DNA of 55,134 nt from the NCBI GenBank assembly GCA_900316955.1, contig ONEX01000022.1, forward strand, positions 1 through 55,134. Direction: 5' to 3'. Shown here piece after piece: positions 1-55,134 of the stretch. This DNA comes from an uncultured Bacteroidales bacterium (lineage in GTDB: Bacteria; Bacteroidota; Bacteroidia; Bacteroidales; UBA932). Position 1 is the first letter of the stretch. Each line of letters begins with the position of its first letter. The translations under genes and the position numbers were made by a program. Below the pieces are notes generated by a model, which was given only the letters and a program-made list of their open reading frames with translations, did no database searches and had not been told where the DNA came from.

Positions 1-1
1 A

Positions 2-367
2 GATAACTGGCTGGTTTGTAATGGGTTGATTCTTCCGACCAACTATGTGGACGTTGCCCGGTTCGAATCGATCTATGGCACCCACAACCGGTTCCGGGTT
101 TTCTTGTCCAGCCCCAAGCAGCGGGAGGAGGCGATGCTGGCCAAGATGGCGGAGCAACGGGGTGTCATGTTCGAGGACCAGGAGGCCCGGATCCTTTGCG
201 GAGACACTTGCAAGCAAATGTTCGGAACCCGCGATCCGCGCAGGCTGGATGGGCCCGGCCGGATCCGGCTGGCCCAGCAGCTCCGGCGTCAATACAAGCT
301 TACCTTCCGGCAGCTTGCCACCCTGGTCCGGCTCCCCGAGACGGAAGTCCGGGCCTATGTCCGATGA
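2..367 (+). CDS. C-terminal part of a transposase-like HTH protein (truncated by window edge)
   Basis: The frame is open from the first bases of the window to a TGA at 365-367, so the true start lies upstream and only about 121 residues are seen. The last 25 residues (FRQLATLVRLPETEVRAYV) look like a small helix-turn-helix. The preceding stretch is basic and helical with an LSSPKQREE segment. From memory this resembles the C-terminal region of Bacteroidales REP-associated tyrosine (Y1) transposases, but the catalytic HUH and Tyr motifs would lie outside the window, so the family is an inference. A large palindrome at 614-753, a possible substrate type for such enzymes, lies nearby. It could equally be another small DNA-binding protein. 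Confidence 0.4.
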   Translation, partial: DNWLVCNGLILPTNYVDVARFESIYGTHNRFRVFLSSPKQREEAMLAKMAEQRGVMFEDQEARILCGDTCKQMFGTRDPRRLDGPGRIRLAQQLRRQYKLTFRQLATLVRLPETEVRAYVR

Positions 368-423
368 CGCAGCTCCATCCTGCGGACAGTTTGGCAAATT
401 ATTCAAAAAAGCGAGCCCGGCTC

Positions 424-454
424 TTGCGTGATTAAAAAAAAGTTTCTACCTTTG
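424..454 (+). promoter_or_regulatory. Bacteroidota-type promoter of tRNA-Val
   Basis: A TTG at 424-426 is followed after exactly 20 nt by TACCTTTG (447-454), which matches the Bacteroidota sigma consensus TAnnTTTG. The tRNA begins 17 nt downstream. Confidence 0.8.
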
Positions 455-470
455 CAATCCCCAAATGAAC

Positions 471-548
471 GAGGGCTTAGCTCAGTTGGTTTAGAGCGCT
501 TGCTTGACAGGCAAGAGGTCGGCAGTTCAAATCTGCCAGTCCTCACCA
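471..548 (+). tRNA. tRNA-Val (anticodon GAC)
   Basis: The full cloverleaf can be folded: acceptor GAGGGCT/AGTCCTC with one G-U pair, D-stem GCTC/GAGC, anticodon stem CTTGC/GCAAG with loop TTGACAG (anticodon GAC), and T-stem GGCAG/CTGCC with loop TTCAAAT. The discriminator is A and the CCA end is encoded (546-548), unlike the tRNA-Thr of this window. It has its own promoter and a terminator-like hairpin. Confidence 0.95.
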
Positions 549-558
549 CTCGGAAGAG

Positions 559-592
559 ACACCTACAGCGATGCAGGTGTTTCTTTTTTTAT
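559..592 (+). terminator. Intrinsic terminator after tRNA-Val
   Basis: The arms ACACCT and AGGTGT, extended inward by two more pairs after one mismatch, form a hairpin followed by a T-rich run (ttctttttttat). Confidence 0.7.
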
Positions 593-613
593 TTGGACCT
601 GAGTCCTCGATTT

Positions 614-753
614 CGCCAAACAGCCGCACGAGAGTCTTCGCTAAATGGTCCACAAGGGTGATTGCGGTGCGCCAGGGGCCGAAATCGGCCTGTGGCGCAC
701 CGCAATCACCAACTCAGCGCGCAGAACGAGCCTCTTGGTGCGGCTATTTGGCG
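614..753. repeat. Nested 140-nt imperfect palindrome
   Basis: An inner near-perfect hairpin pairs 657-674 with 693-710 (18 of 18 bp). After one mismatch and one wobble it continues to a 2-nt apex at 683-684. An outer arm, 614-629 (starting CGCCAAACAGCCGCA), pairs with 738-753, about 16 bp with one mismatch. The region lies between the tRNA-Val terminator and the convergent stop of the lipoprotein gene and codes for nothing recognisable. It could be a REP-like or miniature element, or a structured 3' end of the operon ending at 774. Confidence 0.75.
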
Positions 754-773
754 GCGAGGGCGGGCGCCGGAAA

Positions 774-2924
774 CTACCACCGGATTTTCACACGGACGCC
801 GTCGGGGCTGTTGGGAAAGCGGAGGAAGAGGGTGCGGGTGGCGGGGTCCCAGGCGCAGTCATCGGCCGGTTCTCCGTCCACGAGCACACTCAGGGGCTTG
901 CGGCGGAGGAGGATGCGGGTGACGTTATCGGTCTCCGCAGGGGCCTTGCACACATAGGAGAAGGTGCGGGCGGTTCGGTGGAGGTCGTAGGCGCGGCTGG
1001 CGGCGGCGAGGATGGCCGGGGCCTTGGGGGCTTTGCGAAGGTCGTACAGGAAGGCCTGGGTGCCGGGTTCGAGTTCCTTGCGCGTAACGATCGGGAGCGT
1101 CGGATCGAACAGGTCGATGAACGATCCTTCCAGGACATAGGGTTCGTCGGAGACACTTTCGTCCAGCGCGGCGGCGATCTTGTAGGGGCCGCGGTCCAGC
1201 AGGAAGTGGTTCTTCCACTGCAGCGGGCCGTACAGCGACTCGACGGCGAACAGCAGCATCGCGTCACCGCCGGCATTCATCACATACTCCTTCGGGTCGA
1301 ACCGCAGCACACCCAGACGGCCTTTGCCGCAAGGGTACACTCCCCTTCCGAGACCGGGCGACAAGCCCAGGAGTTCGAACAGATGGTCCACCGGGGCCGC
1401 ATAGGCGCGGCCGTCGGTATTCCACCATTCGCGCACCCCCTGGAAGGGATCGGTGTCGGTGCCGCTGTAGATGAGCACTCCCCCGTCACGCACCCAGTCA
1501 GCCAGGTGCTGGTGCGCGGCCGGGTCCATCGGCTTCATATTGGCATAGGTCATCAGGAGGACCTTCACGTCCTTGAGCGCCTCCGGATAGCCCAGGTTCT
1601 CGATGTGGGTGATGCCCACGGGGACGCCGCGCTTGAGCAGCGGCAGGGCCAGGCCGAAGAAGTTCGAGAGCTGCGGGTCCTCATAGCCCTCGTGGACCGG
1701 GAACCGCTGGAACATCAGGGAATTGGCCATCAGGACGGAGATGCCCTGCGAGCCGTCCAGGGTATTCCGGGACACCGGCATTTCCTGCAGGGCGTTCGTC
1801 ATCACCTGCATCATCGACGCGAAATCCTGCGGGATGCGGATCCGCTCGTCCGAACCCGGCCCGGCCGGGTAAGGGCGCTCGTAGATGCGCTCCGGCCAGG
1901 GCATGATCTCGTAGGTGTCGATCTGCGGGTACAGCAGCTGGGCCGCGAAGGTCGCCTGGTAGTTCCGCCGGAAATCGGTCCAGTCCCGGGTGGCGTCCTC
2001 GATCGGGTCCGTCAGGAACCAGACGCGGCGGCCGGTCGGGGCCGTCATCGAAGCCATGCACCCGTATTCCAGGTAAGCCGTCTCGAACACTCGCTCGCGG
2101 CGGACTCCGTCAAAGTAGTCCGGCGCCCGGGAGGTCCCGGTCCATACCTGGGCGATGTATCCGTCGATGCAGTCCATCGACGCGAGCGACGCCTCGGGCG
2201 AGACGATTTCCCACATCGAATAGTTCACCAGGGAATGCGTGGGAATGTAGCACTTGATCTCCCGGCCCAGCGAGCGGCCGTATTCTTTCGCATAGGAACA
2301 GACCTCGTCCAGGGCCCGGTAATACAGATGATACTTCAGTTTGGAGGACAGGTATGTGGCCTCCGGGGACTCGTCCTGCGGGCGCCAGTCCTCGCCGTAG
2401 AAGGACTTCCATTCGCGTTTGAAGGCCTCGGAATACCCGCCATGGGCCCAGAACTCCGGCTCTTCCAGGAAGATATGGTCCACCCCGGCGTCGATGACGC
2501 GCTTGATGTGCCGTTCCTTGAAGTATGCCAGATAGTTCTCCGTCGGGACGATGTACGGAACCATCGGCCCATGCCAGATGGTGTCCCCTTCCATCCGGAC
2601 CTGGCCCTCGTCCAGGTGCCATTCTCCGTCCCAGCCGCCGGTGAAATAATCCTGATACCCGCCCCATGCGATGCCGGTCATGAAATGCGTCTCGTACCCG
2701 CGCTCCCGCCAGGAAGCGAGCCGGGCCTCCACGCTGCCGGGGGCGTTCTTGTCCGTGGGATTCCCGCCCACACCGTACACCATCACCGCGTCGGCCCGGT
2801 TGTCGATGGTGGGCCGCCATCCCTGCCCCGTCTGGAACGTCGTCTTGACGGGATCCCGGACGGGACCCGCGCAGGCCAGAACGCAAAAGAGCGTCAGGCT
2901 AGTCAGCCAGGCGCTCTTTCGCAT
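774..2924 (-). CDS. Putative glycoside-hydrolase-like lipoprotein (GH42-like architecture, family unassigned)
   Basis: 716 residues from ATG 2924; a TTG two codons earlier is less likely. The N-terminus is a lipoprotein signal with lipobox VLAC (Cys18), so the protein is probably surface or periplasmic. The first about 380 residues have the look of a TIM-barrel hydrolase, with [13 protein letters not shown] near residue 155 (candidate acidic catalytic site) and many aromatics. Residues about 400-530 resemble the glutamine-amidotransferase-like trimerisation domain of GH42 beta-galactosidases ([19 protein letters not shown], then a GGVLIYSG segment). The C-terminus looks like a beta domain. 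The gene starts inside the end of clpX (26-nt overlap), so it is probably the last gene of the gyrB-clpX operon. The substrate is unknown; the hydrolase assignment is an inference from fold-like patterns. Confidence 0.55.
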
Positions 2925-4122
2925 AAGCAAGCGTAAGTTTGAAGGTCTTCTTCTTGGAGGAGGGCGCTTCGAACATCGCGTCGTTCATCAGCTCCTCGCA
3001 GATGCTCCGGAGCCCGCGGGCGCCGAGCTTCCGCTCGATGGACGTATCCACGATCAGGTCCAGCACTTCCGGCTCGATCTCCAGCTTCAGGCCGTCCATC
3101 TCGAAGAGCTTCTGATACTGCCGGATGATGGCGTTCTTGGGCTCGGTGAGGATGCGGCGGAGGGAGGCGCGGTCCAGCTGGTCCAGGTAGGTGACGACCG
3201 GGAGACGACCTACGATCTCAGGGATGAGGCCGTAGGAGCGAAGGTCCTGGGCGTCCACGTATTGCAGGAGATTGTCCTTGTCCACGCGCTCCTTCTCCTC
3301 GGCGCTGAAGCCGATGATCCGGGTGTTCTTACGCTGGGCGATGTGCCGCTCGATCCCTTCGAAGGCGCCGCCGCAGATGAACAGGATGTTCTGCGTGTTC
3401 ACGTGGATGAACTCCTGCTCGGGGTGCTTGCGGCCGCCCTTCGGCGGGACGTTCACCACGTTCCCCTCCAGGAGTTTCAGCATCGCCTGCTGCACGCCCT
3501 CGCCCGACACGTCGCGGGTGATGGACGGGTTGTCGGACTTGCGGGCGATCTTGTCGATCTCGTCGATGAAGACGATGCCGCGCTCGGCCTTCTGGAGGTC
3601 GAAATCGGCCTCCTGCAGCAGCCGGGTCAGGATGCTCTCGACATCTTCGCCCACGTAGCCGGCCTCCGTCAGGACGGTGGCGTCCACGATGGTGAAGGGC
3701 ACGTCCAGCTGCTTGGCGATGGTCTTCGCCAGCAGGGTCTTGCCCGTTCCCGTGGGCCCGACCAGCAGGATGTTGGACTTCTCCAGCTCCACGCCGTCGT
3801 CGGCCTTCTCGATCAGGTTGTGGCTGATGCGCTTGTAGTGGTTGTACACGGCCACGGCGAGGACGGTCTTGGCCCGGTCCTGACCGATGACATACTGGTC
3901 CAGGTAGGCCTTGATCTCCTTCGGTTTCGGGGCATTGTCCAGCGAACCGACGGTGGTCTCCCCTTTCTTGGGCCGCTTTTCCAGTTCCGCCACGTATTCC
4001 GCCGCCATCTTCGCGCAGTCCGAGCAGATGTACCCGTCGATGCCCTGGAGCATGAACGGGACCTCGGCGTCGGTGCGGCCGCAGAGGACGCAGCGGTTCT
4101 GATGGTTCTCTCGCTTGGCCAT
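2899..4122 (-). CDS. clpX: ATP-dependent Clp protease ATP-binding subunit ClpX
   Basis: 407 residues, normal length. AAA+ unfoldase that recognises tagged substrates and threads them into ClpP in the cytoplasm. The N-terminal C4 zinc finger is complete (Cys11, Cys14, Cys33, Cys36). Walker A is GPTGTGKT (122-129), followed by a Walker B FIDEIDK, the pore-loop region and the GARGLRSI sensor region. The start ATG overlaps the clpP stop codon as TAATG (4122), so the two are translationally coupled, the classical clpP-clpX order. Its last codons overlap the start of the downstream lipoprotein gene. Confidence 0.97.
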
Positions 4123-4799
4123 TACCTGGCTTTCTTGTACAGGACCTCGTCCACCATGCCGTAGGCCTTGGCCTCCTCGGCGGTCATCCAGAAGTCGCGG
4201 TCACCGTCGGCGGCGACGCGCGCGACGGGCTGGCCGGAATGCTCCGCGATGATGCGGAAGAGCTCCGCGCGGGTCTTCTCGATCTCGCGGGCGGCGATGA
4301 GGATGTCGCTGGCCTGGCCCTGGGCACCGCCCAGCGGCTGATGGATCAGCACGCGGGAGTGCGGCAGCGCGCTGCGCTTGCCGGGCGCGCCGGCACACAG
4401 GAGCACCGAGCCCATGGACGCCGCCATGCCGGTGCAGACCGTCGCCACGTCGGGCTGGATGATCTGCATCGTGTCATAGATGGCGAGGCCGGAGGACACC
4501 TGTCCGCCCGGGGTGTTCAGGTACAGGGTGATGTCCGCGTGGGAATCGCCCGACGCCAGGAACAGCAGCTGCGCCATCACGATGTTCGCGACATCGTCGT
4601 CGATGGGCACGCCCAGGAAGATGATGCGGTCCATCATCAAGCGGCTGAAGACGTCCATCTGGGCGACGTTCAGCTTGCGCTCCTCGGTGATGGTCGGATT
4701 GATATAGGCGTCGAGGGCCGACGCATAGCGGGACAGGGTGGCCGAGCCGATGCCCTGGCCTTTCACGGCAAATTTCTCGAATTCGTTCATGTCAGTCAT
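4122..4799 (-). CDS. clpP: ATP-dependent Clp protease proteolytic subunit ClpP
   Basis: 225 residues. Serine protease that forms the tetradecameric degradation chamber used by ClpX. The triad is readable: Ser128 in GMAASMGSV, His153 in RVLIHQP and probably Asp198 in AADGDRDF. The N-terminal about 30 residues are a somewhat long leader, probably trimmed as in other ClpPs. It lies 36 nt downstream of tig and overlaps clpX by one base; tig-clpP-clpX is a widely conserved cluster linking folding on the ribosome to degradation. Confidence 0.96.
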
Positions 4800-4835
4800 T
4801 TCTGGTACACCTGAGAATACGGGAAAACGGCCGGA

Positions 4836-6152
4836 TTATTTCAGGGCGCGGAACTTTTCCTCGGAAATCTTCTTGGTCTGGAGGTTGACCTTCTCGCGCA
4901 GGGCGCCGATGGTCTTGTTGTCCTCCACCTGCTCCTCGAGCCGGCGCACCTGGTTCTCGTCCTCCAGGACGTTGCGGGCGGAACTCTTGATCAGGTCCTG
5001 CGGGACGTTGCCCATGCCGTACATGGCGTACTGGTAGGCGACGTAGCTCTCGGCGGCCTGCTCGATGTCGGCCTTCTCGACCTTCAGGCCGAGCTTCTGC
5101 ATCAGGTAGCCGCGGGTGAGCTGCCACTTGAAGTCCTCGACGAAGCCGGGGAACTCCTTCTCCACCTGCTCGGCGGTGTACTTGCCGTCATTGGCATAGA
5201 CGAGCCAGCGCTTGAGGAAAGCTTCCGGGAGCTGGATGTCGGCCTTGTCCACGAAGTACTTGCGGACGTCGGCGGCGAAGCGGTAGTTGGCCTCCTGGGT
5301 GTAGTTGGCGCGGATGCGCTCGACCACCTTCTCCATGAACTGCTCCTCGCTGGTGACGGCACCTTCGCCGAACATCTGGTTCCAGGTCTCCTGGTTGGAC
5401 TCGGCGGCCTTGAAGGTCTTGACGTTCACGACGGTGAAGTTGAAGACGGGATCCAGGGTGGCGAGCTTCGCCTTGTCCACCTTGAGCATGGAGGCGCGGT
5501 CGGTCTCGTTCTCGAAGGCCACGCTCACGTCGCAGGTGAACTTGTCGCCAGCCTTCTTGCCGACGAACAGCGGACGGGCGATCTCGGCGACATGGGCCAC
5601 GGAGATGTACACGCCCTCGGCGCTGTGGCTGTCGTTCGCGATGTCGGCGATGATGTAGTCGTTCTCGCCGGCCTTCTCACCTTCCTGGAGAGCGCCGTAC
5701 TGCTGGAGCATCTGGGCCTTCATCGCCTTCTTGGCGTCCTCGGTGACGTTGATCTCATAGTACGGGATCTTGTCGCCCTCGCCGGCCTCGAAGTTCAGTT
5801 CCGGGGTCTGGGCGATGTCGAACTTGAAGGTGAAGTCGGCGCCGGGCTTCCACTCCAGCTGGGGCTGGTCCTCGGACGGGAGGGGTTCGCCGACGACGCG
5901 GATCTTCTCGTCGCGGATGAAGGTGTCGAGCTGCTCGGAGACGAGCCGGTTCACGGCCTCATAGAGGGACTGGTCGCCATACAGGCGCTGGATCAGGGAC
6001 ATCGGGGCCATTCCCTTGCGGAAACCCTTGATGTCGGCGCGGCGGCGGTATTCGTTCAATCTCTTCTTGAGGGCCTCGGCGTAGTCGTCCGGGGTGATGT
6101 CGATGGTGACCTGGTAGTTCAGGGCATCGGGCTGGGTCTTGGTAATGTTCAT
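4836..6152 (-). CDS. tig: Trigger factor, ribosome-associated chaperone
   Basis: 438 residues. Binds near the ribosome exit tunnel and shields nascent chains. The ribosome-binding signature is seen at residues about 40-60 (ADIKGFRKGMAPMSLI, compare GFRxGxxP). The central PPIase-like segment carries the divergent sequence common in Bacteroidota (KIPYYEINVTEDAKK), and the rest is the long helical C-terminal arm region. It lies 21 nt downstream of the HD phosphohydrolase gene and 36 nt upstream of clpP. Confidence 0.93.
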   Translation of the reverse strand: MNITKTQPDALNYQVTIDITPDDYAEALKKRLNEYRRRADIKGFRKGMAPMSLIQRLYGDQSLYEAVNRLVSEQLDTFIRDEKIRVVGEPLPSEDQPQLEWKPGADFTFKFDIAQTPELNFEAGEGDKIPYYEINVTEDAKKAMKAQMLQQYGALQEGEKAGENDYIIADIANDSHSAEGVYISVAHVAEIARPLFVGKKAGDKFTCDVSVAFENETDRASMLKVDKAKLATLDPVFNFTVVNVKTFKAAESNQETWNQMFGEGAVTSEEQFMEKVVERIRANYTQEANYRFAADVRKYFVDKADIQLPEAFLKRWLVYANDGKYTAEQVEKEFPGFVEDFKWQLTRGYLMQKLGLKVEKADIEQAAESYVAYQYAMYGMGNVPQDLIKSSARNVLEDENQVRRLEEQVEDNKTIGALREKVNLQTKKISEEKFRALK

Positions 6153-6173
6153 TGTATCGTTTGGTTTTTGTTA

Positions 6174-10251
<4,078 letters not shown>

Positions 10252-10263
<12 letters not shown>

Positions 10264-12027
10264 TACGATTCCGCCCGTAAAATACATTCCCGCCTCGGCG
10301 TGGAGCGGGGTTTTCTGGACCACCTGGTTCAGCAGGTTGCCGCCCTTCGCCCAGAAGCCGAAACGGTGGGTGAAACGGTACTCCGCGAACAGGCCAAGAT
10401 CCACCCAGCCGGGGACGCGGTAGGTCCGGGTGATTGACCCGCCGTCATCGAGATAAGTGGCGGTGGCCTTCCGGCCCGTGGACCAGGCGATGTCCAGACC
10501 GCCTTTCATCCGTTCGCCGTAGTTGTACGCAGGACGGATGAAGCCCGTGAAGGCCGCCGGGGCGAAAGCGCCGCTGTCGGCGATGTTCGTATGCCGGTAG
10601 GACAGTTTGCCGTCCACGGTCACGCTCTCGGATTTCCACCCGTAGTCGAAGTCGACGAACAGGAGGTTGAAGCCCTTTTCCCACAGGGCGGGCCTCAGGA
10701 CCAGGATTTCGGCGAGCTCGACCGGCTGGAGGGTGGAGGAATCGGATCCCGCCGGATTGGCCACGCTGATGTAATACATGGCCATTCCCTCCATGGGCGC
10801 ATAGGTCCAGCGGGCGTAACCGCCCTGGAGGTCGTAGCGGAAGCGGCTGGCGATATTGCCCCGCGCGCCGATCATGGCGCGCACCCGCTCCACGGAATGC
10901 CCGTACTGGGCGTCATAGGAGAAGGGATGCGAGAAGAACTGGCCGGACAGGGTGTTGAACCGGTCGCCGCCCGTCGCGGAGGTCTGGAGGATCAGCCGGT
11001 CGTCCAGCAGGTGGAAGTCCACATGGACGTCCGGATAGATGAAGCCGGACTTGTGCTGGAAGTCCTTGTCCCAGAGATTGAACTCCTCCGAATAGATGAG
11101 CCAGGACACCTGGGCGCCCAGGCTGAAGCGCCAGCGGTCCAGGTTGAACTGGTACTTGGGCGTGAGGGCCATCCGGCCGGTATAGCCGGCGAAATCGCCC
11201 ATATAGCGCGCCAGGTCCAGGTTCAGACCCACGAGGACGCGATGGTCCGCATCGAGGACGGGACCGAATTCACCGGCAAGGTCGAACTTGCTCTCGCGGA
11301 AGTCCTTCGCAATCCGCGAGAAACTCGACAGGTCGCCGCCCAGGAGGGAATAGTCGATGGCCGCGTCATACATCAGGTGCATTTCGTCCGACGGCAGGGA
11401 GCGGACGCGGGCCTTGGCCTCGAGACCGCTCATCTTCTGGTAATGATAGGCGTCATCGGCCATCCGGTTGCGGAAGCCGAGGTCCAGGGAGGCCAGACCG
11501 CCGTCCCAGTTGAAGACACCGTCGATGCCGGCCTTCGTATCGGCCAGGTAGCCCTTCATCTTATCCCCGGACTTGACCACCGGCGTGATGCCGTCCTGGG
11601 GCGTGCCCAGGGCGAAATCGTGGTACCGCCCGAAATAGGACTGGTGGGTGGCATAGACACTCATCCGGTACTTCTCCTTCTGGACCGGCGTAAAGACGAA
11701 GTCCAGCTCAGGATGGAGGGTAAAGCCGGCGCCGGCGCGGAGATAGAACTTCTCCGTCGTGGAAGGCTTGGGCGTGGGCTTGAGCTGCACGTAGTAGGGC
11801 GTGAACTCATAGGCGCCCTGATAGGGCTTCTCGAACACGGAATAGTCGAAATCCAGGTTGAACCGGGTCACGGAATCCGGCACCGCCATCTGCTGCGCAG
11901 GCTTGGCGATGGAGGAGGCGCCGCCCTGGTAGGCGTTCGTGACCTCCACGGTCGGATTGAGGTTCTGTCCATAGGCCAGGGCGGTCACCGCCGCCGCAAG
12001 GGCCGTCGCGAGGATATGCTGTCTCAT
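10252..12027 (-). CDS. Outer-membrane beta-barrel protein, TonB-receptor-like barrel without plug
   Basis: 591 residues with a Sec signal peptide (MRQHILATALAAAVTALAYG). The body alternates hydrophobic and polar residues, with aromatic girdle residues typical of outer-membrane strands, and ends GMYFTGGIVLNF with a C-terminal aromatic, as expected for BAM-inserted barrels. No plug or carboxypeptidase-like domain is seen. It follows the TPR gene by 7 nt on the same strand, so the two are probably made together; the partner may be needed for assembly or for a complex. Precise function is not recognised. Confidence 0.7.
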
Positions 12028-12034
12028 GTTCGTG

Positions 12035-14974
12035 CTACTTGTTAAGTTTTCTCAGCCGCATCTCCACCTGGTCCAGGACTTCGTCCTCGGGACCGTAGGG
12101 CTTGTACCCGGATTTGATGCTCTCGAAAGTGGCCTTCGCCTGGGTCAGGTTGCCGTTCTCGGCGAAGGTGTCGCCCAGGACGATGAACGCCTTGGCGAGC
12201 CAGTAGTTCTGGCCGGAGGCCTTGCCGGCGAAGTCATAGACCTTGTCCTGGATGCCGTCGAACTCGGCGCGGTCGAAGCGGTCCTGGATGATCAGGTAGG
12301 CGGCTTCGGCGCCTTCGTCGGTGGACGGATCCTTGGCGAGCTGCTCGAAGATGCCGTAGGCTTCCGCGCGGCGGCTCATGCCGAGGCAGGACTTGGCGCG
12401 GACGTAGTCGGCCTCGCGCCGCAGCGCGTCGGAGGCGCCGCGGACGGCGCGCACGGACTGCGCGGCGTCGAGCGCGTCCTCGTACTCGCGGGCCTTGAAG
12501 GCGGACCGCATCATGCCCACGGTGGCCGCGGACTTGTTGTCGTCCAGCTGGGCCACGTCGCGGAGCTTCATGTAGGAGCTGTATGCCTTGGGATAACGCT
12601 GCATGGAGTAGGAAATGTCACCGAGACGGAGGTAGGCCGTCTCCAGGAAGGAGCCTTCCAGACCGCGCTCGAGGGCGGCGGCGTAGGCGTCGACCGCCTT
12701 TTCCTTGTCGCCCAGGCCCCGGTAGCACTCGCCCAGATAGAACGAGGCTTCCGCCACCTTGGCGCCCTCGGGATATTTCTCGAGATAGCTCTTGAACGTG
12801 CTCTCCGCCTTGCCGTAGTTGCCGCCGAGGAAGATTTCCTCGGCCGTGCCGAAGTACACTTCCTCCTTCTGGGCGTCGGTGCGGGCGGCCTTGTCGCCCA
12901 GGCTGTTGACGAAGGCGAGGTAGGCGTCCGGCTCCTGGCGGGTGCGGTAGATGGACTCGATGGCGAGGAGGGCGTCGTCGGCATAGTCGCCGCCCTGGGC
13001 CGCCACATCCTTGTAGTACTCGAGGGCCTTCGCATCGTCCCCGCCGTTGCGGGCGATCATGCCCAGCTCCAGGAGGGCGCGGGTCGCATAGTCGGGATCG
13101 TCGGTGGAGCTGCGGAGGGTCCGGAACGTCCGGACGGCATCCTCGGGCTCGCCCACAGACACATAGGCCCGGCCCAGCTCGTACATCGCGTCGGAGTAAT
13201 ACGGGACGCCGGGAGAGGCTTTCTTCACGCGCTCCAGGAACTGGACCTTGCGCGGGAAGTCGCGCACCAGGCCACAGGCGACGCCGGCGCGGTAGTACGG
13301 GTAGATGTCGTCGGGATCGGGATAATCGGCCAGCTTGCGCTCGAAGGCGGCGATGGCGGTCGTGTAGTCCTTCTGGAAGAAGTAGCAGTCGCCGATGCGG
13401 GTTTCGGCATCCGCGCCGCAGACGTCGTGCCGCCCGCCGAGGTAGTTGTTGAACCACTTCAGGGCAGCGGGATAGTCCTCCTCCTTGAAGAAGGTGTAGG
13501 CGATGTCATAGGGAATCTGGTCCCCTTCCTTCTTGCCGTCCAGGGCGGAAAGGTTGTACAGGTCCATGAGGACGGCGCGGGCGTCGGCATACTTGCCGTC
13601 CCGGAAGTAGGATTCGGCGATCCAGTAGCGGGAGAGCTGGTTGAAGGGGTCCTGGCGGGGGCTGTAGTAGGCGGCCGCCTTCAGGTGCGGCACCGCGTCG
13701 CGGAAGGAACCGTTCTGGATGAGCTGGTTCGCGCGGAGGAAGTAGGCCTTCATGTAGTTGGACTGCATCCGCGGGTCCAGCTCCTCGATGTTGTCGTAGG
13801 CCGCGACGGCGGCCTCGTAGTCGTGGTTGGCGAGGGCGGCCATCGCCATGTAGCTGTAGATCTGGTCCCCCTTGGAGAGGGCGTCGTACCGCTTCATGTA
13901 GTCGTTGAAGGCCGACACGTCATTGTTCAGGTCGAAGGCGAGTTTCGCGTAGTTGAAGTACGCGTCCTCCTGGATGTCCTTGTTGAACGGAAGGGCGGCG
14001 GCGTCCTTGAAGGCTTCCAGGGCGGCCACCTTGTTACGCAGCTGGATGTAACTGTAGCCCAGCTGGTAGTTCGCGATCTGCCCCAGGGAGTCCGTGCGCT
14101 CGGGCATCTGGCTGAAGCTTTCCACGGCGCCCTGCCAGTCTTCCACCGCATACAGCACGGAGCCGGCGTAGAACCAGTCGGAGCGGTTGCGGATCGTCTT
14201 TTCCTCCAGGTTCTTCTGGTAGTAGGAACGGGCCTTCTCCTTGTCGCCGAGGACGAGGTAGGACTCGGACATGATGCGGGCGAAGTGCGGCTGGCGGTCC
14301 GCCGGGATCTTGTCGTAGATGTCCTCGCCGAACTTGACCACGTAGTTGTAGTCCTTCTCGTTGAAGCGGCACTCGAGGATGTAGTAGTTCGCGAGCTGGG
14401 TGAAGCGCGGGTCCACGGCGGATTTCGCGAACCAGTCGGCCGCTTCGCGGAAATCGCCCTGCGAGTAGCACACGTAGCCCAGGGAATACTGGGACGGGGC
14501 CGTGTAGTCGGACGGCGGGAGGTTCTGCATCTTCTCCAGGAGCATCCGGGAGAGGGTGAGGTCCCCGCTGCCGAAGGCGCTGTAGCCCCGCTTGTAGGCG
14601 TATTCAGCCACCTGGCCGGGCATCAGCTCGTCCTGCGCGACGCAGCCGAAGCGGTACGCGGCATCCTCGTAGAGGCCGCGGTCGAACAGATCCTGCGCCC
14701 AGCGGAAATTCACCTGCGGGACGAGGGGGGATTCGGGCCAGCGGTCCAGGAAGGCTTCGGCGCGCTTCTCGTAACCGGGCGTCTGGAGTTCGATGGCGCA
14801 GAGGGCCGCATGACCTTCGGCTTCGCTGCCGGGAATGCGCTCCAGCAGCTGGGCGGCCTCCGCGTACATGCCGTGCCCGTACAGGTCCAGGGCGCGGCGG
14901 TATTCGGGAGTCTGGGCGGAGGCGGCACCCGCAAGGAGGACGGCCGCCAGGGCCAGGATCAGTCTTTTCTTCAT
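12035..14974 (-). CDS. Large periplasmic tetratricopeptide-repeat protein
   Basis: 979 residues with a signal peptide (MKKRLILALAAVLLAGAASA). Nearly the whole mature chain is helical TPR-type repeat, for example EYRRALDLYGHGMYAEAAQLL, YYKDVAAQGGDYADDALLA and FYLGECYRGLGDKEKAVDAY. The repeats resemble those of BamD/YbgF-type scaffolds, and no enzyme motif is seen. It lies 7 nt upstream of the barrel gene, suggesting an envelope complex in which the TPR protein scaffolds or assembles the barrel. Divergent from the ftsE-like gene. Confidence 0.8.
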   Translation of the reverse strand: MKKRLILALAAVLLAGAASAQTPEYRRALDLYGHGMYAEAAQLLERIPGSEAEGHAALCAIELQTPGYEKRAEAFLDRWPESPLVPQVNFRWAQDLFDRGLYEDAAYRFGCVAQDELMPGQVAEYAYKRGYSAFGSGDLTLSRMLLEKMQNLPPSDYTAPSQYSLGYVCYSQGDFREAADWFAKSAVDPRFTQLANYYILECRFNEKDYNYVVKFGEDIYDKIPADRQPHFARIMSESYLVLGDKEKARSYYQKNLEEKTIRNRSDWFYAGSVLYAVEDWQGAVESFSQMPERTDSLGQIANYQLGYSYIQLRNKVAALEAFKDAAALPFNKDIQEDAYFNYAKLAFDLNNDVSAFNDYMKRYDALSKGDQIYSYMAMAALANHDYEAAVAAYDNIEELDPRMQSNYMKAYFLRANQLIQNGSFRDAVPHLKAAAYYSPRQDPFNQLSRYWIAESYFRDGKYADARAVLMDLYNLSALDGKKEGDQIPYDIAYTFFKEEDYPAALKWFNNYLGGRHDVCGADAETRIGDCYFFQKDYTTAIAAFERKLADYPDPDDIYPYYRAGVACGLVRDFPRKVQFLERVKKASPGVPYYSDAMYELGRAYVSVGEPEDAVRTFRTLRSSTDDPDYATRALLELGMIARNGGDDAKALEYYKDVAAQGGDYADDALLAIESIYRTRQEPDAYLAFVNSLGDKAARTDAQKEEVYFGTAEEIFLGGNYGKAESTFKSYLEKYPEGAKVAEASFYLGECYRGLGDKEKAVDAYAAALERGLEGSFLETAYLRLGDISYSMQRYPKAYSSYMKLRDVAQLDDNKSAATVGMMRSAFKAREYEDALDAAQSVRAVRGASDALRREADYVRAKSCLGMSRRAEAYGIFEQLAKDPSTDEGAEAAYLIIQDRFDRAEFDGIQDKVYDFAGKASGQNYWLAKAFIVLGDTFAENGNLTQAKATFESIKSGYKPYGPEDEVLDQVEMRLRKLNK

Positions 14975-14993
14975 CTTCGAGTATATTATTTTA

Positions 14994-15023
14994 CAAATTT
15001 ACGAATTTTTCTGATTATCTTTG
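14994..15023. promoter_or_regulatory. Divergent promoter region, TPR gene / ftsE-like gene
   Basis: Minus strand: TAAATTTG at 14994-15001, pointing to the TPR gene. Plus strand: TATCTTTG at 15016-15023, pointing to the ftsE-like gene. Neither has a perfect TTG at 20 nt, so only the -7 boxes are well supported. Confidence 0.55.
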
Positions 15024-15045
15024 TGTAATCCAGTCCAAAAACGCA

Positions 15046-15747
15046 ATGGAACCCATCATCCAATTCAGCGGCGCAGACATCCTGGGCGGGGACAGCGTCG
15101 TCATCTACGGCCTCGACATGGCCATCAACCCGGGCGACTTCGTGTACGTCGTCGGCAAGGTGGGCTCGGGCAAGACCTCCATCATCCGGACGATGACGGC
15201 CGAAAACCGGCTCGCCAAGGGGGAAGGCACCGTCTGCGGGTTCAATCTCCGCGACATCCGTACAAAAGACATACCGATGCTGCGCCGGCGCCTGGGCGTC
15301 GTGTTCCAGGATTTCCAGCTGCTGATGGACCGCTCCGTGGAAGCGAACCTCGAGTTCGTCCTCCGCGCTACGGGCTGGAAGGACCGCACCGCCATCGACA
15401 CCCGCATCACGGAGGTCCTGGAGGACGTGGGCATGGGCACCAAGGCCCACAAGATGCCGCACCAGCTCTCCGGCGGCGAGCAGCAGCGCATCGCCATCGC
15501 CCGGGCCCTGCTGAACCGCCCCCAGGCCATCCTCGCCGACGAGCCCACCGGCAACCTGGACGGCGAAACCGCCGACGGCATCCTGAAGCTTCTCCGCAAG
15601 CTGAACGAGGAAGGCACGGCCATCATCATGGTCACGCACAACCGCTCCATCTTCGAGCGCTACCCCGGCCGCGTCTTCTCCTGCGCCGACGAGCGCTGTA
15701 CGGAAGTCTTCGAGGACAACACCTTCGAGCTGGACCTGACGATATGA
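15046..15747 (+). CDS. ftsE: FtsE-like ABC transporter ATP-binding protein
   Basis: 233 residues, typical of FtsE. It is expected to act with the membrane protein FtsX at the septum to regulate peptidoglycan hydrolases. Walker A GKVGSGKT (37-44), Q-loop FQDF (87-90), signature LSGGEQQR (141-148) and Walker B AILADEP with the catalytic Glu (161-167) are all intact. No ftsX lies next to it, so a related LolD/MacB-type ATPase cannot be fully excluded. Its stop overlaps the nth start as ATGA. Confidence 0.82.
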
Positions 15748-16391
15748 CGCGCAAGGAACGCTTCGCGGGCATCGTGGACTGGTTCGAACGGAACGTCCCC
15801 ATCGCCGAGACCGAACTCCACTACGGCAACCCCTACCAGCTGCTCGTGGCCGTCATCCTGTCGGCCCAGTGCACGGACCGGCGGGTGAACGTCGTCACCC
15901 CGCCCCTGTTCGAACGCTTCCCCGCCCCGCAGGACCTGGCTTCCGCCAGCTTCGACGAGGTATTTCCCTATGTGAAAAGCGTTTCCTATCCGAATTCGAA
16001 GACCGGGCACCTGATCGCCATGGCGCAGAAACTCCTGGCCGATTTCGGCGGCGAAGTGCCCTCGGACATCGACGCGCTGATGACCCTCCCGGGCGTCGGC
16101 CGCAAGACCGCGAACGTCATCGCCTCCGTCGTCTATGACAAGCCCGTCATCGCCGTGGACACGCACGTCTTCCGCGTATCCCACCGGCTCGGACTTTCAA
16201 ACGGCAAGACGCCGCTGGAGGTCGAGCGCGACCTGGAGCGGCACATTCCGGAGCATCTCCGCGCCCGCTCCCACCACTGGCTCATCCTCCACGGCCGCTA
16301 CACCTGCACCGCCCGCGCCCCCAAATGCGCCGCCTGTGGCCTTACCGACTGGTGCAGGCAGTTCGCCGAGGAAGCAGCAGGAACCCGATAG
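15744..16391 (+). CDS. nth: Endonuclease III (DNA glycosylase/AP lyase)
   Basis: 215 residues, standard length. Base-excision repair enzyme that removes oxidised pyrimidines and nicks the abasic site. The helix-hairpin-helix LPGVGRKTANVIA carries the catalytic Lys121, and Asp139 lies in IAVDTHVFRV. The C-terminal 4Fe-4S ligands have the exact Cys-X6-Cys-X2-Cys-X5-Cys spacing (Cys188, 195, 198, 204). The start ATG at 15744 overlaps the ftsE stop. Its last 50 nt overlap the 3' end of the convergent CPBP gene. Confidence 0.96.
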   Translation: MTRKERFAGIVDWFERNVPIAETELHYGNPYQLLVAVILSAQCTDRRVNVVTPPLFERFPAPQDLASASFDEVFPYVKSVSYPNSKTGHLIAMAQKLLADFGGEVPSDIDALMTLPGVGRKTANVIASVVYDKPVIAVDTHVFRVSHRLGLSNGKTPLEVERDLERHIPEHLRARSHHWLILHGRYTCTARAPKCAACGLTDWCRQFAEEAAGTR

Positions 16392-17175
16392 CCAGGGCGA
16401 GGCCCAGGACGAAGGCGGGGATGGAGGCTTCGGCGCCGAAGGAGCCGCCGGTAAGCCAGTCGGAGCCCTGGATGACCGGGGAGATCAAGGACGGGGTGCC
16501 GTTTCCCGAGACTGCAAAACCGAAAACCGGGCCCTGGAAGTAGTTCCAGGACCAGTGGATGCCGATAGGTACCCACAGGGTGCCTGACCATTTGTACGCG
16601 GCGCCCAGCAGGAGGCCGGCCTCGACGGCGATGGCCACGGAAGACCACACCGTCGCGTTGTTGTTGAAGATATGGACGAAGCCGAAGATCAGGGCCGAAA
16701 CGACGAGGGCGACGACAGTCCCCCACCGGTCGTCGATCATCCGGAACACGATGCCGCGGAACAGGACCTCTTCCCCGACGCCGACGACCAGGAACATGAA
16801 CAGGCTCCTGACCAGCGCATTCCAGTTCCAGTCGACACTGTCGATGCGATAACCGCCCATCAGGGCGATGAAACCGGTCACCAGGATGAAAAAGAGGATG
16901 CCCACGCCGAAGCCGAGGGCCGTATCCCCGGCCAGCCGGCGCAGGGGGATGTCCCTGGCCTTTTGCTTCTCCGTCCACCTCCACCAGAGCGCATACAGCG
17001 CCAGCACACCGGCGGAAGTGAGCACGCACAGGATGGCCTGCAGCCAGAGCGGCATCTTCACCGCCTCATCCAGGGCCGTCGGAATGGAAGAGAAAGCGTA
17101 TGCGAGGAGAAACAGGAAGCACCCCGCGATGAAAAGCAGGAGCCACTTCCAGAAAGGGGTATCTGTCCGTGTCAT
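16342..17175 (-). CDS. CPBP family intramembrane metalloprotease
   Basis: 277 residues with about seven or eight hydrophobic helices. The CPBP (CAAX protease/bacteriocin-processing, Abi) motifs are present: EEVLFRG (EExxxR), FGFVHIFN (FxxxH) and HWSWN (HxxxN/D). Substrate unknown; such proteins range from prenyl-protein proteases to bacteriocin immunity. It lies 3 nt after the DUF4298 gene in a small operon and overlaps the end of nth by 50 nt in convergent orientation. Confidence 0.88.
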   Translation of the reverse strand: MTRTDTPFWKWLLLFIAGCFLFLLAYAFSSIPTALDEAVKMPLWLQAILCVLTSAGVLALYALWWRWTEKQKARDIPLRRLAGDTALGFGVGILFFILVTGFIALMGGYRIDSVDWNWNALVRSLFMFLVVGVGEEVLFRGIVFRMIDDRWGTVVALVVSALIFGFVHIFNNNATVWSSVAIAVEAGLLLGAAYKWSGTLWVPIGIHWSWNYFQGPVFGFAVSGNGTPSLISPVIQGSDWLTGGSFGAEASIPAFVLGLALAIGFLLLPRRTACTSR

Positions 17176-17178
17176 GGT

Positions 17179-17484
17179 CTATCTGTTCTTGAGGATGGTG
17201 GAGACGGTGTCCAGCAGGCGGACGGTCAGGGCGTAGTGGTCGGAGAGGACATCGTAGATGCCGTCCTCGGAGAGTACGCCGCGCTTGAGGTCCTTGGGAA
17301 GCTTCCCGGCGTCGTCGGCCTCGAAATCGTCGCGCCACTCGTCGCTCTCATAGTAGGCCGACAGTTCTTTCACGTCCTCCTGGATGCCGTCGAAGGCGTC
17401 CAGCGCCTCCTCCAGGTTCTCCAGGACGGGGGCGATCCGGTCCAGCAGCGACTCGTAATGCCGGATCCTTTCAATCTGTTCCAT
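17179..17484 (-). CDS. DUF4298-type small helical protein
   Basis: 101 acidic, helical residues with no signal peptide. The pattern MEQIERIRHYESLLDRI, then SAYYESDEWRDDFEADDAGKLP and GVLSEDGIYDVLSDHY matches what I know of the DUF4298 family, whose function is not established. It overlaps the end of the methyltransferase gene by 14 nt and is followed 3 nt later by the CPBP gene, so the three are probably one transcript. Confidence 0.8.
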   Translation of the reverse strand: MEQIERIRHYESLLDRIAPVLENLEEALDAFDGIQEDVKELSAYYESDEWRDDFEADDAGKLPKDLKRGVLSEDGIYDVLSDHYALTVRLLDTVSTILKNR

Positions 17485-18832
17485 ATCGTTTCTTGGTTAC
17501 AATCAAATAGTTGCCCGCCTCCGCGGCCGCCTCGACCCGGACGCCGAACAGGTGGATGTCCCCGCCTGAGGCGCAGCCGAGCTTCTTCCGCAGCAGGTCG
17601 GAGGTCATGGGCACGTTCCGGGCCGTCACCTCGGCCTGCGGCCACCGTTTCCCGGCCTCCTTTATCGTCCGGTTGTTCAAGGGCAGCACCTCCTGGATTT
17701 CGAACACCTTCCCGAACGGCCGCAGCTCCTCCGGAACCGCCTCGCCCGCATACAGATGCGTATGCTGCCCCAGCTTGGTCAATCCGAACCGCCCGCAGGG
17801 CAGCCCGAACGCCCCGGCCTTGAGCAGGGCCTTCCCGGGCTCGAAGAGCGAGATTTCTCCACTCCGCTTCGCTCCAGTCGAAATGACAAGGGGGGAACCC
17901 TCATTCCGGGCTTGACCCTCACCCTCATTCCGGGCTTGACCCGGAATCTCCATCACGGCGCCGCCTTCGACAATGAAGGTCGCAGGGGCCCCTTCCCATT
18001 CGCGGTCCAGGAGGAACAGGAGTTCCTTGCACTCCCCTCCTGCGGCCACGACGTGCACTTCCTTCACGTGCGCTCCCAGCCGCTTGCAAGCCATCGTGAT
18101 GTCCGCCATCGGCGAGAGTTTCAGCAGCACGTACCGGGCCGCCTCGAACAGTTCCGGCAGCAATCCCAGCACATCCGGCTGGCACTCCTCGATGAGGAAC
18201 ACCTTCCGGCCGTCTTCGGCCCTTCTTACCGGATCCAGGAAGATGACATCGGGCCGGAACCCGTCCAGCACCTCCTTCACCTTTCCGGGCTCCACCCGGC
18301 AGTTCCGGAACCGCACATTCTCCACCCCCAACTCCCTGAAATTCAACTCCGTCGCCCTAACCAATTCAAGCTGCATCTCATTATACAGCACCTCCTTGGA
18401 AACCTGCGCAAACGCCCACGCATCCACCCCCATTCCCCCTGTCAGATCTGCCACATTCAGGCTGGAGGGTGTACCACCGCAAACCTGTGGCCACCCTCGG
18501 CCACATAAGAGGGAGGGGCCCATCTTTGATGGGAGGGGTCGCGTAGCGACGGTTTGCGGTGGTACACCCTCCAGCCGTAAACCCGAAGCAAGCCATGCCT
18601 TATATCTGGCGGTTTCCGATGAACTGCACTGCTCTCCGGAGAGCCGGAAAGGGTAAACCAGCGACGGGACGGCGTACCACTCGGGGACTTTCGTGCGGAG
18701 CTTGCGCCGCACTTCCAAGGTCGTGACAGCCAGGTCGATGTCGATATCCGGATACTTGTCCCGCGACAGCAGGAGCCGGACCGGGTCGTCCGCCTCGTGT
18801 TGCAATATGAAATCGGCGAAGGGCATCTGCAT
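17471..18832 (-). CDS. THUMP-like class I SAM methyltransferase carrying two in-frame palindromic insertions
   Basis: 453 residues from ATG 18832 (MQMPFADFIL). The SAM motif I is VADLTGGMGVDAWAFA and the motif IV region is DVIFLDPVRRAEDG. The C-terminal domain (LLPLNNRTIKEAGKRWP type) resembles the THUMP-like domain of Bacteroidota RNA methyltransferase-like proteins such as the PG_1098 family; the substrate is unknown. Residues about 86-125 (DNA 18460-18576) are coded by a palindromic repeat and read LEGVPPQT...VCGGTPSS. Residues about 295-328 (DNA 17850-17950) are coded by other short repeats and read IPGQARNEGEGQARNEG...STGAKRSGEIS. Neither breaks the frame or removes a recognised motif, so the enzyme may still fold. 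First gene of an operon with DUF4298 and CPBP genes. Confidence 0.85.
   Translation of the reverse strand: MQMPFADFILQHEADDPVRLLLSRDKYPDIDIDLAVTTLEVRRKLRTKVPEWYAVPSLVYPFRLSGEQCSSSETARYKAWLASGLRLEGVPPQTVATRPLPSKMGPSLLCGRGWPQVCGGTPSSLNVADLTGGMGVDAWAFAQVSKEVLYNEMQLELVRATELNFRELGVENVRFRNCRVEPGKVKEVLDGFRPDVIFLDPVRRAEDGRKVFLIEECQPDVLGLLPELFEAARYVLLKLSPMADITMACKRLGAHVKEVHVVAAGGECKELLFLLDREWEGAPATFIVEGGAVMEIPGQARNEGEGQARNEGSPLVISTGAKRSGEISLFEPGKALLKAGAFGLPCGRFGLTKLGQHTHLYAGEAVPEELRPFGKVFEIQEVLPLNNRTIKEAGKRWPQAEVTARNVPMTSDLLRKKLGCASGGDIHLFGVRVEAAAEAGNYLIVTKKRYGTD
17850..17950. repeat. Mosaic of short palindromic repeats inside the methyltransferase gene
   Basis: Two units are joined. 17850-17887 is an imperfect palindrome (gagatttctccactccgctt...aaatgac on the plus strand). 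17901-17950 holds two tandem copies of tcattccgggcttgaccc, the second ending in the full palindrome ATTCCGGG-cttga-CCCGGAAT type. The same second unit occurs at 44101-44127 and, in variant form, at 49808-49834. About 33 codons of coding sequence are added with no stop. Confidence 0.85.
18460..18576 (-). repeat. 117-nt palindromic element, copy 1, in frame inside the methyltransferase gene
   Basis: The two ends are perfect inverted repeats: 18460-18485 pairs with 18551-18576 over 26 bp. Inside (read on the minus strand) lie three hairpins in order: GTCGC-tac-GCGAC, CCCATC-aaa-GATGGG, and TGTGGCC-gagggt-GGCCACA, joined by CCCTCC-rich linkers. 117 nt equals 39 codons, and no stop occurs in the coding frame. 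The core recurs at 50802-50869. Confidence 0.92.
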
Positions 18833-18862
18833 TGCAAAAATACACAATTATCCTTACATTTG
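18832..18862 (+). promoter_or_regulatory. Promoter of the phosphoglucomutase-GH89 operon, with a mirrored box for the opposite gene
   Basis: Plus strand: TTG (18832-18834), 20 nt, TACATTTG (18855-18862), then ATG at 18894. On the minus strand TATTTTTG (18835-18842) lies exactly 20 nt offset and would serve the methyltransferase gene, whose ATG follows after only 2 nt; its -33 position reads ATG rather than TTG. The two promoters would share the same 34 bp. Confidence 0.75.
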
Positions 18863-18893
18863 CATAATAGACTATAACACTAAAATCATCGAT

Positions 18894-20558
18894 ATGAAAG
18901 ATTACAAGGAAGTGGTCAAGAGCTGGCTCGAAGGGAACTTCGACGCCGAGACCAAGGCAGAGATCAAGAAACTGCAGGAAACCGACCCCGTGGGCCTGGA
19001 AGACGCCTTCTACCGGAACCTCGAGTTCGGCACCGGCGGCCTCCGCGGCATTATGGGCGTGGGCACGAACCGGATGAACAAGTACACCGTGGGGATGGCC
19101 ACCCAGGGCCTCGCGAACTACATCAAGGCCCACGTGGAAGGCGCCGCCAGCGTGTGCATCGCGCACGACAGCCGCAACAACTCCCGCCTGTTCGCCGAGA
19201 TTTCCGCCGACGTGCTCTCCAACAACGGCATCCACGTGTACCTGTTCGACGCCCTCCGCCCCACCCCTGAACTGAGCTACTCCATCCGCCTCAAGGGCGC
19301 GACCGCCGGCATCATGGTCACGGCCAGCCACAACCCCAAGGAGTATAACGGCTACAAGGTCTTCTGGTGCGACGGCGGCCAGATCACCGCGCCCGTGGAC
19401 AAGGACATCGTCGCCGAGGTCGCGAAAATCGAGGACCCGGCTGACGTGCGCTTCGCCCCGGTCGCCGGCACCGTGCCCGGCGGCATCGAGACGATGGGCG
19501 CCGAGGTGGACGAGTGCTACCTGAGGGACCAGCTCTCCCTGATGCTGTCCCCGGAATCCGTCGCCCGCCACGCGGACCTCAAGATCGTCTATACCCCGCT
19601 GCACGGCTGCGGCGTCAAGCTGATGCCCGAAGCCCTCGCCCGCATCGGCTTCAAGAACGTCATCCACGTCCCCGAGCAGGACGTGAGCGACGGCAACTTC
19701 CCGACGGTCGTCTCCCCGAACCCGGAGGAGCCCGCGGCCATGAAGATGGCCCTGGAGAAGGCCGACGAGACCGGCGCGGACCTCGTCCTCGCCACCGACC
19801 CGGACGCCGACCGCCTGGGCATCGCGGTCCGGAACGACGAAGGCAAGATGGTCCAGCTCACCGGCAACCAGACCTGGAGCTTCCTCACCTACTACATCCT
19901 CACCCGCTGGAAGGAACTCGGAAAACTGGACGGCAACCAGTACTGCGTCAAGACCATCGTCACCAGTGAACTCCTCGCTGCGATCTGCGAGCATTTCGGC
20001 GTGAAGTGCTACAACGTCCTCACCGGCTTCAAGTACATCGCCGAAGTCCAGAAACTGCAGGAAGGCAAGGCCACGTTCATCTGCGGCGGCGAAGAGTCCT
20101 ACGGCTTCAACCTCGGCTCCTTCGTGCGTGACAAGTGCGCGCAGGTCGCCGGCTGCGCCGTGGCCGAGTGCGCCGCCTGGGCCGCCGACCAGGGCATGAC
20201 CCTGTGGCAACTCCTCCAGAAGGTGTACAAGGAATACGGCCTGTACGTGGAAAAGATGGTATACATCGTCCGCAAGGGCAAGTCCGGCGCCGAGGAGATC
20301 CAGAAGATCATGGCCGACTACCGCGCCTGCCCGCCCAAGGAGATCGCCGGCAGCCCGCTTGTGAAGGTCATCGACTACCTCAAGCCCGAGGAGACCGGCC
20401 TCCCGAAGTCCAACGTCCTCCAGTTCTTCAACGCGGCCGGCGACGTGGTTTCCGTCCGTCCCTCCGGCACCGAGCCCAAGATCAAGTTCTACTTCGGCGC
20501 CCGCGGCGACGACGCCCCGCAGAAGATCGAACTCCTGAAAGCCCAGTTCATTTCGTAA
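18894..20558 (+). CDS. pgm: Phosphoglucomutase/phosphomannomutase (alpha-D-phosphohexomutase family)
   Basis: 554 residues. Interconverts hexose 1- and 6-phosphates in the cytoplasm. The start ATG 18894 follows a good promoter. All four family loops are visible: active Ser in VTASHNPKEYNGYK, metal-binding DPDADRLGIAV, sugar-binding CGGEESYGF, and phosphate-binding RPSGTEPKIKFY. Specificity between glucose and mannose phosphates cannot be read. The GH89 gene starts one base after its stop, so the two are co-transcribed. Confidence 0.93.
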   Translation: MKDYKEVVKSWLEGNFDAETKAEIKKLQETDPVGLEDAFYRNLEFGTGGLRGIMGVGTNRMNKYTVGMATQGLANYIKAHVEGAASVCIAHDSRNNSRLFAEISADVLSNNGIHVYLFDALRPTPELSYSIRLKGATAGIMVTASHNPKEYNGYKVFWCDGGQITAPVDKDIVAEVAKIEDPADVRFAPVAGTVPGGIETMGAEVDECYLRDQLSLMLSPESVARHADLKIVYTPLHGCGVKLMPEALARIGFKNVIHVPEQDVSDGNFPTVVSPNPEEPAAMKMALEKADETGADLVLATDPDADRLGIAVRNDEGKMVQLTGNQTWSFLTYYILTRWKELGKLDGNQYCVKTIVTSELLAAICEHFGVKCYNVLTGFKYIAEVQKLQEGKATFICGGEESYGFNLGSFVRDKCAQVAGCAVAECAAWAADQGMTLWQLLQKVYKEYGLYVEKMVYIVRKGKSGAEEIQKIMADYRACPPKEIAGSPLVKVIDYLKPEETGLPKSNVLQFFNAAGDVVSVRPSGTEPKIKFYFGARGDDAPQKIELLKAQFIS

Positions 20559-20559
20559 G

Positions 20560-22746
20560 ATGAGGACCCTGTTATTGACGCTTGCAGCGGCCGCCCTCCT
20601 GGCGGCCGGCTGCGTTTCCGCCCCCCGGTACGACGATCCCGACACGCAGGCCGCATCGGCCCTGGCGCACCGCCTCCTCGGGAAGACCGCCGACAGGATC
20701 GAATTCCGCCTGACGGAGGCCGACGCGGACGTGTTCCGCCTCAGCTCCCGGGGCTCCCGCGTCATCATCGAAGGCAACAACGCCAACTCGATGGCCGTAG
20801 GCCTGAACCACTACCTGAAGTACTACTGCCTCGTGAACGTGGGCTGGTTCTCCTGGGACCGGATCGACGTTCCCCGGAAGCTCCCGAAGGTGGCGGAGCC
20901 CGTGGAAGTGAAGGCCCGGGTGGAGGACCGCTTCTTCCTCAACTACTGCACCTACGGCTACACGATGCCCTGGTGGCAGTGGAGCGAATGGGAGCATTTC
21001 ATCGACTGGATGGCCCTGCAGGGCATCAATCTTCCCCTCGCCATCACCGGCCAGGAGGCCATCTGGTACAAGATCTGGACGGAGATGGGCCTGACCGACG
21101 AAGAGGTCCGGACCTATTTCACCGGTCCGGCGCACCTTCCCTGGCACCGGATGCTGAACATCGACCACTGGGGCAGCCCGCTGCCCATGTCCTGGCTGGA
21201 CGGCCAGGCGGAGCTCCAGAAGAAGATCGTCGCGCGGGAGCGGGAGCTGAACATGCGGCCCGTCCTGCCAGCCTTCGCTGGCCACGTGCCGCCGGAGCTG
21301 AACCGCATCTACCCGGAAGCGCAGATCGAGCGGATGAGCGACTGGGCCGGCTTCGACCTGGAGGACTATCCGTACTTCCTGGATCCGATGGACCCGCTGT
21401 TCCCCGTCATCCAGAAGAAGTTCGTGGAGAAGGAGACGGAAATCTACGGGACGGACCACATCTACGGCATCGACCTGTTCAACGAGATGATCCCGAAGAG
21501 TTGGGAGCCCGACTACCTGTCCCGCGTCAGCCGCCAGTGCTACGAGTCCCTCGCGGCCGTGGACCCGGACGCCGTCTGGCTCCAGATGACCTGGCTGTTC
21601 TGGAACGAGCGGAAGTACTGGACCCAGGACCGCATCGAGCCGTACATCACCTCCTATCCGGCCGAGAAGTCCCTCCTGCTGGACTACTACTGCGAGCGTC
21701 AGGAAGTCTGGCGCCAGACCCAGAGCTACTACGGCGTGCCGTTCATCTGGTGCTACCTGGGCAACTTCGGCGGCAACACGTACCTGGCCGGCAACTTCGC
21801 GGACATCGACAAGCGCATCGAAGGCACCTTCGCGGAGGCCGGCCCGAATTTCAAGGGCCTCGGCTCCACCCTGGAAGGCTTCGACTGCAACCCGTTCATG
21901 TACCAGTTCATCTTCGAGAAGGCCTGGGACATCCCGCAGCACCAGGACCTCGCCGCCTATGGACAGGCGCTGGCCGACAGCCGGCTGGGCCTCGTCAGCG
22001 AGCCCGGCCGGGAAGCCTGGAAAACCCTCCTGGACGAGATCTACGTGGACCGTTCCGTCCCCGGGCACTCCCCCATCATGAACCTGCGGCCTTCCTTCGG
22101 ACGCTCTTCCTCCTACCACTCCAGCGTCCGTTTCACCTATGAGAACGAGAAGCTCCTGGAAACCGTCCAGAAGCTCCTGGAGGTCGATTCCCACGCCAGT
22201 GCGTACGAGTTCGACCTCGTGAACCTCACGCGCCAGTATCTTTCCAACCGCTTCGAGGCCCGCTTTGCCGATTACAAGAAAGCCTACGAAGCCGGCGACC
22301 GCGATGCCATGGCCCAGCTGAAGACCGACCTCCTGGACACCTTCGACCGGATGGAAGAGCTCCTGTCGACGCACTCCTACTTCCTCGTGGGCAAGTGGAT
22401 CGCCGACGCCCGCGCCTGGGGCGCCACCCCGGAAGAATCCGACTACTACGAGTCCAACGCCCGCAACCTCCTCACCACCTGGGGCGACCGCGGCAACATG
22501 CTCACCGACTATGCCGACCGCACCTGGGCCGGCCTCGTAAGCACCTACTACAAAGGACGTTGGAAAATGTTCCTGGACGCCGTCGACGCCTCCCTGGACG
22601 CCGGTGTCGAATTCGACGAAAAAGGTCTCCTCGACGCGATGAAGGACTTCGAATACGAATGGTGGTCGAAGCGCCCCGGCACCTTCGCCAGTACGCCGAA
22701 CGGCGACCCGAAGGCCGCCGTCCGCAAGGTGTTGGAAAAGCTTTGA
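20560..22746 (+). CDS. Alpha-N-acetylglucosaminidase lipoprotein (GH89)
   Basis: 728 residues. GH89 enzymes cleave terminal alpha-linked N-acetylglucosamine from heparan-type or mucin glycans. Lipoprotein signal with lipobox AAGC (Cys18), hence membrane-anchored. The NAGLU order is seen: an N-terminal small domain, then the (alpha/beta)8 domain beginning FFLNYCTYGYTMPWWQWSEW, with candidate catalytic Glu309 in IDLFNEMIP and Glu439 in STLEGFDCNP, then the helical C-terminal domain. It shares an operon with the phosphohexomutase and converges on argS with a 1-nt gap. Confidence 0.93.
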   Translation: MRTLLLTLAAAALLAAGCVSAPRYDDPDTQAASALAHRLLGKTADRIEFRLTEADADVFRLSSRGSRVIIEGNNANSMAVGLNHYLKYYCLVNVGWFSWDRIDVPRKLPKVAEPVEVKARVEDRFFLNYCTYGYTMPWWQWSEWEHFIDWMALQGINLPLAITGQEAIWYKIWTEMGLTDEEVRTYFTGPAHLPWHRMLNIDHWGSPLPMSWLDGQAELQKKIVARERELNMRPVLPAFAGHVPPELNRIYPEAQIERMSDWAGFDLEDYPYFLDPMDPLFPVIQKKFVEKETEIYGTDHIYGIDLFNEMIPKSWEPDYLSRVSRQCYESLAAVDPDAVWLQMTWLFWNERKYWTQDRIEPYITSYPAEKSLLLDYYCERQEVWRQTQSYYGVPFIWCYLGNFGGNTYLAGNFADIDKRIEGTFAEAGPNFKGLGSTLEGFDCNPFMYQFIFEKAWDIPQHQDLAAYGQALADSRLGLVSEPGREAWKTLLDEIYVDRSVPGHSPIMNLRPSFGRSSSYHSSVRFTYENEKLLETVQKLLEVDSHASAYEFDLVNLTRQYLSNRFEARFADYKKAYEAGDRDAMAQLKTDLLDTFDRMEELLSTHSYFLVGKWIADARAWGATPEESDYYESNARNLLTTWGDRGNMLTDYADRTWAGLVSTYYKGRWKMFLDAVDASLDAGVEFDEKGLLDAMKDFEYEWWSKRPGTFASTPNGDPKAAVRKVLEKL

Positions 22747-22747
22747 C

Positions 22748-24529
22748 CTACATCCGGTCCGGAAGCTGGATGCCCAGGATGCCCATGGCACAGCGGAGCG
22801 TCCGGGCCATCACGGAAATCAGTTCCAGCCGGAACTTCAGGATACCCTGGTTCTCCTCCCGGAGAATCGGGGTATCGTGATAATACTGGTTGAACTCCTT
22901 CGCCAGGTCGTACGCGTAGTTCGCGATGACGGCGGGGCTCAGGGCCGCGCCGGCTTCGGCGACCTTCGCCGGGAAGGTGCCCAGCAGCTTGATGAGCCGG
23001 ATCTCCTTCGCGGAGGGAACGAGGTCCGTGGTGATGTCGGCGGGGCCGAACGCCACCGTCGCTTTCCGCAGGATCGAGCAGATGCGGGCGTGCGTGTACT
23101 GGATGAAAGGACCGGTGTTGCCGTTGAAGTCGATGGACTCCTTCGGGTTGAAGAGCATCGTCTTCTTGGGATCGACCTTGATGATGAAGTACTTGAGGGC
23201 GCCGAGGCCGATCATGTGGTACAGCTTGTCCTTCTCCTCCTCGCTCAGGTCCGCGAGCTTGCCGCTTTCCTCGGAGGTCTTCTTCGCCTCCTCGTACATG
23301 CTCTGGATGAGGTCGTCGGCGTCGACGACGGTTCCCTCGCGGGACTTCATCTTGCCTTCCGGGAGCTCCACCATGCCGTAGGACAGGTGGTAGATCTGGT
23401 CCGCCCAGTCGAAGCCGAGCTTCTTGAGGATGAGCTTCAGGACCTGGAAGTGGTAGTCCTGCTCGTTGCCCACGACATACACGTGGGAGTCGAGGTCGTA
23501 CTTGGCGAAACGGCGCTCGGCGGTGCCGAGGTCCTGGGTGATATAGACGGAAGTGCCGTCGCCGCGGAGCACGAGCTTGCGGTCCAGGCCGTCGGCCGTG
23601 AGGTCGCACCACACGGAACCGTCGGCCTCGCGCACGAACACGCCTTCGTCCAAGCCCTTCTGCACCAGTTCCTTACCGAGGAGGTAGGTCTCGGACTCAT
23701 GGTCCACCTGGTCGAAGGTGATGCCCAGGGCGGCGTAAGTCTCGTCGAAACCGGCATAGACCCAGCCGTTCATCATGGACCACAGGGCGCGGACCTCCGG
23801 ATCCTCCTTCTCCCACTTGACGAGCATCTCGTGGGCCTCCTTCAGGGAAGGGGCGGCCTTCTTGGCCTCGTCCTCGGTCATCCCCTGCTCCATGAGCTGC
23901 TTGACCTCGGCCTTGTACATCTTGTCGAAGGCCACGTAGCAGTCGCCCACGAGGTGGTCGCCCTTGATGCCGGTGGATTCCGGGGTCTTGCCCTGGAACT
24001 CCTTCTGCCAGGCCAGCATGGACTTGCAGATGTGGACGCCGCGGTCGTTGACGATCGTGGACTTGATGACCTCGTTGCCGCAGGCCTTCAGCAGGCGGGA
24101 CACGCTGTCACCGAGGAGGTTGTTGCGGATATGCCCGAGGTGGAGGGGCTTGTTCGTGTTCGGGGAGGAGAACTCCACCATGATGCGCTTGCCGGTGGGG
24201 GCGAGCTGGCCGAACGCCTCGTCGGCGGCGATCTCGGCGAAGGTTTCGTCCCAATAGACGGCGGAGAAGGAAAGGTTCAGGAAACCCTTCACGGAGTTGA
24301 AGGCCGCAATCTCGGGGACATTGTCCACGAGCCACTGGCCGATCGCGTTCCCCGTCGCGTCGGGGGCGCTGTGGGTGATCTTCAGAAGCGGGAAGGTCAC
24401 GAGGGTGTAGTCGCCCTCGAACTCCTTCCGGGTCACGGCGACCTGGAGGGTATCGGCTTGGACATCCGCCCCGTACAGGGCCTTGATGGCCTCGGCGGCC
24501 TTGTTCTGGATGAATTTTTCCGGTGTCAT
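22748..24529 (-). CDS. argS: Arginyl-tRNA synthetase
   Basis: 593 residues, class I synthetase that charges tRNA-Arg. The HIGH signature is HLGH within SSPNTNKPLHLGHIRNNLLG, preceded by the N-terminal additional domain typical of ArgRS. The KMSKS loop is replaced by KMKSREGTVVDADDL. The anticodon-binding helical domain ends in ALRCAMGILGIQLPDRM type sequence. The start codon overlaps the rpoD stop as TAATG. Confidence 0.96.
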   Translation of the reverse strand: MTPEKFIQNKAAEAIKALYGADVQADTLQVAVTRKEFEGDYTLVTFPLLKITHSAPDATGNAIGQWLVDNVPEIAAFNSVKGFLNLSFSAVYWDETFAEIAADEAFGQLAPTGKRIMVEFSSPNTNKPLHLGHIRNNLLGDSVSRLLKACGNEVIKSTIVNDRGVHICKSMLAWQKEFQGKTPESTGIKGDHLVGDCYVAFDKMYKAEVKQLMEQGMTEDEAKKAAPSLKEAHEMLVKWEKEDPEVRALWSMMNGWVYAGFDETYAALGITFDQVDHESETYLLGKELVQKGLDEGVFVREADGSVWCDLTADGLDRKLVLRGDGTSVYITQDLGTAERRFAKYDLDSHVYVVGNEQDYHFQVLKLILKKLGFDWADQIYHLSYGMVELPEGKMKSREGTVVDADDLIQSMYEEAKKTSEESGKLADLSEEEKDKLYHMIGLGALKYFIIKVDPKKTMLFNPKESIDFNGNTGPFIQYTHARICSILRKATVAFGPADITTDLVPSAKEIRLIKLLGTFPAKVAEAGAALSPAVIANYAYDLAKEFNQYYHDTPILREENQGILKFRLELISVMARTLRCAMGILGIQLPDRM

Positions 24530-25389
24530 TATCCGAGATAGCCCTTTAAGAGTTTGCTCCGGGACGGGCTCTTGAGGCGGCGGATGGCCTTTTCCTTGAT
24601 CTGGCGTACGCGCTCGCGGGTGAGGCCGAAGCGCTCGCCGATCTCCTCGAGGGTCATCTCCTGGCAGCCGATGCCGAAGAAGGACTTGACGATCTCGCGC
24701 TCGCGGTCCGTGAGGGTGGACAGGGCGCGCTCGATCTCGGTGTTCAGGGACTCGTTCACGAGGCCGCGGTCGGCCATCGGGGAGTCGTCATTGGGGAGGA
24801 CGTCCAGCAGGCTGTTGTCCTCGCCTTCCACGAACGGGGCGTCCACGGAGACGTGGCGGCCGCTCACGCGGAGGGTATCGGAAATCTTGTCCTTGGGGAC
24901 GTCGATCATTTCGGACAGTTCCTCGTTGGAGGGCTGGCGCTCGTTCTCCTGCTCGAACTTGGAGAGGGCCTTGTTGATCTTGTTCAGGGAGCCCACCTGG
25001 TTCAGCGGCAGACGCACGATGCGGCTCTGCTCGGCGAGGGCCTGGAGGATGCTCTGGCGGATCCACCACACGGCGTAGGAGATGAACTTGAAGCCGCGGG
25101 TCTCGTCGAACTTCTCGGCGGCCTTGATCAGGCCGAGGTTGCCCTCGTTGATCAGGTCCGGAAGGCTCAGGCCCTGGTTCTGGTACTGCTTCGCGACGGA
25201 CACGACGAAACGGAGGTTCGCGCGGGTGAGTTTCTCGAGGGCCACGGGATCGCCCTTGCGGATGCGCTGGGCCAGTTCCACTTCCTCTTCCGGGGTCACC
25301 AACTCTTCCCTGCCGATCTCCTGGAGGTACTTGTCCAGGGACGCGCTCTCGCGGTTGGTGATGCTCTTTGTAATCTTTAACTGTCTCAT
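24529..25389 (-). CDS. rpoD: Primary sigma factor RpoD (Bacteroidota short form)
   Basis: 286 residues. The main sigma factor, without region 1.1 and the large non-conserved insert of E. coli sigma70, as is normal for Bacteroidota. Region 1.2 ([19 protein letters not shown]), region 2 ([19 protein letters not shown], then [14 protein letters not shown]), region 3 and region 4 with its helix-turn-helix ([19 protein letters not shown]) are all present. It should recognise the TTG/TAnnTTTG promoters seen through the window. A terminator hairpin lies directly upstream and no clear promoter of its own was found. Confidence 0.96.
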
Positions 25390-25396
25390 TATTAAT

Positions 25397-25436
25397 AAAA
25401 AAATTACGGTCAGTCTCGGTAAGAAACTGACCGTAA
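25397..25436 (-). terminator. Terminator/attenuator-like hairpin between htrA and rpoD
   Basis: A perfect 11-bp stem, TTACGGTCAGT (25404-25414) with ACTGACCGTAA (25426-25436), is followed on the minus strand by seven U residues. It lies after the htrA stop and only about 8 nt before the rpoD start codon. Confidence 0.85.
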
Positions 25437-25465
25437 CGGCTATGCTTCAGGTCTTCGGCAGTTCC

Positions 25466-26926
25466 TTACTTGCCAAAGCCGTAGTAGAAGGTCTGTCCAT
25501 TCGCATCGACACCCTCGATGTAGATGCCGCGCTGGGCCTTCTTGGCCTTGGCGATCACGTCTTCGGGTTTCGAAACGGGTTCGTCATTCACGTACAGGAT
25601 CACGGATCCGCTGGTCGCGCCGGCCTGGGCCATCTTGCCCTGGCCCACGGAAACGATCTTGACACCGCCCCGGAGACCCATCGCCTGCTTCTCCTCGCTG
25701 GTCAACTCCTTCAGGCGCGCACCGTAGAAGGCGACAGAACCGTCCACATCCACCTCGCCGTTCTGAGAAGCGGCGGCATGGAAAGTAACCTCGGTCGTAA
25801 GTTCCTTTCCGTCACGGAAGTAAGTTACGACAGCCTTGTCGCCGGGATGGTAGTTGTTCACCTTCTCCTGCACGGAGGCGCCGTCCGTAATCTTCTGGCC
25901 GTCAATGGCGAGAATCACATCGCCCTGCTTGAGGCCGGCCTCTTCCGCGGCGCTTCCCTTCGAAACCTCAACTATATATACGCCGTTCATCGAATTAAGT
26001 TTCAAATCTTCTTGAATTTTTTTATCAAGGGTGGAAACGGGCTGCATCGTGATGCCGAGCATCGCGCGCTTGACGGAACCGAAGTCGATCAGGTCGGAGG
26101 CGACGCGCTTGACGATGTTCACCGGGACGGCGAAGGAATAGCCGGTGTAGGAGCCGGTCTGGGAGACGATGGCGGTGTTGATGCCCACCAGCTCGCCCTT
26201 CTTGTTCACGAGGGCGCCGCCGGAGTTGCCGGGGTTCACGGCCGCATCGGTCTGGATGAAGGATTCGATCTTGAATTCGCCGCTGCCGTCGGGCATCGAG
26301 CGGCCCTTGGCGGAGACGATGCCGGCGGTGATGGTGCTTCGGAGCTGCTCACCGAGCGGGGAACCGATGGCGAGGACCCACTCGCCGAGGCGGAGCTGGT
26401 CGCTGTCGCCCATCGGGATGGTGGGAAGGTTCTGGGCGTCGACCTTGATGATGGCGACGTCCGTGGCCGGGTCGGTGCCGACGACGGTGGCGTCGAACTT
26501 CTGGTTGTCGTTCGTGGTCACCGTGATCTTGGTGGCGCCGGAGACGACGTGGTTGTTCGTGACGATGTAGCCGTCCGGCCGGATGATGACGCCGGAGCCG
26601 CTGCCCTTGGCCTCCCGGGACTGGGGCTGGCCGAAGCCGTAGCCGTCGCCGAAGCCGAAGAAGTACTCGAACGGGTCGATGCTGCGGCGGGCCGTCTGCT
26701 GGACGGTCACTTCCACATAGACGACCGCCTGCACGGCGGACTCGGCCGCGTAGGTGAAGTCGGGATAATCGGAATCTGCCAGATTGACAGTACGGTATTC
26801 CACACTGCCGTTTTCGCCCTCTACGCGGACGGGGCTCAGGTTCCTTTCATTGGCTTTCACGACGCCGTAGGCGGTCAGTCCGCCGGCGAGGATGGAAAGC
26901 AGTACGGTTAAAAATCCTTTTTTCAT
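25466..26926 (-). CDS. HtrA/DegP-type periplasmic serine protease with two PDZ domains
   Basis: 486 residues from ATG 26926; a GTG three codons earlier is disfavoured. Envelope quality-control protease. The N-terminal hydrophobic segment (FLTVLLSILAGGLTAYGVV) is a signal peptide or anchor. The trypsin-like triad is His126 (TNNHVV), Asp156 (ATDVAII) and Ser235 (GNSGGALV). PDZ1 follows at about residues 275-370 (MLGITMQPVS...GLKQGDVIL) and a shorter second PDZ at about 395-486. It is followed by a strong terminator hairpin before rpoD and is divergent from dnaN. Confidence 0.93.
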   Translation of the reverse strand: MKKGFLTVLLSILAGGLTAYGVVKANERNLSPVRVEGENGSVEYRTVNLADSDYPDFTYAAESAVQAVVYVEVTVQQTARRSIDPFEYFFGFGDGYGFGQPQSREAKGSGSGVIIRPDGYIVTNNHVVSGATKITVTTNDNQKFDATVVGTDPATDVAIIKVDAQNLPTIPMGDSDQLRLGEWVLAIGSPLGEQLRSTITAGIVSAKGRSMPDGSGEFKIESFIQTDAAVNPGNSGGALVNKKGELVGINTAIVSQTGSYTGYSFAVPVNIVKRVASDLIDFGSVKRAMLGITMQPVSTLDKKIQEDLKLNSMNGVYIVEVSKGSAAEEAGLKQGDVILAIDGQKITDGASVQEKVNNYHPGDKAVVTYFRDGKELTTEVTFHAAASQNGEVDVDGSVAFYGARLKELTSEEKQAMGLRGGVKIVSVGQGKMAQAGATSGSVILYVNDEPVSKPEDVIAKAKKAQRGIYIEGVDANGQTFYYGFGK

Positions 26927-26991
26927 ATAGTACACAGTTGTATTTGCCAGCCTAAAATTTTCAAGTTTTATGCCATTTGCGAGATTTTTGT

Positions 26992-26999
26992 TATATTTG
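26992..26999 (+). promoter_or_regulatory. -7 box of dnaN
   Basis: TATATTTG matches TAnnTTTG and lies 25 nt before the dnaN ATG. The -33 region is only T-rich (gtttta), without an exact TTG. Confidence 0.6.
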
Positions 27000-27024
27000 T
27001 CAGTATTAATATTGCGACTGAAGT

Positions 27025-28146
27025 ATGAAACTGAACATTTCCAGTACCGACCTCCTGAAGGGACTCCTGGACGTCTCGAAAGCCATCCCGTCCAAGTCTC
27101 CCCTTCCGATCCTCGAGAACTTCCTGTTCGTCCTGAAGGGCAACCGGCTCGAAGTGACCGCCTCGGACTCCGAACTGACGCTCCGCACCGCCATCGAGGT
27201 GGACGGTGCCGAGGAAGGCGGCAGCATCGCTGTCCCCGCCCGCCATATGATCGACCTGCTCAAGGAGCTCCCGGACCAGCCGGTCCGCATCCGCACCGTC
27301 AGCGACAGTTCCTTCGAGTGCGCGTGGGCCAGCGGAAACTCCGTCCTCCCCTACTTCCCGGCGGACGACTATCCCGAGATCAAAGGCACCGGTGAGGATG
27401 CGCAGAAAGTGGAATTCCCGGCCGCGAGCCTCGTGGAAGGCATCCAGGGCACCGTCTATGCCACCGCGGACGACGAGATCCGTCCCGCGATGAACGGTAT
27501 ATTCTTCGACATCGACACCGCTTCCACCACCCTCGTCGCTTCCGACTCGCACAAGCTGATCTGCTATACCACCACCGACGTGAAGGCCGCCGAGAAGGCC
27601 TCCTTCATCCTCCACAAGAAGCCCGCCGCCGTGCTCCGCAGCATCATCGGCAAGGACGTGGAGAACGTGACGGTGGAATTCGACGGCAGCTCCGCGCAGT
27701 TCACCTTCGGCGCCACGACGATGATCTGCCGCCTGGTCGTGGGCAAGTACCCGAAATACCGCGACGTCATCCCGCAGAACAACGCGAACGTCCTCAAGAT
27801 CGACCGGACCCTCCTGCTGAACACCGTCCGCCGCGTGGCCGTGTGCTCCAACAAGGCGTCGAACCATATCAAGTTCTCCCTCAAGGAAGGCCAGCTGGAA
27901 GTCTCCGCGCAGGACCTGGGCTTCGCCCTCGCCGCCTATGAGAAGATCAACTGCGACTATGCCGGCGACGAGCTCACCATCGGCTTCAAGTCCACCTTCC
28001 TGACGGAAATCCTCTCCAACATGGGCTGCAACGGGGTCGTCATCAAGTTCGCCGACGCCCGCCGCGCCGCCCTCATCCTCCCGTCCGAGGAAGAGGCCGA
28101 AAGCGAGAAGATCTGCGGCATCCTGATGCCGATCATGATTTCATAA
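27025..28146 (+). CDS. dnaN: DNA polymerase III beta subunit (sliding clamp)
   Basis: 373 residues, normal length. Ring-shaped processivity factor loaded on DNA. The N-terminus (MKLNISSTDLLKGLLDVSKAI), the conserved LPILENFLF, the DSHKL motif near residue 173 and the C-terminal ILMPIM are all typical of DnaN. It is not next to dnaA here, which is common in Bacteroidota. The DnaQ-type exonuclease gene follows after 6 nt, so the pair forms a replication-linked operon. Confidence 0.96.
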   Translation: MKLNISSTDLLKGLLDVSKAIPSKSPLPILENFLFVLKGNRLEVTASDSELTLRTAIEVDGAEEGGSIAVPARHMIDLLKELPDQPVRIRTVSDSSFECAWASGNSVLPYFPADDYPEIKGTGEDAQKVEFPAASLVEGIQGTVYATADDEIRPAMNGIFFDIDTASTTLVASDSHKLICYTTTDVKAAEKASFILHKKPAAVLRSIIGKDVENVTVEFDGSSAQFTFGATTMICRLVVGKYPKYRDVIPQNNANVLKIDRTLLLNTVRRVAVCSNKASNHIKFSLKEGQLEVSAQDLGFALAAYEKINCDYAGDELTIGFKSTFLTEILSNMGCNGVVIKFADARRAALILPSEEEAESEKICGILMPIMIS

Positions 28147-28152
28147 CTGCTT

Positions 28153-29130
28153 ATGGAACTGAAACTTGAAAGGCCGTTGCTCTTCTTCGACATCGAGAGC
28201 ACCGGCCTTAATATTGCCACGGACGGCATCATCGAACTGAGTTTCGTGAAGGTGATGCCGGAAGGCGGCGCGCCCCTCGTGAAAACCTGGCGCATCAAGC
28301 CCTGGGACTACAGGAACCGCCGCGTGATTCCCATCAATCCGAGCGCCTCGGAAGTGAACGGCGTCAAGGACGAGGACCTCGTGGACTGTCCCAAGTTCAT
28401 CGAGGTGCTCCCCGAAGTGGCCGAATGGCTCGCCGGAAGCGACCTCGCTGGCTTCAACTCCACGAAGTTCGACCTCCCGCTCCTTGCGGAAGAGATCGAG
28501 CGCGTGCGGGACTACTGCAACACCCGCCTCGCGGATGCGAAGGCCAGTGAGGATGCCCGGAAGAAGGCCCAGGCGATGCTCGCCTGCATCGACAGGATCG
28601 ACCTCCACGACTGCAAGATGGTCGATGTCCAGAACATCTACCACCACATGGAACCCCGGAACCTGCGGGCCGCCTACCGCTTCTACTGCGGCGGCAAGGA
28701 CTTCGAGAACGCGCATACGGCAGAGGCCGATACCCTCGCCACGTACGAAGTGCTGAAGGCGCAGCTGGACCGCTACAAGGAACCCACTGAATTCCAGCAG
28801 GAAGCGCTCAAGAACGACGTGGACGCGCTGGCCAAGATCGGCGCCCGCGCACGCAACGTGGACTTCGCCGGCCGCCTGATCCTGAACGACGACGGCGAAC
28901 CCACCATCAGCTTCGGCAAGCACAAGGGCCGCACCGCCCGCGAGGTGTGGGAGAGCGAGCCTTCCTATTTCGCCTGGATCGAGAACGGCGACTTCACGCT
29001 GGACACCAAGCGCCAGTTCGCCCGCCTCAAGCAGCAGTATCAGCGCGAACGCAAGGAATCCCTGAACCGTCCCGCCACCGCCGACGAGCTCGCCGGCCTG
29101 GCCACCAAGTGGGGCGGGAAACTATTCTAA
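28153..29130 (+). CDS. DnaQ-type 3'-5' exonuclease with ExoX-like C-terminal domain
   Basis: 325 residues. DEDD exonuclease motifs: ExoI FDIESTGL (residues 12-19), ExoII FNSTKFDLPLL (about 98-108) and ExoIII HTAEADTLATYEV (about 195-207), with the His expected of the DEDDh group. The C-terminal segment ISFGKHKGRTAREVW...YFAWIENGDF is the small domain also found at the end of ExoX-type nucleases. Probably a proofreading or repair exonuclease. Directly behind dnaN, which suggests work with the polymerase III clamp. Converges on the binding-protein gene with a 9-nt overlap. Confidence 0.88.
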   Translation: MELKLERPLLFFDIESTGLNIATDGIIELSFVKVMPEGGAPLVKTWRIKPWDYRNRRVIPINPSASEVNGVKDEDLVDCPKFIEVLPEVAEWLAGSDLAGFNSTKFDLPLLAEEIERVRDYCNTRLADAKASEDARKKAQAMLACIDRIDLHDCKMVDVQNIYHHMEPRNLRAAYRFYCGGKDFENAHTAEADTLATYEVLKAQLDRYKEPTEFQQEALKNDVDALAKIGARARNVDFAGRLILNDDGEPTISFGKHKGRTAREVWESEPSYFAWIENGDFTLDTKRQFARLKQQYQRERKESLNRPATADELAGLATKWGGKLF

Positions 29131-30240
29131 TTCAAAATAGTAATACCCCGGGACCTCCGTGCCGTCGAAGATGGCGCGGAGGTCTTGCAGTATCAGGTCC
29201 GGCCGGGCGGGTCCGGTTTCCCAGAAGGCGTTGCCGCCGCCGGGGGTGGATTGTTTCGTGTTGTTCCAGACGGACTTCCCGAGGACGGGGAAATCGGCGA
29301 AGAGCGGATGGACGGTGCGGAGCTGGGCCTTGGTGGCACACCAGCCGGGGTTGAGCCAGCAATCGGCCTCCTGCGCCAGTTCAAAGGCCTTTTCCACGGA
29401 GATGACGGAGGACTCGAAGCGGCCGGGGACGGCGCCGAGCACCGCGCCGCCGGCGTCCTGGATAAGCCGCGTCATATAGTTGTCGCCGCCCGGAATGTAC
29501 CATTGGTCCGCATAGGGGATATTCACGAGGACTTTCTGGGGAGTATCGGTCTCCTTCACCAGCGACAGGTAACGGTCGCGGACGCCGGCGAAGAGACTGT
29601 CCGCCAGCGCGGTACGGCCGGTCAGGAGGCCGAAGAACTTGATGTATTCCGCCCGGGCCAATGGATGGCTCTCCAGATGCTCGTGGATGACCGCCGTCCG
29701 GATGCCCAGGTCCCGGAGTTTCTGCAGGTACGGCGGCTCCGCGGCGGACACGGCATAGGTCAATACCAGGTCCGGCCGGAGCTTCAGGATGGTCTCGTAA
29801 TCGAGCGCGGCGTCATAGCCCACATCGACGGCATGGGCCCGCACCTCCGGGTCCGACACATAGGCCAATCCCGACACGGCCGTCGCCACGGAATCGCACC
29901 CCAGCGCATCCAAGAAGCCGATATAGGACGAGGACATGCACACAATGCTGCGCACGGGCGCATCGACCCGGATCGTGTCGGTCGCACCGCCATAGGGAGA
30001 GGTGACGATGGCCTTGTCACCCTGCAGGTCGAACCACTGCGCGTACTCCATTCCACCGCTTACGGCCGATGGGCGGGCGGACCGGCAGGACACGGCTTGC
30101 CACGTTAACAATAAAACAGCCGTACAGCGCAGTGCAACTGTAAACGCGGCACGGAAAAACGCCAAAACAGGGGAAATGGCTGCCGCGTCAACACCTGGAA
30201 GGCGTTGAATTGAGGTTTTTCTGTAAACGCGGCACAGCAT
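29122..30240 (-). CDS. ABC-transporter-type substrate-binding lipoprotein (cobalamin/iron-chelate family)
   Basis: 372 residues if it starts at ATG 30240. Matches the class III periplasmic-binding-protein fold of BtuF/FhuD-type proteins: VRSIVCMSSSYIGFLDALG, then ETILKLRPDLVLTY and an ADQWYIPGGDNYMTRLI segment. The lipobox AVSC lies unusually far in (Cys52). An in-frame TTG at 30165 would give MAFFRAAFTVALRC..., a normal lipoprotein signal of 27 residues, so the start is uncertain. No permease or ATPase gene is adjacent. A 15-nt direct repeat (30138-30152 and 30221-30235) lies in the 5' part. Divergent from a small unknown gene. Confidence 0.78.
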   Translation of the reverse strand: MLCRVYRKTSIQRLPGVDAAAISPVLAFFRAAFTVALRCTAVLLLTWQAVSCRSARPSAVSGGMEYAQWFDLQGDKAIVTSPYGGATDTIRVDAPVRSIVCMSSSYIGFLDALGCDSVATAVSGLAYVSDPEVRAHAVDVGYDAALDYETILKLRPDLVLTYAVSAAEPPYLQKLRDLGIRTAVIHEHLESHPLARAEYIKFFGLLTGRTALADSLFAGVRDRYLSLVKETDTPQKVLVNIPYADQWYIPGGDNYMTRLIQDAGGAVLGAVPGRFESSVISVEKAFELAQEADCWLNPGWCATKAQLRTVHPLFADFPVLGKSVWNNTKQSTPGGGNAFWETGPARPDLILQDLRAIFDGTEVPGYYYFELE

Positions 30241-30244
30241 AGTG

Positions 30245-30278
30245 TTCCAAAATTACGGAAAAGTCCGTAGTTTTGCAA
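30245..30278. promoter_or_regulatory. Face-to-face divergent promoter pair
   Basis: Plus strand: TTC (30245-30247), 20 nt, TAGTTTTG (30268-30275). Minus strand: TTG (30276-30278), 20 nt, TAATTTTG (30248-30255). The region is a near-perfect inverted repeat (CAAAATTACGGA and TCCGTAGTTTTG, 11 of 12 pairs), so each -33 box abuts the other promoter's -7 box. Confidence 0.75.
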
Positions 30279-30290
30279 AAAGGGACAGTC

Positions 30291-30611
30291 ATGATCCACG
30301 TGGACAAAGTCAAACTGATGGACAGCGGCACGGTGCTCTTCCGGGCGACGAGCCGGGAGGAAGCCGTCGTCAAGGTGGTACAGGCGCTGCAGGGTGCAGA
30401 GCTGGAAGAATACGCCCCCGGGGCGTTCCTGGCCGATTTCTCCGACGCCTTCTTCTACAGCGTCGTCCGCGCCGTCGTGGAGCCCATGTCGGAGGAGGGC
30501 CGGTACGCGGCCAGCTTCCAGGAAGGCAACCGCTGCCGATACGTCCTCTGGCCCTTCCCCTCCCGCAAGGCCTGGCGCCGCATGGACCGGATTAAGAAAA
30601 ATTGTTTGTAA
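30291..30611 (+). CDS. Small protein of unknown function
   Basis: 106 residues from ATG 30291, preceded by a promoter whose -7 box ends 15 nt upstream. No signal peptide or membrane segment. The sequence (MIHVDKVKLMDSGTVLFRA...) is not recognised. It is mildly acidic in the middle with a basic C-terminus (RKAWRRMDRIKKNCL). Followed by tRNA-Thr. It is divergent from the binding lipoprotein and shares its promoter DNA. Confidence 0.65.
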   Translation: MIHVDKVKLMDSGTVLFRATSREEAVVKVVQALQGAELEEYAPGAFLADFSDAFFYSVVRAVVEPMSEEGRYAASFQEGNRCRYVLWPFPSRKAWRRMDRIKKNCL

Positions 30612-30634
30612 TCAAAAAATAATTACTATATTTG
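30602..30634 (+). promoter_or_regulatory. Promoter of tRNA-Thr
   Basis: TATATTTG at 30627-30634 lies 28 nt before the tRNA. TTG triplets at 30602-30604 and 30606-30608 give spacers of 22 or 18 nt. It overlaps the end of the small unknown gene. Confidence 0.65.
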
Positions 30635-30661
30635 CAGTCCCGATTCACCGAAATCGGTCTT

Positions 30662-30734
30662 GCCACTTTAGCTCAGTCGGTAGAGCAGCGCATTCGTAAC
30701 GCGCAGGTCGGGAGTTCGAGCCTCCTGAGTGGCT
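30662..30734 (+). tRNA. tRNA-Thr (anticodon CGT)
   Basis: Acceptor GCCACTT/GAGTGGC (one T-G pair), D-stem GCTC/GAGC, anticodon stem GCGCA/CGCGC with an A-C mismatch next to the loop TTCGTAA (anticodon CGT), and a T-arm with loop TTCGAGC. CCA is not encoded. A hairpin with a T run follows. Confidence 0.92.
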
Positions 30735-30739
30735 CAGGG

Positions 30740-30772
30740 AAAAAGTCCGGATAAGCAATCTGGACTTTTTTC
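30740..30772 (+). terminator. Intrinsic terminator after tRNA-Thr
   Basis: AAAAAGTCC pairs with GGACTTTTT, extended inward by GAT/ATC, and the stem ends in a T run. Confidence 0.8.
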
Positions 30773-30891
30773 GTATAAAGTACTCTCCATCAAGAGGAAA
30801 AACAAAGTTGTTTATGGTTATAACTTTTTTGTTATAGACTAGAACGCCCGGCAAATGGGCGATATCCGGCCGTTATCTCGCAAAAATATCG

Positions 30892-30899
30892 TACCTTTG
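30892..30899 (+). promoter_or_regulatory. -7 box of the HI0933-type flavoprotein operon
   Basis: TACCTTTG lies 20 nt before the ATG at 30920. No exact TTG at the expected distance. Confidence 0.55.
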
Positions 30900-30919
30900 C
30901 CGAAATCTTTGTCAAGTCT

Positions 30920-32416
30920 ATGAAATCGGATATCATTGTGATCGGAGGAGGAGCCTCCGGCCTGGTGGCGGCCCTCGGGGCCGCGGAAGTGTTGGCGCAG
31001 ACGGGCAGCGGCGAGACCGTGACCGTGCTGGAGAAGATGCCCAAGGCAGGCCGGAAGGTGATGATCACCGGCAAGGGCCGGTGCAATTTCACCAATGTGA
31101 AGGAGTGGGGCGACTTCTCGGACCATGTCCGTACCGACACCAATTTCGTCAGCCCCGCGTGGCACAACCTCACCCCGGAGAAACTCATCGAGCTGTTCAA
31201 GGCCAATGGCCTCCGCAGCGTCGTGGAGCGCGGTGACCGCGCCTTCCCGGAGTCCCACATGGCGGGCGATGTGGTCGATACCTTGCTCAGGGCCTGCACG
31301 CTTGCGGGCGTGAAGGTGGTCACGGGCTGCGAGGTCAAGACCGTGGACAAGACGGCCCGCGGCTGGAGCCTGGACACCGTGAAGACGATCACCAAGGAGC
31401 GCCGCATTCCCAGCGACGACCCGCGCAAGAAGCCCCAGTTCAAGATCGAAACCAAGATCGAGACCGAAGAATACACCTGCTCGAAGCTCATCATCGCCAC
31501 CGGCGGCCTGTCCTATCCGGGCACCGGGTCCACCGGCGACGGCTACATGTGGGCCGAGGAGCTCGGCCACAGCGTCGAGCCCTGCTATCCGTCCCTGACC
31601 GCCCTCGTCCCCGAGGGCTACAAGACGGAGCAGAGCGCCCTCGCGGGCGAGATCAAGCAGGCCTTCCGCGGCCGTACCGTCTATGGGAAGACGAAGGAAC
31701 GCAAGATCACTCCCCTGCCCGAGTGGTATCCCAAGTTCGAGAAGCATATCGAGCGCATCAAACCCCTGTCCGAAGTGGGCGAACTCTTCAACGGGAACAA
31801 CCTGGAGAACGTCCAGCTCACCCTCTTCATCAACGGCGAAGAGGCCCAGAGCGAGTTCGGCGACATCGAGTTCACCGACGGCGGCCTGGAAGGCCCGCTC
31901 GGCTTCATGGTGAGCCGGAAGGCGGTGAACGCCCTCAACAACGGCCAGAAAGTGAGCGTCTCCATCGACCTCAAGCCCGCCGTGGAGCTGGAGAAACTCA
32001 ATGAAGACATCCACCAGAAATGGGAGGAAGTCATCCACGACGAGCGTTCGGAGGGCCAGAGCTTCCAGCGTCTGTTCCGCATCATGCTAGGCAAGCTGAT
32101 GCCGTGGAACCTCACGCTGGCGTTCCTGAAGACCAATTCCAAGGTGAGCGTCGATACGCTCGCCGCCCGGATGAAGGACTGGCGGATGGACATCGCCGGC
32201 TTCGTGGGCTTCGAGCGCAGCGTCGTCACCGCGGGCGGCATCGCCACCGGCGAGGTTGTCGCGAAGACGCTGGAGTCCAAGAAGCAGCCCGGCCTGTATT
32301 TCTGCGGCGAGGTGCTGGACATGGACGCCGACACCGGCGGCTACAACCTCCAACTCGCCTTCTCCACCGGCTACCTGGCCGGCCAGTCCGCCGCCAAGGC
32401 CTTGACTGACAAATGA
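30920..32416 (+). CDS. HI0933/BaiN-type FAD-dependent oxidoreductase
   Basis: 498 residues. The dinucleotide-binding start is IIVIGGGASGLVAALGAAE. The family signatures follow: GRKVMITGKGRCNFTN near residue 45-60, an ATGGLSYPGTGSTGDGY segment near 195, and a C-terminal GGYNLQLAFSTGYLAG. Such proteins bind FAD; the family includes BaiN of bile-acid metabolism and RNA-dihydrouridine synthase RdsA, so the reaction cannot be stated. The stop overlaps the TonB-receptor start as ATGA. Confidence 0.88.
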   Translation: MKSDIIVIGGGASGLVAALGAAEVLAQTGSGETVTVLEKMPKAGRKVMITGKGRCNFTNVKEWGDFSDHVRTDTNFVSPAWHNLTPEKLIELFKANGLRSVVERGDRAFPESHMAGDVVDTLLRACTLAGVKVVTGCEVKTVDKTARGWSLDTVKTITKERRIPSDDPRKKPQFKIETKIETEEYTCSKLIIATGGLSYPGTGSTGDGYMWAEELGHSVEPCYPSLTALVPEGYKTEQSALAGEIKQAFRGRTVYGKTKERKITPLPEWYPKFEKHIERIKPLSEVGELFNGNNLENVQLTLFINGEEAQSEFGDIEFTDGGLEGPLGFMVSRKAVNALNNGQKVSVSIDLKPAVELEKLNEDIHQKWEEVIHDERSEGQSFQRLFRIMLGKLMPWNLTLAFLKTNSKVSVDTLAARMKDWRMDIAGFVGFERSVVTAGGIATGEVVAKTLESKKQPGLYFCGEVLDMDADTGGYNLQLAFSTGYLAGQSAAKALTDK

Positions 32417-34773
32417 TTTTCCTCCGGCGCATCTTCGGATCGGCCCTCCTGGCGCTCGTGTCCCTGACGGGACTGGCCCAGCCCCGGACGGTCGTCCTTT
32501 CCGGCTATGTCCGCGACGCGGAGAGCGGGGAACCGCTCCCCCAGGCGGTCGTCTTCCTGGAAGACCGGAAGACGGGCGTGGCCGCCGATGCCGTCGGCTT
32601 CTATTCGCTGCACGTCCCCACGGGAAAGCACACCGTCTACTGCTCCTATTTCGGCTATGTGACGGAAGAGGCTTCGCTGGAGTTCACGAAAGCGGCCAAG
32701 CAGGATTTCAACCTGAAGCTCGACCGGAGCGAGCTGGAGGCCGCCACCATCTTCTCGCGCTCCAAGCGGGAGGAGATCAAGCTCCCGCAGATGGGCCTGG
32801 AACGGGTCGATGCGGCCCTCGTGAAGAAAATGCCCACCCTGATGGGCGAGAACGACATCATCCGCGTCATCCAGATGATGCCGGGCGTCCAGACCCCGAG
32901 CGAAGGCTCCACCGGCTTCAGCGTCCGGGGCGGCGGCATCGACCAGAACCTGATCCTCATCGACGGCGCCCCCGTCTACAACTGCGGCCATTTCCTGGGG
33001 TTCCTGTCCATGTTCAACGGCGACGCCATCCGTGGCGCAGACCTCTACAAGGGCGATTTCCCCGCCTCCTACGGCGGCCGCATCTCCTCGGTGCTGGACA
33101 TCTCCACCAAGGACGGCAACAACCGCACCTTCGGCGGGAACGCCTCCTTCGGCCTGATCACCTCCAAGCTCTTCCTGGAAGGGCCGATCGTCCCGGGCAA
33201 GCTTTCCTTCATGCTCGCCGGACGGCGGACCTACATGGACCTGCTACTCCCGATCATCGGAGCCAAGCTGCCGGACCGGACGCAGATGTACTTCTACGAC
33301 CTGAACGGCAAGCTCAGCTGGATTGCCGGCGAGAAGGACCGCGTGTACCTGAGCGCCTTCAGCGGCAAGGACGTGTTCGGCTTCAGCATGCAGGAGTTCA
33401 ACCTCACGGAGATGGTCTTCGGATTCGCGAACCATACCCAGTCGCTGCGCTGGAACCACCAGTTCTCGCCCAAGTTCACTTCGGACGTCATCCTTTATAA
33501 CTCCTTGTACCGCAATGACATCGGCACGGAGATGGACAGCGCCGACTTCGACACCCGGCAGGAAATCCGCGAGAGCGGCGTCAAGACGGCCTGGACCTGG
33601 TACATCAACGGGAACAACACCCTCAAGGCAGGCCTGCAGGCCGCCTGGTACGGGGTCGTCCCCGGCAACACGAAACCCCGGAACGACGAGTCCATGGTCA
33701 AGGAAGTGTCCATCCCCGAGAACTTCGCCTTCCAGCCGGCCGCCTACCTCCAGAACGAACAGAAGATCGGGCCGATGACCCTCCGCTACGGCCTCCGCTT
33801 TGCCACCTTCACCGCCCTCGGCCCCACCGAGCAGAAGTATTTCGACCCGGAAACCCACAAGCTGGTCCGGTCGGAGCAGGTGGAGAAGGGCAAGGCCATC
33901 GCCACCTTCTCCGGCCTCGAACCGCGCATTTCCGCGTCGTTCCCCTTCACGGACGATTTCTCCATCAAGGGCGCCTGGGTGCGGTCCTTCCAGTATCTCC
34001 AGCAGTCCCGCATCAGCATCACCGGCAGTCCGGTGGACGCCTGGTTCACCGCCTCCCCCAACGTGAAGCCGCAGCGCTCGGACCAGTTCTCGCTGGGCCT
34101 GAACGCCCTCCTGTCGGGCGAGGCGCTCCAGCTCTCCCTGGAGGGCTTCTACAAGAACAACAAGAATACGATGGACTTCGTGGAGAACCCCGGCCTCGTC
34201 CTGGCCGATCCGGATCGCGAAGGCCTCCTCCGCTTCGGAAAATCCTGGTCCTACGGCGCGGAGCTCATGTTCAAGTACGATTTCGCCCGCTGGAACGGCT
34301 GGCTCGCCTACACCTGGTCCCGCGCCTGGTACGACATCCCGGAACTGAACGGCGGCAAGCCCTATCCGTCCCCGCTGAACCACGAGCACGCGGTGAACTT
34401 CGTCCTCACCTACGACTTCTCCAAACGGTGGTCCGCCTCCACCGAATGGGTCTTCTACAGCGGCTCTCCCACCACCTATCCCGTGGGCCGTTTCAACTAC
34501 ATGGACCGCTGGATTCCCGTCTATTCCAGCCGCAACGAGGACCGGCTGCCGGACTACCACCGGATGGACCTCTCCCTCACCTACCGCACCAAGCGGCGCG
34601 TGGCCGAAAAGCGCTGGTCCACGGAGTGGAACCTGTCGCTGTACAACGCCTATTCCCGGCACAACGCCTGGTCCATCGCCTTCACCTACAGCAAGAAGGA
34701 CGAGGAAGCGCAGTCGGCGAAGATCTATCTCTTCACCATCATCCCTTCCCTGTCCTGCAACATCCAGTTCTGA
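32413..34773 (+). CDS. TonB-dependent outer-membrane receptor with carboxypeptidase-like N-terminal domain
   Basis: 786 residues. Signal peptide (ALLALVSLTGLAQP), then a carboxypeptidase-regulatory-like domain (about 28-105, VLSGYVRDAESGEPLPQAVV, a form common in Bacteroidota). The plug follows (about 115-225: VIQMMPGVQTPSEGSTGFSV, RGGGIDQNLILIDGAPVYN), and then the barrel with a C-terminal aromatic (LSCNIQF). The ligand is unknown. It is followed after 3 nt by a DUF4249-type lipoprotein, the usual companion arrangement, suggesting a joint uptake complex energised by TonB. Confidence 0.92.
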   Translation: MIFLRRIFGSALLALVSLTGLAQPRTVVLSGYVRDAESGEPLPQAVVFLEDRKTGVAADAVGFYSLHVPTGKHTVYCSYFGYVTEEASLEFTKAAKQDFNLKLDRSELEAATIFSRSKREEIKLPQMGLERVDAALVKKMPTLMGENDIIRVIQMMPGVQTPSEGSTGFSVRGGGIDQNLILIDGAPVYNCGHFLGFLSMFNGDAIRGADLYKGDFPASYGGRISSVLDISTKDGNNRTFGGNASFGLITSKLFLEGPIVPGKLSFMLAGRRTYMDLLLPIIGAKLPDRTQMYFYDLNGKLSWIAGEKDRVYLSAFSGKDVFGFSMQEFNLTEMVFGFANHTQSLRWNHQFSPKFTSDVILYNSLYRNDIGTEMDSADFDTRQEIRESGVKTAWTWYINGNNTLKAGLQAAWYGVVPGNTKPRNDESMVKEVSIPENFAFQPAAYLQNEQKIGPMTLRYGLRFATFTALGPTEQKYFDPETHKLVRSEQVEKGKAIATFSGLEPRISASFPFTDDFSIKGAWVRSFQYLQQSRISITGSPVDAWFTASPNVKPQRSDQFSLGLNALLSGEALQLSLEGFYKNNKNTMDFVENPGLVLADPDREGLLRFGKSWSYGAELMFKYDFARWNGWLAYTWSRAWYDIPELNGGKPYPSPLNHEHAVNFVLTYDFSKRWSASTEWVFYSGSPTTYPVGRFNYMDRWIPVYSSRNEDRLPDYHRMDLSLTYRTKRRVAEKRWSTEWNLSLYNAYSRHNAWSIAFTYSKKDEEAQSAKIYLFTIIPSLSCNIQF

Positions 34774-34776
34774 CCC

Positions 34777-35658
34777 ATGAGAAAGTACCTGCTCCCCCTC
34801 CTCGCATTCATCCTGTGCGCCTGCACGGAGAAGGTCGACCTCCGGTCGCGGTCGGACTATCACGACTACCTGGCGGTCGAGGCCACCCTCACCGACCGGG
34901 CCGAAGACCCCCAGCAGATTGTCCTGACCCGGACCATCTCCTACTTCCACACCGAGGCCCAGCCGATGGTGCAAGGGGCGTCGGTCAAAGTCAACGACGT
35001 GACTTTCAATGAGAAAGAACCCGGCATCTACACAGCTCCTGAAGGATACGCCTGTGAACCCGGCGTGGAATACAAACTGCGTATCCGGCTTCCGGACGGC
35101 GATGCGTACGAGGCCGAGGCCAAGATGCCCGAGGCCGGCTTCCGCATGGATGCCATCGACTACCTCTTCGCCGGCGGGATGACGATGGATTCCGACAGCC
35201 TGTGGACCGTGGGCGTGTGGGGACTGGAGAAGGACATCGACAGCTATTACCTGCTCACACATGCCGTGAACGGCAACTACCAGCCTTTCTCGATGGCCCT
35301 CGTCTCCGACGACAAGTTCTTCAACCACAACGACGTGAAAGGCTTCCCGATTACGGCGCTCATGCAGTCCGAATACCTGCGGAAGCAGTATGGCGACTGT
35401 TTCAAGTACCTGGAGAGGGGCGACGAGATCACCCTGGAAATCTGGACGCTGGACAAGGGATACTACGACTTCCTGCTGTCCCTGACGATGAACAGCGTCT
35501 CCATTCCGCTCTTCACGCCCCAACCGGCGAACGTGCCCACCAACATCCGCGGCGAGCACGTCCTGGGCTACTTTGCGGTCTGTCCCGTCGCCCGTGCAAG
35601 CGTCGAGATAGAAGACCCCTTCCGGCCGTATTTCAAGCGGTTGTTTCCGTTCCTATAG
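34777..35658 (+). CDS. DUF4249-type surface lipoprotein paired with the TonB receptor
   Basis: 293 residues. Lipobox LCAC at the end of a short signal (Cys15). The Ig-like N-terminal part (YLAVEATLTD...IVLTRTISYF, then VKVNDVTFNEKEPGIYTAP) and the C-terminal VPTNIRGEHVLGYF match the DUF4249 pattern. Such proteins probably act as the lid or substrate-capture partner of the neighbouring receptor. Its last codons overlap the convergent isomerase-like gene by 6 nt. Confidence 0.85.
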   Translation: MRKYLLPLLAFILCACTEKVDLRSRSDYHDYLAVEATLTDRAEDPQQIVLTRTISYFHTEAQPMVQGASVKVNDVTFNEKEPGIYTAPEGYACEPGVEYKLRIRLPDGDAYEAEAKMPEAGFRMDAIDYLFAGGMTMDSDSLWTVGVWGLEKDIDSYYLLTHAVNGNYQPFSMALVSDDKFFNHNDVKGFPITALMQSEYLRKQYGDCFKYLERGDEITLEIWTLDKGYYDFLLSLTMNSVSIPLFTPQPANVPTNIRGEHVLGYFAVCPVARASVEIEDPFRPYFKRLFPFL

Positions 35659-36843
35659 CAGTTCCTCGAACAGCTCCTTGCACCGGCCCGGCACGATGAT
35701 GTGGTGATTGCCGATGGGATCCGTCAGGAAATAGCGGGCGTCCTCGGGCCTCAGCTGGAGCACGACCTGCGTGCGGCAGAGATTCTGTTCGTACTGATTG
35801 CCAATGAGTTCCCCTTCTGCAATAAAGTGACGCTTGAGGTCGCCGGAGACCTTGAAGACGGTCACCGGGCCTTCCGGGAAGATGCCGTGGATACCCACGC
35901 CGATGCCCGACTCGAAGTGCGTGTCGAACTGCCAGTTCTCCACCATGTTGAACGGGATGGTGCAGTGCGCGAAGAGGATGCGGCCGGTCTCCACGTCGAT
36001 CTGCGCCGGATTCGCCTGGAAGCCGGAGACGCCGGTGAGCGCGTGGGCGATCATCATCGACAGGAGCGCCGGGACGTCGCCTTCGCAGCTGGCGGGAACA
36101 TCCTCCGAGTTGAAACAGGACAGGGCCAGGCAGCCGGTGTTGCCGACGGTGGTGAGGAGGTCGAAGCAGCGGAGGGTGAAGGCGTCCAGCCGATGCCGCT
36201 CCACGAGGGCCTTCAAGGCCCGGTAGATCTTCACGGCGCCGGGATAGGCCGCGCGGACCTCCGGGGCCATCTCCTCGTCGGCCGGGGCGGGTGCGCCGTC
36301 GGCCTTGCCGATCTCCACCAGGAGTTCTTCCATGGGCACTTCCTCCATCCGGACGCCGAGCTTATCCAGCACCGCCATCGGGTCCGCCTGGCTGGCGATG
36401 AGCCAGTCGGAGGGCTGGCCGACGACGCCGATGCGCATGTCCTTCAGGCGGGCGCGGGCCTCCTGCACCGTGGCCAGGACCTGGATCCGCCGCGCGACAT
36501 AGGCGTCGGAGCCGTGCAGGACCTCGCCCTTGAGCCCCTGCTGGCGCAGGTAGGAAAGGATTTCCAGGGACGCGGCCAGGGAATTGCTCTTGCCGGAGGT
36601 CAGGAGGTAGTACCGCTCCGTGCCGCGCGCCAGCATTTCCGGCAGGAGGGACTTGAAGATGCCCTCCGCCCCGCCGGTGCGGACATAGATGAGGTCCAGG
36701 GTATGCGTGCCGAAATCGGAGAAATCAGCGCCGCGGAAAACGAAATCCCCTTCAGGGAACACATTTTTCAGGAACTCGTCGGAGAGTCTGGAAACGGACG
36801 CCTCGTCGTGGAGGCCGGACGTGATGGTATAAACGGCTATCAT
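35653..36843 (-). CDS. L-fucose/arabinose isomerase-fold protein of unknown substrate
   Basis: 396 residues from ATG 36843 (MIAVYTITSGL). The layout recalls the FucI/AraA sugar isomerase fold: an N-terminal Rossmann-like region with ARLKDMRIGVVGQPSDWL, a central domain with CFNSEDVPASCEGDVPALL where fucose isomerase-type enzymes have their metal-binding acids, and a C-terminal beta domain. It lacks an obvious sugar-utilisation operon; its upstream neighbour is the SRP RNA. Substrate cannot be given, and activity is inferred from fold-like features only. Confidence 0.65.
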   Translation of the reverse strand: MIAVYTITSGLHDEASVSRLSDEFLKNVFPEGDFVFRGADFSDFGTHTLDLIYVRTGGAEGIFKSLLPEMLARGTERYYLLTSGKSNSLAASLEILSYLRQQGLKGEVLHGSDAYVARRIQVLATVQEARARLKDMRIGVVGQPSDWLIASQADPMAVLDKLGVRMEEVPMEELLVEIGKADGAPAPADEEMAPEVRAAYPGAVKIYRALKALVERHRLDAFTLRCFDLLTTVGNTGCLALSCFNSEDVPASCEGDVPALLSMMIAHALTGVSGFQANPAQIDVETGRILFAHCTIPFNMVENWQFDTHFESGIGVGIHGIFPEGPVTVFKVSGDLKRHFIAEGELIGNQYEQNLCRTQVVLQLRPEDARYFLTDPIGNHHIIVPGRCKELFEELL

Positions 36844-36882
36844 TGGTACAACGGTTTTTCGAAGGTACTTGAGCGAAGCGAA

Positions 36883-36976
36883 GTCGTCATCAGACGACCG
36901 GCCGGCCCGGGACTTTTGACTTGTCAAAAGTTGGAAAGGGTTTAAGGCCGCGGGGGTTTGGGGGCCCAGCCCCCAA
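36883..36976. repeat. Cluster of three short hairpins between the isomerase-like gene and the SRP RNA
   Basis: GTCGTC-atca-GACGAC (36883-36898), ACTTTTGAC-tt-GTCAAAAGT (36912-36931) and TTGGGGGC-cca-GCCCCCAA (36958-36976) follow one another in a 140-nt non-coding stretch (36844-36985). Confidence 0.8.
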
Positions 36977-36985
36977 TAAAAAAAA

Positions 36986-37082
36986 GGGAAAGCTGATTAC
37001 ATCGCACCGCTACGACCTCCTACCCTTGCTGCATTCCTGCCCTGGGGGAGTTCAGAGGGAGCTGGTCGTGTAAGACTTTCCC
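36986..37082 (-). ncRNA. ffs: Signal recognition particle RNA (small bacterial form)
   Basis: Read on the minus strand, the ends GGGAAAG and CTTTCCC pair, and the body folds as one long hairpin (ACGACC with GGTCGT). The apical domain reads CCAGGGCAGGAATGCAGCAA, matching the conserved Ffh-binding loop. About 97 nt. A U8 run (36978-36985) directly follows the terminal stem, and the RNA has its own promoter. It scaffolds the SRP for cotranslational targeting of membrane proteins. Confidence 0.93.
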
Positions 37083-37086
37083 GTTG

Positions 37087-37116
37087 CAAAGGTAGTCATT
37101 TTTCCGCGACTACCAA
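37087..37116 (-). promoter_or_regulatory. Promoter of SRP RNA
   Basis: Minus strand: TTG (37114-37116), 19 nt, TACCTTTG (37087-37094). Transcription would begin at about 37082, the predicted RNA end. The -33 box is directly beside the cdd stop. Confidence 0.8.
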
Positions 37117-37117
37117 A

Positions 37118-37600
37118 TTATTCCACTTTCAAACTGTCGAAGATCAGGGGCAGGAGGTCATCGACCTTGGCGAACTTGTAGATGGCGTGCGTGCCGACGA
37201 GGATGACTTTCAGCGGGTGGCCATACAGGCGCTGGTACTCCGCCATCACCTGGCGGCAGCCGCCGCAGGGCGCGGCCGGCAGCTCGCACACGTCGTCCCC
37301 GTTCGCCCCCACGATGGCCAGCGTGTCGAAGGCCACGCCGGGGTGGTTCGCGCCGGCGGCGAACATGGCAGTGCGCTCCGCGCAGAGCCCGGAGGGATAG
37401 GCGACGTTCTCCTGGTTGGCGCCCAGGACGACGGTCCCGTCCACCAGGCGGAGGGCGGCGCCCACGCGGAAATGGGAATAGGGAGAATAGGAGCCGGTCC
37501 GCGCCCGGAGGGCGGCGGCGACCAGTTCCCGGTCCTGGGGTTCCATCTCGTCGGGGGTGGAATACTCGATGTAATCGATGGTGATGCGTCTGTCGGTCAT
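37118..37600 (-). CDS. cdd: Cytidine deaminase
   Basis: 160 residues from ATG 37600. Zinc enzyme that converts cytidine and deoxycytidine to uridine forms in pyrimidine salvage. The zinc and catalytic motifs are GLCAERTAMF (Cys73, Glu75) and PCGGCRQ (Cys112, Cys115), i.e. the all-cysteine tetrameric form. A possible -7 box TATTTTTG (37607-37614) lies 6 nt before the start. Divergent from mnmA. Confidence 0.94.
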   Translation of the reverse strand: MTDRRITIDYIEYSTPDEMEPQDRELVAAALRARTGSYSPYSHFRVGAALRLVDGTVVLGANQENVAYPSGLCAERTAMFAAGANHPGVAFDTLAIVGANGDDVCELPAAPCGGCRQVMAEYQRLYGHPLKVILVGTHAIYKFAKVDDLLPLIFDSLKVE

Positions 37601-37635
37601 AGTTCTCAAAAATAGGAAATATTTTTGGAAATCAT

Positions 37636-37643
37636 TACTTTTG
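37636..37643 (+). promoter_or_regulatory. -7 box of mnmA
   Basis: TACTTTTG matches TAnnTTTG and lies 19 nt before the mnmA ATG. No exact TTG at 20 nt. Confidence 0.5.
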
Positions 37644-37662
37644 CAGGTGAAAATCGCACGAA

Positions 37663-39069
37663 ATGGCAGCTTCCGGTCCTGAAAACGGCAAAATCAAAGT
37701 CTGCGTCGGCCTGTCCGGCGGCGTGGACTCCTCCGTGGCGGCCCTCCTCCTGAAGGAGCAGGGCTACGACGTCTTCGCCATGTTCATGCAGAACTGGCAC
37801 GAGGCCGACGCCACCCTCCACGGCGACTGCGAATGGGAGGAGGACCGGTTCGTGGCCGAGCTCGTCGCCCGCAAGATCGGCATCCCGTTCTATTTCGTGG
37901 ACCTGTCCAAGGAATACCGCCAGCGTGTGGTGGACTACATGTTCGATGAGTACGCGAAGGGCCGCACCCCGAATCCGGACGTCCTGTGCAACCGGGAAAT
38001 CAAGTTCGACGCCTTCCTCCGCATTGCGGAGAAATACGGCGCCGACTACGTGGCCACCGGCCACTACTGCCGGAAGGAAGTCCTCCCGGACGGCACCTGC
38101 CGCATCCTGGAGGGAACCGACCCGAACAAGGACCAGACCTACTTCCTGTGCCAATTGACCCAGGCCCAGCTCCGCAAGGCCCTGTTCCCCATCGGGGACA
38201 TCGTCAAGCCGGAAGTGCGGCGCCTCGCCAAGGAAGCCGACCTCCCGTCGGCCGAGAAGAAAGACTCCCAGGGCATCTGTTTCGTGGGCAAGGTGGACCT
38301 TCCCACCTTCCTGAAGCAGAAGCTCCGCTCCGTGGAGGGCGACATCATCGAAGTCTATGACGCCTGGTATGCCGACGACGCCCTGTACCAGTGGCAGCAA
38401 AGCGTCCTGGACGGGCTCCTCCGCGACGGCATCGCGCTGGAGCGCACCGTCCGCTACGCACCTGAAGAAAAGATCCTGACAACGGATGGCAAGCCGCTGG
38501 GTGACAGTCCCTTCGACACGGAGAAAGTCGCGGCACTTACGGACGAGGACCTCGTCCGCCTGGCCACCCCGCTCCACTACGACATCCGCTTCGAATACGA
38601 GACCTATCGCAGCGGCAAGAAGCATGTCAAGAAGACCCGCCTGAAGGCCAATCCCTACGGCGCCATCGTCGGCGCGCACGAAGGAGCGCAGTTCTACACC
38701 ATCGGCCAGCGCAAGGGCCTCGGCGTGGGCGGCCACGCGGAGCCTGTCTTCGTCATCGACACGGACACGGAGACCAACACCGTCTATGTGGGCGAAGGTC
38801 ACGACCACAAGGGGCTCAGCCGCTTCTGCCTGCGCATCGACCCGGCCGAGATCCACTGGATCCGCGCCGACCTGGAGATGGCCGTAGGCGAGATGCGCCG
38901 CTACCGCGTCCGCATCCGCTACCGCCAGCCCCTCCAGGGCGCGACGCTCCTCCGCCGCGAGAACGGTCTCTTCCTCCTCTTCGACACCCCCCAGCGCGGC
39001 ATCTCCCCGGGCCAGTTCGCCGTCTGGTACGACGGTCAGGAAATGCTCGGGAGCGGAGTGATCGCATAA
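37663..39069 (+). CDS. mnmA: tRNA-specific 2-thiouridylase MnmA with an extended central insert
   Basis: 468 residues. Thiolates U34 of tRNAs for Glu, Gln and Lys. PP-loop SGGVDSS (18-24), catalytic Cys109 in NPDVLCNREIKF and Cys206 in DSQGICFVGK, then the FYTIGQRKGLGVGG segment. Between residues about 232 and 335 there is roughly 100 residues of extra sequence compared with E. coli MnmA; long inserts here are known in Bacteroidales versions. The DNA of the insert is not visibly repetitive. Confidence 0.94.
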   Translation: MAASGPENGKIKVCVGLSGGVDSSVAALLLKEQGYDVFAMFMQNWHEADATLHGDCEWEEDRFVAELVARKIGIPFYFVDLSKEYRQRVVDYMFDEYAKGRTPNPDVLCNREIKFDAFLRIAEKYGADYVATGHYCRKEVLPDGTCRILEGTDPNKDQTYFLCQLTQAQLRKALFPIGDIVKPEVRRLAKEADLPSAEKKDSQGICFVGKVDLPTFLKQKLRSVEGDIIEVYDAWYADDALYQWQQSVLDGLLRDGIALERTVRYAPEEKILTTDGKPLGDSPFDTEKVAALTDEDLVRLATPLHYDIRFEYETYRSGKKHVKKTRLKANPYGAIVGAHEGAQFYTIGQRKGLGVGGHAEPVFVIDTDTETNTVYVGEGHDHKGLSRFCLRIDPAEIHWIRADLEMAVGEMRRYRVRIRYRQPLQGATLLRRENGLFLLFDTPQRGISPGQFAVWYDGQEMLGSGVIA

Positions 39070-39097
39070 AAAAGGGAGCGCCCGGTCAGGCGCTCCC
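39067..39097 (-). terminator. Intrinsic terminator of the cysteine hydrolase gene
   Basis: A perfect 9-bp stem, GGGAGCGCC (39074-39082) with GGCGCTCCC (39089-39097), is followed on the minus strand by six U residues. It lies directly after the mnmA stop but has no T run on the plus strand. Confidence 0.85.
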
Positions 39098-39121
39098 GAA
39101 AGCAGTGTATCAATCAGACTA

Positions 39122-39673
39122 TCAGAAAGCGGCGATGAGCTCGTCGTTCGAATAGGCGTCGGCGCCGTAGCAGGTCTTGAGGTAAGCGAGGCCGCTGAGG
39201 TAGTCCTCCTCCGTGAAGGAGTTCGTCGCTTCCTTGGCGACGACCACGTCGTAGCCGAGGCAGTAGGCGTCGGCGGAGGTGTGGCGGCAGCACATATGCG
39301 TGTGAAGGCCGGTGATGACGACGGTCTTGACACCCAGCTCCTTGAGGAGGATGTCCAGGTCCGTCTGGAAGAAGCCGCTGTAGCGGCGCTTCGGGACCAC
39401 ATAGTCGCAGGCCTGCGGGGTCAGTTCGGGAACCACCTCGGCGCCGGGCGTGCCCTTGATGGCGTGGTCGCCCCAGATCTGCAGTTCGCGGTCGATGCCG
39501 GGAAGGTGGCAGTCATTGCAATAGATCACGGGAACACCCTTTTCGCGGGCCGCCTCCAGCAGACGGGCGGTGGCAGGGAGGATTTCCACGGCGCGAGGGC
39601 AGCCGATGGAACCGGTCACGAAGTCGTTGAGCATGTCGACGACCAGGATGGCGGGATGGTTGAGTTTTTCCAT
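39122..39673 (-). CDS. Isochorismatase-like cysteine hydrolase (nicotinamidase-related)
   Basis: 183 residues. The triad of the family is visible: Asp13 (ILVVDMLNDF), Lys95 (YVVPKRRYSGF) and Cys128 (GLHTHMCCRHT). Members include nicotinamidase PncA and ureido/isochorismate hydrolases. The Asp-x-Leu-Asn-Asp-Phe start and length are compatible with nicotinamidase, but the substrate is not certain. Own terminator; divergent from the ATP-grasp gene. Confidence 0.85.
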   Translation of the reverse strand: MEKLNHPAILVVDMLNDFVTGSIGCPRAVEILPATARLLEAAREKGVPVIYCNDCHLPGIDRELQIWGDHAIKGTPGAEVVPELTPQACDYVVPKRRYSGFFQTDLDILLKELGVKTVVITGLHTHMCCRHTSADAYCLGYDVVVAKEATNSFTEEDYLSGLAYLKTCYGADAYSNDELIAAF

Positions 39674-39768
39674 TTCTGAGTGTAAGTAGTTAAAGTCATT
39701 TCCCGATGCCGGGAGCACCGTGCTTAATCCAACATCCGTGCCAATGACCACCATTGCCGTTTTTTTCG

Positions 39769-39776
39769 TACCTTTG
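39769..39776 (+). promoter_or_regulatory. -7 box of the ATP-grasp gene
   Basis: TACCTTTG lies 32 nt before ATG 39809. The rest of the 135-nt divergent region 39674-39808 shows no other clear site. Confidence 0.55.
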
Positions 39777-39808
39777 CACCCCGAAATAAACGAAAATTGA
39801 CAACAGGC

Positions 39809-40993
39809 ATGAACTTCATATTCATCTCCCCCAATTTCCCGCAGACCTACTGGAATTTCTGCGAACGGCTCCGCCGCCGGGGCGTCACGGTGCTGGGCAT
39901 CGGCGACGCGCCCTACGAGGGCCTCTCCCCCGAACTGAAAGCGAACCTGAACGAGTATTACCGCGTGGACTCCCTGGCCGATTACGCCCAGACCTTCCGC
40001 GCCGTCGCCTACTACTCCTACAAATACGGCAAGATCGACTGGCTGGAATCCAACAATGAGTTCTGGCTGGAGCAGGACGCCCGCCTGCGGACGGACTTCA
40101 ACATCACGACCGGCGTCCAGATGAAGGACATCGCCAAGTTCAAGAGCAAGGCCGCCCAGAAGATCTACTATGCCAAGGGACACGTCCCGACGGCCCGCCA
40201 GCACCAGGTTTCCACACCGGAGGCCGCGAAGGCCTTCCTGGAGGAAGTGGGCTTCCCCGTGATCGTGAAGCCGGAGATCGGTGTCGGCGCCGAGGCCACC
40301 TACAAAGTGAGCAACAAGGCGGAACTGGACGCCTTCTTCGCCTCCAAGCCGGCCGTCCCCTACGTGATGGAAGAGTTCGTCACGGGTGACATCTACTCCT
40401 ACGACGCCATCGTGGACAGCCACGGCAAGCCCCTGTTCGAATCCAGCGCCTTCTTCCCGCCGTCCGTGATGGACATCGTCCTGGGCAACCTGGACATGCC
40501 CTACTGGGTGCTGCCGGAAGTGCCTGCGCAACTGAAGGAAAGGGGCCGCGCCACGCTCAAGGCGTTCGGCGTGAAGAGCCGTTTCGTGCACTTCGAGTTC
40601 TTCCGCCTCACGAAAGCCCGGAAGGGCCTCGGCGAGGTGGGCGATTTCGTGGGCCTGGAGACCAACATGCGCCCCGCCGGCGGCTACACCCCGGACATGA
40701 TGAACTTCGCCCACTCCACGGACGTGTACACGATCTGGGCCGACATGGTCGTCTCCGACAAGCGCCTCCTCGCGGAGAGCGGCGACGACCACTGGTGCGT
40801 CTATTACGGACGCCGCGACGCCCATACCTATGCCCATGACGCCAACGCCGTCATGGCCCGCTACGGCGCCCAGATGGCGATGACCGGCCGCATTCCCGCC
40901 GCCATCGCCCCGGACCTCGGCGACCAGATGTACATGGCCCATATCCGCTCGGAGGAAGAACTGCAGGAATACCTGCGGTATCTCTCGGAATAA
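39809..40993 (+). CDS. ATP-grasp domain protein, ligase of unknown substrate
   Basis: 394 residues from ATG 39809 (MNFIFISPNFPQTYW). An N-terminal Rossmann-like domain precedes an ATP-grasp fold (about residues 110-310), with VGFPVIVKPEIGVGAEATYKV as the nucleotide-binding strand and loop, YVMEEFVTGDIYSYDAIV, and the C-terminal metal site around GLETNMRPAGGYTPDMM. Such enzymes join a carboxylate to an amine or thiol through an acyl phosphate. No pathway neighbour reveals the substrate. tsaD follows after 19 nt, with a -7 box overlapping the end of this gene. Confidence 0.8.
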   Translation: MNFIFISPNFPQTYWNFCERLRRRGVTVLGIGDAPYEGLSPELKANLNEYYRVDSLADYAQTFRAVAYYSYKYGKIDWLESNNEFWLEQDARLRTDFNITTGVQMKDIAKFKSKAAQKIYYAKGHVPTARQHQVSTPEAAKAFLEEVGFPVIVKPEIGVGAEATYKVSNKAELDAFFASKPAVPYVMEEFVTGDIYSYDAIVDSHGKPLFESSAFFPPSVMDIVLGNLDMPYWVLPEVPAQLKERGRATLKAFGVKSRFVHFEFFRLTKARKGLGEVGDFVGLETNMRPAGGYTPDMMNFAHSTDVYTIWADMVVSDKRLLAESGDDHWCVYYGRRDAHTYAHDANAVMARYGAQMAMTGRIPAAIAPDLGDQMYMAHIRSEEELQEYLRYLSE

Positions 40994-40998
40994 TTGCC

Positions 40999-41006
40999 TA
41001 TCTTTG
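40999..41006 (+). promoter_or_regulatory. -7 box of tsaD
   Basis: TATCTTTG lies 6 nt before the tsaD ATG (41013) and just after the ATP-grasp stop, so a very short leader would result. No exact TTG at 20 nt. Confidence 0.5.
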
Positions 41007-41012
41007 CAGTCT

Positions 41013-42035
41013 ATGGCGGACATCATTCTCGGCATCGAATCTTCCTGCGACGACACCTCGGCGGCCGTCCTGCGCGACGGCGTCCTGCTGTCCAACGTCA
41101 TTGCCTCGCAGCAGGTCCACAAGGACTTCGGCGGCGTGGTGCCGGAACTGGCGTCCCGCGCCCACGAGCAGAACATCGTCCCGGTCGTCTCCGAGGCGCT
41201 GCGGAAGGCGGGCGTGGGTCCGGAGGACCTCACCGCCATCGCCTTCACCCGCGGCCCGGGCTTGCTGGGATCCCTCCTCGTCGGCACATCCTTCGCCAAG
41301 GCGCTGTCCCTGTCGCTGGACATCCCGATGGTGATGGTGAACCACCTGCAGGGCCATATCCTGGCGGATTTCGTCCGGCAGCCGGACAAGCCCGTAGACG
41401 AGCCGTCCTTCCCGTACCTGTGCCTGCTGGTCTCCGGCGGCAACTCGCAGATCGTCAAGGTGAACAGCCCCCTGGAGTACGAGATCCTGGGCCAGACCAT
41501 CGACGACGCCGTGGGCGAAGCCTTCGACAAGTGCTCCAAGATGCTGGGCCTGGGCTATCCCGGCGGCCCGGTCATCGACCGCCTCGCCAAGCTCGGCGAC
41601 CCGGACCGCTTCCATTTCGCGAAGCCCAACATTCCGGGCCTGGACTACAGCTTCAGCGGCATCAAGACCTCGCTCCTGTACTTCGTCCGGGACGAGATGG
41701 CGAAGGATCCGGAGTTCCTCGAGAAGAACAAGGAGGACCTCTGCGCGAGCTTCCAGAAGACCCTCATCGACATCCTGATGGGCAAGCTCATCCGGGCGGC
41801 GAAGGAGACAAAGATCAAGCAGATCACCATCGGCGGAGGCGTTTCCGCCAATAGCGGCCTCCGCGAGCGGATCGTCGCCGAGGGCCGGAAGCGCGGCTGG
41901 AAGACCTTCCTCCCCGAGTTCAAGTTCACAACCGACAACGCGGCCATGATCGCCGTCGCCGGCTGGTTCCGCTACAAGGCCGGCGAGCGCACTCCCCTGG
42001 ACGTCGCCCCCGTCTCCAGGATGGCGGACTACTAG
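41013..42035 (+). CDS. tsaD: tRNA threonylcarbamoyladenosine transferase TsaD
   Basis: 340 residues. Transfers threonylcarbamoyl to A37 of ANN-decoding tRNAs. The start GIESSCDDTSAAVL, the metal-binding His111 and His115 (VNHLQGHI), the PYLCLLVSGGNSQ strand, the GGPVIDRLA and YSFSGIKT segments and the C-terminal FKFTTDNAAMIA are all characteristic. Next to it is a COG2509-type FAD protein 1 nt downstream. MtaB, which acts on the product t6A, is encoded later in this window. Confidence 0.96.
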   Translation: MADIILGIESSCDDTSAAVLRDGVLLSNVIASQQVHKDFGGVVPELASRAHEQNIVPVVSEALRKAGVGPEDLTAIAFTRGPGLLGSLLVGTSFAKALSLSLDIPMVMVNHLQGHILADFVRQPDKPVDEPSFPYLCLLVSGGNSQIVKVNSPLEYEILGQTIDDAVGEAFDKCSKMLGLGYPGGPVIDRLAKLGDPDRFHFAKPNIPGLDYSFSGIKTSLLYFVRDEMAKDPEFLEKNKEDLCASFQKTLIDILMGKLIRAAKETKIKQITIGGGVSANSGLRERIVAEGRKRGWKTFLPEFKFTTDNAAMIAVAGWFRYKAGERTPLDVAPVSRMADY

Positions 42036-42036
42036 T

Positions 42037-43572
42037 ATGAAAGAATTCGAGATAGCCAAGAAGATCGGCAAGGACCTCACGGAATCGGAACTGAAAGAAG
42101 CGGCCGCCAAGGCGCTGGGCGTCAAGCCCGAGAAGGTGGGCGCCGCCGTCGTCGTCCGCCGTTCCGTCGACGCCCGGCAGGATATCCTGTACCGCTACCG
42201 CGTGCAGGCGTACCGCGAAGGTGAAACCTACGAGCCTTACAAACTGCCTGAATATCAGGATGTCCATGATGCCGAGCCGGTCCTCGTCATCGGCGCGGGC
42301 CCGGCCGGCCTGTTCGCCGCCCTGAAGCTCCTGGCCCGGGGCCTGAAGCCCGTCATCCTGGAGCGCGGGAAGGACGTCCACCGCCGCAAGGCCGACATGG
42401 CCAGGCTCTCGGTGGAAGGCGTCATCGACCCGGACTCCAACTACTGCTACGGCGAAGGCGGCGCCGGGGCTTTCTCAGACGGAAAGCTCTTCACCCGGTC
42501 CTCCAAACGCGGCGACATCCGCGAGGTGCTGCACCAGTTCGTGCGTTTCGGGGCCGACCCGTCCATCCTCATCGACGCGCATCCGCACCTGGGGACGGAC
42601 AAGCTTCCCGCCATCGTGGAGAACATCCGCCTGTGCATCGAGGAGCACGGGGGCGAATACCATTTCGACAGCCGCGTGACGGACATCGCCCCGGTCGCCG
42701 GCGGCTTCGAGGTCCATGCCGGGGAAACCGTGTACAAGGCCCCGAAAGTCATCCTCGCCTCAGGCCATTCCGCCCGCGACATCTACGAGATCTTCGCGCG
42801 CCGGGGCTGGGCGCTGGAGGCCAAGGGCTTCGCCCTGGGCGTCCGCGTCGAGCACCCGCAGTGGCTCATCAACCAGATCCGCTATCACGGCAAGTACCAG
42901 CCCTTCATGCCCACGGCCGAGTATTCCTTCGTCCAGCAGGTGGAGGGCCGCGGCGTCTTCTCGTTCTGCATGTGCCCCGGCGGCATCCTGGTCCCCTCCT
43001 CCACGGAGGACGGCACCGTGGTCCTGAACGGCATGTCCAACGCCGCCCGCAACTCCAAGTGGGCCAACGCGGGCGTGGTCGTCCAGATCGAGCCAGGCGA
43101 CCAACCCGCTGAGTATCAGGGGCCTTTCGCATTGATGGACTACCAGCACGACATCGAGAAAAAGATGTACGAGTACGTGTCCACGCACGGCGGGAAGCAT
43201 CCGCTCGCCGCGCCGGCGCAGCGGATGAAGGATTTCTGCCGCGGCATCGTCTCGAAGGACCTCCCCAAAACGTCCTACCACCCGGGCGCATGGCCTTCGC
43301 CGCTGCACGAGCTCCTGCCGGAGCACGTGTCGCTGCGGCTCCGCCGCGCTTTCCCGCAGGTGGACCGCCAGATGCACGGCTATTACACGAACGACGCCCT
43401 TCTCCTGGGCGTGGAATCCCGCACCTCCTCGCCGGTCCGCCTGCCGCGCGATCCCGAGACGCTCGAGCATGTGGACGTTCCCGGCCTGTACCCCTGCGGG
43501 GAAGGCGCCGGTTACGCCGGCGGCATCGTCTCCTCCGCCCTGGACGGCATCAACTGCGCGGAAAAGATATGA
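42037..43572 (+). CDS. Uncharacterised FAD-dependent dehydrogenase-like protein (COG2509 type)
   Basis: 511 residues. An N-terminal about 75-residue domain (KEAAAKALGVKPEKVGAAVV) precedes a FAD-binding start VLVIGAGPAGLFAALKLL near residue 80-98. Family features follow: YCYGEGGAGAFSDGKLFTR, LASGHSARDIYEI and a C-terminal GLYPCGEGAGYAGGIVSSA. These proteins are widespread in Bacteroidota, and no reaction is established for them. It begins 1 nt after tsaD, and its stop overlaps the YbaK-type gene as ATGA, so the three form an operon. Confidence 0.85.
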   Translation: MKEFEIAKKIGKDLTESELKEAAAKALGVKPEKVGAAVVVRRSVDARQDILYRYRVQAYREGETYEPYKLPEYQDVHDAEPVLVIGAGPAGLFAALKLLARGLKPVILERGKDVHRRKADMARLSVEGVIDPDSNYCYGEGGAGAFSDGKLFTRSSKRGDIREVLHQFVRFGADPSILIDAHPHLGTDKLPAIVENIRLCIEEHGGEYHFDSRVTDIAPVAGGFEVHAGETVYKAPKVILASGHSARDIYEIFARRGWALEAKGFALGVRVEHPQWLINQIRYHGKYQPFMPTAEYSFVQQVEGRGVFSFCMCPGGILVPSSTEDGTVVLNGMSNAARNSKWANAGVVVQIEPGDQPAEYQGPFALMDYQHDIEKKMYEYVSTHGGKHPLAAPAQRMKDFCRGIVSKDLPKTSYHPGAWPSPLHELLPEHVSLRLRRAFPQVDRQMHGYYTNDALLLGVESRTSSPVRLPRDPETLEHVDVPGLYPCGEGAGYAGGIVSSALDGINCAEKI

Positions 43573-44102
43573 TCCACACCAGCGAAATCAAGACGGCGGC
43601 ACCGGCGGCCTTCGCCAACGAGACCCAGCGGAAGGTCTATGCCGCCCTGGAGCGGCTGGCCATTCCTTTTGCCCGCATCGACAACGACCCGGCCGTGACG
43701 ATGGAAGACTGCATCGCCATCGACGAGGCCTTGGGCGCGCCCACGGTGAAGACGCTGCTGCTGTGCAACCGGCAGCAGACGGTGTTCTACCTGTACGTGA
43801 TGCCAGGCGACAAACCGTTCAGCACCAAGGACTTCGGCGCCGCGCTGCAGATCTCGCGCGTGTCCTTCGCCCCCGCGGCCATGCTGCAGGAATTCCTGGG
43901 CACGGAGGTGGGCGCGACGACGCCCCTGAGCCTCGTCGCCGACCCGGAGAACCGGGTCCGGCTCATCATCGACCGGGCGGCCGTCACCCCGGAATCCATC
44001 GGCTGTCCCGACGGGACGACCACCTGCTACATGCGCCTGAAGACGGCGGACCTGCTCGGGAAATTCATCCCGGAGACGGGGCATGAGCCCACGTTCATTT
44101 GA
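43569..44102 (+). CDS. YbaK/ProX-type aminoacyl-tRNA deacylase
   Basis: 177 residues. The sequence VYAALERLAIPFARIDNDPAVTMEDC and the TVKTLLLCNRQQTVFYLYVMP core fit the prolyl-tRNA editing (ProX/YbaK) family, which hydrolyses mischarged Ala- or Cys-tRNA-Pro. The conserved Lys is in VKTLLL, and the C-terminal GCPDGTTTCYMRLKTADLL fits too. The stop codon (44100-44102) overlaps the start of a palindromic repeat, so the repeat may have set the present C-terminus. Confidence 0.88.
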   Translation: MIHTSEIKTAAPAAFANETQRKVYAALERLAIPFARIDNDPAVTMEDCIAIDEALGAPTVKTLLLCNRQQTVFYLYVMPGDKPFSTKDFGAALQISRVSFAPAAMLQEFLGTEVGATTPLSLVADPENRVRLIIDRAAVTPESIGCPDGTTTCYMRLKTADLLGKFIPETGHEPTFI

Positions 44103-44127
44103 GATTCCGGGTCAAGCCCGGAATGAC
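44101..44127. repeat. Short palindromic repeat at the end of the YbaK-type gene
   Basis: ATTCCGGG (44104-44111), loop TCAAG, CCCGGAAT (44117-44124). Same unit as in 17901-17950 and close to that at 49808-49834. Confidence 0.85.
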
Positions 44128-44154
44128 GGAAAAGGAAGGGTGTTTCAAAGATGG

Positions 44155-44182
44155 GAAAATCCATTGGATTTTCTTATCTTTG
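44155..44182 (+). promoter_or_regulatory. tamB promoter region with a 19-nt palindrome
   Basis: A perfect palindrome GAAAATCC-att-GGATTTTC (44155-44173) ends 1 nt before the -7 box TATCTTTG (44175-44182). The GTG start follows at 44189, leaving almost no leader. Confidence 0.55.
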
Positions 44183-44188
44183 TAGATT

Positions 44189-47100
44189 GTGAAGAAGGGC
44201 CTTCGCATAACGTTCTGGATCCTGGCGGCACTGTTGGTCTTGCTGCTGGCGCTCGTCGTGGCCGTCCAGTCGCCGGCGGTGCAGACCGCCCTCGCCCGGA
44301 AGGCCGTGGACAGGCTCTCCGAGAGCATCGACGGAGACATCAGCATCGGCCATATCGCCGTCCGGCCCTTCGACGCCGTCACCCTCGAGGACGTCGTCCT
44401 CACCGACCGCCATCCCTTCACCGGCGGGGAATTCCCCACGCAGGACACGCTGGCCCGCATCGGCAGCCTCTCCGCCCGCTTCTCCCTGAAAGGCCTCCTG
44501 CACAAGGAACGCATCTCCGTGAGCCGGCTCACGCTGCAGGACGGAGAGCTCAACCTGGTCATGGAGCCGACCACGAACGAGAAAGGCGTCATCGACAACA
44601 TCTCCCGCATCTTCCGGCTCAAGAAGGACCCCGACAAGCCCGACAAGGATTTCGGCGACCTGCTGGAGGCCCGCAAGGTGGACATCGAGGACTTCACGTT
44701 TCGGATGTACAACCCCGTCGCCGCCGACCGCCAGCGCGAGCGGGGACGCACCTCCTCTCCCGCCGGCGTCATCGACTGGAACGACCTGGAAATCAAGGCC
44801 GACATCCACGCCTCCGACCTGCTGGTCAAGGACGGGGTCATCAGCGGGGATGCCGACCATATCGCCATCACCGACAAGACGGGCTGGGACGTGCGCGACC
44901 TATCCGGCAAAGTGAAGGTCGGGCATGGGAAGGTCCTGCTGGACAACCTCCACATCGACGACGGAGAGTCCGACCTGCATTTCCGCTATTTCCGCCTCCT
45001 GGGCCCGCTGGACGACTATGACGACTTCGTGGACCGGATCCGCCTCGAGGGCGAATTCGTGGACCCGACCGTCTTCTCGATGCAGACCGTCCGCCATTTC
45101 GCCCCGAACCTGGAGCGTTTTACCTTCCGGTCGGACCTCTCCGGCAAGGTGGAAGGCACCGTGAGCGACTTCGCCGTCAAGGGACTCGGCATCCGGGAAC
45201 ACGGCAGCGGGATCACGGGCCGCATCGACGGGACGATGAAGGGGCTTCCCGACATCCAGACCTCGCTGCTGGACTTCCGTGTCAAGGACTTCCGCTTCGG
45301 GTTGGGCGGGCTCGGCACCTTCATCCAGGAATGGGCCCCCGACACGAAGCTGGACCTCGGAAAGATGGGCAGGGGCACGGACTTCCGCCTGGACGCCACG
45401 GCGAAGGGCCCGCTGGACCGCCTCGCGGTGAAGGGCGACCTCGCGTCCAACGCGGGTACGGCCGACGTGAACCTCACCCTCCGGAACGTCCTGGACCGCA
45501 AGCGGAACATCGCCCTGGACGGCGTCCTCCGCACGAAGGACCTGGACGCCGGGCGGATCGCCGGCATCAAGGAGCTGGGCCCCGTCACCCTGTCCACCGG
45601 GGTCAATGTCACCCTCGCCCCCCGCAACCTGCAGGTCCGGATCGACTCCCTGAACGTCGGGCGGCTGAGCGCCCTGGGCTATGACTATACCGGCATCGCG
45701 GCCGTGGGCACCTACTCGGACCAGGCCTTCGACGGCCGCATCGTGTGCGACGACCCGAACCTGAACGCCCTCGTCCAGGGCAAGTTCGACCTGTCCCCCC
45801 GCACCCGGAACGCCGCCTACCGGTTCATCGCGAATGTCGGCTATGCGGACCTCAACGCCCTGCACATCGACAAGCGGGGGCCCTCCAAGGTCTCCCTCCA
45901 GGCCGATGCGAACTTCATCCGCACGCGGGACCGGGACCTCCTGGGCGAGGTCAACCTCCGGGACGTCCAGCTGGAGAACGCGGGCGGGCGGCACCACATC
46001 GGCGACATCCGGGCCAGCGCGCACGCGAATGACGACATCCACCGGATGCTGTTCGAATCCGGCTTCGCCGAGGGCACTTTCGTCGGGGACCGTTCGCTCG
46101 TGACCATGGTCTCGGACCTCAAGGACCTGGTGGTCCGGAAGGAGCTTCCGTCCCTGCTGGAAAAGGTCGGAAAGCCCTGGAGCGGAACGCCTTACGAGAT
46201 GAACTTCAAGTTCTACGATACCCGCGAGCTGCTGGGATTCATCCTCCCGGGCCTGTATATCGAGAAGAACTCCTCCCTGTGGCTCAAGGTTGACGAGAAC
46301 GGCAGCGTGGACGGCAACGTCACCTCCGGCCGCCTCGCCCTCGGCACCCGGTACCTGAAGGATTTCCGGATGGTTTTCGACAACCAGAACAACGCGCTCC
46401 GCGCCGACGTGACCGGCTCGGCCATCAACCTGGGCGGGATCGAGCTGCGCGACAACCATATCGACCTGATGGTGGACGACGACCGCGTCAACCTCAACTA
46501 TACCTTCGACAACCAGACCTCGGACATCAGCAAGGCGGACCTCCGGCTCACGGCCGACCTTGCCCGCGAAGCCGGCGACCTGTCCGTCGTCGCGTCCGTG
46601 CTCCCCTCCTCCATCTACTACCACGGCGACCGCTGGCTCGTGGATTCCGACGACCTCACCCTGCAGGGCGGCGACCTCCGGGTGGACCGCTTCCGCCTCC
46701 GCAACGGGCGGCAGTCCCTGGTCGTGGACGGCGGCCTGTCGCCGGACAAGATGGACACGCTCTCGGTGCGGATGGACCAGTTCGACATCTCCCTGCTGAA
46801 CTCCCTCGTGATGAAGGGGAAGATGGACATCAAGGGCCAGGCGACCGGCCGGGCCAGCCTCGTCTCCCCGTCCAAGCCGTCGCTGGCCCTGCTCGCCAGC
46901 ATCGCCTGCGACTCCACCTATCTGGCCGGACGGCCGGTGGGGATGATGCAGGTGGCCAGCGTCTGGAACGAGCCCGAGAAGCGTTTCGATTTCCGGCTCC
47001 GGAACCTTCAGGACGGCATCCGGAACTTCGACGTGGACGGTTACCTGCGGCCGCGGGACAAGGCCATCCGGGCCGACGCCGCCCTCAAGCGGCTGGACAT

Positions 47101-48772
47101 GGGCTATGCTGCGCCGCTGCTCGCCGGCGTCTTCGACCGCTTCGAGGGCGCCCTGGACGGCCACGTGAAGGTGGACGGCACCCTGGACAAGCTCCAGATC
47201 GGGAGCGAAGGGATGCAGATCGTGGACGGCGTCCTGGGCGTCGATTTCACCCAAGTTCCCTACCAGGTGTCCGGACCGGTTTCCGTCGACACGGAAGGAC
47301 TTCATTTCCAGAATGTCAGCATCGCCGACGAGTCCGAAGGGAAGGGCACCGTCAGCGGCGGCCTCCTGTTCGGAGGCTTCAAGGATATGCGGCTGGACAC
47401 GCACGTCCAGTTCGACCGCATGAAAGTGCTGGGCATCACCGACCGGAACGGTCCCATCTACGGCGACGTGTTCGCGACCGGCCGCGTGGACATCACCGGT
47501 CCGTTCGACGCGCTCGCCCTCAATGTCGATGCGCGGACCGTCAAGAACGGCCAGCTGCACATCCCGCTGCGGTCGGGCGGCGCCAAGGCCACCGGCGACC
47601 TGCTGGTGTTCAAGCAGCCGTACGAGGAAGTCGAGGAGGACCCGTACGAGCAGATGCTGCGCTCCACGCGCACCGACAAGAAAAAGACGCAGAGCGACCT
47701 GGACGTCCGGGTCCGGGTCCGCGCGACGCCGGCCGTGGCCGCCTATGTCGACATCGGCGAAAACACCCTCCAGGGCCTCGGAAACGGCATGATCGACCTC
47801 CGGGTCCGGACGGGCAAGAGCGACCAGTTCACCATCAACGGCGACTATACGCTCACCAGCGGCGAATTCAAGTTCTCCGCCCTGGACGTGGTCACCCGCG
47901 AATTCACCATCCGGGACGGCAGCAGCATCCGTTTCAATGGCGACGTCATGGACTCCGACCTGAACGTGACCGGCGTGTACACGACCAAGGCCTCGATCTC
48001 CACCCTCCTGTCCAGCATGGCGTCGGCCGACGCCGCCCGCCGGCAGGTGGACTGCCTCATCGACATCTCCGGCAAGCTGCGGAACCCGCAGATCAAGTTC
48101 GACATCGAGATCCCGCAGCTGGATCCTGGGACGGAAGGCCTGGTTTCCAGCGCCCTGAACACCGAAGACAAGATGATGAAGCAGTTCCTGTACCTGCTCA
48201 TCGCGAACAGCTTCCTCCCCAACGAAGAGTCCGGAATCATCACCACCGGCGGTTCCAACATGCTGTATTCCAACATGACCGGCATCATGGCCGGCCAGCT
48301 GAACAGCATCTTCGAGCGGCTGCACATCCCGCTGGACCTGGGCCTCAACTACCAGCAGAACGCGTCCGGACAGAACCTCTTCGACGTCGCCCTCTCCACC
48401 CAGCTGTTCAACAACCGGGTGATCGTGAACGGCACGATCGGCAACCGGCGGATCCTCGGGGCCACCACCGACGAGGTGGCGGGCGACCTGGACATCGACA
48501 TCAAGCTGAACCCGCCGGGCACCCTCCGGTTGAACCTCTTCTCCCACTCGGCCGACCAGTACACCAGCTTCCTGGACAACAGCCAGCGCAACGGCGTGGG
48601 TGTCGCCTACCAGCGGGAGTTCAACAACCTCAAGCAGTTCTTCCGCGACCTGTTCCAACCCCGCCGGGAGCGGGAGGCGTTGGAAATGCTACAGCCCGTC
48701 GAGCGGACCTATCTGCAGATCGACTCCACCGGCAAGGCCCACGCCCTGACCGAAACCCCTGTGCATGAATAA
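44189..48772 (+). CDS. tamB: TamB-like translocation/assembly protein (DUF490)
   Basis: 1527 residues, start codon GTG. An N-terminal membrane anchor (FWILAALLVLLLALVVAV, residues about 9-27) is followed by a long repetitive beta-rich periplasmic chain. The chain carries AsmA-like repeats, and the conserved TamB/DUF490 domain lies in the last about 450 residues (for example FLYLLIANSFLPNEESG, NLFDVALSTQLFNNRVIVNG and TLRLNLFSHS). It is thought to bridge inner and outer membrane in phospholipid transport or outer-membrane protein assembly. Length and order are normal for Bacteroidota. It overlaps the rsmI-like gene by 8 nt. Confidence 0.92.
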   Translation: MKKGLRITFWILAALLVLLLALVVAVQSPAVQTALARKAVDRLSESIDGDISIGHIAVRPFDAVTLEDVVLTDRHPFTGGEFPTQDTLARIGSLSARFSLKGLLHKERISVSRLTLQDGELNLVMEPTTNEKGVIDNISRIFRLKKDPDKPDKDFGDLLEARKVDIEDFTFRMYNPVAADRQRERGRTSSPAGVIDWNDLEIKADIHASDLLVKDGVISGDADHIAITDKTGWDVRDLSGKVKVGHGKVLLDNLHIDDGESDLHFRYFRLLGPLDDYDDFVDRIRLEGEFVDPTVFSMQTVRHFAPNLERFTFRSDLSGKVEGTVSDFAVKGLGIREHGSGITGRIDGTMKGLPDIQTSLLDFRVKDFRFGLGGLGTFIQEWAPDTKLDLGKMGRGTDFRLDATAKGPLDRLAVKGDLASNAGTADVNLTLRNVLDRKRNIALDGVLRTKDLDAGRIAGIKELGPVTLSTGVNVTLAPRNLQVRIDSLNVGRLSALGYDYTGIAAVGTYSDQAFDGRIVCDDPNLNALVQGKFDLSPRTRNAAYRFIANVGYADLNALHIDKRGPSKVSLQADANFIRTRDRDLLGEVNLRDVQLENAGGRHHIGDIRASAHANDDIHRMLFESGFAEGTFVGDRSLVTMVSDLKDLVVRKELPSLLEKVGKPWSGTPYEMNFKFYDTRELLGFILPGLYIEKNSSLWLKVDENGSVDGNVTSGRLALGTRYLKDFRMVFDNQNNALRADVTGSAINLGGIELRDNHIDLMVDDDRVNLNYTFDNQTSDISKADLRLTADLAREAGDLSVVASVLPSSIYYHGDRWLVDSDDLTLQGGDLRVDRFRLRNGRQSLVVDGGLSPDKMDTLSVRMDQFDISLLNSLVMKGKMDIKGQATGRASLVSPSKPSLALLASIACDSTYLAGRPVGMMQVASVWNEPEKRFDFRLRNLQDGIRNFDVDGYLRPRDKAIRADAALKRLDMGYAAPLLAGVFDRFEGALDGHVKVDGTLDKLQIGSEGMQIVDGVLGVDFTQVPYQVSGPVSVDTEGLHFQNVSIADESEGKGTVSGGLLFGGFKDMRLDTHVQFDRMKVLGITDRNGPIYGDVFATGRVDITGPFDALALNVDARTVKNGQLHIPLRSGGAKATGDLLVFKQPYEEVEEDPYEQMLRSTRTDKKKTQSDLDVRVRVRATPAVAAYVDIGENTLQGLGNGMIDLRVRTGKSDQFTINGDYTLTSGEFKFSALDVVTREFTIRDGSSIRFNGDVMDSDLNVTGVYTTKASISTLLSSMASADAARRQVDCLIDISGKLRNPQIKFDIEIPQLDPGTEGLVSSALNTEDKMMKQFLYLLIANSFLPNEESGIITTGGSNMLYSNMTGIMAGQLNSIFERLHIPLDLGLNYQQNASGQNLFDVALSTQLFNNRVIVNGTIGNRRILGATTDEVAGDLDIDIKLNPPGTLRLNLFSHSADQYTSFLDNSQRNGVGVAYQREFNNLKQFFRDLFQPRREREALEMLQPVERTYLQIDSTGKAHALTETPVHE

Positions 48773-49472
48773 AGGAAAGTTATATCTGATTCCGTCCCCG
48801 CTCGGGGACAACGACCCGGCCGAAGTGCTTCCGGCCCCGGTCCTGGACATCCTGCCCACCCTGGACTGCTTCGTGGTCGAGGAGGTCCGGACGGCCCGGC
48901 GCTTCCTGTCCCGCGCAGGCCTCAAAGGCCATATCGAGGGGCTGGAGTTCCACGAGCTGAACGAGCATACGGCCCCGGCGGAGATCGCGCCCCTCGGGCG
49001 CCTGTTCGACGGCGGGCGCAACGTGGGCCTCATCTCCGAGGCCGGCCTTCCCGCCGTGGCGGACCCCGGCGCCCAGCTCGTGGCCCTGTGCCACCGGGAA
49101 GGGATCGAGGTCGTGCCCCTGGTGGGTCCTTCGTCCCTGATGCTGGCCCTGATGGCCTCCGGACTCAACGGGCAGTCCTTCGCCTTCGCGGGCTACATCC
49201 CGGCGAAGACCGAGGAGCGCCGCGCGGCCATCCGCCGGCTGGAGAAGCGGTCGGCCGCGGAGCATCAGACGCAGATCATCATCGAGACCCCCTACCGGAA
49301 CGACGCCCTCCTGGCGGACCTCGCGGCCACCTGCTCCGGCAAGACGCTCATCACCGTCGCGGCGAACCTCATGCAGCCCGACGCCTTCATCCGCACCCTT
49401 CCGGCCGCCCGCTGGAAGGAGCATCCCGTCACCATCGGCAAACGGCCGTGCGTATTCCTCCTCCTCGCATGA
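48765..49472 (+). CDS. RsmI-like tetrapyrrole-methylase-family methyltransferase
   Basis: 235 residues. SAM-dependent methylase fold: YLIPSPLGDNDP start, GLISEAGLPAVADPGAQLV (the loop that is GxPxxxDPG in RsmI) and VPLVGPSSLMLALMASGL. RsmI 2'-O-methylates C1402 of 16S rRNA; this shorter Bacteroidota relative may have a different target. Co-transcribed with tamB (8-nt overlap) and mtaB (ATGA overlap). Confidence 0.85.
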   Translation: MNKGKLYLIPSPLGDNDPAEVLPAPVLDILPTLDCFVVEEVRTARRFLSRAGLKGHIEGLEFHELNEHTAPAEIAPLGRLFDGGRNVGLISEAGLPAVADPGAQLVALCHREGIEVVPLVGPSSLMLALMASGLNGQSFAFAGYIPAKTEERRAAIRRLEKRSAAEHQTQIIIETPYRNDALLADLAATCSGKTLITVAANLMQPDAFIRTLPAARWKEHPVTIGKRPCVFLLLA

Positions 49473-50767
49473 AAGTCGCCCTCACCACCCTCGGCTGCAA
49501 GCTGAACTACGCGGAAACGTCCACCTATGAGCGCGGATTCGTCGCCCACGGGCTGGAAGTGGTCCCCTGGAGCGCCGCGGCCGATGTCTATGTGATCAAC
49601 ACCTGCGCGGTGACGGAAACGGCCGAGAAAAAGTCCCGCAACCTCATGCGCCGGGCGCACAAGACGAACCCGGACGCCCTCGTCATCGTCACCGGCTGCT
49701 ACGCCGAGCTCAAGAAGGAGAAACTCTACGACATCGAAGGGGTCTCCCGTGTGTTCGCGGCCGCGGAAAAGCCGCAGCTGGTGAACGAGACGCTGGCGAT
49801 GCTGCAAGAGATTCCCGGTCAAGCCGGGAATGACGGTTCCCTGTCCGAGAAGGCACACGTCATGCCCGGCCCCGACCGGGCATCTGTCGAAACGCTCCCG
49901 GCGTATTCGTCCGGCGAGCGGACGCGCTCGTTCCTGAAGGTCCAGGACGGGTGCAACAACTTCTGCGCGTACTGCACCGTGCCGTTCGCCCGCGGCCGGA
50001 GCCGGAACATTCCCATCTGCGAGCTCGTGAAGCAGGCGGAGCAGATCGCCGCGAAGGGCATCCGCGAAGTGGTGCTGACGGGCGTGAACACGGGCGATTT
50101 CGGCCGCACGACGGGCGAATCCTTCCTGGACCTGCTGAAGGCGCTGGACGCGGTGGAAGGCATCGACCGCTACCGGATCTCGTCCATCGAACCGAACCTC
50201 ATCACGGAGGAGATCGTGGACTGGATCGCCTCCGGCACGAAGTTCCAGCGGCATTTCCACATCCCGCTCCAGTCCGGCAGCGACACGCTGCTGAAGAAGG
50301 TCGGCCGCCGGTACGACACGGCCCTGTTCGCCTCCCGCATCGACTATATCCGCCAGGCGATGGAACGCCCCGGGGAGCCGAAGGTTTTCTTCGGCATCGA
50401 CGTCATCGTGGGCCTTCCCGGCGAGACGGAAGACCTGTTCCTGGAGACCTACAACTTCCTCAAGGACCGGATCAAACCCGCCTTCCTGCACGTGTTCCCC
50501 TACTCCAAGCGCCCCGGCACCCGCGCCGCGGCGATGCCCGACCAGGTCCAGGACAGCGTGAAAACGGACCGCGTCGCGCGGCTCGAAGCCCTCTCGGACG
50601 ACCTCCACGCCGCCTTCGTCGCGGCCAACAAAGGCCTCCCCGAGCGCGTCCTCTGGGAATCCAGCGTCAAGGGTGGCATGATGTTCGGCTACACCGGCAA
50701 CTACATCCGCGTCGAAAAACCCTATGACCCCGCACTGGTGAATACTTTGGAAAGCATTGTTATTTAA
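49469..50767 (+). CDS. mtaB: tRNA t6A37 methylthiotransferase MtaB with an in-frame repeat insertion
   Basis: 432 residues. Radical-SAM enzyme that makes ms2t6A37. The N-terminal MTTase domain has Cys10 (LGCKLNY), INTCAVTE and TGCYAE. The radical-SAM cluster motif is CNNFCAYC, followed by VVLTGVNTGDFG, and the C-terminal TRAM-like region is present. Residues about 114-139 (EIPGQAGNDG...PGPDRAS; DNA 49808-49886) are coded by two palindromic repeats placed in the linker just before GERTRSFLKVQDGC, without loss of a motif. Last gene of tamB-rsmI-mtaB; a second copy of the large palindromic element follows 8 nt after its stop. Confidence 0.95.
   Translation: MKVALTTLGCKLNYAETSTYERGFVAHGLEVVPWSAAADVYVINTCAVTETAEKKSRNLMRRAHKTNPDALVIVTGCYAELKKEKLYDIEGVSRVFAAAEKPQLVNETLAMLQEIPGQAGNDGSLSEKAHVMPGPDRASVETLPAYSSGERTRSFLKVQDGCNNFCAYCTVPFARGRSRNIPICELVKQAEQIAAKGIREVVLTGVNTGDFGRTTGESFLDLLKALDAVEGIDRYRISSIEPNLITEEIVDWIASGTKFQRHFHIPLQSGSDTLLKKVGRRYDTALFASRIDYIRQAMERPGEPKVFFGIDVIVGLPGETEDLFLETYNFLKDRIKPAFLHVFPYSKRPGTRAAAMPDQVQDSVKTDRVARLEALSDDLHAAFVAANKGLPERVLWESSVKGGMMFGYTGNYIRVEKPYDPALVNTLESIVI
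49808..49886. repeat. Two short palindromic repeats inside mtaB
   Basis: Unit 1 (49808-49834): ATTCCCGG-tcaag-CCGGGAAT. Unit 2 (49859-49886): ATGCCCGG (49862-49869), loop ccccga, CCGGGCAT (49876-49883). Together with the linker they add about 26 codons in frame. Confidence 0.88.
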
Positions 50768-50775
50768 AGATATGA

Positions 50776-50895
50776 GGGTAGTCGGTAGTAGTCTGAAAAC
50801 CGTCGCTTCGCGACCCCTCCCACCGCAAGCGGCGGGCCCCTCCCTCTTATGTGGCCGAGGGTGGCCACAGGTTTTCAGACTACCACCGACTACCC
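50776..50895 (+). repeat. 120-nt palindromic element, copy 2, between mtaB and the MBL hydrolase gene
   Basis: Arms 50776-50801 and 50870-50895 pair over 25 of 26 positions. The core 50802-50869 matches copy 1 (18486-18550, minus strand) base for base on both flanks, apart from one base in the first hairpin loop. The middle hairpin differs: CCC-a-CCGC-aa-GCGG-c-GGG here. The arm sequences are unrelated to those of copy 1 apart from AACC/GGTT next to the core. Confidence 0.92.
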
Positions 50896-50907
50896 AAGAT
50901 CGTTAAA

Positions 50908-51861
50908 ATGAGTGAAGTAAAGCTCACATTCTTAGGAACAGGGACCTCCCAGGGGATTCCGATCATCGGGTGCCAGTGCGCGGTGTGCCGGTCGGAGGAT
51001 CCGCATGACAAGCGGTTCCGGGCGGCGGCGTTCGTCGAATACGAAGGGTTCCAGGTGCTCATCGACGCGGGGCCGGACTTCCGGATGCAGATGCTCGCGA
51101 AAGGGATCCGCCACTTGGACGCCATCCTCCTGACGCACAAGCACAAGGACCATACGGGCGGCCTGGACGATGTCCGGTCGTTCAATTATATCGACCGGAA
51201 GGCCGTGGAAATCTACTGCGAGCCCGAGGTGCTCAAGTCGCTCCGGAACGACTATTCCTATGCCTTCGCCGAGCACAAGTACCCCGGCTCCCCCGAATGG
51301 CATGTCCACATCATCGACGAGAAGCCATTCCGCATCACCTCCCTGGAGAACACCGGCGACCTGGAATGGGTCCATGACATCGGCTATTTCTACCGGCAGC
51401 CGGACGGGTCGCTCATTCCCTCGGACAACGCCGTCGTGCCCGCCTTGCCAGCCCTTCCCGGCCCGGACAGCGGTTTCGTCGGCGGGGTCAAATATTTGAA
51501 TGTCATTCCCATCCGGGGCTATCACGACCAGATGCCCGTGCTGGGATTCCGGTTCGGGAAGATCGCGTACATCACGGACATGAGTTCCCTGCCGGAGAGC
51601 GAACTGGCCAAGCTGCAGGGGCTGGAGCATGTCTCGCTGAACACGGTGGGGTACCATCCCCACCACTCGCATTTTTCGCTGGACCAGGCCCTGGCGCTGG
51701 CGGACCGCATCGGCGCGAAGCATACCTGGCTCACGCACCTGAGCCATGCTTTCCCCTCCTACGCCGCTTTCTGCGACGAGCTTCGCCGCCTCTGCGCCGA
51801 GCGGGGCATCCGCTCCGACGTCCAGCCCGCTTTCGACGGCCTGACAGTCACGGCTCGGTAG
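50908..51861 (+). CDS. MBL-fold metallo-hydrolase (PhnP/RNase Z-like)
   Basis: 317 residues from ATG 50908 (MSEVKLTFLGTGTSQG). The metal-binding motif is THKHKDHTGGLDD (residues about 76-88), with a Cys cluster IIGCQCAVC near the start, as in PhnP-like proteins, and later GYHDQMP and TDMSSLP. About 45 residues between FRITSLEN and NVIPIRGYHD (DNA about 51349-51497) appear to be extra compared with the Bacteroidota versions I remember. Substrate unknown (cyclic phosphodiester or lactone types are possible). The 3' end overlaps a small convergent gene by 14 nt. Confidence 0.87.
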   Translation: MSEVKLTFLGTGTSQGIPIIGCQCAVCRSEDPHDKRFRAAAFVEYEGFQVLIDAGPDFRMQMLAKGIRHLDAILLTHKHKDHTGGLDDVRSFNYIDRKAVEIYCEPEVLKSLRNDYSYAFAEHKYPGSPEWHVHIIDEKPFRITSLENTGDLEWVHDIGYFYRQPDGSLIPSDNAVVPALPALPGPDSGFVGGVKYLNVIPIRGYHDQMPVLGFRFGKIAYITDMSSLPESELAKLQGLEHVSLNTVGYHPHHSHFSLDQALALADRIGAKHTWLTHLSHAFPSYAAFCDELRRLCAERGIRSDVQPAFDGLTVTAR

Positions 51862-51964
51862 CGAGCGTATCTTCCTGCCCGTCGCGGATGTATTCGACGG
51901 CACTGTCCAGCAGGAGCCAGATGGCGAAGGCCGCAAGGCCCAGGGTGACGATGATCTCGAACAT
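51848..51964 (-). CDS. Small single-span membrane protein
   Basis: 38 residues: MFEIIVTLGLAAFAIWLLLD then an acidic tail (EYIRDGQEDTLATEP). One hydrophobic helix of about 18 residues. A perfect -7 box TACCTTTG (minus strand, 51993-52000) lies 28 nt upstream of the ATG, which supports real expression. No known family recognised. Confidence 0.65.
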   Translation of the reverse strand: MFEIIVTLGLAAFAIWLLLDSAVEYIRDGQEDTLATEP

Positions 51965-51992
51965 GGCGCTTCTTTGTTTTGGTTTCCAGGAA

Positions 51993-52000
51993 CAAAGGTA
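51993..52000 (-). promoter_or_regulatory. -7 box of the small membrane protein gene
   Basis: TACCTTTG on the minus strand; CAA/TTG positions upstream are not at the ideal distance. Confidence 0.55.
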
Positions 52001-52070
52001 GGGGCTCATTGTGCCAAACCGCCGCACAATCAATAACTTTTTCTCATTTTCCCAGCTCGAAAAAAAAGCG

Positions 52071-52078
52071 TATATTTG
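52071..52078 (+). promoter_or_regulatory. -7 box of the lipoprotein gene at 52095
   Basis: TATATTTG, 16 nt before the ATG; the -33 region is T-rich (catttt). Confidence 0.6.
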
Positions 52079-52094
52079 CGAAATTTTACCAACC

Positions 52095-52802
52095 ATGAAA
52101 ACCATCAAGCATCTGATCCTCGGAATCGCCGCCCTCCTTCTCCTGGCGGCCTGCGGTCCTTCCCGCTACACGAATTCCAGCGTCAACCTGGCGGCTGTCC
52201 CGGAGTACGCTTTCATCGAGCCCTATTCCTACATCGTCCTCTACGGCGACGACGGGAAAGGCTATTATAACGAACAGTCTTCCGCCACGGCGACGAGAAC
52301 GATCACGAATATCATCAATTCGGAACGCTTCCCCTTCTCCGACATGATCCCGGCCGACTACGACGGCGAGAACGCGGACATCAAGAACTGGCTGCGGACC
52401 TTCCCGGATGTGGACCCGTCCAAGGCGGACCGCCTCCGCGTCCCCAAGTCCCTCCGCAAGATGCTGGACAAGAGCGGCCTCCGCTACGGCATCGTCATCT
52501 ACTCCTACGGCTACGTCCAGACCAAGGCGGGTTACCAGCGTGAAAAGGTGGAGAAAGCGGCATCCAAAGTCATCGACAAGGCGATCGAAAGCCTGACCGG
52601 TATCACGGGCATGACCAATCCGTCCCAGAATTACTCCGTCAGCTCCCCGTACGGCAACGTCCTCTACTGCGCCGTCATCGACGGGGAGACGGACCGCGTC
52701 ATCCACTTCGTGAACGAGACCCCGACCTTCGCCTCCCACCCCACGGAAAACTCCTACGTCAGCGAACTCCTTCACAACCTCTTGAAAGAGTTCATCCGGT
52801 AA
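52095..52802 (+). CDS. Lipoprotein of unknown function
   Basis: 235 residues from ATG 52095. Clear lipoprotein signal, MKTIKHLILGIAALLLLAAC (Cys20). The mature part begins GPSRYTNSS and contains EYAFIEPYSYIVLYGDDGKG and a basic helical segment (QREKVEKAASKVIDKA). No domain is recognised with confidence. It has its own -7 box and a bidirectional terminator, so it is a single-gene unit. Confidence 0.8.
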   Translation: MKTIKHLILGIAALLLLAACGPSRYTNSSVNLAAVPEYAFIEPYSYIVLYGDDGKGYYNEQSSATATRTITNIINSERFPFSDMIPADYDGENADIKNWLRTFPDVDPSKADRLRVPKSLRKMLDKSGLRYGIVIYSYGYVQTKAGYQREKVEKAASKVIDKAIESLTGITGMTNPSQNYSVSSPYGNVLYCAVIDGETDRVIHFVNETPTFASHPTENSYVSELLHNLLKEFIR

Positions 52803-52819
52803 ATCCCCGGTATAACGAT

Positions 52820-52856
52820 AAAAAACCTCCTGGCAAGCGCCAGGAGGTTTTTTTGT
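52820..52856. terminator. Bidirectional terminator
   Basis: Stem ACCTCCTGGC (52826-52835), loop AAGC, GCCAGGAGGT (52840-52849), flanked by A6 on the left and T7 on the right. It serves the lipoprotein gene (plus) and the PAP2-SGNH gene (minus). Confidence 0.9.
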
Positions 52857-52867
52857 CGTCGTGCCGA

Positions 52868-54358
52868 TTACCGGCCGTCCGCGAGGAAGGAGGCCTGGAC
52901 CGGTCCCAGGCGCCGGTAGCCGTCCTCGTTCATGTGGAGCTTGTCGCCCACATAGAAGAGGTCCACATTGAACTCGTTGATTCCCTGGAGGTTGAACTGG
53001 TCCAGGACCGGGATGCCGTAGTAGGCGCAGCAGGCCTTCTGGGCCTCGATGTAGTCCGCGAAGGTCTTGCCGGTCTTGTTGGGTTCCGTCGAATACGGAT
53101 TGTGCCCGGCGTCGGCGCCGAAGAAACGGAGGGAGGTGAAGAAGTAGATCTCCGCCTTCGGGTTCTTCTCCAGCAGGGTCTTGATGCAGTAGTTGATGCC
53201 GCCGCACTGGGTGGTCAGCTTCCGCGGGTCGTAGTTGTCGTAGGCGGTGTAGTCCTGCCAGGTGCCGCACTCGCGGCTGTTATTGTAGTCGTTGGTCGAG
53301 GCCCACAGGACATAGACGTCGTACACGCCGGCGTCGTCCACCTGCTTCTGGAGGGTGTATCCCTGCTTGTTCGAGAAGCCGGCCCCGCCCACGCCGTAGG
53401 TGGTCACCTCGGCGTTCAGGAGGTCCGCCCAGAGCTGCTTCGCAGCGTCGGACTCATTGTTCACGGACAGGGAACCGCCGAAGACGGCGATGCTCTTTCC
53501 GTAGTTCTTGTGGCCCTTGTACGGGCTGTCTTTCGCCACCTTGCGGTCCGGGACCAGGTGGTGCTTCTCCGGCTCGGGACGGCGGTTGCGGAGCCACGCC
53601 TGGCTGGCTTCGGCATCGGCCTCCGCCAGGGCCTTGAGCTCCTCCCGCGCCGCGGCGATGTCCTCATTATAGGCCGCATTGGCCTGCATCCGGGCATAGG
53701 TGGCCGATGCCAGGAGCTTGGACGCATCCACGTCGCTCTGCCAGTGGTAGCCCGCGATCACGCGGCTCTGGCCCCATTCATAGCCGGCCTTGAACAGCGT
53801 ATCCTGCCGCTCGGGATTCAGCTCCGCGAGGACCAGGGCCATGCCCCAGCCGCGGACGGTGTGACCGGAAGGATAGGATCCGCTCCGGCGGGAGCCTTCC
53901 TCGCTTTTGGGGATCAGTGTCCCTTCCCGGTAGAAGACATAAGGGCGCAGGCGCATATACGCGGCCTTGGGGCCGCTGGCTCCGAGGCGGAAGGTCCGGA
54001 TGCTCCGGTCCAGCAGGTGCATCGTTTTCGGGGTGGTCTGGCGGGACAGCTTGCGGCCGAAGGCGCCACTGAACAGCGCCGCCATGGAATCCACGTTCGT
54101 CGTCTCCTCCTTGATGGCGCGGAGGCCACGCGCGCCAACCCGCTGGGTCTTGCCCCACTGGTACTGCGCCTCGTCATAGGCGAACTGAGGTGTTCCCTCC
54201 TCCGGAGGCGGCGGGAGGAACACGACTGCGTTGGGAATCTCTTTCTCGCTCAGGTACGGTTCCACCCGGGCGTACGGGAACTGCTGGGCGGCAGCGTTCC
54301 ACGCAAGGGCCAGCCCCGCTACGAGGACGGCCGCGGATGACAAGATTCTCTTGCCCAT
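52868..54358 (-). CDS. PAP2 class A acid phosphatase fused to an SGNH/GDSL hydrolase
   Basis: 496 residues with a signal peptide (AAVLVAGLALAWNAAA), so periplasmic or secreted. The N-terminal half holds the three phosphatase motifs: KxxxxxxRP (Lys131, Arg138, Pro139), GSYPSGHT (160-167) and SRxxxxxH (Ser198, Arg199, His205), as in class A non-specific acid phosphatases. The C-terminal half is an SGNH esterase-like domain: FGGSLS with Ser296 in the nucleophile position (block I), GVGGAG (block II), STNDYNN with Asn356 (block III) and DKLH with Asp472 and His475 (block V). A linker rich in Glu/Ala (about 232-262) joins them. The LolA-like gene lies 4 nt upstream in transcription order. Confidence 0.88.
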   Translation of the reverse strand: MGKRILSSAAVLVAGLALAWNAAAQQFPYARVEPYLSEKEIPNAVVFLPPPPEEGTPQFAYDEAQYQWGKTQRVGARGLRAIKEETTNVDSMAALFSGAFGRKLSRQTTPKTMHLLDRSIRTFRLGASGPKAAYMRLRPYVFYREGTLIPKSEEGSRRSGSYPSGHTVRGWGMALVLAELNPERQDTLFKAGYEWGQSRVIAGYHWQSDVDASKLLASATYARMQANAAYNEDIAAAREELKALAEADAEASQAWLRNRRPEPEKHHLVPDRKVAKDSPYKGHKNYGKSIAVFGGSLSVNNESDAAKQLWADLLNAEVTTYGVGGAGFSNKQGYTLQKQVDDAGVYDVYVLWASTNDYNNSRECGTWQDYTAYDNYDPRKLTTQCGGINYCIKTLLEKNPKAEIYFFTSLRFFGADAGHNPYSTEPNKTGKTFADYIEAQKACCAYYGIPVLDQFNLQGINEFNVDLFYVGDKLHMNEDGYRRLGPVQASFLADGR

Positions 54359-54362
54359 GGCT

Positions 54363-54989
54363 CTATCGCTTGTCGATGATGGTGGCGCCGGGATAATCGG
54401 CCTTGTTGAAAGTCACTTCCTCCTCGGTCACGTTGAACTTGAGGTTGCGCATCGTGACGGTGACCATATCCACCTTGGCGCTCAGGCTCATCGGGTAGTA
54501 GGTATCCTTCGCGATGACGATTTCCATGTTCTTGGGATCGTCCTTGTTCGTGTTGAAGCGGTTCTTCTTGCACTTGATGGTCCAGGCCGAGGACGTTTCC
54601 TTGGCGATGGACACGTCATACCCTTCCGTGGCGCTCTGGAACATCTTCATGTTCTCCTGCTCGTCGGACTTCTTGGTCTTGTCCTGGTTCTCGATGGTGA
54701 TGGTGTTCTCGCCGGCGTCATAGGTCCATTCCGTCTGGCCGTCCTGCCAGGTGACGAGCTTCTTTCCCATCATCTGCGCCTCCAGGCGCATCTTGTCTCC
54801 CAGGCTCCAGGCGTCGGAGGACATCGTGCCCAGGATGGGAATCTTGATGTCCATCGTCATCCGGAAGCCGTTCTCCGCACTGACCTGTTCCATCGCGGCA
54901 TCCATCTTGGCGACGATTTCTTCGGCGGTCTGCGCATAGGCCGCCACGGCGAGGACGCAGGCGGTCAGCAAGGCAAAGAATCTTTTCAT
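54363..54989 (-). CDS. LolA-like outer-membrane lipoprotein carrier-type protein
   Basis: 208 residues with a signal peptide (MKRFFALLTACVLAVAAYA). Body: AEEIVAKMDAAMEQVSAENG, then repeated beta strands (FRMTMDIKI, SLGDKMRLEAQMMGKKLVTW, TEWTYDAGENTITI), as in the LolA half-barrel fold. LolA escorts lipoproteins across the periplasm; whether this is the main carrier or a paralogue is unknown. It is followed 4 nt later by the PAP2-SGNH gene. Confidence 0.8.
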   Translation of the reverse strand: MKRFFALLTACVLAVAAYAQTAEEIVAKMDAAMEQVSAENGFRMTMDIKIPILGTMSSDAWSLGDKMRLEAQMMGKKLVTWQDGQTEWTYDAGENTITIENQDKTKKSDEQENMKMFQSATEGYDVSIAKETSSAWTIKCKKNRFNTNKDDPKNMEIVIAKDTYYPMSLSAKVDMVTVTMRNLKFNVTEEEVTFNKADYPGATIIDKR

Positions 54990-55013
54990 AATCAGCAGAT
55001 TTTAATAATCATA

Positions 55014-55021
55014 CAAATATA
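55014..55021 (-). promoter_or_regulatory. -7 box of the LolA-like operon
   Basis: TATATTTG on the minus strand, 24 nt before the ATG at 54989; no exact TTG at 20 nt. Confidence 0.6.
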
Positions 55022-55033
55022 ACAATTTAATGC

Positions 55034-55085
55034 AAAAAAGAAGGTGACTAAAAAGTCAGTTGACTGATTGGTCACCTTCTTTTTT
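55034..55085. terminator. Bidirectional terminator at the window end
   Basis: A perfect 15-bp stem, 55034-55048 with 55071-55085 (AAAAAAGAAGGTGAC and its complement), encloses a smaller palindrome TCAGT-tg-ACTGA. A run on the left and T run on the right. It probably ends a minus-strand gene lying beyond the window. Nothing else is seen in 55086-55134. Confidence 0.85.
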
Positions 55086-55134
55086 GTACATAGTAGGAAA
55101 GGTGCCCCTACGGGGGTAATAAATAATAGCTATT

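Follow-up and report, generated by a model that had tools for sequence, protein, structure and literature searches.

A small folded mobile DNA family of uncultured gut Bacteroidales with a common core and arms that may usually be built from the target

The described kinds closest to the element reported here are REPs and the Rickettsia palindromic elements. To our knowledge, the movement of small bacterial palindromic repeats is mostly unknown; the Rickettsia families have a constant palindrome, and we know of no description of target-derived arms among them. Our element resembles them, as they are generally known, in being palindromic, dispersed and found in frame in protein-coding genes. REPs are, in the excerpted account of PMC3733652, small dispersed palindromes, intergenic as well as intragenic, tagged with GTAG or CGTC; the CGTC kind has been reported in Bacteroidetes without a known transposase, and some REP dimers lie within longer palindromes. 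The present element is likewise a short dispersed palindrome in many copies, but where REPs measure 20–40 bp and have a constant stem and tag (same excerpts, PMC3733652), its arms are 21–25 bp long and vary between copies, and its core is a multi-hairpin structure of 70–95 nt with a pseudoknot. A search for a constant stem or end tag of the GTAG/CGTC type gave no constant end motif outside the arms, and in the genome of origin (G000) the copies do not flank a Y1 gene in the REP/RAYT manner. Template switching is described, in the extract of PMC8794818, as making a hairpin with a perfect stem in one event, the neighbouring strand being copied backwards, and as producing compensated changes likewise. 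Finally, the coding palindromes of Nematomorpha mitochondria are inverted repeats in functional genes that keep the protein sense; unlike for our element, no dispersed core is mentioned in the extract of that account (PMC6649704).

The element is a small folded mobile DNA family of uncultured gut Bacteroidales, with a common core and arms that usually differ; it is REP-like and, for typical cores, about 110–125 bp long including the arms. Two copies lie in the window, by which we mean the whole stretch of DNA analysed (55,134 nucleotides): copy 1 at 50776–50895 (120 nt) and copy 2 at 18460–18576 (117 nt), both divisible by three in length as an earlier note on this DNA had remarked. The coordinates and pairing given there hold, with 25 of 26 positions paired (96%) between 50776–50801 and 50870–50895 in copy 1, and 26 of 26 between 18460–18485 and 18551–18576 in copy 2. 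Checking the letters shows that each 26 bp helix is made up of a 21 bp variable arm and a 5-bp core stem, AAACC/GGTTT, and each copy is a common core of 75–78 nt flanked by 21-nt self-complementary arms, which are unrelated between the two. Within the core, the copies share a block of 41 nt letter for letter (100%), in inverse orientation. The one-base difference in a core loop (GCTTCGC against GCTACGC) and the change of the middle hairpin with pairing kept in both copies were also correctly noted. The two copies had been placed in the direction of the neighbouring genes; in fact they occupy opposite strands of the window, and the structured strand is antisense to the neighbouring genes at both. 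On the evidence of mispairing and core variants, we take the strand reading AAACCTGTGGCC..GCGACGGTTT to be the structured one; it is the minus strand at 50776 and the plus strand at 18460.

Copy 1 sits between two plus-strand ORFs, one ending at 50767 and the next likely beginning with the ATG at 50908. Its 78-nt core (50797–50874, minus) includes the P1 strands AAACC (50797–50801) and GGTTT (50870–50874), which pair with each other, and holds, all on the minus strand, hairpin 1 (50802–50814; GTCGC TTC GCGAC on plus, of the GNA triloop family on the structured strand), hairpin 2, the variable middle hairpin (50819–50836), a pseudoknot strand (50842–50846; CCCTC on plus) and hairpin 3 (50851–50868; GTGGCC/GGCCAC), whose loop holds the other pseudoknot strand, 50857–50861. 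The outer arms are recognized by their pairing: 50776–50796 (plus), the 3′ arm of the structured strand, is the presumed host or target side by the rule found at trmB and L035 (see below), and 50875–50895 (plus) the presumed inverted copy. The empty ortholog of this site holds neither arm.

Copy 2 lies in frame within a minus-strand ORF of 458 aa (17471–18847), just before a stretch reading NVADLTGGMGVD; judged by eye, the product appears methyltransferase-like. Its 75-nt core (18481–18555, plus) is flanked by arms again recognized by pairing, the 5′ arm of the structured strand at 18460–18480 (plus), presumably the inverted copy, and the 3′ arm at 18556–18576 (plus), presumably the host side, the sides being assigned indirectly. 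The same ORF also encodes PGQARNEGEGQARNEG over a repeat, CCCTCATTCCGGGCTTGACCC (17898–17950), which is found again inverted at 44101–44129 of the window, as well as the stretch STGAKRSGEISL; several palindromic inserts seem to have been gathered by this one gene.

Along the structured strand the core runs AAACC-TGTGGCC-ACCCTC-GGCCACA-TAA-GAGGG-AGGGGCCC-hairpin-GGGAGGGG-TCGCGAAGCGA-C-GGTTT. Because a MAFFT alignment of the cores was poor at the 3′ end, we counted pairs by parsing the cores and compared them with 500 shuffles, using 63 distinct cores found by BLAST outside the arm-sharing loci of genome G016. P1 shows 92.1% standard pairs in these cores (best of the 500 shuffles, 79.4%) and the pseudoknot, formed by the loop of hairpin 3 with the strand that follows, 97.8% (best shuffle, 94.6%). 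In the covariation check proposed in the earlier note, here made by counting against shuffles, both pairings lie above all 500. The pseudoknot is CCCTC/GAGGG in 55 of the 63 cores, CCCGT/ACGGG in five and CCCAT/ATGGG in one, and two were parsed without the pairing. The core folds into hairpins and a pseudoknot, as its covariation supports. The loop of hairpin 1 is mostly a GNA triloop among the parsed copies (GAA 72, GCA 18, GGA 15, GTA 9). GCGNAGC is a very stable DNA mini-hairpin, and the triloop is a weak hint that the folded form might be single-stranded DNA. No Rfam family reached its gathering score over the element, and the matches there were weak and hairpin-like.

In the genome of origin (3.13 Mb, 98.5% complete), BLAST finds 11 matches, which resolve into 10 copies. 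Matches also occur in 18 of 24 sampled congeners, the genus being larger than the sample; 16 genomes from other genera gave none. At least 117 stretches in genome contigs match a degenerate pattern; among the matches listed, the titles are Bacteroidales or Bacteroidia save for one Candidatus Coprenecus, and many refer to the ruminant gut. Neither the pattern nor the 78-nt query matched viral contigs, phages or plasmids. Copies at the same site form 26 pairs across different genomes and persist between species at 74–92% flank identity; presence in one and absence from another of two close species is also seen, as are decayed copies. Open frames run through the element in 78 ORF readings, and in-frame copies are found in many different ORFs. 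A strong strand rule with respect to open frames was rejected: among 66 copies, 27 are open antisense, 22 sense, 8 both and 25 neither. In the variant found at the G016 loci L048–L064 the middle hairpin is longer; arms are shared by at least seven of its copies, and longer flanking repeats by several of the loci.

The most informative comparison for the arms is between copies whose cores are equally similar (core edit distance up to 4). Arm identity is 0.87 for same-site pairs in different species (n = 8) and 0.44 for same-genome pairs (n = 19, with the G016 arm-sharing loci and copies near contig ends, including L026, left out); 2000 random pairs give 0.41. Because same-site copies keep their arms and equally similar cores in the same genome mostly do not, the arms are usually replaced at insertion and not inherited with the core. 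One arm common to most copies, the outcome that the earlier note had named as contrary to its reading, did not occur, although in 22 of 192 copies an arm matches (at least 17 of 20) that of a copy with unrelated flank. These form one G016 set and the groups L228/L231/L291/L285, L211/L252/L295 and L026/L080; the 20-nt arms are identical in L228, L231 and L291 and match at 18 of 20 positions in L026 and L080. The rest of the 22 are three pairs that may be chance matches to the common motif.

How an arm arises can be read at base level in trmB, where the genome of origin carries the unfilled site (L317, G000:C19). The filled locus L273 is identical to it from CCATGATGG to TTGA, then continues with a 75-nt core and a 21-nt inverted copy of this stretch with two mismatches, after which the host sequence resumes at AAAAGATG. 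The insertion amounts to 96 nt, or 32 codons, and is in frame. A construct keeping the 3′ arm of the structured strand agrees at 22 of 22 positions (485 bits) against 13 of 22 (436 bits) for the opposite construct; at L289, the trmB site in another genome, the same two constructs give 21 and 12. The pre-insertion target itself thus forms one arm at trmB, and the second arm is a copy of it in inverted orientation. The target is not duplicated there; in this, and in having no constant terminal inverted repeats, the element differs from a MITE. The second copy at L035 is a second event of the same kind at 85% flank identity, scoring 15 against 8 of 22 versus the empty L171, on the same side as trmB. 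Also in support, phmmer places DREGIV, the peptide encoded by the same-side arm of L005, against DDEGM in 1x0m and 3aov.

The earlier note had proposed comparing an arm with the pre-insertion target in related genomes, and among eight empty orthologs at 85% identity or more the answer is divided: two show a clear native arm (trmB and the second copy of L035), L068 is partial, with the outer 7 nt of the same-side arm native, L003 gives no call, and four (L001, L007, L067 and the first copy of L035) hold neither arm. In all four, genes overlap at the junction that forms the empty site, and the filled site has 12–24 extra nt beside an arm; short ATG- or TAG-like repeats are seen flanking the insert at four gene junctions. 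The empty form looks ancestral at L007 and L001, because other congeners align contiguously across the junction (G001 and G002 for L007, G005 and G008 for L001). A simple target-copying model leaves these four sites unexplained. Either the spacer arose first, or whole hairpins were also inserted, the latter being proposed because the arm-sharing groups suggest it.

More distant comparisons do not decide which side is native: by summed scores of distant protein homologs, the predicted side leads in 12 of 22 copies and the other side in 8, with two ties, and DNA scores of distant homologs come to 11:8:1 for L087, 2:1 for L240 and 2:1 for KsgA in L306. A source for the arms elsewhere in the genome was rejected, as for nine G000 copies the searches returned only the copy's own arm pairs and matches at E 0.78 or worse, and a source in nearby sequence showed no excess over shuffles, save for a local duplication at L089. 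There, at about 939–1109, a partial element (arm and core start) directly precedes a full copy with the same arm. In 137 copies, if the 3′ side of the structured strand is taken to be the host, the arm has a median length of 23 (quartiles 21–25). Base fractions on this presumed host side are 0.67 and 0.63 for G at −14 and −13, 0.49 for T at −11 and 0.46 for A at −10; positions −5 and −4 carry pyrimidines, and position −3 has C at 0.63 and never A.

The arms pair beyond chance. At least 13 Watson–Crick pairs in the 18 positions outside the core are found in 139 of 177 copies (mean over the 177, 15.3), a set accepted only where an arm helix was found, the 192 copies used above coming from a looser extraction and being counted differently. 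Swapping 3′ arms among copies brings the mean down to 6.0, with 13 or more pairs in 0.5%. The same-site copies L002 and L019 differ by three compensated pair changes, two of them transversions. In the 139 of 177 copies, isolated mispairs on the structured strand are G.T in 54 cases, A.C in 9 and other in 21 (p 6e-9), and 45 of the 54 G.T mispairs have the G in the 5′ arm. The compensated changes and the mispair bias, with the covarying core, show that pairing is also kept after insertion. In 134 of 171 copies (37 with more than four mismatches being dropped), native A is read as G in 48 of 435 cases, G as A in 9 of 656, C as T in 9 of 579 and T as C in 4 of 608. Reading this as a signature of copying errors was rejected: drift that tolerates wobble pairs on the structured strand would produce an excess of the same sign, and L273 and L289 differ by one A/G-type change that seems to postdate the insertion, so we keep the A-to-G excess as an observation only. 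At L008 and L298, in a glycosyltransferase-like gene, the site is the same and the arms correspond but the core has the opposite orientation, which suggests that it was inverted between its arms.

The explanation we lean towards, by a modest degree, is that the core is the mobile part and that the arms are usually built at each new site from the target. In the complement of the structured strand, the AAACC end of the core would be joined to the 3′ end of a target X; the GGTTT end would then fold back on AAACC and prime snap-back synthesis, copying some 21–25 nt of X backwards. The product would be X, core and inverted X, after which the host strand would be rejoined. Insertions would survive at gene junctions and in frame within protein linkers, and the palindromic arms would later be inherited, drifting together through template-switch repair, selection for pairing of the structured strand, or both. 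We infer the joining chemistry, the snap-back priming, the resolution and single-stranded DNA as the folded form, and likewise that most copies arose as target plus inverted copy; a second mode, in which the hairpin moved together with its arms, probably also exists. The four sites with neither arm and the arm-sharing groups lower our confidence in target copying a little. The earlier note had left a choice between templated copying and selection for folding, which do not exclude each other: trmB, L035 and the turnover of arms speak for copying, and the four close sites with neither arm against it. A transposon class that carries a structured core only, and makes a private 21–25 bp palindrome from each target by snap-back synthesis, is a tentative proposal that we would put at somewhat under an even chance. 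Our searches, which covered open-licence papers, turned up no account of a mobile element that copies its target in inverted orientation. If the arms record insertion, the choice of target, the strand, the length of the copy and the errors made in copying all become readable from sequence alone, and the family would offer a natural test of template switching against two-step compensation as the maker and keeper of perfect stems. It also carries a caution, namely that perfect covariation of arms between copies need not imply a conserved RNA.

The earlier note had proposed looking for a linked Y1/RayT transposase or reverse transcriptase; in G000 neither was found linked to the element. The genome has four Y1 transposase genes, all away from the 10 copies, and among relatives the number of Y1 genes does not track that of copies (G014, 70% complete, has no gene and 11 matches; G006 six genes and no match). 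A Y1 transposase would suit a single-stranded DNA route, but the Y1 genes of G000 lie apart from the copies and Y1 number does not follow copy number. The reverse transcriptase profile RVT_1 (PF00078) had no match at E 0.001 in G000, which sets the element apart from retrons, group II introns and DGRs. In L149 (G000:C12), a Y1 gene is flanked on both sides, at 541–640 and about 1899–1983, by REP-like palindromes of its own (GGTGACGTCCCG..CGGGACGTCACC), which are unlike the element studied here.

The main alternative agent is template switching during replication with no dedicated transposase, by which the core would be copied from elsewhere, snap back and return, its fold favouring spread. Such switching creates and maintains perfect stems, according to the extract of PMC8794818, and no linked transposase was found for the element. 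Beyond the trmB junction the host sequence begins with AAAA and the core with AAACC, so a short shared sequence was available there. As in a template-switch hairpin, the new arm is an inverted copy of adjacent sequence at trmB and at the second copy of L035, unlike at the four sites with neither arm; the hairpins in that extract (PMC8794818) have no mobile conserved core at many sites. However, the narrow arm length, the positional target motif and the strong constraint on the core, pseudoknot included, suggest a specific recogniser, and we regard this agent as somewhat unlikely. A little less probable still is that the whole hairpin is mobile, arms included, with arms diverging fast under selection for pairing of the structured strand, such that unrelated arms are simply old. 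The 22 of 192 copies that share an arm despite unrelated flank, the four close empty sites with neither arm, and the compensated drift of same-site arms, with G.T far above A.C mispairs, all fit this account. Yet at equal core similarity arms are retained in same-site pairs and lost in most same-genome pairs, and the empty trmB site already has one of the arms, what was inserted there being the core and one arm only.

The element might instead be an immobile, conserved host RNA that acts in cis or as an antisense, which would account for the wobble bias on one strand, the covarying pseudoknot and the persistence of same-site copies across species at 74–92% flank identity. We consider it improbable, given the presence or absence between close species, the decayed copies, the in-frame copies across many different ORFs and the lack of an Rfam family. 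Insertion of the core into the loop of palindromes that already existed has a precedent of sorts in REP dimers found inside constant palindromes in two species (excerpted in PMC3733652); no such palindrome is seen in the empty sites of trmB, L001, L007, L067 and the first copy of L035, and we give this reading very little weight.

Several loci show further irregularities. In G003, L135 and L136 are remnants of copies at the L004 and L009 sites, the loss at L135 spanning from AGGGTG in the arm to AGGGTG in the hairpin-3 loop, and at L009 (1197–1372) two enlarged hairpins stand in place of part of the usual core. At L037, L201, L292, L361 and L371, peptides such as CHSERSEES or an GTCATTCCGGGCTTGACC repeat occur beside the element or in the same linker; judging from these repeats, permissive linkers may act as hot spots at which unrelated repeats insert.
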